Shown here one piece after another: positions 1 through 36,432 of a DNA stretch of 36,432 nt. The position numbers and the translations under genes were made by a program. Source of the stretch: a virus; IMG/VR virus record IMGVR_UViG_3300032235_000857, positions 1 through 36,432 of that record; one strand, 5' to 3'. Numbering within the stretch: position 1 is the first letter of the stretch; each line of letters starts with the position of its first letter. The notes under the pieces are model-generated. The model searched no databases. It saw nothing but the letters and a program-made list of their open reading frames with translations, and was not told the origin of the DNA.

Positions 1-558
1 GCTATTTTTTCTAGTAGAGCCAAAGAAATTTTTATTACGGAAGTAAGCGACGAAATATTTAATTGGTTACGTAGTCAAGGAATTTTTGTAAATAAATTTG
101 ATCAGCCCAGAAAATTCGATATTATCGTAGCATTCGATGAATATTTGACTTTTGCAGACAATGAAGATGATCAAAAAAATAAAATCGATTCTCTTTGCAA
201 ATTAGCCAACAACTTAGTTATTACGACTATCAAAGATTATAAAAATCAAGAATTCAAAGATAGAGAGTATAGCCAACCTGTGATTATCAAGTCCAATAAT
301 AAGTTAACAGCATATACCGAAATTCACGATTGGGATCTATGCGATAAGAATGTATTTACTACGGCATTATATCAATTGAGCGGTAAATCAGCAGTATGTT
401 GTGATGTTTTTAATAGGCGAACACTGTATTTTAAACAGTTAGCTAAGTTTTCATTGGATATCGGTGCTGACAGTTTTTTAGTACATAAAAATCTAATGTA
501 TAAAAGTTTAATCAAAAAGAATTACGAACACGTTGTAAGTATTAATTTCGAAAAATAA
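1..558 (+). CDS. Unknown protein, 5' end outside window
   Basis: The reading frame is open from base 1 to the TAA at 558, with no good ATG near the left part, so this is the C-terminal 185 residues of a longer protein. The visible part contains an FDIIVAFDEYL segment followed by an acidic stretch and LVITTIKDYKNQ, a hydrophobic strand alternating with polar loops that could belong to a Rossmann-like fold. I do not recognise a family with confidence. It is followed 52 nt later by the promoter and gene of uvsE. No function is proposed. Confidence 0.75.
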   Translation, partial: AIFSSRAKEIFITEVSDEIFNWLRSQGIFVNKFDQPRKFDIIVAFDEYLTFADNEDDQKNKIDSLCKLANNLVITTIKDYKNQEFKDREYSQPVIIKSNNKLTAYTEIHDWDLCDKNVFTTALYQLSGKSAVCCDVFNRRTLYFKQLAKFSLDIGADSFLVHKNLMYKSLIKKNYEHVVSINFEK

Positions 559-574
559 GACAAAGTTGGATAGC

Positions 575-603
575 TTGACTAAATTATTAAATGCTGCTAT
601 AAT
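575..603 (+). promoter_or_regulatory. sigma70-type promoter of uvsE
   Basis: TTGACT (575-580) and TATAAT (598-603) are separated by 17 bp. The expected transcription start falls at about 610, which is the A of the uvsE start codon, so the message is probably leaderless. A palindrome, TGCTGC at 592-597 and GCAGCA at 605-610, encloses the -10 box and could be an operator. Confidence 0.75.
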
Positions 604-609
604 TGCAGC

Positions 610-1644
610 ATGACTACTATTCCACGAATCGGTTTTGCCTGTAAATGGATTGACACCCCAATTCAAATCGACGGTATTAAACCCAAAGATGATTGTAAAA
701 AGTATAACACCGGCACTACCACTATTACTTGGTTAAATAAACAAAGTAAACATATTGCCGAAGAAAAACTTTGGGCATTGATGCGTCAAAACATCGAAGC
801 AACTAAACTATTGGTAGAAAAGGTCAGTACACTTGAACCGCATCTTAGAATGGTACGACTCAGCAGCGATATACTGCCTGCTTACACTGAGCCAAGCTGG
901 TCTTGGTTTTATCGGCTACCCGACGTACGAGCTTACGCCCAAAGACATTTCGGAGCCATCGGTGATATTGCTAGGAAGATGGATGTTAGGCTTAGTATGC
1001 ATCCTGGTCAGTTTGTGGTTTTGGCTAGTGATAGGGCCGATGTTGTAGATCGTAGTATAGAGGAGTTCGAATATCATGCAGATATGGCGAGATGGATGGG
1101 GTACGGTAAAAGATATCAGGACTTTAAGATCAACGTCCACATTGCCGGTAGAGCCGGTCCCTCCGGTATCAAAGCTGCCCTCAAGAGGCTTACCCCCGAA
1201 GCAAGAAACTGCATCACCATCGAAAACGACGAAATCTCCTGGGGAATCGAAGACAGCCTTGAACTTGCCAACGATCTCGCTTTGGTGCTAGACATTCATC
1301 ACCATTGGATTAAAACAGGAGAATATATTGAGAACAATGATGACCGTATTAAAAGGATTATTGATAGCTGGCGTGGTGTGCGTCCTGTTATACATTACTC
1401 CGTTAGCCGTGAAGATGTACTTGTCGGCCATTCCGGATCACAGCGCCCCGCTCTTAGTCCGTTAATGGAACAGGGCCACAAAAAAGGCAAACTACGAGCA
1501 CACAGCGACTTCTACTGGAATGACGCAGTCAATGCGTGGGCAGTAACTCACAACGAATGGGCAGATATCATGTGCGAAAGTAAAGCCAAAAATTTGGCCA
1601 GCTTCGAACTGGCCAAATATGCTCAACTTAAAAATCTAAGTTAG
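610..1644 (+). CDS. uvsE: UV-damage endonuclease (UvsE/UVDE family)
   Basis: A 344-residue TIM-barrel endonuclease that nicks DNA 5' of UV photoproducts and other lesions, starting alternative excision repair. Family features seen: N-terminal RIGFACKWID, LRMVRLSSDILP, the metal-site segment LSMHPGQFVVL, INVHIAG, CITIENDE and ALVLDIHHHWI. The full family length is present. The ATG at 610 is chosen because the protein starts with the family strand at once; no Shine-Dalgarno is present and the -10 box ends only 6 nt upstream, fitting a leaderless mRNA. The tail overlaps the end of the convergent gene at 1641-1997. A phage repair enzyme is the likely role. Confidence 0.93.
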   Translation: MTTIPRIGFACKWIDTPIQIDGIKPKDDCKKYNTGTTTITWLNKQSKHIAEEKLWALMRQNIEATKLLVEKVSTLEPHLRMVRLSSDILPAYTEPSWSWFYRLPDVRAYAQRHFGAIGDIARKMDVRLSMHPGQFVVLASDRADVVDRSIEEFEYHADMARWMGYGKRYQDFKINVHIAGRAGPSGIKAALKRLTPEARNCITIENDEISWGIEDSLELANDLALVLDIHHHWIKTGEYIENNDDRIKRIIDSWRGVRPVIHYSVSREDVLVGHSGSQRPALSPLMEQGHKKGKLRAHSDFYWNDAVNAWAVTHNEWADIMCESKAKNLASFELAKYAQLKNLS

Positions 1645-1997
1645 ACTGTTTTTTTCTTTACAGTTGTTTTCTTAGCTGGCGCAGTTTTTTTGGCAGCAGG
1701 TTTCTTAGCTGGTGTTGCCTTTTTAGCAGGCGCCTTTTTAGCAGGTTTAACTGCTTCAGCAACTACTTCCGCTTTAGCTTCAACTACAGGTGCTGGTTCA
1801 GCAACTTCGACTACCAATGGAATTGGTGTTGGAGCAACCGGCTCGGGTACCTTATACGGTACAGATTTTTCAACTGCATTATCATTGATGATATCCAATG
1901 GATGTTTATCAGATGATTGATCTTTTTTGGCATTGTTTGCGTTCCAGGCCCAGTATCCCAGAACAGCTAATACCACTAGTACTACAATAATTTCCAT
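1641..1997 (-). CDS. Membrane-anchored Lys/Ala/Pro-rich protein (histone H1-like tail)
   Basis: 118 residues. Residues 1-17 form one hydrophobic segment (MEIIVVLVVLAVLGYWAW) suited to a single membrane span. A middle part rich in Pro, Val and Glu follows, then residues 84-118 are almost only Lys, Ala, Pro and Thr in AKKAPAKK-type repeats, like histone H1 or bacterial H1-like tails. A good ribosome site (AAGGAGATAAG) precedes the ATG. The composition suggests a basic, DNA- or envelope-binding tail held at the membrane; that role is inferred. It is one of only two minus-strand genes here and converges on uvsE with a 4 nt overlap. Confidence 0.8.
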   Translation of the reverse strand: MEIIVVLVVLAVLGYWAWNANNAKKDQSSDKHPLDIINDNAVEKSVPYKVPEPVAPTPIPLVVEVAEPAPVVEAKAEVVAEAVKPAKKAPAKKATPAKKPAAKKTAPAKKTTVKKKTV

Positions 1998-2030
1998 TCT
2001 TATCTCCTTGCAAGTTATTTTGAATGTATT

Positions 2031-3149
2031 TTATTTAAGTCTATCTAAGTGTGGCTTTATAAAATTTTTAGTTCTTATAAGATTCCACGAGATATTATTA
2101 ATTAAATCGAAATTGTGATCCAATATCGGTTTTGCTTTTTCGTATAAATCGACTGGATCTACTTCGGACAAAAATTTAATTTGGGTACCGAGTAAATTGA
2201 TTCGTTTATCGTGATCAGATTCTGAATCATAGCTTTCGTCGAGTATGGTGTCAAAAGTTTTGAATCCATATTTGCGTAACAATGCCAAATGACCGGGAGC
2301 AGAAAAACATAGAAAGATTCTTTTACCATAAAAACATTTTGTTGTTTTTTCTGTTATAAATTCGAATTCTTTTGTTTGAGTCTCTGACACAATACTGAAC
2401 CATGAATTTTTATATATTTTCATTGGTACGATTTGACTGGCCCATGCTTCGCTTACAGTGCCCTTATAAAATCTATTAACGCTAGTTGATGTCAATGATT
2501 TTTCTAAATCTCCCTGTGTTGTATCTCTGAATTCTTTTATTATCGAGTCTTCTAGTAGATCCAATTCTGGACTCCTATATGTTAGAGTCGAATTCTGATC
2601 ACTGTATAAACCTATTTCTAAATTAACAAGACTTTTATCTAATAGATTTAGTTCTTTTAATTTATCGAATAGTACAACTCTTGACATCTTTGTTTGACCA
2701 AATAAAGCATCAAAAATAAAAGGCCGGTGAGTTAAGGTATCAACGGGAAATTCATTATTGGCCATTGACACAAGATTCAAAAAACTTAAATTATGTGTCA
2801 ATACTATATTTTCAGGCACTATATCACCAATCATTTTGCCCCCTACAGAAAATATAATATTCTTATTATTAAAATAATTGATAGTGAGTTGATAAAACTC
2901 TGACCACTTTTCATGTATTAGTTCGGTAGTAAAACAGATTATTAAATCAGCCCACGATAAGTCTTTAAGTGGTGAATTATACATCCACCAGGATACTAAC
3001 ACTATTTTTTTCTTAGTGCTAGATTTGATTTCGGCTTCGCGGGTGATTCCTCTTATAATTTCTGCAGATTCGAACCAATGGATGCCATGATTAGTTGAAA
3101 TTTCGAAATCTACATTGTAGTTGACATCCCACACTAAGATATTATTCAT
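2031..3149 (-). CDS. Putative glycosyltransferase-like protein
   Basis: 372 residues, no signal peptide. The C-terminal third has FEFITEKTTKCFYGKRIFLC, then SAPGHLALLRKYGFKTFD and a following DESYD with DHDKRI. This pattern (TEKT, then a glycine-proline turn, GFKTF, DE-Y) recalls fucosyltransferase-like/GT-B proteins frequent in phage and capsule loci, where the Glu-Lys segment contacts the nucleotide sugar. The N-terminal half is not recognised. The assignment rests on memory of family patterns only. A CTAAATATT element lies 6 nt before the start codon on this strand. Confidence 0.6.
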   Translation of the reverse strand: MNNILVWDVNYNVDFEISTNHGIHWFESAEIIRGITREAEIKSSTKKKIVLVSWWMYNSPLKDLSWADLIICFTTELIHEKWSEFYQLTINYFNNKNIIFSVGGKMIGDIVPENIVLTHNLSFLNLVSMANNEFPVDTLTHRPFIFDALFGQTKMSRVVLFDKLKELNLLDKSLVNLEIGLYSDQNSTLTYRSPELDLLEDSIIKEFRDTTQGDLEKSLTSTSVNRFYKGTVSEAWASQIVPMKIYKNSWFSIVSETQTKEFEFITEKTTKCFYGKRIFLCFSAPGHLALLRKYGFKTFDTILDESYDSESDHDKRINLLGTQIKFLSEVDPVDLYEKAKPILDHNFDLINNISWNLIRTKNFIKPHLDRLK

Positions 3150-3184
3150 ACCTAATATTTAGTGACCATTCACTAAAAAATTAA

Positions 3185-3213
3185 TTGACTTATGTTGCAT
3201 CGCAGCATATAAT
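3185..3213 (+). promoter_or_regulatory. sigma70-type promoter of phasin-like gene
   Basis: TTGACT (3185-3190) and TATAAT (3208-3213) with exact 17 bp spacing. The leader to the start codon at 3284 is about 65 nt. Confidence 0.75.
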
Positions 3214-3283
3214 AGATAAATAAATTTGTAAGGTGCTGCATGGGGCGGGCCAAACAAATAAATTTCGTCTTAAGGAGAAAATT

Positions 3284-3553
3284 ATGTTTACATCTGACAC
3301 ACTAATCGACACCGTTCAAACCGGTAAAAAACAATTCGTAAATACTTTCGTTCAAAATGAAACTGTTAAAAATGCAATGGTTACATTTATTGACGCACAG
3401 GCAGATTATACCAAAAAAGCCGTTAAGGTTGGTATGGACACTGCCACTGTTCTTACCAGTGAATTTATTAAAGCATCGCAAGATGCTATGAAATTTGACT
3501 ACAGTAAGTTCGGCGAGGGTTTTGGCAAAGCATTTTCTTCTGCCAAAAAGTAA
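3284..3553 (+). CDS. Phasin-like small protein
   Basis: 89 residues. The segment FIDAQADYTKKAVKVGMDTA followed by EFIKASQDAMKFDYSKFG resembles phasins, amphipathic helical proteins that coat polyhydroxyalkanoate granules in Betaproteobacteria. The start at 3284 is chosen over an upstream in-frame codon because TTAAGGAG lies 7 nt before it. Monocistronic: own promoter upstream and a strong terminator 27 nt downstream. In a phage it might act on host storage granules or simply be a helical scaffold; the length is shorter than typical phasins (about 110-190 residues). Confidence 0.75.
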   Translation: MFTSDTLIDTVQTGKKQFVNTFVQNETVKNAMVTFIDAQADYTKKAVKVGMDTATVLTSEFIKASQDAMKFDYSKFGEGFGKAFSSAKK

Positions 3554-3579
3554 TACTCAAGTACTACATTTAGTAGACA

Positions 3580-3610
3580 GAAACCCGTCTAAATGGCGGG
3601 TTTCTTTTTT
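3580..3610 (+). terminator. Rho-independent terminator
   Basis: GAAACCCG (3580-3587) pairs perfectly with CGGGTTTC (3597-3604) around a 9 nt loop, followed by six T (3605-3610). Ends the phasin-like gene. Confidence 0.85.
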
Positions 3611-3612
3611 GA

Positions 3613-3641
3613 TTGCTCGAAATTCTGAATTTTGCTATAAT
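3613..3641 (+). promoter_or_regulatory. sigma70-type promoter, extended -10
   Basis: TTGCTC (3613-3618), 17 bp, TATAAT (3636-3641) with TG at 3633-3634. The downstream part matches the repeated early-promoter family (AATTTTGCTATAATAATGG-like) also seen near 17833 and 31304. Confidence 0.7.
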
Positions 3642-3669
3642 AATGGAATAGTAACAAAACGTAGCAAGA

Positions 3670-3906
3670 ATGATTACCGCAGACAAATTTAAACTCCTGA
3701 CTAACTTTCCTGTTTTTATGTTGACTACATTGATTCAGCAGGCAGGCTACAAGAAAGACAAATTTAATACTGCCAAATTCTTGGGCATCACTAACGGCGG
3801 CCAATTCTGCTACAGTGTTACCTACGTCGAGGACGGCGAAGAATGTAATACTAAAGTGTTTCTGAATTATGATTCTGTTGCAGACGCAGTTTCTGCAGAT
3901 TATTAA
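3670..3906 (+). CDS. Small protein of unknown function
   Basis: 78 residues, beginning MITADKFKLL and containing two short aromatic/hydrophobic stretches and the acidic segment VEDGEEC. No family recognised. It lies 29 nt after a clear promoter and before a hairpin plus a second promoter, so it is transcribed alone. The ribosome site is weak (AAG near the start). Confidence 0.65.
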   Translation: MITADKFKLLTNFPVFMLTTLIQQAGYKKDKFNTAKFLGITNGGQFCYSVTYVEDGEECNTKVFLNYDSVADAVSADY

Positions 3907-3924
3907 TGTTGTAAAAATACAACA
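3907..3924 (+). other. Inverted repeat TGTTGTA-4-TACAACA
   Basis: Perfect 7 bp arms with AAAA between them, directly upstream of a promoter. The same hairpin, as TTTGTTGTA-TTTT-TACAACAAA, occurs at 17780-17801 and 31251-31272, each time just before a promoter. It may be an operator or a weak terminator. Confidence 0.7.
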
Positions 3925-3933
3925 AAATTTCGG

Positions 3934-3962
3934 TTGTCCAAAAATCCTGATTTTGCTATAAT
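3934..3962 (+). promoter_or_regulatory. sigma70-type promoter, extended -10
   Basis: TTGTCC (3934-3939), 17 bp, TATAAT (3957-3962) with TG at 3954-3955. Serves the small-gene operon starting at 3993. Confidence 0.72.
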
Positions 3963-3992
3963 ATTGGTATAGTAAGTAAAAAGGAGCTGAAG

Positions 3993-4259
3993 ATGCATTA
4001 CGTTGTTTTCCACACTGCAAATCCGCACTACGACAAGCGTTACTTCAAAACTGCCAGTGCCGCAAAGCGTAGCACTACTTGCTCTAATCGCAATGCAGGT
4101 CGTGAGGCTTATGCATTTATGGAAGAAACTCTGTTCATGCTTAAGTATCCGGTGGGTATGAAAGTTGTCAAAAATCTCATGAGCGGTGAGGATGTTGCAA
4201 TTCCTGAAGACACACCGTGGTGCTGCAACCCAGCCAGCGAAACCTACTGGAGCATGTGA
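3993..4259 (+). CDS. Small protein of unknown function
   Basis: 88 residues starting MHYVVFHTANPHYDKRYF, with AAGGAG 10 nt upstream of the ATG. The N-terminus alternates polar and aromatic residues, and the C-terminus has DTPWCCNP. No family recognised. First gene of a tight operon (3993-5423) of unknown small proteins; the next start is 1 nt after its stop. Confidence 0.7.
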   Translation: MHYVVFHTANPHYDKRYFKTASAAKRSTTCSNRNAGREAYAFMEETLFMLKYPVGMKVVKNLMSGEDVAIPEDTPWCCNPASETYWSM

Positions 4260-4260
4260 T

Positions 4261-4407
4261 ATGATGGAAAATTTTGTTGTTCGCTATATTCCCGGGGGCA
4301 TGAGTCTGTATCACAGTGGTTGGTGGTTATGCAGACTGTGGGACTTGCGTGACGGTGTTGTGCATGAAGCTCCTATTCGTATGTTGAAAAAATCGGATTA
4401 TAAATGA
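4261..4407 (+). CDS. Very small protein of unknown function
   Basis: 48 residues starting MMENFVVRYIPGGMSLY. The start is placed at 4261, directly after the stop of the previous gene, so translation is probably coupled. Contains a Trp-rich WWLCRLWDL segment. Overlaps the next gene by 4 nt (ATGA). Function unknown. Confidence 0.6.
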   Translation: MMENFVVRYIPGGMSLYHSGWWLCRLWDLRDGVVHEAPIRMLKKSDYK

Positions 4408-4676
4408 GAACTAAGACTATTATCGAAGGCTTTAAGAACAGCCAGAAATTTCGTTTCATTCTTACTGCCCAAAGTGGTGAGGATGTGGGTATGGTTATCA
4501 CAGTCAAGCAGATGAGTGATAACTTTGCTACTCGCGATGCTCGTGTAGCGATTTGGATTGCTCTCGAGAAGCTGTCTTTCCAACGCCGTATGGCTCAGCG
4601 TCGTGGAGAAACCCTGCCCACCGGTCTGGTTACCGATGCCCAAGGTTTTCGCCAAGTGCAAGTTGACCTTCACTAA
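4404..4676 (+). CDS. Small protein of unknown function
   Basis: 90 residues starting MRTKTIIEGF, basic in the middle (FQRRMAQRRGE). Coupled to the upstream gene by an ATGA overlap, and followed after 9 nt by the next gene. No domain recognised. Confidence 0.68.
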   Translation: MRTKTIIEGFKNSQKFRFILTAQSGEDVGMVITVKQMSDNFATRDARVAIWIALEKLSFQRRMAQRRGETLPTGLVTDAQGFRQVQVDLH

Positions 4677-4685
4677 GGAGTTATT

Positions 4686-5183
4686 GTGTATTGCAACCCT
4701 ACTATCACTGCCGAAGAGTTTAAAACTGTACATAACGGTCTCTGCGACCTTGAAAGTGCTATTCAGCGACTAGAAGATGTAATCAATCCCGAGCTCTTTA
4801 AGAAACTGGCTCGCGGCGCCAGCGAAATTCGACGGGGTCTCAAGGGCGCCTACGAACAGGACAATGACGCAGGTGATCGCAAGTCTGATCATTACAGTGA
4901 CGTAGGTCAGCAACTGGGCATGGATAATAGCTCATGGAGTGTCTATGAAGTAGACAATCTTGCAGATCGCCATCCTTACGAAGGTGCAGACCGTGTAGTG
5001 TACAAAGATCACTGGGGCGGGAAGACGGTTAGTTGTAGCATTAACGGTTTGACTTGGTCGGCCCTGTGGATTGCGGCCAATGCTTGCATTCGCGACAGCG
5101 GCGATGCTCATCATATCTTCATTGAAGATTTCAAGCCGGATGCTGAAGATCCTCGCACTTTGATTCTGCAAACTGGTTCTTAA
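4686..5183 (+). CDS. Unknown protein
   Basis: 165 residues with a GTG start at 4686 preceded by AAGGAG (spacing 6-7 nt). The N-terminal part is helical and charged; the middle (DRVVYKDHWGGKTVSC) and end (HHIFIEDFKPDAEDPRTLIL) look globular. No family recognised. Middle gene of the 3993-5423 operon. Confidence 0.7.
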   Translation: MYCNPTITAEEFKTVHNGLCDLESAIQRLEDVINPELFKKLARGASEIRRGLKGAYEQDNDAGDRKSDHYSDVGQQLGMDNSSWSVYEVDNLADRHPYEGADRVVYKDHWGGKTVSCSINGLTWSALWIAANACIRDSGDAHHIFIEDFKPDAEDPRTLILQTGS

Positions 5184-5198
5184 TTAAGGAGTGATACT

Positions 5199-5423
5199 AT
5201 GAACGATTGGGACCGCGACAATCTTAATTTTATCTTGAACGCAGATAAAAACGAACTGGCTGCATTTTACGATTCGTGTGATACCGAAGATTTGAAATAC
5301 TTGGGAAATCTTGTACAGTGGGAATTAAGCCGCCTTCGAATTTTCGAAGCAGAAGAATATGACAAAGTTGTTGAAATTGACAAAGCACAATCAGTTCTTA
5401 AAAAATTTATGCTCAATAAATGA
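5199..5423 (+). CDS. Small acidic protein of unknown function
   Basis: 74 residues starting MNDWDRDNLNFIL, strongly acidic and helical (EAEEYDKVVEIDKAQSVL). AAGGAG precedes the ATG by 7 nt. Last gene of the operon; the next promoter begins within 5 nt of its stop. Confidence 0.7.
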   Translation: MNDWDRDNLNFILNADKNELAAFYDSCDTEDLKYLGNLVQWELSRLRIFEAEEYDKVVEIDKAQSVLKKFMLNK

Positions 5424-5427
5424 TTGA

Positions 5428-5456
5428 TTGATTTAAATTCCTATTTCAACTATACT
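5428..5456 (+). promoter_or_regulatory. Probable sigma70-type promoter
   Basis: TTGATT (5428-5433), 17 bp, TATACT (5451-5456). One mismatch in the -10 box makes it weaker than its neighbours. Confidence 0.55.
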
Positions 5457-5488
5457 GTCTATCTGTTCAACTTTTTATCAAACAAATT

Positions 5489-5896
5489 ATGGGACTTGAT
5501 CAATACGCATACGTAGCTGCCCGATCCAATGAGCGATCAGAGTTTTACGAAAGCGAAGGTGAATTTGTTAATGGTGAGTGGGTTGTGCCCGGCAAAGCCA
5601 AACCAAGAGAAATTGCTTATTGGCGTAAACATCCTAATCTACATGGTTGGATGCAGAAATTGTGGGAAGCTAAGGGCGGTATCGGGGACTTCAACGGTGA
5701 TGAACTTGAATTAACCTGGGAAGATATCGATGCTTTAGAAAAAGCCGTAAAAAAACGTAAATTACCAACTACCAGCGGATTCTTTTTTGGCAATCCCAGT
5801 GATGATTATTATTATGATCATGATCTCGAATTCATTAAAAATGCCCGGGCAGAACTGTTTCTGGGCTTGAAAGTGTTTTATAACAGCTCTTGGTAA
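5489..5896 (+). CDS. Conserved phage-type protein of unknown function
   Basis: 135 residues beginning MGLDQYAY, a start seen in many unannotated phage proteins. Followed by an acidic/aromatic body with YWRKHPNLHGWM, a Lys-rich turn (KAVKKRK) and an SDDYYYDHD segment. Residue pattern suggests a small alpha/beta globular protein. Function unknown. No clear Shine-Dalgarno; promoter 33 nt upstream. Confidence 0.75.
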   Translation: MGLDQYAYVAARSNERSEFYESEGEFVNGEWVVPGKAKPREIAYWRKHPNLHGWMQKLWEAKGGIGDFNGDELELTWEDIDALEKAVKKRKLPTTSGFFFGNPSDDYYYDHDLEFIKNARAELFLGLKVFYNSSW

Positions 5897-5918
5897 AGAG
5901 CATTTTTGGAGAAGCGCA

Positions 5919-6077
5919 ATGAGCGAAAAAACCCTAAGCGTGGCAAATCAAGCCATTTTTCATCTGCAACTTAACACTGACGAAGCAATTCGTTATGTGG
6001 TAAAAAATGCCAATATTAGCCCCAAAGAGGCTGGTATGGCTATCAAGGAGACCCTAGTAGGTTATAAAACACGGTAA
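5919..6077 (+). CDS. Very small protein of unknown function
   Basis: 52 residues from ATG 5919 to TAA 6075-6077 (MSEKTLSVANQAIFHLQL... ending GYKTR). TGGAGAAG lies 6 nt before the start. Predicted all-helical. It sits between the MGLDQYAY gene and a strong terminator, so the two are co-transcribed. Function unknown. Confidence 0.65.
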   Translation: MSEKTLSVANQAIFHLQLNTDEAIRYVVKNANISPKEAGMAIKETLVGYKTR

Positions 6078-6094
6078 AATACTAGCACATAATC

Positions 6095-6137
6095 AAAGCC
6101 CTCTACAGTGACTAAATACCGCTGTAGAGGGCTTTTT
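6095..6137 (+). terminator. Strong rho-independent terminator
   Basis: AAAGCCCTCTACAG (6095-6108) pairs perfectly over 14 bp with CTGTAGAGGGCTTT (6122-6135), then T residues to 6137. The 13 nt loop contains GACTAAATA, matching the TAAATA element seen before other genes. Confidence 0.92.
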
Positions 6138-6138
6138 C

Positions 6139-6636
6139 ATGGCTAGACCTAATCCCATTCGATCTATAATGGCGTATCCGTTACCCAGTATAACTTATCA
6201 AAGGAAAAAAAGCTTTAGACCCAGTGACGAAGACATTATCTACGCATATAATATATTAAACAAATATATTTTTGATAACCAGTTAAGACGACCCGAAATC
6301 AATCAAGGAATTATTCACAAAGCTTGGGGATTGTGCCAATGGCATTACGATGAACAACACACAGGATCTTATTGTTCTATTAGGCTGTCGGACAAATGGT
6401 TTTGCTCGCAGTGGTTTTTAAACACACTTGCCCACGAAATGGTTCATCAGTATCAATGGGACATAGGCCGGTGGTGTCATATCGAGCAAAACGGAAAAGA
6501 CATTAATTTTAGGGGCGGCGCCCACGGTCCGAGTTTTTATGCTTGGCGCGAAAGATTTGAGTACTACGATTTAAATTTAAAAGTTAGTTTTGGTCAACGT
6601 CGTTGGTTCTGTCACCAAGACTTTAATAAGTGTTGA
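6139..6636 (+). CDS. SprT-like zinc metalloprotease domain protein
   Basis: 165 residues. HEMVH at 99-103 is an HExxH zinc motif, and His129 in GGAHGPSF fits the third ligand of SprT-like proteases. The surrounding pattern (N-terminal helix, NTLAHEMVHQYQW, later HGPSFYAWRERF) matches the SprT/Spartan family, which cleaves DNA-linked proteins. The start is uncertain: the ATG at 6139 lies right behind the terminator without a ribosome site, and the ATG at 6169 is an alternative. Its stop codon overlaps the -35 box of the clpP promoter. Confidence 0.8.
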   Translation: MARPNPIRSIMAYPLPSITYQRKKSFRPSDEDIIYAYNILNKYIFDNQLRRPEINQGIIHKAWGLCQWHYDEQHTGSYCSIRLSDKWFCSQWFLNTLAHEMVHQYQWDIGRWCHIEQNGKDINFRGGAHGPSFYAWRERFEYYDLNLKVSFGQRRWFCHQDFNKC

Positions 6637-6661
6637 CAACTGCACTATAGTTGTCTATAAT
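6633..6661 (+). promoter_or_regulatory. clpP promoter with internal operator-like palindrome
   Basis: TTGACA (6633-6638), 17 bp, TATAAT (6656-6661); another TATAAT lies at 6666-6671. GACAACT (6635-6641) and AGTTGTC (6649-6655) form a perfect inverted repeat with a 7 nt spacer, filling the gap between -35 and -10. Confidence 0.75.
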
Positions 6662-6688
6662 TGGGTATAATTCACTATAAAGGAAATT

Positions 6689-7279
6689 ATGCCCAATTTT
6701 GTACCAACAGTATTAGAAAAAACCAGTAACGGCGAACGTGCTTACGACATTTATAGTCGTCTTCTTAAAGATCGTATTGTGATGTTAGACACTGATGTCA
6801 ATGAACACAGTGCCAGTCTTGTAGTGGCTCAGATGCTATTTTTAGAAAGTGAAAATCCCGACGCAGATATCTTATTTTATATTAATAGCCCAGGGGGCGT
6901 GGTAACTGCTGGTATGGCTATCTACGATACCATGCAATTCATCAAACCTGAAGTCTCTACAATTGTCATGGGACAAGCTTGTTCGATGGGTAGTTTATTA
7001 GCACAGGCAGGCGCACCAGGTAAACGTCTAATGTTGCCCAATGCACGACATATGATTCATCAGCCCAGCGGTGGTGCCCGAGGCCAGGCCACTGACATGC
7101 TAATTCAAGTTGAAGAAATTTTGTTGATGAAACGAAATTTAACTAACATCTATGTAAGGCATAATAGTTCGGGAAAAACATTCGACGAATTAACAGCAGA
7201 CATGGAACGAGATAATTTTATGAGTGCCGAACAAGCAGTCGCATATGGATTAGCAGACAGCATAGTTGAACATAGATAA
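6689..7279 (+). CDS. clpP: ATP-dependent Clp protease proteolytic subunit
   Basis: 196 residues, full length for ClpP. The catalytic triad is visible: Ser99 in GQACSMGS, His124 in MIHQPSGG and the Asp of [10 protein letters not shown] near 171. The NSPGG oxyanion segment is at 66-70. AAAGGA precedes the ATG. ClpP forms the peptidase barrel used by ClpX or ClpA. No Clp ATPase is seen here, so it would have to use host unfoldases or act as a mixed barrel with host ClpP. Phage ClpP often serves head maturation, but no capsid genes are adjacent. Confidence 0.95.
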
Positions 7280-7302
7280 ATATTCTGCATTTCAATTATT
7301 TT

Positions 7303-7770
7303 ATGGCTATCGAAATTCAAACTATTGGACAAGTAAAAACTGTTGCCAAACCTTGGGGACAAGAAAAATGGATCCAACCTGGCGGGGATCAGTATCCGTT
7401 TGTATTAAAAGAACTTACGTTACTGGCAGGACAGCGTACTAGCCTACAAGTACACGAAAAGAAGTCAGAATCAATTTATATTCTAAAAGGCACAGGACAA
7501 TTACTGTACCGTCAAGACTTATTCAATGTTGAGCGTTACAACGCCGGGCAGTACAACATGTTTGAGATTGATAACATTATAAACAACTTAAACGTTATGG
7601 AACTAGAACCGGGTGTAGTCTTTCACACACCACCGGGCACTATACATAGAATGGTTGCCACTAGCGATCTAGTATACATCGAAGCCAGTACTACAGAGCT
7701 AGACGATGTTATTAGATTACAAGACGATAAGAATAGACAACACGGCAGAATAGATAGTGAGCACAAATAA
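7303..7770 (+). CDS. Mannose-6-phosphate isomerase-like cupin
   Basis: 155 residues forming a single cupin barrel: KPWGQEKW at the start, SLQVHEKKSESIYILKGTG (metal-binding His/Glu set), FHTPPGTIHRM (second motif). It resembles the C-terminal isomerase domain of ManC-type enzymes, which handle phosphorylated sugars. First gene of a five-gene overlapping set (7303-11862). A GATAAATA element lies 20 nt upstream of the start, with no clear -35 box. The overlap with the next gene is 14 nt. Confidence 0.82.
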   Translation: MAIEIQTIGQVKTVAKPWGQEKWIQPGGDQYPFVLKELTLLAGQRTSLQVHEKKSESIYILKGTGQLLYRQDLFNVERYNAGQYNMFEIDNIINNLNVMELEPGVVFHTPPGTIHRMVATSDLVYIEASTTELDDVIRLQDDKNRQHGRIDSEHK

Positions 7771-9295
7771 TTTAACAGTATTAATTTTAGCAGCAGGCTA
7801 CGGTCGACGTATGGGACCATTTAGCCGTATGGTTAACAAGTCATTGGTTCCTTACGGAGACAAGCCACTTATTAGTCATATCATTGACAAGTTTCCCAAG
7901 GCAACTACTAAGTTTGTCATTGCTTGTGGGCACATGGGTCAACAAGTTAAAGACTATGTTAGCACGGTACACGATGACAAACATGTAGTGTTTGTAGACA
8001 TTCCTGATTACAGCGAAGGCAACACCGGCCCGGCAACCACAATCCAACATTGTGCTCCGCATATCCTAAACGGATTTTTGTGGATTAGTTGTGATACACT
8101 ATTTGAATTTGATTATGCTGCAAATTTAAATCACAATTGGATTGGAGTTTATCCAGTAGACAGTCATTTGGCTCGAGACTATTGTTGGATTGACCGTAAC
8201 GGCGAAACTATAGACTTGATACACAATAAAGTTCCCAGCAATCGAGCAGTTGATGCATTTATCGGTTTAATGTACTGTAAGGACAATCAATACTTAGATC
8301 AATTAAAGGAACATAATGCTACAGAAACTCCACAGGGTTTTCCTGGTTTGGATTTAAAAGCACACACTGTTCGTCAATGGTTAGATTTTGGCACCTACGA
8401 AAAATGGCAAGCAATTAACAGTAAAACAAAAGAAAACAGTTTTATAAAACCTGATGAAATTTTCTATCACGACAACGGTAAAGTTATAAAGTATTTTTCT
8501 AAAGAAGAACACGTTAACAGTAGGATACGCAGAGCACAAGCCAATCCCGAGTGTATGCCTACTAACATGAAGGGTGTGGGTCATTTCCTAGTACATGATT
8601 GGACTAACGGAGACATTTTATATAATCAAATCACCCCCGAACTATTTCGCAAAATGTTGTCATGGTGTGACAAAAATATTTGGGTTGATCCCGAAATCGA
8701 CGAAAACACTTATCCATTATGTGAAAAGTTTTATCGAGACAAAACCCTAGAACGAGTGAATCAGTTCCGTATAAAGTATGCAGATTGGGGTGAGTGTTGT
8801 GTAGTTAACCGTAGAGAAGTAGACAGTATTGACAACTATCTATCCAGGATAGATTGGGATTGGTTATGTAAGAAAAGAGATTGGTGTTGGATTCATGGTG
8901 ACTTACACTTTGATAACATGGTCTATAATCCCAAGACTGATCAGTTTACTGCAATAGATTGGCGTACAGACTTTGCTGGTAGTTTGTATGGCGACATTTA
9001 CTACGATCTTGCCAAGATGTTAGGCGGTATTTGGCTTAACTATAGATCCATTAAAGATAACAAATACGAATACGTTGATCGCAATGACTATGCTACAATA
9101 GAAATTCCCAGTGTAGAAAATGCACAAGTCTACGAAGACATACTTCAAGGATTTGTGAATAAAAAAGGATTAGACTGGCGAAAGGTAAAATTGCTGGTAC
9201 CTTTAATTTATTTGAACATGAGTCCGTTGCACGAACCACCATTTGATAAATTTCTTGTGGCCCTAGCACAATTACACTTTAGCCAAGTATTATGA
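7757..9295 (+). CDS. Sugar nucleotidyltransferase fused to APH/choline-kinase-like domain
   Basis: 512 residues in two domains. Residues 7-220 are a nucleotidyltransferase: VLILAAGYGRRMGP, KSLVPYGDKPLI with the catalytic Lys, and the WISCDTLFEFD metal site. Residues 240-512 are a phosphotransferase of the aminoglycoside/choline kinase fold: CWIHGDLHFDNMVYNP (catalytic loop) and FTAIDWRTDFAG (metal Asp). A fused kinase-plus-nucleotidyltransferase suggests activation of a sugar or small alcohol to an NDP form. The GTG at 7757 overlaps the cupin gene; the substrate cannot be told from sequence. Confidence 0.88.
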   Translation: MSTNNLTVLILAAGYGRRMGPFSRMVNKSLVPYGDKPLISHIIDKFPKATTKFVIACGHMGQQVKDYVSTVHDDKHVVFVDIPDYSEGNTGPATTIQHCAPHILNGFLWISCDTLFEFDYAANLNHNWIGVYPVDSHLARDYCWIDRNGETIDLIHNKVPSNRAVDAFIGLMYCKDNQYLDQLKEHNATETPQGFPGLDLKAHTVRQWLDFGTYEKWQAINSKTKENSFIKPDEIFYHDNGKVIKYFSKEEHVNSRIRRAQANPECMPTNMKGVGHFLVHDWTNGDILYNQITPELFRKMLSWCDKNIWVDPEIDENTYPLCEKFYRDKTLERVNQFRIKYADWGECCVVNRREVDSIDNYLSRIDWDWLCKKRDWCWIHGDLHFDNMVYNPKTDQFTAIDWRTDFAGSLYGDIYYDLAKMLGGIWLNYRSIKDNKYEYVDRNDYATIEIPSVENAQVYEDILQGFVNKKGLDWRKVKLLVPLIYLNMSPLHEPPFDKFLVALAQLHFSQVL

Positions 9296-10428
9296 CAGTT
9301 ATAGAACGCAACACAGATGTAGTCAGTCAACAACAGGATCTGGAACATCTTTTTACTCTTAAGAATTTTCCTGTGTTTATGGGGTGTGTAGATCAACCCC
9401 GAAGCGAAGATTTAAACAATGATATGAGTTTTTACATCAGTCGTAGCACTGGGATGGTTCAATTAAATCCAGTGCTACCATTGGAAGTTATATATCAATC
9501 GGCACACAATCCTGGAACAGTGGGCGCATCGTGGGACGAGCATCATCGTAGTTTTGCTGAGTTCATCTACGAATACAAACCTAAGAAAGTATTTGAAATA
9601 GGTGGAGCACATGGTAAACTAAGCAAATACTATGATCAATTAATGCCTGACAACGACTGGACTATAATTGAGCCTAATCCTGTACCAGTGCCCGATCTAC
9701 GTGCTCGAATGATTAATGGGTTTTATACGAAAGATACAGAAATTCCCAATGACTTAAACATGTTGGTTCATAGTCATGTATTAGAACATTTTTTAGATCC
9801 ACATGAATTCTTTCTTGCGGCTAGTAAATTAAAATCGGGTACGTTTATGTGCTTTAGTGTGCCTGCATTACGTAGACATCTGGAACAACAATTTACCAAC
9901 ACCATTAATTTTGAGCACACCTATCTATGCACAGAAGAATTTATCGAATGGTGGTTGCAATGTTATGGATTTGATGTGATAGAAAGACAGTACTATCAAA
10001 CGGACCATAGTATTTTTTATAGTGCTGTGAAAACTTCCAGACTTGTTAATATTACTGAACCGCCCACAATCTACAATGAAAATCGGAATCTTGTTGATGC
10101 TTACTTAGATCATCACAAAAACTTAATTTCTAAGATTAATGATCAAATTAAAGATGCTGATGGTCCTGTATTTTTGTTTGGTGCTCACGTATTCAGTCAA
10201 TTTTTAATTGCTTTTGGACTAGATACTTCTAAGTTAGTTTGTATTTTGGATAATAGCGAAGCCAAACAAAACAAAAGATTATACGGCACAGACTTATATG
10301 TTCGTAGTCCTAAGATGCTAGTAGAATTTGATAACCCTATTGTTATACTAAGAACTGGTGTATTTGATCAAGAAATTAAAAACGATATTCTAACTAATAT
10401 AAATCCTAATACAAGGTTTTTACGATGA
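9292..10428 (+). CDS. SAM-dependent C-methyltransferase (sugar type)
   Basis: 378 residues. The central Rossmann domain has motif I as VFEIGGAHGKLS, the acidic IIEPNP, and VHSHVLEHFLDP. The C-terminal part (PVFLFGAHVFSQFLI ... LVCILDNSEAKQNKRLYG ... IVILRTGVFDQEI) is the C-terminal domain typical of NDP-sugar C-methyltransferases. The N-terminal zinc region of that family seems degraded: only one Cys (MGCVDQP) is left there. It overlaps both neighbours by 4 nt, so it belongs to the same sugar pathway. Confidence 0.82.
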   Translation: MTVIERNTDVVSQQQDLEHLFTLKNFPVFMGCVDQPRSEDLNNDMSFYISRSTGMVQLNPVLPLEVIYQSAHNPGTVGASWDEHHRSFAEFIYEYKPKKVFEIGGAHGKLSKYYDQLMPDNDWTIIEPNPVPVPDLRARMINGFYTKDTEIPNDLNMLVHSHVLEHFLDPHEFFLAASKLKSGTFMCFSVPALRRHLEQQFTNTINFEHTYLCTEEFIEWWLQCYGFDVIERQYYQTDHSIFYSAVKTSRLVNITEPPTIYNENRNLVDAYLDHHKNLISKINDQIKDADGPVFLFGAHVFSQFLIAFGLDTSKLVCILDNSEAKQNKRLYGTDLYVRSPKMLVEFDNPIVILRTGVFDQEIKNDILTNINPNTRFLR

Positions 10429-10895
10429 TTAAATATTTTATCAGTGACATAGACGGATGCCTCAATGATGGTCGGATCTATTGGGGTGCAGATGGTAAAA
10501 AGCCATTTAAAGCCTTTGGTAATTACGATCACGACGGCGTTAAATTATTAAGGGATCATGTTAAATTAGTTTTTATCAGTGCAGATCGCCATGGCTGGGA
10601 CATACTAGAATCCCGAATAGTTAACCATATGAAGTGCGATTTATTTTATGTACCTGAAAAGGAACGTTTCGAATTTGTAAAAAATTACGGATTCGATGAA
10701 GTGGCCTTCATGGGAGATGGCATATATGATGCTAAAATTATTAAATCTTCAAAGATTGGTATTGCTCCGGCACAGGCCAGAATAGAAGCCAGACTGGCGG
10801 CCGACTATGTAACACCCAGCAATGGGGGAGAAGGTGCATATTTGGACGCTTGTATCCATATTATGAAACAAACAGGTATACTTTATGAATTTTAA
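10425..10895 (+). CDS. KdsC-like HAD phosphatase
   Basis: 156 residues. The HAD motif I DxD is Asp8 and Asp10 in ISDIDGCLNDGRI; LVFISADRHGW gives motif II; FMGDGIYDAKI gives motif IV. The YVTPSNGGEGAY ending is typical of KdsC, the tetrameric phosphatase that removes phosphate from 3-deoxy-D-manno-octulosonate 8-phosphate. Substrate here may differ, given the GatZ-like aldolase after it. Overlaps both neighbours. Confidence 0.86.
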   Translation: MIKYFISDIDGCLNDGRIYWGADGKKPFKAFGNYDHDGVKLLRDHVKLVFISADRHGWDILESRIVNHMKCDLFYVPEKERFEFVKNYGFDEVAFMGDGIYDAKIIKSSKIGIAPAQARIEARLAADYVTPSNGGEGAYLDACIHIMKQTGILYEF

Positions 10896-11862
10896 ATTAG
10901 GCCTTGGGCCCATGAGTTTTCGAATAAATGACATATTGGCTCGGTATGCCAAGGAATACCAACGCCCATTAATGTTTATTGCCAGCAGAAATCAAGTTGA
11001 TGCAACCAGTGGATATGTAATGACCACTGCTGAGCTGGCCAATCAGATTAATCCTTTACGCAGTGATTATCTAATGCTGTGCAGAGATCACTGCGGGCCG
11101 TATTTTTTAGATGCAGAAAAAAGTCTTAGTGCCCGGCAAGCAGTGGAAGCTACAAAGAAAACAATTGCGGGTGATATTGAGAATGGATTTGATTTAATTC
11201 ATATTGACACCAGCAGATGCGAACAACCATACCAAATTGCAGACGAACTTTTTAGTTTTTGTTTACTTTTAAATCCAAAAATTCGATTTGAATTTGGCAC
11301 TGAGGAAAATGTCGGTGTCGCAGCTGGTATTAAAAAATATCAGGAAGATGTTAAGTTTGCTAGTCAGTTTCCTAACATGGAATTTGTAGTAGCTCAAACC
11401 GGCAGTCTGACCATGGAAGATCGTCAAGTCGGTAGCTTTGATGTAGCCATGGTTCGTAAGTTAGTGGGATATGCAGAAGCTGCTGGAGTTAAATTAAAAG
11501 AGCATAATGCAGACTATTTGTCAGCTGAGCAGATTTTATTACGAAAACAAGCAGGAGTTCATGCCTGTAATATTGCACCACAGTTGGGTGTCATTCAAAC
11601 AAAAACTGTGTTAGATCTTGCGGATCGTTATGGAGTAGATGCTAGTCACTTTAAACAAACAATACTAGACAGCGGTAAGTGGAAGAAATGGATCATTGAC
11701 GGCAATGACGATGTAAAAATTGCTGTCGCAGGACACTATTGTTTTAATTCTCCGGTTTATTCTAACTTAGAAGAAAAACTGACCAATTTCTGTAACGTCA
11801 ACTCTGCTGTTGAACAAAACATTAAAATTTGCTTGGATCAATATTATACCAATTTATACTAA
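10885..11862 (+). CDS. GatZ/KbaZ-like aldolase-family protein
   Basis: 325 residues. The features DYLMLCRDHCGPYF, FDLIHIDTSRC, IRFEFGTEENVG, VAQTGS, KEHNADYLSAEQ and HACNIAPQLGVIQTKTVL follow the pattern of the GatZ/KbaZ family, TIM-barrel partners or catalysts in tagatose-bisphosphate aldolase. Starts inside the KdsC-like gene (11 nt overlap). In this set it probably makes or breaks a C-C bond in a phosphorylated sugar acid or ketose; the exact reaction is unknown. The stop codon lies inside a palindrome (ATACTAA, 5 nt, TTAGTAT, 11856-11874). Confidence 0.72.
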   Translation: MNFKLGLGPMSFRINDILARYAKEYQRPLMFIASRNQVDATSGYVMTTAELANQINPLRSDYLMLCRDHCGPYFLDAEKSLSARQAVEATKKTIAGDIENGFDLIHIDTSRCEQPYQIADELFSFCLLLNPKIRFEFGTEENVGVAAGIKKYQEDVKFASQFPNMEFVVAQTGSLTMEDRQVGSFDVAMVRKLVGYAEAAGVKLKEHNADYLSAEQILLRKQAGVHACNIAPQLGVIQTKTVLDLADRYGVDASHFKQTILDSGKWKKWIIDGNDDVKIAVAGHYCFNSPVYSNLEEKLTNFCNVNSAVEQNIKICLDQYYTNLY

Positions 11863-11887
11863 ATAACTTAGTATTTAAAGGCGTAGT

Positions 11888-12325
11888 TTGATGAAGAAAT
11901 TATTAGTTTTATTAGCATTTTTACCTTTTGTAGCTTTTGCACAAAAAACACCCCAGGGGGTAACCTACGATGCACAAATTGTACGCATCAATGACGGCGA
12001 CACTGTAGTCATTGCTGCACCTTTTTTGCCTGCACCCTTAAAACCTGAACTAGCTGTTAGAGTTTTTGGTGTTGATACTCCCGAAAAAGGATTTCGCGCT
12101 CAATGCCCGCAAGAAGATCAACGTGGACAAATGGCCACAGCTTTCACTAAGCAAGCTATTGCATCCAGTCAAAAAAGACAGTTCACGTTGTATGGCTGGG
12201 ATAAATTTGGTGGTAGAGTGTTAGGAGATATCATATTAGATGGTAAAAGTCTTCGCGCAATGCTAATACAAAATGGATTTGCCAGGGAGTACTTTGGCGA
12301 AGCTAAAACAAGCTGGTGTAATTAA
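11888..12325 (+). CDS. Exported thermonuclease (staphylococcal nuclease family)
   Basis: 145 residues. Residues 1-19 are a signal peptide ending AFA-QK. The SNase fold shows INDGDTVVI, AVRVFGVDTPEKG, WDKFGGRVLGDI and MLIQNGFAREY. These match the nuclease motifs, including the Asp/Arg/Glu set expected for calcium-dependent cleavage of DNA and RNA. A signal peptide implies action in the periplasm or outside the cell, for instance on competing phage DNA or debris. A terminator follows at 12346. Confidence 0.88.
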   Translation: MMKKLLVLLAFLPFVAFAQKTPQGVTYDAQIVRINDGDTVVIAAPFLPAPLKPELAVRVFGVDTPEKGFRAQCPQEDQRGQMATAFTKQAIASSQKRQFTLYGWDKFGGRVLGDIILDGKSLRAMLIQNGFAREYFGEAKTSWCN

Positions 12326-12345
12326 TACAGTTTGATGAAAAATTT

Positions 12346-12370
12346 AAAGGGCCTTTATGGTCCTTTTTTT
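12346..12370 (+). terminator. Rho-independent terminator
   Basis: AAAGGGCC (12346-12353) pairs with GGTCCTTT (12359-12366), one G-T pair, loop TTTAT, followed by a T run to 12370. Confidence 0.82.
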
Positions 12371-12406
12371 ATTAAAAATAAATATAATATCTGACAGTTA
12401 TTACCT

Positions 12407-14497
12407 ATGAGATACCAAGAAATTAAAAAAATAGAAGAAGATCAGGACTTATTCGAAATAAAAATGAGTCCTAAAAACTTACGGGCTGAAGCTGCTAAGA
12501 CAGGTGCCATGGCGGGCATGGAATTTGAAATGATTGTACCAAGCATCAGTACCGACGATGATGCAGAATACGAACCTGACTATGACCAAGACCAACGCTG
12601 CCGCAGCATTGATCAAGCTGTGGATTTCTTCCATGACGGCGACTACAACGGCCGCAGAGACGTAGAACGCCTGCGTGAACGCATGAGAAGTGACTTCGAA
12701 GAATGGGTCATGGAACAAATTGACCATGATTGGGCCAACGACAAAGACGATGTAATTCGTGAATGGGTCAGGAACAATGTGGATCCTGAAGAGTGGTTGC
12801 CTCTGGTAGATGACAACACTGACGAAGAAGAAGCATTTGAACAGTTCGTGGGAGACATTGTAGACGACTCGAACAATAGCTACCATGAACAGGCCTTGGA
12901 TGAATTTAGAGAAGAAAAATATCAAGACTATGACGAGAACGACTGGTTAGGCGATCAAGATCTTGACACTATGAGTGGGATTGAAGGTGCCTATGAAATT
13001 TCATGGCCTTTTTGGACTGAAAACAACAGTGGAGCAGGCGACATTGACATGATTGCCGACGAATTCTCGGCAGCCATTGGCCGCCCTGTTAACGCCAGCA
13101 GCCGCTATCACGGTGCCACTAGAGAAAAAGGCAAGTATGTGGTAGAACCTGACGGTAGTTTGAGTCCTGACGATCCAGATGACATGGGATTGGAATTTGT
13201 GAGCCCGCCACTGCCCTTGGACGAATTGTTGAGTGACCTCAACAAAGTTAAGGCTTGGGCCGATCAGCAGGGTTGCTACACAGGTAAAGCCAATAAAACT
13301 GGTCTACACATCAACGTATCTGTGCCCGGCTATGATTTGTCAAAACTGGACTATGTAAAATTGGCACTGTTGCTGGGCGACGAATATGTGCTACAACAGT
13401 TTGGGCGCAGTGCAGAATCCTATGCCAAATCTAGCATGGGCAAGGTGCGAGAAATTGTGCGGCAAAATCCTGACCAGGCACAGGCATTGTTGGATAAAAT
13501 GCGTGGGCACATGGATCAATTTGCCAGCAGGGCTATACAGTCAGGCAGCACAGAAAAATTTGTTTCTATCAACACCTTAGACAAAAATGGTTATATTGAG
13601 TTTCGTAGTCCTGGTGGCGACTGGCTCAATGCCAACTTTGACAAAATTGAAAACACACTGATGCGATTCACTGTGGCCATGGCTGCTGCCATTGATCCTG
13701 ATGCATATAGAGAAGAATATCAAAAGAAGCTGTACAAACTGCTGACTCGAGATCAAGACAAAAATAACATGGACACCATTAAGCATTTTGCTGACTATGT
13801 GGCTGGCAAAATTCCCCGAGCAGCACTGCGAAGTTTTGTCAAGCAGGCACAGTTAAAACGCCAGATAGCTAAAGATCCCACAGGCGGTCAACAGTACTGG
13901 TGGCGTGTGTACAAAGACGGCAAAGGTACTCGCAACGGTGCCATGATAGAAGTGGTGGCACGTACCAAAGCCGAAGCCATTGACAAAGCCGGGGCTGAAT
14001 GGGGTTTGTTCTCAAGAGAATACCGCAGTGTCATGGATGCTGAACCAGTTCGACCCTATGATCAATCTCCAGTAAAAGCTCGAGTGGGCGAACCGCAGTC
14101 GGTGGGACCACAGCGTGATTATGAAATTTTCAATGTGCCCAACAGCACAGTGGTACACAATTTTAGAGCCAGCGACGACGAAGCTGCATTGGCATATTTT
14201 GATCAATACATGGCACCTAGCGATCAACTTTTCTATGATGTTCGAAGGTCACCTAGCACGGCTCAGGCCGCGGCCCAGCCCAGCACAGGCACACAGCCCA
14301 ACAGTCAGCCAGCAACCTCCAGCACAGGCGAGTTCACAGGCAACTGGTTGATCCAGGATCCCCAAGGCCGCACAATCCACAGATTTGGCGGTGTGGGCAA
14401 TGTACAAAGCGATGCCAATCGTGCTGCTATCACATGGTTGCGAGCACACCCTGGATCAATGCAGGCTGGTGTCACTGTAGTCCCGGAGATGAGATAA
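12407..14497 (+). CDS. Amidoligase-like protein with C-terminal repeats
   Basis: 696 residues. GMEFEMIVPS (37-46), the segment GLEFVSPPLPL, TGLHINVSV (His301, Asn303) and YIEFRSPGGDW (Glu398, Arg400) match the order of metal and ATP ligands in the Amidoligase_2 family (glutamine synthetase/GCS-like COOH-NH2 ligases). A long acidic insert separates the first and second motifs. After about 480 there are three short repeats, starting near YWWRVYKDGKG, DYEIFNVPNS and NWLIQDPQGR, each ending in an Ala-rich helix; a Gln/Pro/Thr linker joins the last two. Such ligases are predicted to link amino groups to peptides or proteins. Upstream lies an ATAAATA element, 22 nt before the ATG. Confidence 0.78.
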   Translation: MRYQEIKKIEEDQDLFEIKMSPKNLRAEAAKTGAMAGMEFEMIVPSISTDDDAEYEPDYDQDQRCRSIDQAVDFFHDGDYNGRRDVERLRERMRSDFEEWVMEQIDHDWANDKDDVIREWVRNNVDPEEWLPLVDDNTDEEEAFEQFVGDIVDDSNNSYHEQALDEFREEKYQDYDENDWLGDQDLDTMSGIEGAYEISWPFWTENNSGAGDIDMIADEFSAAIGRPVNASSRYHGATREKGKYVVEPDGSLSPDDPDDMGLEFVSPPLPLDELLSDLNKVKAWADQQGCYTGKANKTGLHINVSVPGYDLSKLDYVKLALLLGDEYVLQQFGRSAESYAKSSMGKVREIVRQNPDQAQALLDKMRGHMDQFASRAIQSGSTEKFVSINTLDKNGYIEFRSPGGDWLNANFDKIENTLMRFTVAMAAAIDPDAYREEYQKKLYKLLTRDQDKNNMDTIKHFADYVAGKIPRAALRSFVKQAQLKRQIAKDPTGGQQYWWRVYKDGKGTRNGAMIEVVARTKAEAIDKAGAEWGLFSREYRSVMDAEPVRPYDQSPVKARVGEPQSVGPQRDYEIFNVPNSTVVHNFRASDDEAALAYFDQYMAPSDQLFYDVRRSPSTAQAAAQPSTGTQPNSQPATSSTGEFTGNWLIQDPQGRTIHRFGGVGNVQSDANRAAITWLRAHPGSMQAGVTVVPEMR

Positions 14498-14513
14498 GTT
14501 TAAAGGATGTATT

Positions 14514-15464
14514 ATGAAAGCTAAAGAAATTATTCCAGAAGCCCTAAGAAGACCAGACAGAGAAAATATTCCTTATGGTTTTGGGTCAGGAGCTCCAGTT
14601 GGCGGCGGCATTCCCGCAGGAAGAATAGAACCTACACTTGGGCAAATTGGATCGCAGGCTGCACAATCTGCGGCACGAATTAAATCAGTTAGCCCCAATC
14701 AGCCTTTAAATGCCCCAGGCCAAAATGTATGGCGTGATCGCGCTGGAAATCCGATGAGATCTCCGGGGGATAAAGCACAAAACATAGACGACTTTGTGAT
14801 GCAAAGAGCTGGTTCACGAACACCTTCAGGTGGGCCAATACCTATTCCTCCAGTGCCGGGTGAAAGATTAGCTGCTGCTGCCGGCGCTGCTGTGCCCGTT
14901 GCTGCGGGTGTAGGAATGTATGCTGCTGGAAGCGACAAAGGTGCCAAACCCACTAGTGGTCAATCAACTCCTCCAGCTAATCAACCCCCAGCTAGTTCTA
15001 CACCTGCAGCATCAGCACCTAGACCGGTTACTACACCAGCAGCCAGACCTGCTACTACAGCACCAGCAGCCAGAGGGCCACAACAAGGTGTGGTTGGATC
15101 AGAACTGGGCCGCCTCAGTGGCGGTGAATTTGCATCTAGAGCTGACAGATTGAATCAGGCTAAAGTTGATGCCATTTTGGGCACAGGATATAAGGCTGGC
15201 AGTGCTGCTGCCAACACAGCATTGAGAGATTATTACAAAGCCAACCCACCCATGTCGGACGCCCAGAGACAAGAGTTAACACAGCAAATTTTCAATCAGA
15301 ATTTGGAACGTATTCGACAGCAAGCCGCTGATGCTCAGAAGGATTTGATAAGGGACAACCCCGGGCTGAGAACAGAGCCAGATGGCAGTGACAATTCCAC
15401 TGTGACTGTGCCTGAAGATAAAAATCAATTGATGAGATTGATGAAACTGTCGGGCCAACGTTGA
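14514..15464 (+). CDS. Pro/Ala-rich protein with hydrophobic segment
   Basis: 316 residues, low complexity. Residues about 118-143 are hydrophobic Ala/Val/Gly (possible membrane span or core helix), followed by a Pro/Thr/Ala/Ser-rich stretch to about 195, then a helical C-terminal half. It begins MKAKEIIPEAL, a short amphipathic start shared in style with both neighbours (MRYQEIKKIEE, MILADFLIEAE). Preceded by AAAGGATG. Probably a structural or virion-associated partner of the amidoligase-like protein; no family recognised. Confidence 0.7.
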   Translation: MKAKEIIPEALRRPDRENIPYGFGSGAPVGGGIPAGRIEPTLGQIGSQAAQSAARIKSVSPNQPLNAPGQNVWRDRAGNPMRSPGDKAQNIDDFVMQRAGSRTPSGGPIPIPPVPGERLAAAAGAAVPVAAGVGMYAAGSDKGAKPTSGQSTPPANQPPASSTPAASAPRPVTTPAARPATTAPAARGPQQGVVGSELGRLSGGEFASRADRLNQAKVDAILGTGYKAGSAAANTALRDYYKANPPMSDAQRQELTQQIFNQNLERIRQQAADAQKDLIRDNPGLRTEPDGSDNSTVTVPEDKNQLMRLMKLSGQR

Positions 15465-15467
15465 AAA

Positions 15468-16133
15468 ATGATACTAGCAGATTTTTTAATAGAAGCAGAA
15501 GCAGGCACTAAAAATTCTGCTGCAATTTTCAGGAAGTTAAAAGCGGCTGGCTATAAAAAGTTAGGGTCAGGTGCAGATTCTGTGGTATGGGCCAAAGATG
15601 AATCCAGTGTTATTAAAATTTTAATGCCCGAAGACAGCAACAGTTTAGCAGAAAAAACTTTTTTAAAATTTTATGATTTTGTGCAAGCAAACAAAGACAT
15701 TGCCAATTTACCTAAATTTTTAGAATCTAGTCAGACTATGAATATAAACGGTAAAGATTATACCTTTGTGGTCATGGAAAGATTACAGCACATACCGCGT
15801 GGCAGCATCCAGGAAGCTATGGTCTGGGTTCTCAGTGATTATGCTGCTAAAAAAATGCAATGGAAAGATGTATTCAAAGAATTATCTCAACCCGACACAT
15901 GGAAATATTGGGAGCCTCCTCCTGCCAAAGAAATCATAATTGATATTATAAAGAATATGAGTAAGCAAGATTATCTGCAATATGCTGTTTTATATTCTGT
16001 AATGACCCTGCTATATCATACCGGAAGAATAAACAAACTAGGTTGGGACTTGCATACAGAAAATGTAATGCAACGACAAGATGGGACTTTAGTCATAATA
16101 GACCCATGGTTTGCTTTAAATGACGGCATTTAA
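15468..16133 (+). CDS. Protein kinase-fold protein
   Basis: 221 residues. KLGSGADSVVWAKD is a glycine-rich loop, with Lys50 in VIKIL as the ATP-anchoring lysine. VMERLQHI is the hinge. LGWDLHTENVMQ is the catalytic loop, with DLHxxN in place of HRDxxxxN, and VIIDPWF replaces DFG. All the key catalytic residues seem to be kept, in a compact domain. It starts 3 nt after the Pro/Ala-rich gene, suggesting these three genes work together. The target is unknown. Confidence 0.78.
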   Translation: MILADFLIEAEAGTKNSAAIFRKLKAAGYKKLGSGADSVVWAKDESSVIKILMPEDSNSLAEKTFLKFYDFVQANKDIANLPKFLESSQTMNINGKDYTFVVMERLQHIPRGSIQEAMVWVLSDYAAKKMQWKDVFKELSQPDTWKYWEPPPAKEIIIDIIKNMSKQDYLQYAVLYSVMTLLYHTGRINKLGWDLHTENVMQRQDGTLVIIDPWFALNDGI

Positions 16134-16157
16134 CACTTTAGTGCTACAAAAATTTGA

Positions 16158-16186
16158 TTGACTGATAATCGAAATAAACGTATAAT
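16158..16186 (+). promoter_or_regulatory. sigma70-type promoter of ParB-like gene
   Basis: TTGACT (16158-16163), 17 bp, TATAAT (16181-16186). Confidence 0.75.
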
Positions 16187-16219
16187 AACGACTTGTTTAT
16201 TTAATCATTGAGGTTTATT

Positions 16220-17320
16220 GTGGCAACTAAAATCAGCAAGACTAAACAAAAAGAACAGCGTATTCGCAATTTCTTGAGTAACTATACTGTTCCTTTTGAA
16301 ATGGAAGATGCCGCTATTGATTTGCGTACTATGGCGCAAAATTATCAAAATGGTATTATTCCAAACAAAGATATTGGAGATGCCGTCAATGCAATTTTGG
16401 GACCTAGCGCCATTCCTCGTTGTAGTATTGATCCTCGTCAATTGGGTGTACCACAATTTGCGTGGGCACCCATGGATGATGTAGGCATTGACCCTCGCTT
16501 TCAGCGTGATGTGGCCCCAAATCACGTGCAAAAGATTGAAGCAGATTTTCAGGCTGATATGATTATTGTGCCCTGTGCTATTAAAGATCCTAAGACTGGC
16601 AAATATTTGCTGTGGGATGGGCATCACACCACGCGAGTCTGCGAACGTATGGGTTGGACTCATGTGCCTGTTTGGTACACTGAAGCAGACATCGACGACG
16701 AACTCAGTCTCCAAGAAGCAGAACGCATCCTTATCCTTAAAGCAGGACGCAGTTTTCTTACTATTAACAAAAAGAACAAACGGCCCGTGAGTAACTACGA
16801 TGCTCACATGATCAGTGTTGAATGCGGCGAGCCCGAAGCAGTTACGGTGCAGAGCATCGTAGACGCTAACACTTGTCAAGTTAAACGTGCTAGTACAAAA
16901 GCAGGTGACATCAGTCACATCGAACATTTGTACGGTGCCTATGATCTTGTGCAAGCTTCTAGCGGCATCAAAGGCATTTACCTTGCTCGTAGTTTGAAGT
17001 TTCATCGTGACACTTGGCCCAAAGAAGAAGTGCGCGGCATTATGATGTTGGCTATGGCTCGGCTGTATCAGCAAACAGAATTGCAAACTGGGCAGCTACT
17101 ATCCAATGAGTTTGATGTTGAATTTGGCAATATTCTTAAGAAGGTCTATGGACAAAGCGAAAAAGTTCATACTCGTATTAAGGAACAATTTGAAGATCAC
17201 TTTGGCAGTCTTGGTGCTCACCCTGTTGTGGTTACCAGTGGCTTGGTGCTAACTTATTTGAAACACAATAAGAAAGGTTTCAAACTTAGCCAGCCTGAAG
17301 CTACTTACCCTGTGAAATAA
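16220..17320 (+). CDS. ParB/Srx-like nuclease-domain protein
   Basis: 366 residues. IDPRFQRDVAPNHVQKI, FQADMIIVPCAIKD and YLLWDGHHTTRVCERMGWTHVPVW form the ParB N-terminal (ParB/sulfiredoxin) fold, where the WDGHHTT segment corresponds to the nucleotide-binding DGxHR motif. A helical C-terminal half follows and is not the standard ParB helix-turn-helix. The GTG start at 16220 is favoured over an upstream TTG because TGAGG lies 6-7 nt before it. Phage ParB-like proteins have various roles (partition, nuclease, modification); which one applies is unknown. Confidence 0.78.
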   Translation: MATKISKTKQKEQRIRNFLSNYTVPFEMEDAAIDLRTMAQNYQNGIIPNKDIGDAVNAILGPSAIPRCSIDPRQLGVPQFAWAPMDDVGIDPRFQRDVAPNHVQKIEADFQADMIIVPCAIKDPKTGKYLLWDGHHTTRVCERMGWTHVPVWYTEADIDDELSLQEAERILILKAGRSFLTINKKNKRPVSNYDAHMISVECGEPEAVTVQSIVDANTCQVKRASTKAGDISHIEHLYGAYDLVQASSGIKGIYLARSLKFHRDTWPKEEVRGIMMLAMARLYQQTELQTGQLLSNEFDVEFGNILKKVYGQSEKVHTRIKEQFEDHFGSLGAHPVVVTSGLVLTYLKHNKKGFKLSQPEATYPVK

Positions 17321-17321
17321 A

Positions 17322-17738
17322 ATGCGTCCCTATGTTCTTTATCTTCGCAAGTGCCCTGGGGTCAAAAACCCTAGGCACTTTAAGATTGGCATTGCTGCAT
17401 TAGACAAAGTTCGTACACGTCTTGCAGCATATCAGAATGCTGCGGGGCCAGTGTACACCGAAGAATTCATGCATATTTGGCTAGGTGAAGATATTGATGT
17501 TAAAGAAGCAGAAAAAAAGATTAAACTAAATTTTAAATCTCGAATCAGCAGCGCTGAAGCAGGACTAAGTGAATGGATCTGCGACATCAATAAGCAAGAA
17601 ATTCTTGACTTCATTGACGAATTGCGTACAGATTACTTTATTAAACTTCAAGACGGACCTGTCGAACTGCAACCATTAACTATGAATAATTGTGAAGACT
17701 TGCAAGAGTGGTACGACGAAAATTTTATAACGGAATAG
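17322..17738 (+). CDS. T5orf172/GIY-YIG-like protein
   Basis: 138 residues. YVLYLRKCPG then FKIGIAALDKVRTRLAAYQNA and EEFMHIW, later Ala-Glu-rich helix and LSEWIC, follow the T5orf172/MUG113 branch of GIY-YIG-like domains. The motif is relaxed (YVLYL and FKIG in place of GIY and YIG). The start is 1 nt after the upstream stop, so it is in an operon with the ParB-like gene. May be a nuclease or nucleic-acid-binding protein. Confidence 0.65.
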   Translation: MRPYVLYLRKCPGVKNPRHFKIGIAALDKVRTRLAAYQNAAGPVYTEEFMHIWLGEDIDVKEAEKKIKLNFKSRISSAEAGLSEWICDINKQEILDFIDELRTDYFIKLQDGPVELQPLTMNNCEDLQEWYDENFITE

Positions 17739-17779
17739 TCATAAAAAGTAGTACATTTTTAGGGCTTTTGAGACCTATT

Positions 17780-17801
17780 TTTGTTGTATTTTTACAACAA
17801 A
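17780..17801 (+). other. Inverted repeat TTTGTTGTA-TTTT-TACAACAAA
   Basis: Perfect 9 bp arms around TTTT, immediately upstream of a promoter. Identical in core to 31251-31272 and related to 3907-3924. Upstream at 17760-17777 a weak TAGG/CCTA hairpin with T run may be a decayed terminator. Confidence 0.75.
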
Positions 17802-17809
17802 TATTTTGG

Positions 17810-17838
17810 TTGACCAAAATTCCCGAATTTGCTATAAT
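17810..17838 (+). promoter_or_regulatory. sigma70-type promoter inside palindrome
   Basis: TTGACC (17810-17815), 17 bp, TATAAT (17833-17838) with an extended TG. The -35 box is the centre of a perfect palindrome ATTTTGGT-TG-ACCAAAAT (17803-17820). Confidence 0.78.
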
Positions 17839-17869
17839 AATGGCATAGTAAGCAACAAAGGAGCCAGAG

Positions 17870-18052
17870 ATGAACTTTACCCAAGCCCTTGAAATTGTAC
17901 AAGAAGTCCAAGCTAACAATCGTCTGCCCGGGCTGCTCGAAACGCTGGAGTTTATGGCTGTGCCCAGTAACCGTGAAGAACTCACAGGTCAAGAACTTCG
18001 TGCATATCGCGTGGTGTTCAACGAAATGGGCAAGCTCTTTGCCCCGGCTTGA
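17870..18052 (+). CDS. Small helical protein of unknown function
   Basis: 60 residues, MNFTQALEIVQEVQANNRLP onward, with a ribosome site (AGGAG) 7 nt before the ATG. Helical pattern with LLETLEFM and ELRAYRVVF. First of a run of small genes behind a palindromic promoter; no family recognised. Confidence 0.65.
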   Translation: MNFTQALEIVQEVQANNRLPGLLETLEFMAVPSNREELTGQELRAYRVVFNEMGKLFAPA

Positions 18053-18081
18053 TAACACCGCCCAACTTTAAAGGAACTCAA

Positions 18082-18237
18082 ATGCAATATCCCGAATATT
18101 TCACCGCTGACGATATCATGGAATTCGAGTACGAATATAACCGTCTGCGCGACATCCAAGAAGGTGTGGGTTTTTGGGCAATTAACGCAGAACTTCAAGT
18201 TGTTGCAAAAGAACAACAAGAACTTTTGGTTGACTGA
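18082..18237 (+). CDS. Very small acidic protein of unknown function
   Basis: 51 residues from ATG 18082 (MQYPEYFTADDIMEFEYEYN), with AAAGGA upstream. The stop codon overlaps the -35 box of the next promoter. Helical, acidic; unknown function. Confidence 0.6.
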   Translation: MQYPEYFTADDIMEFEYEYNRLRDIQEGVGFWAINAELQVVAKEQQELLVD

Positions 18238-18258
18238 AATTCCCAATTTTGCTATAAT
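18230..18258 (+). promoter_or_regulatory. sigma70-type promoter, same family
   Basis: TTGACT (18230-18235), 17 bp, TATAAT (18253-18258) with extended TG. The spacer (GAAATTCCCAATTTTGC) nearly matches those at 17810, 18759 and 31281. Confidence 0.78.
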
Positions 18259-18289
18259 AGTGGCATACAGTAACAAAACGGAGTAAGAA

Positions 18290-18574
18290 ATGACAGCAGT
18301 TTACACACAACTTTCCGAGCGTCAAAAACGTGAAATTCGCATGTATGGATGCACTGAAGCTAAAATGCGTGAGGCTGTAGAAGAAAGTATTACATTCCGT
18401 TTTTCGGGTCCGGCAATGATGGCCATGAGCCTGATGAGCGACTGCCAAGAAATGGTCAGCTACGGCCCCTACGATGGCGACACACTGGCTAACATTTTGG
18501 AAGATCAGCGCCAAACGCTGAACCGGGCCAAATGGATTCTGTCAACTTATTGCATGAACAAGGAGACTGCATAA
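18290..18574 (+). CDS. Small protein of unknown function
   Basis: 94 residues starting MTAVYTQLSERQKREIRMYG. Alternating helices; contains MMAMSLMSDCQEM. GGAG lies 9 nt before the start. Overlaps the next gene by 1 nt. Function unknown. Confidence 0.68.
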   Translation: MTAVYTQLSERQKREIRMYGCTEAKMREAVEESITFRFSGPAMMAMSLMSDCQEMVSYGPYDGDTLANILEDQRQTLNRAKWILSTYCMNKETA

Positions 18575-18750
18575 TGAGTAAAATGAGCGACCTTATCCTC
18601 GACATCCAAGGGATGTTGGAAGATGGTGTTCACCCTACATCAATTGCCAGACAACTTGAGGTGCCGTTGACTTGGGTGTATGATGCACTTGAGCAGATGG
18701 AACCCGATGAGGAAGAAACTTTTAGCCCATTCGAAACCTGCAATAGCTAA
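18574..18750 (+). CDS. Very small helix-turn-helix protein
   Basis: 58 residues from ATG 18574, chosen over an in-frame upstream codon because AAGGAG lies 9 nt before it. Residues about 18-40 (DGVHPTSIARQLEVPLTWVY) read as a helix-turn-helix of the kind that places a recognition helix in DNA, followed by an acidic tail (EQMEPDEEE). Possible small regulator of the nearby repeated promoters; that target is inferred. Confidence 0.68.
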   Translation: MSKMSDLILDIQGMLEDGVHPTSIARQLEVPLTWVYDALEQMEPDEEETFSPFETCNS

Positions 18751-18758
18751 GATTTCGA

Positions 18759-18787
18759 TTGACCAAAATTCCCAATTCTGCTATAAT
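18759..18787 (+). promoter_or_regulatory. sigma70-type promoter, same family
   Basis: TTGACC (18759-18764), 17 bp, TATAAT (18782-18787). Spacer closely matches the copies at 17810 and 31281. Confidence 0.77.
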
Positions 18788-18810
18788 TTAATTTTAAACA
18801 AGGAACTGCA

Positions 18811-18984
18811 ATGACTAACTCTTTCGTTACCCACCTCGGCGGCACTGTTACTTTTACTGCCACTGGTTTGATTCACCGGGCAGGTGCTGGCGCTTACAGT
18901 GGTCGACTGGCAGAGCTGAATCAGAATGCTGTGGTCACTGACCAGCCCAAGCGCGGTCGCGGTCGTCCTCGCAAAAATAAATAA
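18811..18984 (+). CDS. Very small AT-hook-type protein
   Basis: 57 residues from ATG 18811 to TAA 18982-18984, AAGGAA upstream. The C-terminus PKRGRGRPRKNK is a consensus AT-hook (Arg-Gly-Arg-Pro flanked by basic residues), which binds the minor groove of AT-rich DNA. The first 40 residues are Thr/Gly-rich. It is too short for most automatic gene callers. Likely a DNA-binding host- or phage-regulatory factor. Confidence 0.72.
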   Translation: MTNSFVTHLGGTVTFTATGLIHRAGAGAYSGRLAELNQNAVVTDQPKRGRGRPRKNK

Positions 18985-19017
18985 TTTCGTCGATAGTTTT
19001 ATTTCGAGATTACATAA

Positions 19018-19353
19018 ATGACTACTAGGTGCATGACTTGCGGTGGGCAAAATACTAGTTGGCGCTCATATTGCGCCACTTGTTATCAGACTCAAACCAT
19101 TACTAAACAAATGGAAGAAGCCGGGCGTCAAAGACAGCCTAGTCTTCCAACTGTTAACTATGGTGCTTATGGTAGCTATAGTAATTCAACACCAAGTCGA
19201 TTTTCTTGGCTGTTAGAAAATAATTTTGGATTAATTAGTCTATGGGCTTGGAAGTTTTATATGCTTTGGACTTTTGTCACTGGGGCTAATTTCACTACCA
19301 CAGACTTTGTTGCCGGATTGGTATTTTTTATTTGGGCCGCCAACGAACGCTAA
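19018..19353 (+). CDS. Zinc-ribbon plus membrane protein
   Basis: 111 residues. CMTCG and CATCY give a CxxC...CxxC zinc ribbon at residues 5-21, then a Pro/Ser/Tyr linker, and a hydrophobic C-terminal part (about 63-108, LISLWAWKFYMLWTFV, FVAGLVFFIWAA) able to span the membrane twice. Unknown role. No strong ribosome site; no promoter of the TTGAC type directly before it. Confidence 0.68.
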   Translation: MTTRCMTCGGQNTSWRSYCATCYQTQTITKQMEEAGRQRQPSLPTVNYGAYGSYSNSTPSRFSWLLENNFGLISLWAWKFYMLWTFVTGANFTTTDFVAGLVFFIWAANER

Positions 19354-19380
19354 TTTGGTAAATCAGAATTCATAATATGG

Positions 19381-19409
19381 TTGACATCAATTTCGTTTTC
19401 AACTATAAT
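19381..19409 (+). promoter_or_regulatory. sigma70-type promoter
   Basis: TTGACA (19381-19386), 17 bp, TATAAT (19404-19409), leader of about 60 nt before the gene at 19477. Confidence 0.77.
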
Positions 19410-19476
19410 TTGAATATGTTAGCAAATGGATGTTAACATTATTTTTCAACTAACTTGTTTTTTCTAGGAGTATTTT

Positions 19477-19812
19477 ATGTTTAAAGTTGCTGGTGTTTCC
19501 GTTCTCAAAGGTGAAGTCAAAGTTCGTTTTGCCAACGACATGACTCGTGTTAAAGTGTTGGCTAAGAATGGTCACACTGATATTGAACTGCTTGAGCTGC
19601 CCGAGGCCATGGACAAGCCTGCTGTGGTCACTTATCTCAAGTCCACTGCACTGTATCAAGACAGTCGCTTTACGGCTGCAATTGATGCCGCAGATTCTAA
19701 ATACAACAGTTCTGCAACTGTTAAAATCAGCAAGCCCAAGGCAGAGAAGCCTAGCATTGACGCTATCAAGGCTCGTGCTAAAACGGCTAAGTCTGAACCA
19801 GTGGCAGAGTAA
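19477..19812 (+). CDS. Small basic-tailed protein of unknown function
   Basis: 111 residues, AGGAG 9 nt before ATG. The N-terminal two-thirds looks like a small beta/alpha domain; the C-terminus (ISKPKAEKPSIDAIKARAKT) is Lys/Ala-rich. Own promoter and own terminator, so monocistronic and probably strongly expressed. Function unknown. Confidence 0.72.
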   Translation: MFKVAGVSVLKGEVKVRFANDMTRVKVLAKNGHTDIELLELPEAMDKPAVVTYLKSTALYQDSRFTAAIDAADSKYNSSATVKISKPKAEKPSIDAIKARAKTAKSEPVAE

Positions 19813-19832
19813 TTGCTGCAAGTGTGCATGAC

Positions 19833-19852
19833 AAGGCCCGCATGGGCCTTTT
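19833..19852 (+). terminator. Rho-independent terminator
   Basis: AAGGCCC (19833-19839), loop GCAT, GGGCCTT (19844-19850), then T residues. Confidence 0.83.
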
Positions 19853-19873
19853 CCGTTGAATAAATACGATAAA

Positions 19874-20017
19874 ATGGTAGTACTTAATTTAATTTTTTTG
19901 TTAGCAATAATCGGCATCATTGGTTTTTGGGCTTATTCGGTGGCCGTCTACGATTGGTCAAAGTTTGATGAAGACAGCAAAGATGATGACTTCCTAAAGC
20001 CATACGACGACAAGTAA
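19874..20017 (+). CDS. Very small membrane protein
   Basis: 47 residues from ATG 19874 to TAA 20017. Residues 1-24 form one hydrophobic span (LNLIFLLAIIGIIGFWAY) and the C-terminus is acidic (DEDSKDDDF). A TAAATA element lies 7 nt before the start. Co-transcribed with the following exported protein, 10 nt downstream. Confidence 0.62.
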   Translation: MVVLNLIFLLAIIGIIGFWAYSVAVYDWSKFDEDSKDDDFLKPYDDK

Positions 20018-20027
20018 GGAATAAATT

Positions 20028-20420
20028 ATGAAAAAAATTCTTGTAGGATTGTTACTTGCATCGAGTGCTGCCATGGCCCAAGATGTTTATGTAGTATCAG
20101 TACAGCCTAGATTTACTACAGTATATCAACAACAGTGTCAGATAGTCAGTGTACGCGAAGACAACAGTGGGGTCGGTACTGTTATTGGATTAATTGCAGG
20201 CGGTATTATTGGCAATCAAGTTGGCGGCGGAAGTGGTCGAGACATCGCCACAGTGATCGGTGCCGGAGTAGGAGCCAGTGTAGGTAACAGGATCGGACAA
20301 GATCAAATTTCCGGTGGTCAGCGACAAGTGTGCCAAAACGTGCCAATGACTGTTCAGAATGGTGAAACGGTGACATTTAACTATCGTGGTCGAGTATTCA
20401 CGCACATCTTTGGAAATTGA
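20028..20420 (+). CDS. Exported glycine-zipper protein (17 kDa antigen-like)
   Basis: 130 residues. Residues 1-17 are a signal peptide (MKKILVGLLLASSAAMAQ). The segment about 48-90 (TVIGLIAGGIIGNQVGGG and TVIGAGVGASVGNRIG) is a glycine zipper, as in the Rickettsia 17 kDa surface antigen family, which inserts in or lies on the outer membrane. No lipobox cysteine is seen. AAGGA precedes the ATG. Possible role in changing the infected cell surface. Confidence 0.83.
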   Translation: MKKILVGLLLASSAAMAQDVYVVSVQPRFTTVYQQQCQIVSVREDNSGVGTVIGLIAGGIIGNQVGGGSGRDIATVIGAGVGASVGNRIGQDQISGGQRQVCQNVPMTVQNGETVTFNYRGRVFTHIFGN

Positions 20421-20444
20421 TTAAATAAGTTTTAAGACTGTATG

Positions 20445-20498
20445 AAGTAGACAGAAAAGGATTCTGGACCCGGCTAGCATATGCCGGCAGGTCCACCA
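20445..20498 (+). ncRNA. ssrA: tmRNA, acceptor piece (permuted gene, comes first)
   Basis: CAGGTCC (20488-20494), discriminator A and CCA (20496-20498) form the 3' end. It pairs over 7 bp (one G-U) with GGGCCTG at the start of the coding piece (20561-20567). GAC (20467-20469) and ATTCT (20461-20465) pair with GTC and AGAGT after GATTCGACAGG of the coding piece, giving the H2 helix around one mismatch. CCGGC (20470-20474) and GCCGG (20483-20487) form the T stem; the 8 nt loop TAGCATAT is not the usual TTCRANY. The 5' end is approximate. This order (acceptor first) is the two-piece tmRNA of alpha- and betaproteobacterial and cyanobacterial lineages. Confidence 0.83.
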
Positions 20499-20505
20499 TA
20501 AGAGC

Positions 20506-20547
20506 ATAAATTTACTTTGGTATTCCGTATAAATTTACTTTGGTATT
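20506..20547 (+). repeat. 19 bp direct repeat in tmRNA intervening segment
   Basis: ATAAATTTACTTTGGTATT occurs at 20506-20524 and again at 20529-20547, period 23 bp. It lies between the acceptor and coding pieces, in the segment that processing should remove. Confidence 0.95.
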
Positions 20548-20560
20548 GTGTTTTTATGAT

Positions 20561-20800
20561 GGGCCTGAAAAGATTCGACAGGGTCAAGAGTACGGAAATG
20601 GACAGTCCGGCAATGTAGAAGCCGTTAGGGTTGGGGTCACCCGGCCGAAGACACAAAACTAGTAAATGCAAAAGCATCTACAAAAGGTAGCTTCAAGTTC
20701 AGCGGAAAAGGCGTAAAGCTAGCTTCTGCTCGTCGTGAGGCTATATTGGCCTAAGTAGCCAAACCCGGGGTTGGTAACCTTGTAACTCAATAACCTAATT
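20561..20800 (+). ncRNA. ssrA: tmRNA, coding piece
   Basis: Begins GGGCCTG at 20561 (pairs with the acceptor end), then the near-universal tmRNA sequence GATTCGACAGGG (20572-20583). A tag reading frame follows (20665-20754), with the hairpin GGCTA/TAGCC around its stop codon, like helix 5. No T-arm plus CCA appears downstream, only a terminator at 20801, which agrees with permuted order. tmRNA rescues stalled ribosomes together with SmpB; no smpB is seen here, so host SmpB must be used. The 3' end is approximate. Confidence 0.85.
20665..20754 (+). other. tmRNA tag reading frame (about 29 codons)
   Basis: Read as AAT (20665) or GCA (20668) to TAA at 20752-20754. The tag starts (N)AKASTKGSF and ends SARREAILA, 28-29 residues, compared with about 8-15 in most bacteria. 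The TAGTA just before it matches the usual TAGTC context, and the end is the small hydrophobic type read by proteases. Another frame, ending SSSAEKA at about 20715, is less likely because its stop is outside the helix 5 hairpin. Confidence 0.65.
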
Positions 20801-20820
20801 AGGACCTTCGGGTCCTTTTT
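20801..20820 (+). terminator. Rho-independent terminator of tmRNA
   Basis: AGGACC (20801-20806), loop TTCG, GGTCCT (20811-20816), then T residues to 20820. Confidence 0.87.
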
Positions 20821-20840
20821 ATTTGATCAAATATTTGGGA

Positions 20841-20869
20841 TTGTAATTTTTCTGTAATCTATTTGACCT
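20841..20869 (+). promoter_or_regulatory. PHO box-like repeats upstream of pstS
   Basis: TTGTAAT (20841-20847), 4 nt TTTT, CTGTAAT (20852-20858) is a 7-4-7 direct repeat with 11 bp pitch, close to the PhoB consensus CTGTCAT-N4-CTGTCAT. A weaker third unit TTGACCT (20863-20869) is in phase. From the end of the second unit to TAAATA (20870-20875) is exactly 11 nt, the usual place of a -10 element in Pho promoters. Confidence 0.75.
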
Positions 20870-20900
20870 TAAATATTACATAACTTTAGGAAAAATTTAT

Positions 20901-21908
20901 ATGAAAAAACTTATAGCATCTATTAGTGCATTACTAATTTCTGCATCTGCATTTAGTGCAGATATTACTGGGGCAGGAGCTACATTCCCATATCCAATCT
21001 ATGCCAAATGGGCTGAGGGGTATAAAAAGGCCACTGGTACAGGAATGAATTATCAATCAATTGGCAGTTCTGGTGGTATCAGACAAATCAATGCTAGAAC
21101 CGTAGACTTCGGCGCAACAGATGCTCCTGTGTCTGGTGAAAACTTAGACAAGCAAGGTCAAATTCAGTTTCCTGCTATCATTGGCGGAACTGTGCCTGTG
21201 ATTAACTTGGATGGTTTCAAACCTGGTGAACTACGCATCACTGGACCAGTTATGGCTGAAGTGTTCATGGGCACAATCTCTAAGTGGAATGATGCTAAAC
21301 TAGTGGCATTGAATCCAGGTAAGAACTTGCCTAATACAGAAATCACAGTGGTACACCGTGCCGATGGTTCGGGTACAACATTCAACTGGACTGACTACCT
21401 TGCCACTGTTAGTCCTGAATGGGCTACTCGTGTGGGGCGAGGCGCTGCTGTTAAATGGCCTGCTGCTAGTTCGGTGGGCGGCAAAGGCAACGAAGGTGTT
21501 GCTGCTAATGTCAACAGAATTAAAGGTTCAATTGGCTACGTAGAGTATGCTTATGTTAAAAAGAACAACATGGTATTCCTACAACTGCAAAACAAATCGG
21601 GTAAGTACGTCAGTCCAGACGATTTGACATTTGCTGCTGCGGCAGATGGTGCTGATTGGTTCAGTGTTCCTGGTATGGGACTTAGCATTGTGGATCAGCG
21701 TAATCCTAACGCATGGCCAGTGAGTTCAGCAAGTTTCATTATCATGTACAAAGAGCCAAAAAACAAAGCTGCCAGCGATGAAGTATTAAAATTCTTTGAT
21801 TGGGCATTTAAGAATGGTAAGAAGATGAGCGAAGAATTAGATTATGTACACTTGCCCACAGTGCTACAAGATCAGATTCGTCAGCGAGTCTGGAGTCAGA
21901 TTAAGTAA
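20901..21908 (+). CDS. pstS: Phosphate-binding protein PstS
   Basis: 335 residues. Signal peptide 1-19 ending SAFSA-D. Mature protein has the PstS hallmarks GAGATFPYPIYAKW, SIGSSGGIRQI, VDFGATDAPVSG and VVHRADGSGTTF, all residues that bind phosphate. It is the periplasmic subunit of the high-affinity phosphate importer PstSCAB; no pstC, pstA or pstB is here, so it would feed the host transporter. AGGAAAAATTTAT precedes the ATG. Own PHO box-like promoter and terminator. Phage pstS is known from marine cyanophages. Confidence 0.96.
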   Translation: MKKLIASISALLISASAFSADITGAGATFPYPIYAKWAEGYKKATGTGMNYQSIGSSGGIRQINARTVDFGATDAPVSGENLDKQGQIQFPAIIGGTVPVINLDGFKPGELRITGPVMAEVFMGTISKWNDAKLVALNPGKNLPNTEITVVHRADGSGTTFNWTDYLATVSPEWATRVGRGAAVKWPAASSVGGKGNEGVAANVNRIKGSIGYVEYAYVKKNNMVFLQLQNKSGKYVSPDDLTFAAAADGADWFSVPGMGLSIVDQRNPNAWPVSSASFIIMYKEPKNKAASDEVLKFFDWAFKNGKKMSEELDYVHLPTVLQDQIRQRVWSQIK

Positions 21909-21954
21909 TATACTCGCCGGGCTGACGGCGTATAATAGGATAAGTAGTCAGCAG

Positions 21955-21977
21955 TAGGAACTTAGGTTCCTATTTTT
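21955..21977 (+). terminator. Rho-independent terminator of pstS
   Basis: TAGGAAC (21955-21961), loop TTAG, GTTCCTA (21966-21972), then five T. Confidence 0.85.
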
Positions 21978-21983
21978 ACGACT

Positions 21984-22001
21984 GTGTAATCATACTGTAA
22001 T
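21984..22001 (+). promoter_or_regulatory. PHO box-like repeat upstream of plcP/agt
   Basis: GTGTAAT (21984-21990), 4 nt CATA, CTGTAAT (21995-22001), again a 7-4-7 direct repeat. TAAATA (22013-22018) starts 11 nt after its end, the same spacing as at pstS, and TAAATATTA is shared by both promoters. Confidence 0.75.
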
Positions 22002-22023
22002 CGAATATTATTTAAATATTAAT

Positions 22024-22905
22024 ATGAAGACATACCGCTCAATCTTTGTCAGCGATGTACACCTCGGAACCAAAGACTGTCAAGCGGATAAATTAAACAA
22101 CTTTCTCAAGCACAACACCTGCGATACACTCTATCTAGTGGGTGACATAATAGATGCTTGGCGTATACAACAAAACAAATGGAGATGGAAGCAGAGTCAT
22201 ACTAATGTAGTTCGCCGTGTATTAGGACACGCCAAACGTGGCACTCGAGTAGTTTACATAGCAGGTAATCACGATGAATTCCTAAGACCGATGATACCTT
22301 ATGATTTCAGTTTTGGCCTAGTTGAAATACACAATCAAATAGAACATATAGGTGCCGACGGCCGGCACTATCTAGTTACACACGGTGACTTATTTGACGG
22401 TATTACTAGGCTAGCGCCTTGGTTAAGTTTTTTAGGGGACAAGTCCTATGACTTTGTACTCATGCTCAATGGCAAATTCAACTGGCTTAGGCACAAAATG
22501 GGATTCGGTTATTGGAGTCTGAGTAAGTATCTCAAACATAGAGTAAAGAAGGCTGTGGACTTTATGTTTCAATTTGAAAAAAATCTTGCAGGGTATTGTA
22601 AAAAACGCGGCTTTGATGGTGTCATATGTGGACACATACATCATGCTGAGATTAAAGACATTGATGGCGTCACATATATGAACGACGGGGATTGGGTAGA
22701 AAGTTGTACGGCTCTGGTGGAGCATTGGAACGGCAGTTGGGAAATTGTAACTTGGACCAAGGAGAAAGACAATGTGGTTGATGATATTGATAGCAGTTCA
22801 CATAAACAATCCCAAAGACATTCCAGGAAAGATAGAACTACAGTTCCCCAGTCAGCAGATATGCGAACAGGTATTAGCTTCGATGAAGTGGCAACTAAAG
22901 TTTGA
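22024..22905 (+). CDS. plcP: PlcP-type metallophosphoesterase (phospholipid-cleaving, LpxH-related)
   Basis: 293 residues, calcineurin-like metallophosphoesterase. Two-metal ligands seen: Asp11 and His13 (SDVHLG), Asp41 (VGDIID), Asn82-His83-Asp84 (GNHDEF), His120 and Asp122 (THGDLFD), His204 and His206 (CGHIHH). It also has YWSLSKYLKHRVKKAV and GDWVESCTALVEHW, which fit the PlcP branch rather than LpxH of lipid A synthesis. PlcP removes the headgroup of phospholipids, giving diacylglycerol and a phosphate ester, during phosphate starvation. It lies in one operon with an Agt-like glycosyltransferase and behind a PHO box. About 45 C-terminal residues are polar and variable. Confidence 0.85.
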   Translation: MKTYRSIFVSDVHLGTKDCQADKLNNFLKHNTCDTLYLVGDIIDAWRIQQNKWRWKQSHTNVVRRVLGHAKRGTRVVYIAGNHDEFLRPMIPYDFSFGLVEIHNQIEHIGADGRHYLVTHGDLFDGITRLAPWLSFLGDKSYDFVLMLNGKFNWLRHKMGFGYWSLSKYLKHRVKKAVDFMFQFEKNLAGYCKKRGFDGVICGHIHHAEIKDIDGVTYMNDGDWVESCTALVEHWNGSWEIVTWTKEKDNVVDDIDSSSHKQSQRHSRKDRTTVPQSADMRTGISFDEVATKV

Positions 22906-22926
22906 AAGTTTTAAGGTGGTGGCAGA

Positions 22927-23937
22927 ATGCAAAAAACAATCTTAATAGTCACAGACAATTTACCGGAGCAGATCAATGGTGTGGTTACGACCTACAAAAA
23001 TATTGAGACGTGTGCGATTCGGGACAACTATCGTGTTGTATATCTTGATCCCGGGAGGTTCCGCTATGTTGATTGCCCTGGCTACAACGAAGTCAAGATT
23101 GCCTTTCCCCGGAAAGTGGGCCAGATACTTGAGGAGATCAATCCGGATCATATCCACATCGCCACAGAGGGTCCTGTGGGTCTGCGTGTTAGACAATATC
23201 TTGACAAACACGGTTATCGCTACAATACTGCTTATCATTCTAAATTTCCAGAAGGAATTAAAAAGTTGTTTGGAATCCCTGAAGCCATTACTTGGCCTTT
23301 AGTACGTTGGTTTCACAAACATAGTGGTAAAGTGTTAACTACTACTGATTCAATGGTCCAAGAGTTGCGTGATCATGGATTTGATGGGGAAATAATTTCT
23401 TGGACTCGCGGTGTTGATCGTGATATCTTTAATACCAGTCAGCGACACAGAAAAGATGACGAGAAAATCCTAGTCTGTGTTAGTCGTGTTAGCAAAGAAA
23501 AGAACTTAGAAGATTTTTTTAAATTAGAATATCCCAAGAGTCGCAAGATTATGGTGGGCGACGGTCCTATGCGGGAGCAATATGAAAAAGAATATCCAGA
23601 TGTAGAGTTTGTGGGATTTAAAACTGGTCTAGAACTTGCGTATTATTATGCCAATGCTGATGTATTTGTATTTCCTAGTCAGTGGGAAACATTTGGTATA
23701 GTTATGATTGAGGCAATGGCCTGTGGTACTCCAGTTGCGGCTTATAACTGTCAAGGCCCCAAAGATGTAATTGATCAAGGGGTCACAGGATTTATGGTTG
23801 AAGAAAGAGAAGGTCTAAGAGTAGCTGTTGATAAATGTTTAGAGATCGACAGGGATGGTGTCTGTAGAGTAAGTCAACGATGGTCATGGCAGAACGCCTG
23901 GGAAATATTTAAAACTAACCTGATAGATAAAAAATAA
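22927..23937 (+). CDS. agt: Agt-type diacylglycerol glycosyltransferase (GT4)
   Basis: 336 residues, GT-B fold. NGVVTTYKNIE at the start, then HIHIATEGPVGLRVRQYL, YNTAYHSKFPEG, SWTRGVDRDIF, LVCVSRVSKEKN, VGDGPMREQY and VFPSQWETFGIVMIEAMACG, in which Glu-x7-Glu is the GT4 donor motif. The IATEGP and TAYHSKFPE segments are typical of Agt, which transfers glucose or glucuronate to diacylglycerol, making phosphorus-free glycolipids that replace phospholipids. Starts 21 nt after plcP with GTGGTGGC between, so it is co-transcribed. Terminator downstream at 23985. Confidence 0.85.
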   Translation: MQKTILIVTDNLPEQINGVVTTYKNIETCAIRDNYRVVYLDPGRFRYVDCPGYNEVKIAFPRKVGQILEEINPDHIHIATEGPVGLRVRQYLDKHGYRYNTAYHSKFPEGIKKLFGIPEAITWPLVRWFHKHSGKVLTTTDSMVQELRDHGFDGEIISWTRGVDRDIFNTSQRHRKDDEKILVCVSRVSKEKNLEDFFKLEYPKSRKIMVGDGPMREQYEKEYPDVEFVGFKTGLELAYYYANADVFVFPSQWETFGIVMIEAMACGTPVAAYNCQGPKDVIDQGVTGFMVEEREGLRVAVDKCLEIDRDGVCRVSQRWSWQNAWEIFKTNLIDKK

Positions 23938-23984
23938 AAATCGACCACAATAATTGAGTGGCGCTGGAATTCGTAACCAGTATC

Positions 23985-24005
23985 AAGGACCCTAAGGTCC
24001 TTTTT
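23985..24005 (+). terminator. Rho-independent terminator
   Basis: AAGGACC (23985-23991), loop CTAA, GGTCCTT (23996-24002), then T residues to 24005. Ends the plcP-agt operon; core sequence resembles the tmRNA terminator. Confidence 0.87.
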
Positions 24006-24090
24006 ATTTGACAAAATATTTTAAAATATCTTCGGTGACTAAATATTTGAAGCAGCGCCACCGGGGGTGACGTCGGGCCAACATTGACGC

Positions 24091-24119
24091 TTGACATGTA
24101 GATGTCTTTACTGTAGAAT
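24091..24119 (+). promoter_or_regulatory. Probable promoter of tctC-like operon with palindrome
   Basis: TTGACA (24091-24096), 17 bp, TAGAAT (24114-24119). The palindrome CTGTAG-6-CTACAG (24111-24128) overlaps the -10 box and may be an operator. A separate TAAATA lies upstream at 24040-24045. About 55 nt of leader precede the gene. Confidence 0.6.
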
Positions 24120-24182
24120 ATACTACAGAACGCCGACCGTAGAATCGTTCCGATTCGAGCAATAAAATACCAAAGGAAAAAC

Positions 24183-25142
24183 ATGTTTAAAAAACTTCTA
24201 TTCGGAGTATTGATATCATCTATTGCTGCTTTGAGTTTTGCTCAAACAGTAACTGTGCCGCCCGAACTTCAGGGCAAAACTATTACTATGGTTATTCCGT
24301 ATGCTCCCGGCGGAGACACTGATAATATACAACGTTTTATGGCTGAACAGGCCAGAAAATTAACAGGATTGAATATTGTATATCTGAACAGACCCGGGGC
24401 AAATACTATCGTTGGAGCTAAAGAAGCTGCTAGTCGTGAGCCCAATGGTTTAACACTGTTTGGCAGTGATGGTAGCACACATTTTATTAACCCTGCTATT
24501 AACTATCCTAATCACGTAAATCCTGCGTTACTTGATCCGATCAGTGTATTTGCTATTACACCACAATACATATATGTTGCGGGCAATAGTCCTCTGAATA
24601 GTGCAAAAGATTTGCAAGAATATGCCAGAAAAAATCCCATAATGAATTATGGATGTAGCGCACAACAGGCCTGCGTATATCAAGCTGCATTGTACGAAAG
24701 TTTAGGTATTCGACCCAACCAAGTTATGTTTAAAACCGCCGGCGAGCAGCTAGTCAGTGTTACTCAAGGTGATATTGTGCATTTTATGGCTGGTGCCAGC
24801 ACAGGATATCCTCATGTACAAAGCGGAAGACTTAAGGCCATTGCTGTGGGGTGGGATAATCCATTGGAAGTATTTCCTAGTGCAACACCCATTAACCAAG
24901 TACTACCGAACTTTCGAGCAGTGAATCTACAAATGATTTCAACCCCCACAGGAACACCTAAACACATCATTGATTTTTGGAATGCAGTGTACAGAGAGAT
25001 TGCTAAAACTCCTGAAGTTAGAGACAACTTCAAAACATTAAGTGTAATTAACACAGGAGTCACGGTAAAACAAAGCGAGCAACTGATACAAGCAGAATAT
25101 AATCGAATTGGTAAACTTAAACATTTAATCAAGGCACAATGA
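24183..25142 (+). CDS. Bug/TctC family periplasmic binding protein
   Basis: 319 residues. Signal peptide 1-20 (SIAALSFA-Q). ITMVIPYAPGGDTDNIQRFMAEQ, IVYLNRPGANTIVGAKEAA and GRLKAIAVGW are hallmarks of the Bug (TctC-like) proteins, which capture carboxylates or other small molecules and are greatly expanded in Betaproteobacteria. The fold is periplasmic-binding; ligand not known from sequence. AAAGGA precedes the ATG. Its end overlaps the next start (ATGA), so it is in one operon with two oxygenase-like proteins and a PP-loop protein. Confidence 0.88.
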   Translation: MFKKLLFGVLISSIAALSFAQTVTVPPELQGKTITMVIPYAPGGDTDNIQRFMAEQARKLTGLNIVYLNRPGANTIVGAKEAASREPNGLTLFGSDGSTHFINPAINYPNHVNPALLDPISVFAITPQYIYVAGNSPLNSAKDLQEYARKNPIMNYGCSAQQACVYQAALYESLGIRPNQVMFKTAGEQLVSVTQGDIVHFMAGASTGYPHVQSGRLKAIAVGWDNPLEVFPSATPINQVLPNFRAVNLQMISTPTGTPKHIIDFWNAVYREIAKTPEVRDNFKTLSVINTGVTVKQSEQLIQAEYNRIGKLKHLIKAQ

Positions 25143-25732
25143 TGTTTACATATCTAGCTCAACCGCAATTACCATCGGTGCCTCAACATTTTGTTGACCG
25201 TGCATTTCACTTAGTGAATCAACCTCCAGTGGAGGATAGCGCTATTTCGCGAAGTATGTATACTCCTGCATGGAAAGATCGCAAAGTCATGCATGAAGGT
25301 AGACTGAAATCTACTAGAGTACAAAAAGTATTTGAACTGGGCCCGGACTGGGATCAATGGATTCAAGAAAATATTACCACAGTGTGGCATGAATCAGGAG
25401 TAAGGCTCAGTGATGCTGACACAGATTTACATGCTGCCCATACTGATTATAATCCTTTAATCAAACTATATTATCCTCTTGAACGTGGCGGCGAACATGC
25501 TGTCACACGATGGTACCAGGAGCCCGGCAAACCCATACAACGAGATCCACGTACATCTATATCAGACATGAACACTGTGGATGTAATCGACGAAGTACAA
25601 TTTGAAATTGGTCGGTGGTACTTGTTTAACACACAAATTCTTCACGGAGTTGAAAAATTGCAGGGTCGTAGGATAAGCATACAAATTGCCATGCCTCCGA
25701 ATGCACCTTTTGTACAGGCGTTAATGAAATGA
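25139..25732 (+). CDS. 2-oxoglutarate/Fe(II) oxygenase-like protein
   Basis: 197 residues. His101-x-Asp103 (AAHTDYNPLIKLYYPLERGG) and His169 (NTQILHGVE) with Arg178 (QGRRIS) fit the iron facial triad and 2-oxoglutarate anchor of this superfamily. Substrate unknown. Overlaps both neighbours by 4 nt; an ATG at 25142 is a possible start as well. Part of the 24183-27467 operon. Confidence 0.75.
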   Translation: MMFTYLAQPQLPSVPQHFVDRAFHLVNQPPVEDSAISRSMYTPAWKDRKVMHEGRLKSTRVQKVFELGPDWDQWIQENITTVWHESGVRLSDADTDLHAAHTDYNPLIKLYYPLERGGEHAVTRWYQEPGKPIQRDPRTSISDMNTVDVIDEVQFEIGRWYLFNTQILHGVEKLQGRRISIQIAMPPNAPFVQALMK

Positions 25733-26868
25733 AAACATCTCCAGAACGTTTTGGTCACTGGGTTGTAGCCGGCAAAAAATACAGCAGCAAACTACAAGCT
25801 GTAATTGATGCTGTAAAAATAGGTCACTGGATTCATTGGGATTTCAATGAAAATACTTTTAAAAAGTATGATTGGACTAAAGAACCCGAAGAAAGTTTGC
25901 AAACACTGTATGATCAGCGAGCACGCCGTATACGTGAAAAATATGCATTCGTGGCCTTAGAATTCAGTGGGGGCGCAGACAGTTGGAATATGCTGTATGC
26001 ATTTTGTCGTCAGCGACTTAAAGTTGATTTAGTCATACACAAATATGCTGGCAGCACAGTAAAAGGCCCAGAAGATCTATCTGCAGAAAACCACTGGGCA
26101 GAGGGAAAATATCAAGCATGGATCTGGTTTACTAAACTTAAAGAACTTAATCCTGACATGAAATGGGTTACGTGGGATATTGAAAAACCTATACAAGACG
26201 GGTGGAGAGATGGTCCTGTGGATTTCTTATTTCATAATAATTTGCATCCAGGCAGTGTAATTAAGATGCCCGACAGGGCTGATGTTAATCCATTTAATAT
26301 TCCTGAACTCCCAAGCACTGCGTATTTGTTTGGTATAGATAAACCTATTGTAGAACAACGTGCCGATGGTTGGTATCTGATATTTTATGATAATCACATT
26401 ATTAGCCGCAGTGTAATTGAACGTAGTATATTGGGGTTAGGGTGGGACGATGTGTTATTTTATTGGGATCCAGACTGTGTTCCTCTTATGATTAAACAAG
26501 CACACACTGTTATGAATTTTTTTCGCAAGAACCCTGGTCATTCTGAACTGTTAAAGAAGGCAGGCCCTCGTGGGTGGAACTATAAAAATTTTATTATCAG
26601 TTTAATTTATCCGGAATACAGAACAGTATGGCAAAGTGATAAACCACAAGGAACATTTGCATTTACTAACGAGAATTGGTTTATTTCTCACATACAAAAT
26701 TCCGCATCTGTTCAATGGCACAAAACTTTGAATCAGTACTCAAATTTATTATCAAACATCACCGACGGTACACCGTTTCGCCAGTATGTGCATCAAGATG
26801 CAGGTGCAGCCAAATACAATGTATTTGCAGATTGCCCCAGTTATCACTATTATCTAGGACCCTTATGA
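25729..26868 (+). CDS. PP-loop ATPase domain protein
   Basis: 379 residues. FVALEFSGGADSWNML contains the PP-loop SGGxDS (80-85), which binds ATP in enzymes that adenylate a substrate (asparagine synthetase, NAD synthetase, tRNA-thiolating and queuosine-type proteins). The preceding residues (WIHWDFNENTFKKYDW) and the C-terminal half are not recognised. In an operon between two oxygenase-like genes, so it may act on a shared substrate. Overlaps its neighbours by 4 nt. Confidence 0.75.
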   Translation: MKTSPERFGHWVVAGKKYSSKLQAVIDAVKIGHWIHWDFNENTFKKYDWTKEPEESLQTLYDQRARRIREKYAFVALEFSGGADSWNMLYAFCRQRLKVDLVIHKYAGSTVKGPEDLSAENHWAEGKYQAWIWFTKLKELNPDMKWVTWDIEKPIQDGWRDGPVDFLFHNNLHPGSVIKMPDRADVNPFNIPELPSTAYLFGIDKPIVEQRADGWYLIFYDNHIISRSVIERSILGLGWDDVLFYWDPDCVPLMIKQAHTVMNFFRKNPGHSELLKKAGPRGWNYKNFIISLIYPEYRTVWQSDKPQGTFAFTNENWFISHIQNSASVQWHKTLNQYSNLLSNITDGTPFRQYVHQDAGAAKYNVFADCPSYHYYLGPL

Positions 26869-27467
26869 AATCAATGAAATCCCAACACACATTTGACGTC
26901 ACTGACATAGTCAGTGAAGCAGAATCTTTACCAATTGAAGCTTGGGAAGAATCCAAAGTTTGGAGTGATCCACAAAATCTTGCGGCCAGCAATATTGGAG
27001 ATTACAGTAAAAAAGCAGGAATGAGTGTAATACGAGAACAAGATCGAATATTATTGATGTGGCATAAAAGTCCAGATCAAGAACCATGGTGGAAACATGC
27101 CGACTATAGGCAATTCGATACTGCCTATACACGATGGGCCGAATACTGTCCGCGCACTATAGAAATTCTGTCAGCATATTTTGCAGAACAAGGTAAACGG
27201 CTAGTAAGATTGTATTTTAGTAAATTACAACCAGGACACCAAATTTATCCCCACAATGATCAACCTTTTTGGAATGACAAATTTGATAAAATAATTAGAT
27301 ACGGACTTTGTATTACAACCAATGATCAATGTACACTGCAATGTGCTGATGATCAATGGCACGTTCCGGCTGGAACTCTTTATTGGATGGACAGTTACAC
27401 TCACGTACACAGTGCAGTAAATTTTGGTACCACTGACAGAATTCACATGTACATGGACGTAATTTGA
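26865..27467 (+). CDS. Aspartyl/asparaginyl hydroxylase-like oxygenase
   Basis: 200 residues from ATG 26865, which overlaps the PP-loop gene stop by 4 nt (a longer frame upstream is a shadow). His130-x-Asp132 (IYPHNDQPFW) and His182 (HVHSAVNFGTTDR) with Arg192 fit the AspH-like branch of 2-oxoglutarate oxygenases. Second oxygenase-like enzyme of the operon. Confidence 0.72.
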   Translation: MKSMKSQHTFDVTDIVSEAESLPIEAWEESKVWSDPQNLAASNIGDYSKKAGMSVIREQDRILLMWHKSPDQEPWWKHADYRQFDTAYTRWAEYCPRTIEILSAYFAEQGKRLVRLYFSKLQPGHQIYPHNDQPFWNDKFDKIIRYGLCITTNDQCTLQCADDQWHVPAGTLYWMDSYTHVHSAVNFGTTDRIHMYMDVI

Positions 27468-27517
27468 TATTGCATTTATAACATTAAATGTAAATACTAT
27501 TTTAAGGACAAGCCACT

Positions 27518-27838
27518 ATGAAAAAACTATCAGTGGCGTTCCTATTCTGCCTAATCAGCACCATAGCCAACGCCCAAGCTGAATCTAATTTTAAACAAAT
27601 ACCCAAGCCTGTGTTATGCGGTCCCGTAGAGTTAATCTTTAAATCATTGACCGATTCTGAGATAAACGAACAACCAATTTGGACTGGAAAAAATGAAGAT
27701 TCTAAAAGCGACTATGCGTTATTTGTTAACCCTAAAACTAATAGCTTTACTTTAGTTCAATTTGGAAAAGAATGGGGCTGCATTTTAGGCGTGGGTTATA
27801 AATCACAAAAATTTAGTAATTTTACCAAAAACATTTAA
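27518..27838 (+). CDS. Exported small protein of unknown function
   Basis: 106 residues with a signal peptide (MKKLSVAFLFCLISTIANAQ, cleavage near 19). Mature part has two Cys (PVLCGP and GCILG) that could form a disulfide. AAGGAC precedes the ATG, and a TAAATA lies 21 nt upstream. No family recognised. Confidence 0.72.
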   Translation: MKKLSVAFLFCLISTIANAQAESNFKQIPKPVLCGPVELIFKSLTDSEINEQPIWTGKNEDSKSDYALFVNPKTNSFTLVQFGKEWGCILGVGYKSQKFSNFTKNI

Positions 27839-27865
27839 AAATTTAATTCATACGTGTATAATTGC

Positions 27866-27884
27866 TGATACTGATCAAGTATCA
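27866..27884 (+). other. Inverted repeat before ahpC
   Basis: TGATACT (27866-27872) and AGTATCA (27878-27884) with GATCA between; an A run then T run follows. May be a weak terminator of the upstream gene or an operator for ahpC. A TATAAT at 27857-27862 lies just upstream with only a poor -35 (TTTAAA). Confidence 0.55.
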
Positions 27885-27916
27885 AAAAATTTTTATTTAC
27901 ACACAAAGGAAAAAAT

Positions 27917-28468
27917 ATGAAAACAGTTGGCGATAAATTAGAAGCATTTGCCGTAACAGGCATTAATCCAGGTAAAGATGATTTCTTTACTATCACAGAA
28001 AAGAGCTTTGAAGGCAAGTGGAAAGTAATTGTTTACTATCCCAAGGATTTTACTTTTGTATGCCCCACAGAAATTGTGGCCTATGATAAGCTATTCCAAG
28101 ACTTTGCAGATCGTGATGCAGTATTGCTTACAGGTAGCACAGACAATGAATTCTGTAAGTTGGCTTGGCAAAAGTCCCACCCCGATCTTGCTAAAATTAA
28201 GCATATTCAATTTGCCGATACACAGCGAGAGAATACAAACACCTATGAGAACCTAAGTTTGATTGAGCAGCTCGGTGTATTCTATACCCCAGCAGGTGCC
28301 GCCCTTCGTGCTACTTTTATTGTTGACCCCAGCAACGAAATTCAGCATGTGACTGTGAACAACTTGAATGTTGGTCGTAGCCCTGAAGAAACTCTGCGAG
28401 TTCTTGACGCATTGCAAACTGGCGAACTCTGTGCCTGTAACCGCACTGTGGGCGGCGAGACTCTGTAA
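27917..28468 (+). CDS. ahpC: Alkyl hydroperoxide reductase AhpC-type peroxiredoxin
   Basis: 183 residues, full length for a 2-Cys peroxiredoxin of AhpC type. Peroxidatic Cys49 in FTFVCPTE; resolving Cys172/Cys174 in LCACNRTVGG, the CxC form seen in mycobacterial AhpC. That form is reduced by AhpD, and an AhpD is encoded 2.2 kb downstream in the same operon. AAAGGA precedes the ATG. Removes hydrogen peroxide and organic peroxides in the cytoplasm. Confidence 0.93.
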   Translation: MKTVGDKLEAFAVTGINPGKDDFFTITEKSFEGKWKVIVYYPKDFTFVCPTEIVAYDKLFQDFADRDAVLLTGSTDNEFCKLAWQKSHPDLAKIKHIQFADTQRENTNTYENLSLIEQLGVFYTPAGAALRATFIVDPSNEIQHVTVNNLNVGRSPEETLRVLDALQTGELCACNRTVGGETL

Positions 28469-29130
28469 TGTTAGAAACTATATGCGACACGTTAGTTGAA
28501 GCATATAGACGCAACTGGATTACCAGTCGTGATGGCAATGTTAGTATACGCCATCACGACCGTGATCACTTTTATATCACACCAAGTGGCGTCCGTAAGC
28601 AAACCCTACAACCTGATCAATTTAAAAAGATCGGTATTGAATGTAGTATTCGGAGTGGGTTTGGTAGTGCTGAATTTGACTATAGTTGGAGAGACTTGCC
28701 ATATACTGATATCAGTGCTAACCTAAAGCCCAGTGGAGAGATTCCATTACACTTTGGTCTACAACGAGCAATGGGGCAGCATAGCAATGATGTTAGGGTT
28801 GTTGTTCATCTTCATCCTACATACTGTGTCGCAGCCATGCATCGCGGTATTGATTTAAGTACTATTGTAAATGATTTTCCAGAGCTCAGTCGATACACAC
28901 GAGTAGCGCATAATGTAGGTGACGTGCCTCCTATCAGTCAAGAACTGGCAGATAAATGTCACCATCACCTTGAACTAGATAGTAAAGGTAATATTGCTTA
29001 TGACATCGTGGGTATCAAAGGACACGGTGTTGTGGCAATTGATACAAGCCCATGGCGTGCCTTCGAGCACATCGAAAGGCTAGAGCATATTTGTAAAATT
29101 GTATTGACAAGCAAAGGACATCATGATTGA
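28468..29130 (+). CDS. Class II aldolase/adducin family protein
   Basis: 220 residues. WITSRDGNVSIR, the metal-binding VVHLHPTYCVAAMHRG (HxH) and GHGVVAID with a distal His match fuculose-phosphate aldolase and ribulose-phosphate epimerase relatives. Overlaps ahpC by 1 nt and glyA by 8 nt, so co-expressed. Exact substrate unknown. Confidence 0.82.
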   Translation: MLETICDTLVEAYRRNWITSRDGNVSIRHHDRDHFYITPSGVRKQTLQPDQFKKIGIECSIRSGFGSAEFDYSWRDLPYTDISANLKPSGEIPLHFGLQRAMGQHSNDVRVVVHLHPTYCVAAMHRGIDLSTIVNDFPELSRYTRVAHNVGDVPPISQELADKCHHHLELDSKGNIAYDIVGIKGHGVVAIDTSPWRAFEHIERLEHICKIVLTSKGHHD

Positions 29131-30268
29131 TCCGAGAATTGAAATAGCCTTGTTGAACGAAGGCATTAGACAAAACAGCACCATTGAACTTATTGCTAGT
29201 GAGAACTATACTAGTCAAGCAGTAATGGATTTATGTGGCAGTATCTTGACTAACAAGTATGCAGAAGGCTTGCCCGGTAAACGCTATTACAATGGTTGTG
29301 CCAATGTGGACGAGATTGAAAACATTGCTATTGAATATGCTACTTGGCTGTTTGATTGTGTCTATGCCAATGTACAACCTCACTGTGGTGCCAATGCCAA
29401 CTTAGCAGTGTTTAAAGCATTCTTGAACATGGGCGACAGCGTGGTGGGTATGGACTTGGCATCGGGAGGACATTTAAGTCATGGTGCCAAAGTTAACGTC
29501 AGCGGTAGCTGGTTTTTCAGTCACAGTTACGGAGTTAATTCGCAGGGGTTCATAGACTATGACAAAGTAGCACAGTTGGTTTGGGAAACAAGACCCAAAC
29601 TAGTTATTGCTGGCGCCAGTGCATATAGTCAAATCATCGATTGGGTTAAGTTTCGCGAGATTGCTGATTCGGTTGGAGCACTACTGCTAGCAGACGTTGC
29701 CCATTATTCAGGATTAATTGTAGGCGGAGAGTATCCAAATCCGTTTCCTTACGCCGATGTTGTCACTACCACAACACACAAAGGTCTGCGTGGTCCCAGA
29801 GGAGGTTTGATATTGTGGAATGATCCGGATTTTTCAAAACGACTTAACAGTGCGGTATTTCCAGGCACACAAGGCGGCCCACTGATGCATATCATTGCAG
29901 GTAAAGCGCAGTGTTTCTATGAAGCACTACAGCCCGAATTCAAAGACTATGCTAGACAGATTAGACTGAATGCCGATGCCATGGTAGAGACTTTTATCAA
30001 TGCCGGCATCAATATTGTTAGTGGTGGCACTCGGTGTCATATGTTTACCATTGATCTACGCAACGAATTAATTAGTGGGCGCGAGTATGCTGATAAGTTA
30101 GAAGCACAGGGAATCACTGTAAACAAAAATGGTGTACCAGGTGAGACTCGTAGCTTTGCCGAAACAAGTGGTGTGCGTATTGGTGTGGCCGCAGAAACAA
30201 CTCGGGGACACGATGAACAATGGTTTCGTGAGTTAGCTCACCGTATGATTAAGATTCTGAAAGGTTAA
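29123..30268 (+). CDS. glyA: Serine hydroxymethyltransferase
   Basis: 381 residues, somewhat shorter than the usual 410-430. TIELIASENYTS, KYAEGLPGKRYYNGC, QPHCGANANLAV, the PLP lysine Lys220 in TTTTHKGLRGPRGG, PGTQGGPLMH and TSGVRIG are all kept. Makes glycine and 5,10-methylene-tetrahydrofolate from serine, needed for thymidylate and purines, so it suits phage DNA synthesis. Overlaps the class II aldolase gene. The shortening is in the loops, not the active site. Confidence 0.94.
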   Translation: MIDPRIEIALLNEGIRQNSTIELIASENYTSQAVMDLCGSILTNKYAEGLPGKRYYNGCANVDEIENIAIEYATWLFDCVYANVQPHCGANANLAVFKAFLNMGDSVVGMDLASGGHLSHGAKVNVSGSWFFSHSYGVNSQGFIDYDKVAQLVWETRPKLVIAGASAYSQIIDWVKFREIADSVGALLLADVAHYSGLIVGGEYPNPFPYADVVTTTTHKGLRGPRGGLILWNDPDFSKRLNSAVFPGTQGGPLMHIIAGKAQCFYEALQPEFKDYARQIRLNADAMVETFINAGINIVSGGTRCHMFTIDLRNELISGREYADKLEAQGITVNKNGVPGETRSFAETSGVRIGVAAETTRGHDEQWFRELAHRMIKILKG

Positions 30269-30270
30269 AG

Positions 30271-30684
30271 ATGTTAGACTGTATGATTATTGGGGATAGT
30301 ATTGCTGTTGGAACAGCGATGGCTCGTAAAGAGTGTGTAAGCTATTCTCGAGGCGGTTGGAATAGTTGGCAATGGAATAAAGATTATCTTGCACAAGCAT
30401 CAGCACAACCCGCAAAGACCATTATTATCAGTTTAGGTGCCAATGACCATAAAGGTGTTAAGACTGAACAAGAGTTACGTAAAATGCGAGAAGCAGTTAA
30501 AGGTAATCGTGTGTTTTGGATTGATCCCGGAAAAGATCGAAAGCCAGTGCCGCACGATGCTATTGTAAAAATTGCACAAGAGTATGGAGATACAATTCTG
30601 CCGCGTCCAAAGGATCATATGAGTGCAGATGGTATTCATCCCACAGGCCGTGGGTATAAAATTTTAGGAGAACAGACAAAATGA
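30271..30684 (+). CDS. SGNH/GDSL hydrolase-like protein
   Basis: 137 residues. IIGDSIAVG (catalytic Ser in GDSI), IISLGANDH (block III Gly/Asn) and DGIHPTGRGY (DxxH His) give the SGNH motifs. Esterase or deacetylase type; substrate unknown, polysaccharide acetyl groups being common for phage versions. It overlaps ahpD by 4 nt. Confidence 0.82.
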   Translation: MLDCMIIGDSIAVGTAMARKECVSYSRGGWNSWQWNKDYLAQASAQPAKTIIISLGANDHKGVKTEQELRKMREAVKGNRVFWIDPGKDRKPVPHDAIVKIAQEYGDTILPRPKDHMSADGIHPTGRGYKILGEQTK

Positions 30685-31199
30685 CAGCATGGATAGATGC
30701 ATTAAAAGAAAACAGTATTCCCGAGTATGCCAAGGATACTAAACTGAATATGGATGCGGTAATCAAACGCAGCACATTACCAGTAGAAGAAGCCGAATCA
30801 GTTGCATTGGCAGCAGCATTTGCAACAGGTAATAGTAAATTATGGACCTGGATGGAAAGCCAGATTGCCAACAAGACAGAAACTAATGCAGCATTGACCG
30901 CAGCAGCATTAATGGCACAAAACAACGTATGGTACCCATTCGTTGAAATGGCCGACGATGAGCAACTCAAAGGCTTGCCTGCACAATTACGTATGAACGC
31001 AATTGCCACACACGGCGGCACAACTAAAGCTCGATTCGAATCATATTCGTTGGCAGCAAGTATTGTAGGCAAGTGCCATTTCTGCGTAAAGGCACACTAC
31101 GAGACGTTGAAAAAAGAAGGATACACTGTGGAACAACTTCGAGATATTGGGCGAATTGCCAGTGTAATTACCAGCGTGGCAAGAGTAGTACAATCTTAA
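30681..31199 (+). CDS. ahpD: AhpD family peroxiredoxin reductase
   Basis: 172 residues, full AhpD length. Cys132-HF-Cys135 with a following His (KCHFCVKAH) is the redox CxxC of the AhpD/CMD fold; residues SVALAAAFATGN and NEYDS-free N-terminal helices fit the family. AhpD reduces AhpC, coupled to lipoamide in mycobacteria. Ends the ahpC-containing operon; a strong terminator follows. Confidence 0.88.
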   Translation: MTAWIDALKENSIPEYAKDTKLNMDAVIKRSTLPVEEAESVALAAAFATGNSKLWTWMESQIANKTETNAALTAAALMAQNNVWYPFVEMADDEQLKGLPAQLRMNAIATHGGTTKARFESYSLAASIVGKCHFCVKAHYETLKKEGYTVEQLRDIGRIASVITSVARVVQS

Positions 31200-31230
31200 T
31201 ACTATTTTGTTATATAAAAAACAACAGATT

Positions 31231-31253
31231 TGGGGCTTTTTAGCCCCATTTTT
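31231..31253 (+). terminator. Rho-independent terminator
   Basis: TGGGGCT (31231-31237), TTTT loop, AGCCCCA (31242-31248), then five T. Ends the ahpC-ahpD operon. Confidence 0.88.
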
Positions 31254-31272
31254 GTTGTATTTTTACAACAAA
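31251..31272 (+). other. Inverted repeat TTTGTTGTA-TTTT-TACAACAAA
   Basis: Same 9 bp hairpin as at 17780-17801, again immediately upstream of a promoter; the region 31251-31309 is nearly identical to 17780-17838. Confidence 0.77.
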
Positions 31273-31280
31273 TATTTTGG

Positions 31281-31309
31281 TTGACCAAAATTCCCAATTT
31301 TGCTATAAT
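31281..31309 (+). promoter_or_regulatory. sigma70-type promoter inside palindrome
   Basis: TTGACC (31281-31286), 17 bp, TATAAT (31304-31309). -35 box is centred in ATTTTGGT-TG-ACCAAAAT (31274-31291). Confidence 0.78.
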
Positions 31310-31341
31310 AATGGAATAGTAAGTAACAAGGAGCACACACT

Positions 31342-31659
31342 ATGTCGAAGCTGCTGATCCAAACCCAAGTGATGGAAAACTACGCCTGGCGCGAAGACGG
31401 TTCGCTGGGTGTGGGCGCTGATGCCTACTGGAAGTTCAAGGGCGGTTCGGACTACGTGGTCAAGAATGTCGACGAGTGCGACATGATTGATGTGATCGTG
31501 GATCGCGTTCGTGGCAAGATCGAGTGCGACAACGATGCTTTCCGTGAGTACGTCGTTGGCTACCGTGTGGTTGCCAACGACTACCTCACCGAGTTCGAGA
31601 AGGACCAGTTGGAGTATGAGGGCAAGATCACTTACCCTGCCAACGAGATTATTTTGTAA
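31342..31659 (+). CDS. Small protein of unknown function, GC-rich codons
   Basis: 105 residues, MSKLLIQTQVMENYAWREDG onward, AAGGAG 10 nt before the ATG. Acidic and globular in pattern. Codon use is strikingly GC-rich at third positions (CTG, CGC, GTG, GAC) compared with neighbours, which suggests recent acquisition or selection for high expression. Unknown family. Confidence 0.75.
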   Translation: MSKLLIQTQVMENYAWREDGSLGVGADAYWKFKGGSDYVVKNVDECDMIDVIVDRVRGKIECDNDAFREYVVGYRVVANDYLTEFEKDQLEYEGKITYPANEIIL

Positions 31660-31671
31660 GGACCCTAGGGG

Positions 31672-31700
31672 TTGACAGGTTATTCAAAAGGCCTTATAAT
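31672..31700 (+). promoter_or_regulatory. sigma70-type promoter, second family
   Basis: TTGACA (31672-31677), 17 bp, TATAAT (31695-31700). Spacer TTCAAAAGGCCT-type is shared with the copy at 32047. Confidence 0.78.
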
Positions 31701-31723
31701 ACATACATCGCAACAAGGAGCAC

Positions 31724-31861
31724 ATGATGAAACGACAATTCAAAATGGGGCGTTACGCAAAGGTGCGTAAGATCATGGCTGAATATGGTTTCCCCCTGCA
31801 ACTGGTTATGTGCGGCATGGTCGTCGACGGTCGCTTCTATCTCACCCATCGTACCAAGTAA
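31724..31861 (+). CDS. Very small basic protein of unknown function
   Basis: 45 residues from ATG 31724 (MMKRQFKMGRYAKVRKIMAE), or 44 from the ATG at 31727. AAGGAG precedes it. Basic N-terminus, hydrophobic centre (LVMCGMVV). Terminates 10 nt before the next start. Unknown function. Confidence 0.62.
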   Translation: MMKRQFKMGRYAKVRKIMAEYGFPLQLVMCGMVVDGRFYLTHRTK

Positions 31862-31870
31862 GGAGTCGCT

Positions 31871-32050
31871 GTGGTCCGTTTCGAGTTCACTTTAGATGAC
31901 GTCGATGCTGAGAACCTGATCAGCATCCTCAACGACGAGCGAGTTCGTGCTCTAGAAAAGGCCCTCGACAGTGATTGGTACAAGGCTCACGCTACCTATC
32001 TAGAGGATCTTAAACAAAAGGTCCTAGTAGGCAATACCCGGGTAGGTTGA
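31871..32050 (+). CDS. Very small acidic protein of unknown function
   Basis: 59 residues with a GTG start at 31871, AAGGAG 5-6 nt upstream. Helical and acidic (MVRFEFTLDDVDAENLISIL). Its last codons overlap the -35 box of the next promoter. Unknown function. Confidence 0.6.
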   Translation: MVRFEFTLDDVDAENLISILNDERVRALEKALDSDWYKAHATYLEDLKQKVLVGNTRVG

Positions 32051-32075
32051 CGGGTCTTTCAAACGGCCTTATAAT
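32047..32075 (+). promoter_or_regulatory. sigma70-type promoter, second family
   Basis: TTGACG (32047-32052), 17 bp, TATAAT (32070-32075). Very like the promoter at 31672 over about 35 bp. Confidence 0.76.
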
Positions 32076-32096
32076 ACAGTATTAAAGAAGGACACC

Positions 32097-32453
32097 ATGC
32101 AATTCTTCCAGGAAACTACCAAATGGAAAGATGCTATCCCTAATGGTATCTACTTGCTGGATGACAGCAAAAGCAAAATGTATGCCTTCATTAAAGCAGG
32201 CGAAAAGTCTGTGTTTACATTTAAAAATCCTATTCGAATTAGCACTCGGGGTCGAACGTTTGTCCCTATTAAAAATACCTTTAATTATAAAATTAAAGAA
32301 GATAACACCGAACAAAAATGGACAGTCACTGGCAGTAAAGGTGACAAATATATTGTCCGAATGGTAGATAATGTGCTACAATGTAGCTGTACTGGTTACA
32401 AATATCATGGCAAGTGCAAACATGCCGATCAAATTCAAAAGGAAATTAAATGA
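32097..32453 (+). CDS. SWIM-type zinc finger protein
   Basis: 118 residues. The C-terminus CSCTGYKYHGKCKH is a CxC-n-CxH SWIM zinc motif, used to bind DNA or proteins. The N-terminal part has SKMYAFIKAGEK and RGRTFVPIKNTF. AAGGAC precedes the ATG. Overlaps the DNA ligase start by 4 nt, so a DNA repair or replication role is likely. Confidence 0.72.
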   Translation: MQFFQETTKWKDAIPNGIYLLDDSKSKMYAFIKAGEKSVFTFKNPIRISTRGRTFVPIKNTFNYKIKEDNTEQKWTVTGSKGDKYIVRMVDNVLQCSCTGYKYHGKCKHADQIQKEIK

Positions 32454-33766
32454 CTGATCCCTGCTACAGTGTTATTGCCAGCCTCGAAGATCATCCCAGC
32501 CGGCTCAATAAAGAAGCTATTATTCTTGTACAGGCCGAACAAGGTAACGATGAACTGTTTCAAGGATTCCGATTGGCCCTGGATCCCATGATTACTTTCG
32601 GGCTTAAACAGATTCCGGAGAAAAAAGATGCAGATGGTCCTGGTTTGGATTGGGATAATTTTATTTTCATTATTGATGGTTTTATTAATCGTTCAGTCAC
32701 CGGTAATGCCGCCCGTGATACTGTTATCCAACTAATGAATCGAGCCACTGTTCGTCAATGGAATGGATGGTATCGTCGAATCCTTATTAAGGATCTTCGC
32801 TGTGGGGTCAGTGAAAAAACTGTTAATAAAGTTGTAGAAAGGAAGTGGCCGGATTATGCTGTTCCTGTATTCGGTTGCCAGCTTGCTCATGATAGTGCTA
32901 ATCACGAAACAAAAGTTGCAGGAAAAAAGATCATTGAAGTTAAACTCGACGGAGTTCGTGTTATCACTATTGTTTATCCCGACGGTCGCGTGGATCAGTT
33001 TAGTCGCAACGGCAAAGAACTAGTAAACTTTCCGCATATCAAAGAGCAGATTGCTGCGGCATTTGCAGACGGTGAAGAGCCCATGGTACTAGACGGCGAA
33101 ATTATGAGCAGCAGTTTTCAAGACTTGATGAAGCAGGTGCATCGTAAAAGTGACGTAAAAGCCAATGATGCAGTGCTTAATCTTTTTGATATTTTGCCGT
33201 TGGCAGACTTTGAAAAAGGATTTTGGAATCGTAAGCAAGAACACCGCAGTCAAATGGTACACAATTGGGTCACTAAACGACAGCAGTTGATGCCAAATGT
33301 TACAGTACTCGAGCAAGAACTGGTTGACCTTGACAGCATTGCAGGCAAAGCTCGATTTAAAGAAATCAATCAATTGGCCATTGACGGCGGGTATGAAGGC
33401 ATTATGATCAAAGATCCCGAAGCTCCTTATGAGTGCAAACGCTCAGTGGCCTGGCTTAAGCTAAAGCCCTTCATCGAAGTCAGTCTTAGTGTCACCGCTG
33501 TAGAAGAAGGCACAGGTCGTAACGTGGGCAAACTCGGTGCGTTGGTTTGTGAAGGGAAAGATTTGGGCCATGTTATTCGTGTTAACGTTGGCAGTGGTTT
33601 TTCTGACGCTAATCGCGACGAGTTTTGGAACGGACGAAATCAACTACCCGGGCAAATTGTAGAAGTGAGAGCAGATGCAATTACACAAAATCAAGATGGC
33701 ACTTATTCGCTACGTTTTCCGCGGTTCCTCCGATTCCGTGGCTTTGAAGTTGGTGAGAAAATTTAA
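32450..33766 (+). CDS. ATP-dependent DNA ligase
   Basis: 438 residues. The nucleotidyl Lys165 lies in EVKLDGVRVI (motif I KxDG); LDGEIMS, GYEGIMIKDPEAPYECKR, and the WLKLKP motif V follow in order, then an OB-fold C-terminus (VEVRADAITQ). N-terminal 150 residues are a small helical domain like phage ligases. Joins nicks in phage DNA, using ATP. Starts in the SWIM gene's stop. Confidence 0.94.
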   Translation: MTDPCYSVIASLEDHPSRLNKEAIILVQAEQGNDELFQGFRLALDPMITFGLKQIPEKKDADGPGLDWDNFIFIIDGFINRSVTGNAARDTVIQLMNRATVRQWNGWYRRILIKDLRCGVSEKTVNKVVERKWPDYAVPVFGCQLAHDSANHETKVAGKKIIEVKLDGVRVITIVYPDGRVDQFSRNGKELVNFPHIKEQIAAAFADGEEPMVLDGEIMSSSFQDLMKQVHRKSDVKANDAVLNLFDILPLADFEKGFWNRKQEHRSQMVHNWVTKRQQLMPNVTVLEQELVDLDSIAGKARFKEINQLAIDGGYEGIMIKDPEAPYECKRSVAWLKLKPFIEVSLSVTAVEEGTGRNVGKLGALVCEGKDLGHVIRVNVGSGFSDANRDEFWNGRNQLPGQIVEVRADAITQNQDGTYSLRFPRFLRFRGFEVGEKI

Positions 33767-33767
33767 T

Positions 33768-34001
33768 ATGGAAAAAGGCGCTCTTAAACATTTAATCTAT
33801 GGTAGCTTAGAAGGGCTAATTCGAGATAGCCGCTATTACTACCACAGTTCTGTGGGGGAAGCTCACAGTCATTTTACTGACGAAGGCAAAGCGGCTGTAA
33901 CAGAGTTCATGGGTACCATAGCTTGCAAAATTCGAGCCGCAGAAGAAGCAGATCTTGAACGCAGAGCAAAAGAACAAACACTGGCGGCACTAAAATCATG
34001 A
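33768..34001 (+). CDS. Small protein of unknown function
   Basis: 77 residues from ATG 33768 (MEKGALKHLIYGSLEGLIRD), 1 nt after the ligase stop; a longer frame upstream is a shadow of the ligase. C-terminal helix is Ala/Glu/Lys-rich. Overlaps the first array gene by 4 nt. Confidence 0.62.
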   Translation: MEKGALKHLIYGSLEGLIRDSRYYYHSSVGEAHSHFTDEGKAAVTEFMGTIACKIRAAEEADLERRAKEQTLAALKS

Positions 34002-34243
34002 ACGAACGAATTCATGAACTTATCAAAGAGGCCACAGAATTCCAAAAGATTCCATATGACGGAATTGACGGGGTGTATAGAGAAGCATTTGTTTTTAATA
34101 AAGAAAAGTTCGTCGAGTTGATTGTGAACGAGTGTGTAGGTATTGTAGAAGGCGGAAGATTTCTACACGATGAAGCCCCTGCTGCTATTTTTGCCAGAGA
34201 ATGTAGTACTGCGATTAAACGACATTTTGGAGTTGAAGAATGA
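33998..34243 (+). CDS. Array paralogue 1 (MNERI...HFGVEE family)
   Basis: 81 residues. Starts MNERIHELIKEA, has the core EKFVELIVNECV, and ends KRHFGVEE. First of the tandem family; joined to the next by ATGA. Function unknown. Confidence 0.78.
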   Translation: MNERIHELIKEATEFQKIPYDGIDGVYREAFVFNKEKFVELIVNECVGIVEGGRFLHDEAPAAIFARECSTAIKRHFGVEE

Positions 34244-34506
34244 ACGAACGAATTCGAGAACTTTGGGATAAGGCTGCTACTGCCTCAGCCGCTTTTCCCA
34301 GTGGACAAAATAACTCTTGGGAAACTCAAGTTAAATTTATGGAAAAGTTCGCCGAGTTGATTGTTCGGGAAATGTGTGGAATGATGGAACAGGCCGAAGA
34401 TGATGCCTATCATTGTTTTGAACCCAGCGAAAGACCCACTGAATACATTGCATGGTTGAATCAGTGGCGAACAAGGTTTGAAAACCATTTCGGAGTTGAA
34501 GAATGA
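34240..34506 (+). CDS. Array paralogue 2
   Basis: 88 residues. Starts MNERIRELWDKAATASAAFP, core EKFAELIVREMC, ends NHFGVEE. Its first about 45 codons are almost identical in DNA to the gene at 36211. Confidence 0.78.
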   Translation: MNERIRELWDKAATASAAFPSGQNNSWETQVKFMEKFAELIVREMCGMMEQAEDDAYHCFEPSERPTEYIAWLNQWRTRFENHFGVEE

Positions 34507-34727
34507 CATACGGCGACTACAAATATATTATGCCATATCCAGAATCATATAAAGATAGATTTGCCTGGACTGTTCATACTAATAAATTAAAAGAAATGTC
34601 AGCGTGGGTTAGCGAACAAAAGTGGGACCATTGGGGAAGCGAAAAAACTCCCGATGGGTTTGGATTTTGGTTCAGTATTGAAGAAAATTATATTGCTTTC
34701 AAAGAACATTTCGGAGTTGAAGAATGA
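34503..34727 (+). CDS. Array gene with foreign body and family C-terminus
   Basis: 74 residues. Starts MTYGDYKYIMPYPES, unlike the family, but ends FKEHFGVEE, so only the 3' end is shared. Trp/Tyr-rich body. Coupled on both sides by ATGA. Confidence 0.75.
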   Translation: MTYGDYKYIMPYPESYKDRFAWTVHTNKLKEMSAWVSEQKWDHWGSEKTPDGFGFWFSIEENYIAFKEHFGVEE

Positions 34728-34933
34728 ACGAACGAATTCGTGAACTTTCTAAAGACGCCGATTTAGACTGGCATAAACATTGGAATGATGATGAAACTAA
34801 TCGGTTGGAAAAGTTCGCCGAGTTGATTGTGCGGGAATGTGTCTCTATCTGTAAAGAAAAAGAACGACCAAATTTGTATGGTGTAAGAGAAGTTGAAACA
34901 ACGATTAAAGAACATTTCGGAGTTGAACTATGA
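34724..34933 (+). CDS. Array paralogue 3
   Basis: 69 residues. Starts MNERIRELSKDAD, core EKFAELIVRECVSI, ends KEHFGVEL (the last residue differs from the family). Coupled to the next gene by a 4 nt overlap. Confidence 0.77.
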   Translation: MNERIRELSKDADLDWHKHWNDDETNRLEKFAELIVRECVSICKEKERPNLYGVREVETTIKEHFGVEL

Positions 34934-35430
34934 ACGCAACTAACCCTATTGAAACACTAGCTGGCTGTATGGCTCACGCCGCATACGAAGCCTTTCCCGA
35001 ATACCGGTACAAAGACCGTAACTGGGAAAAGTACAGGGTCTGGCAAGATACTGTATTCAACAAGCTGAGTCAAGAAGATAAAAAGAAACTCTACGCTGAG
35101 GAACGCCAGACCGGTGTGGCCATGGGACCAGCTGATTGTTATGTAGAAAAGTTGCGTAAGCACTCATTCTATGACTTGACATTGTATAATATGTTCCCTC
35201 AGACCTGGAGTAGCACTGCACTGGGCTTTGGTGGCATTGGCGGGCAAGCTATTACCAGTGCCTATGTATGTGTTATCGAATCTAACTTAATCGGACAATA
35301 TGCTGTTTACTTTGGCGGCAGACTGGCTTATGTGATTGAGAGACCCAATGAGAAGTTTGTAGAGGATATTACACGCCAGCGAATGGTGGATGCTCGGTTA
35401 GGAAAGGCTACATATGAACGAACGAATTAA
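34930..35430 (+). CDS. Inserted gene of unknown function in the array
   Basis: 166 residues, unrelated to the array family: MNATNPIETLAGCMAHAAYE onward, with a mixed helical start and a Gly-rich centre (LGFGGIGGQAIT). Its last codons (ATYERTN) are read out of frame through the repeated start sequence ATGAACGAACGAATT of the next gene, so the two ends were joined by recombination. Confidence 0.72.
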   Translation: MNATNPIETLAGCMAHAAYEAFPEYRYKDRNWEKYRVWQDTVFNKLSQEDKKKLYAEERQTGVAMGPADCYVEKLRKHSFYDLTLYNMFPQTWSSTALGFGGIGGQAITSAYVCVIESNLIGQYAVYFGGRLAYVIERPNEKFVEDITRQRMVDARLGKATYERTN

Positions 35431-35629
35431 ACAACTTGCTGAACAGGCTACTACTATTGTAGATACGGTTAACTCACAAGGTTATTCAAGTTCCTATGCA
35501 AACTTTGACCGAGAAAAGTTTGCCGAGTTGATTGTGAAAGAAATATTAGTGACTTGTATAGAACATCCTGCCTGGACTGGTCGTATGATTGGTGAACAGA
35601 TTAAACAACATTTCGGAGTTGAAGAATGA
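35414..35629 (+). CDS. Array paralogue 4
   Basis: 71 residues. Starts MNERIKQLAEQAT, core EKFAELIVKEIL, ends KQHFGVEE. Begins inside the end of the upstream gene (17 nt overlap). Confidence 0.77.
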   Translation: MNERIKQLAEQATTIVDTVNSQGYSSSYANFDREKFAELIVKEILVTCIEHPAWTGRMIGEQIKQHFGVEE

Positions 35630-35838
35630 ACGAACGAATTAAAGCCCTTATGGGAAAGACACTGGATAGCGAATTTAGTCACACCTGGGACACTATGACA
35701 TATGAAGGCTTGCTACAGTTTTCAGAAAAGTTCGCCGAGTTGATTGTACAGGAATGTGCTGATTATGTTGACTTTGCTATCAGTGACGGTGGTGTTGACG
35801 GTCGAAGTTTAAAAGAACATTTCGGAGTTGAAGAATGA
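35626..35838 (+). CDS. Array paralogue 5
   Basis: 70 residues. Starts MNERIKALMGKT, core EKFAELIVQECADY, ends KEHFGVEE. ATGA overlaps on both sides. Confidence 0.77.
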   Translation: MNERIKALMGKTLDSEFSHTWDTMTYEGLLQFSEKFAELIVQECADYVDFAISDGGVDGRSLKEHFGVEE

Positions 35839-35981
35839 TTGAATGGACTACACATTTTAAGTTTCTTGGATTTACAGTACAAACCTGCGATTATGGTGGA
35901 CGCTATATTTGGTGGCGACTTGGTAACTTTAATATTGGGTACAGCCGGGATCCTGACTTTAGTAAGATGGAACAAGAATGA
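35835..35981 (+). CDS. Very small inserted gene
   Basis: 48 residues from ATG 35835 (MIEWTTHFKFLGFTVQ) to TGA 35981; aromatic-rich, ending KMEQE. Overlaps the next gene by 4 nt. Unrelated to the array family. Confidence 0.62.
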   Translation: MIEWTTHFKFLGFTVQTCDYGGRYIWWRLGNFNIGYSRDPDFSKMEQE

Positions 35982-36214
35982 TTTGGGTTTTAGGAATTGC
36001 TGTATTTTTTCTGCTATGGGCACTAATTGAAGGCGAAGACCATAAGTTTGGTTATCACTATCTTTGGATCATTCCTTTAGGTGTTGTAATTGTTCCGTTC
36101 TTGTGTATAATCGAAGGAATTTATAGATCCGTAAAATGGTTAAGAATGCGTTGGATCTATTTCAGAAATCCCAAACTTAAAGAGTTAGCAAAATTGTCAG
36201 GAGTAAAGAAATGA
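35978..36214 (+). CDS. Small membrane protein inserted in the array
   Basis: 78 residues. Two hydrophobic segments, MIWVLGIAVFFLLWALI (1-17) and WIIPLGVVIVPFLCIIEGIY (30-49), then a basic C-terminus. Unknown function. Confidence 0.7.
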   Translation: MIWVLGIAVFFLLWALIEGEDHKFGYHYLWIIPLGVVIVPFLCIIEGIYRSVKWLRMRWIYFRNPKLKELAKLSGVKK

Positions 36215-36426
36215 ACGAACGAATTCGAGAACTTTGGGACAAGGCTGCTACTGCCTCAGCCGCTTTTCCCAGTGGACAAAATAATTCTTGGGAAACTCAG
36301 GTTAACTTTATGGAAAAGTTCGCCGAGTTGATTGTCAGGGAATGTGCTGGCATTGCCGATGAATATGATGGTGTGGGTTCTACTATTGTAAGCAGGATCA
36401 AACAACATTTCGGAGTTGAAGAATGA
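36211..36426 (+). CDS. Array paralogue 6
   Basis: 71 residues. Starts MNERIRELWDKAATASAAFP, core EKFAELIVREC, ends KQHFGVEE. Nearly the same 5' half as the gene at 34240, and a different 3' half. Overlaps the next start by 4 nt. Confidence 0.78.
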   Translation: MNERIRELWDKAATASAAFPSGQNNSWETQVNFMEKFAELIVRECAGIADEYDGVGSTIVSRIKQHFGVEE

Positions 36427-36432
36427 ACGAAC
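36423..36432 (+). CDS. Start of another array gene (cut by window end)
   Basis: ATGAACGAAC at the very end continues the pattern, so the array goes on beyond the window. Confidence 0.7.

Follow-up and report, generated by a model that had tools for sequence, protein, structure and literature searches.

The window, the whole 36,432-base IMG/VR contig analysed here (G000, classed as linear), terminates inside a tandem array of small overlapping genes. Six full members of one family, with MNERI at the start, EKFAELIV in the core and HFGVEE at the end, are confirmed on the plus strand from position 33998 onward, interspersed with a tail-only chimera and unrelated genes. The original prediction had counted at least seven genes carrying all three motifs: the array exists, but the count comes down to six, the gene at 34503 having only the tail. 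The motifs themselves hold in general, apart from EKFVELIV in member 1 and HFGVEL at the end of the gene at 34724.

33998..34243, + strand: full member 1, 81 aa, core reading EKFVELIV
34240..34506, + strand: full member 2, 88 aa
34503..34727, + strand: tail-only chimera, an unrelated 74-aa body ending in KEHFGVEE (FKEHFGVEE)
34724..34933, + strand: full member 3, 69 aa, ending in HFGVEL
34930..35430, + strand: unrelated 166-aa gene starting at the tail-block ATG
35414..35629, + strand: full member 4, 71 aa
35626..35838, + strand: full member 5, 70 aa
35835..35981, + strand: unrelated 48-aa gene starting at the tail-block ATG
35978..36214, + strand: unrelated 78-aa gene with hydrophobic segments, ending in GGAGTAAAGAAATGA
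36211..36426, + strand: full member 6, 71 aa
36423..36432, + strand: further head block, first 10 nt only, cut by the contig end
34240..34254, + strand: head block ATGAACGAACGAATT; copies at 33998, 34724, 35414, 35626 and 36211
34345..34364, + strand: core block AAGTTCGCCGAGTTGATTGT; copies at 34106, 34811, 35516, 35728 and 36316
34486..34506, + strand: tail/junction block CATTTCGGAGTTGAAGAATGA, with a GGAG Shine-Dalgarno; copies at 34223, 34707, 34913, 35609, 35818 and 36406

The blocks occur in the window far more often than expected by chance (core six against 0.00, tail seven against 0.01, head six against 0.17), so that chance is excluded. Genes from 33768 onward meet at ten junctions; nine of these are 4-nt ATGA overlaps, while at the tenth the genes overlap by 17 nt. 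The fixed ATGA junction foreseen at the outset is thus the rule, with a single exception. The chimera at 34503 has a homologue with an identical tail (L124:6937-7161), and a homologue of the 34930 gene, in L063 (10222-10647), starts at a member's tail. Between ATG and core end, the genes at 34240 and 36211 differ at about four positions; beyond the core they are unrelated. They form a mosaic inside the window contig, with the same N module joined to different C modules. Elsewhere in the window (610-31199), host-like genes for a UvdE nuclease, ClpP, PstS-like and TctC-type binding proteins, a peroxiredoxin (AhpC/TSA), a class II aldolase and serine hydroxymethyltransferase suggest a Burkholderiales-type host.

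Relatives and protein models

A degenerate-peptide scan of IMG/VR recovered at least 334 confirmed relatives among the matches listed; a search of metagenomes for these motifs had been proposed with the original prediction. A second, independent IMG/VR scan used the DNA junction, and its matches are likewise to be read as 'at least'. Twenty large records (89-374 kb) carry between 1 and 17 family copies each, with no internal stop in any listed match across them. A T4-type Gp23 capsid match is present in 12 of these 20 (11 over the curated cut-off) and a RecA/UvsX-type protein in nine. The bacterial genome collection scanned yielded eight MAG contigs and no more, all of them short (3-9 kb), and hence no evidence of a cellular family. 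The GenBank phage collection held no close DNA match for the window and no match for the 36211 member, while the 34240 member matched only at E≥2 by tblastn. With both scans near-empty, this looks like a family of uncultured phages: virus-specific, with proteins of 65-105 aa, and abundant in IMG/VR. Judged by the ligase, the closest relatives of the window are L206, L207 and L210 (89%, 85% and 77% protein identity), in each of which a single family member follows the ligase; in L207 the contig stops at this place.

Literature searches found no publications on these motifs or on such arrays. Scans of the window members and 107 relatives against Pfam, PHROGs, NCBIfam and PADLOC gave only isolated weak single-member hits, and no defence, anti-defence or inhibitor family matched the members in the database scans. 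PDB sequence and fold searches returned nothing significant, with no fold match at E≤0.001; a resemblance of the 34240 model to small terminases was set aside (E>1). AlphaFold2 models the 35414 protein as helix, hairpin, helix, helix (pLDDT 91.5) and the 34240 protein as three helices (pLDDT 92.2). Mapped on both models, the blocks are predicted to be parts of helices and the N module a hairpin or linker, while the C module would lengthen helix 2 and make up most of helix 3. The best BFVD structural matches, A0A6J5LGJ4 and A0A6J5M7V8 (E 1e-4 and 3e-3), are uncharacterised proteins of uncultured Caudovirales phages that are probably family members; they share the structural likeness and come with no described function or array analysis.

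Assortment of modules and positions of breakpoints

Each gene can be divided into an N module, from head to core, and a C module, from core to tail. In 81 of the 86 pairs that share an N module at ≥75%, the C modules are unrelated; in 67 of the 78 pairs that share a C module, the N modules are. A cluster analysis covered 439 members among the IMG/VR matches listed, after removal of loci fetched twice. Membership of the same N cluster unites 244 pairs among these members, and only 10 of the pairs also share a C cluster, against 0.5 expected at random, which leaves a residual N-C linkage. Nearly all multi-member clusters have more than one partner (69/72 for N, 60/63 for C), and some modules are 98-100% identical in DNA yet joined to different partners. 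The modules of the window take part: the C module of member 1 (33998) recurs elsewhere joined to four different N modules (L007, L008, L009 and L010), that of member 2 (34240) in L145 and L283, and that of member 4 (35414) in L165. Movement of domains between the two slots was rejected, since no N-C cross-similarity rose above shuffled controls; the modules are position-locked. On these comparisons, each gene consists of two independent modules. As an intragenic exchange point, the core allows N and C modules to assort independently.

The breakpoints at module borders fall inside short shared DNA sequence. Where genes have an N module in common, their DNA match, as high as 100% identity, breaks off in 43 of 66 pairs 0-5 nt from the ATG; on the other side it continues about 18-35 nt into the core. 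Among pairs that share a C module, the match reaches only 0-8 nt to the left of the core in most. Whole arrays come and go as well. The genes adjoining the array are 97.5% identical between L085 and L088, with an 8-member insertion of about 2.8 kb in L088 only, and downstream of it the allelic genes L088:8999 and L085:7708 have the same N module and different C modules. In L008 and L011, pieces at 89-98% identity are arranged in different order. L133 and L088, by comparison, are 99.99% identical over 8.4 kb, and L055 and L058 about 99.7% over 17.7 kb, which shows arrays to be stable on short time scales and separate assemblies to agree. Module independence, breakpoint positions, array gain and loss and the allelic difference in the C module are thus shown by sequence comparison.

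The original prediction held that recombination at fixed junctions adds, removes or swaps whole genes with coupling kept. The presence or absence of an array between 97.5% identical flanks bears this out, as do breakpoints at the ATG, and close relatives show the expected turnover in array content (L085/L088, L008/L011) alongside some stable arrays. The proposed layout has good support as regards whole-gene exchange but overlooked the core as a point of exchange within the gene, the independent assortment of N and C modules, and the conservation of the blocks as DNA.

Conservation of the blocks and translational coupling

At 15-21 nt in length, the blocks are nearly invariant as DNA. With codon-neutral retrieval, the core uses GCC for alanine in 89% of cases (background 21%), GAG for glutamate in 90% (25%) and TTG for leucine in 90% (24%), and the head uses CGA for arginine in 90% (13%). 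The same near-fixed codons occur in members outside both retrieval patterns and in the few found beside ligases; motifs of the ligases, by contrast, vary freely among related phages. Within one set of gene pairs, 42-44% of synonymous codons differ in the modules versus 7-21% in the blocks. The modules are under purifying selection (dN/dS 0.17 for N and 0.13 for C), which marks the products as working proteins and not filler. Block conservation at synonymous sites and purifying selection on modules are likewise shown by the sequences.

For the tail block, this conservation is partly explained by translation: it encodes the Shine-Dalgarno GGAG and overlaps the next start codon. Of 275 members, 242 end in ATGA, and 229 of these open an ORF of ≥30 aa, in keeping with the swapping of genes at junctions that had been predicted. 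Only 80 of the 229 ORFs are family members; nonredundant unrelated genes using the tail-block start number 109. The core block is without such a translational explanation. Neighbouring cargo genes are of several kinds (NUDIX, kinase, heme oxygenase, T5orf172 domain) and show neither a functional theme nor visible defence enrichment. In L194 (1087-1629), the heme oxygenase gene starts at a family member's tail ATG, so metabolic genes can sit in arrays. A T5orf172/MUG113-type (GIY-YIG-like) protein in L055 (13115-13624) also starts at a member's tail ATG and is itself fused to an HFGVEE tail. Very short ORFs that end in MWQEHFGVEE ahead of a start codon, in L115 and L219, look like bare leader peptides built of the tail block.

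Mechanism, alternatives and known systems

Most probably, homologous recombination at short coding blocks assembles these two-slot small proteins. In the family plan, the N module lies between the head and core blocks and the C module between the core and tail blocks; the blocks would encode parts of a helical scaffold, and the tail block also supplies the Shine-Dalgarno and start of the next gene. During replication or co-infection, general homologous recombination, by a phage UvsX/RecA-type or a host enzyme, would let the blocks of different genes or phages pair, so that N modules, C modules, whole genes or gene runs are exchanged, and the products would remain in frame and translationally coupled. 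Across many uncultured large phages, modules appear to have been recombined repeatedly within and between phages with the operon left intact. A diversity-generating retroelement was rejected, as the reverse transcriptase RVT_1 was found in 0 of 15 possibly incomplete records, the window among them, and site-specific recombination or a shufflon likewise (tyrosine integrase in 0/15 records, resolvase in 1/15). No stand-alone recombination sites emerged from 286 loci scanned for the core block, whose matches lay in family-like reading frames in the cases inspected. Counting against recombination at the blocks are the stable arrays, the residual N-C linkage and the fact that no recombinase was found in the window contig, which is a fragment. 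RVT_1 and tyrosine integrase being absent from the 15 records and RecA-type proteins common, the most economical explanation is homologous recombination between blocks. Which recombinase acts would follow from this account only by inference; the block DNA may be kept because it recombines, or its conservation may result from frequent exchange without selection for it, and the proteins may have varied targets in the host.

Small genes of unknown function make up the majority in phages, and where they come from is an open question. The in-frame units of this family have been exchanged recently, have defined borders and carry a ready-made translational start for the next gene. The arrays offer a model, open to testing, of the way in which phages put new small proteins together, and a catalogue of modules for screening. 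Clustering of whole proteins will split such families, as the absence of this one from PHROGs and Pfam despite its abundance in IMG/VR illustrates.

A stronger version, possible but less likely than not, is that the three DNA blocks are maintained as recombination sites, forming a combinatorial engine free of reverse transcriptase and integrase that builds two-module host-interaction proteins from a module pool common to many uncultured phages. An anti-host role of the small proteins is a plausible hypothesis. The idea of the original prediction, a dedicated generator of anti-host or anti-defence proteins in which swapping is selected for new target specificities, is compatible with recombination at the blocks and adds a purpose; we regard it as possible, short of an even chance. 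A constant helical scaffold with plug-in segments (helix, hairpin and two helices in one model, three helices in another) would suit it, as do the functional constraint on modules and the rarity of the same N module twice in an array (4/439), but no defence, anti-defence or inhibitor family matched, the cargo lacks defence enrichment, and selection on the modules is purifying, not diversifying.

Slightly less likely, and rather doubtful, is the notion of selfish recombinational modules, whose blocks spread because matching DNA recombines while the proteins have modest or interchangeable roles. The tail block has spread onto unrelated bodies in 17 tail-only ORFs, and 120 of 134 pairs of loci sharing modules have no other similarity of ≥400 nt within the fetched stretches, both as expected of such elements; strong purifying selection and the lack of internal stops in the listed matches of the 20 large records speak against it.

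That the blocks are kept for translation or protein reasons only (Shine-Dalgarno, start context, scaffold residues), with illegitimate recombination joining modules and selection retaining in-frame products, is improbable. It accounts for a GGAG correctly spaced from the ATG that the tail block overlaps, for the 229 of 242 tail ATGs that open an ORF (with the 109 unrelated genes) and for isolated tail blocks on unrelated ORFs, but leaves the synonymous conservation of the mid-gene core (GCC, GAG, TTG, AAG) unexplained, and breakpoints lie inside blocks, not scattered. Chimeric assembly from short repeats is very improbable: it would fit the presence of repeats, a window that stops within the array and the purely metagenomic origin of the data, but the repeats (about 20-30 nt) are shorter than reads, separate contigs agree (L133/L088, L055/L058), and misassembly cannot give different partners to copies of a module that have diverged (about 0.5 in synonymous differences).

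PeSLs are promoter-terminator motifs. Together with the mobile regulatory cassettes of T4-type phages, they were reportedly described by Arbiol in 2010 and Comeau in 2014, and as short conserved elements are said to be proposed mediators of gene shuffling in T4-type accessory regions. The T4-type setting is similar, given the Gp23 matches in 12 of the 20 large family-carrying records (the window's own phage lies outside that count). The PeSL reading was nevertheless rejected: the blocks are coding, one of them intragenic, the genes overlap, and promoter-like and terminator-like sites in the array do not exceed chance (7 against 6.1 expected and 3 against 2.0).

The HsdS subunit of Type I restriction systems in Helicobacter pylori has the order TRD1-conserved-TRD2-conserved, with one TRD1 found with many TRD2 (PMC3077401). 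As in the phage family, two independently assorting variable modules are separated and flanked by conserved segments where recombination swaps modules. There is no homology (sequence searches of Pfam, NCBIfam and PDB, and a fold search of PDB at E≤0.001, gave no match); HsdS is a large DNA-recognition subunit, whereas the phage proteins are 70-90 aa and lie in phage arrays, and TRDs can change position in some groups, unlike the position-locked phage modules. Lambdoid phages have short conserved boundary sequences, and gp67 and gp68 of Island3 have a common 18-residue C-terminus (PMC3029335). Recombination of neighbouring small genes at a short stretch of homology, and a C-terminal tail in common, recur here, but that case is a single gene-boundary event, whereas the phage family is large, with an extra intragenic block and combinatorial modules. 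By this comparison, the logic is closest to TRD swapping in HsdS and to short phage boundary sequences; it differs from both in that the blocks are coding and partly intragenic, within translationally coupled arrays of small-protein genes.

A second tandem array, in L210 (17838-19998), encodes unrelated proteins of 65-105 aa with the common C-terminus (D/E)AxLFALRW, and its DNA tail (CTGAGGTGGGCATGA) likewise holds a Shine-Dalgarno-like GAGG and an overlap with the start that follows. Proteins resembling these in L061 and L149 end in the HFGVEE tail instead, and the two observations together suggest a general design.
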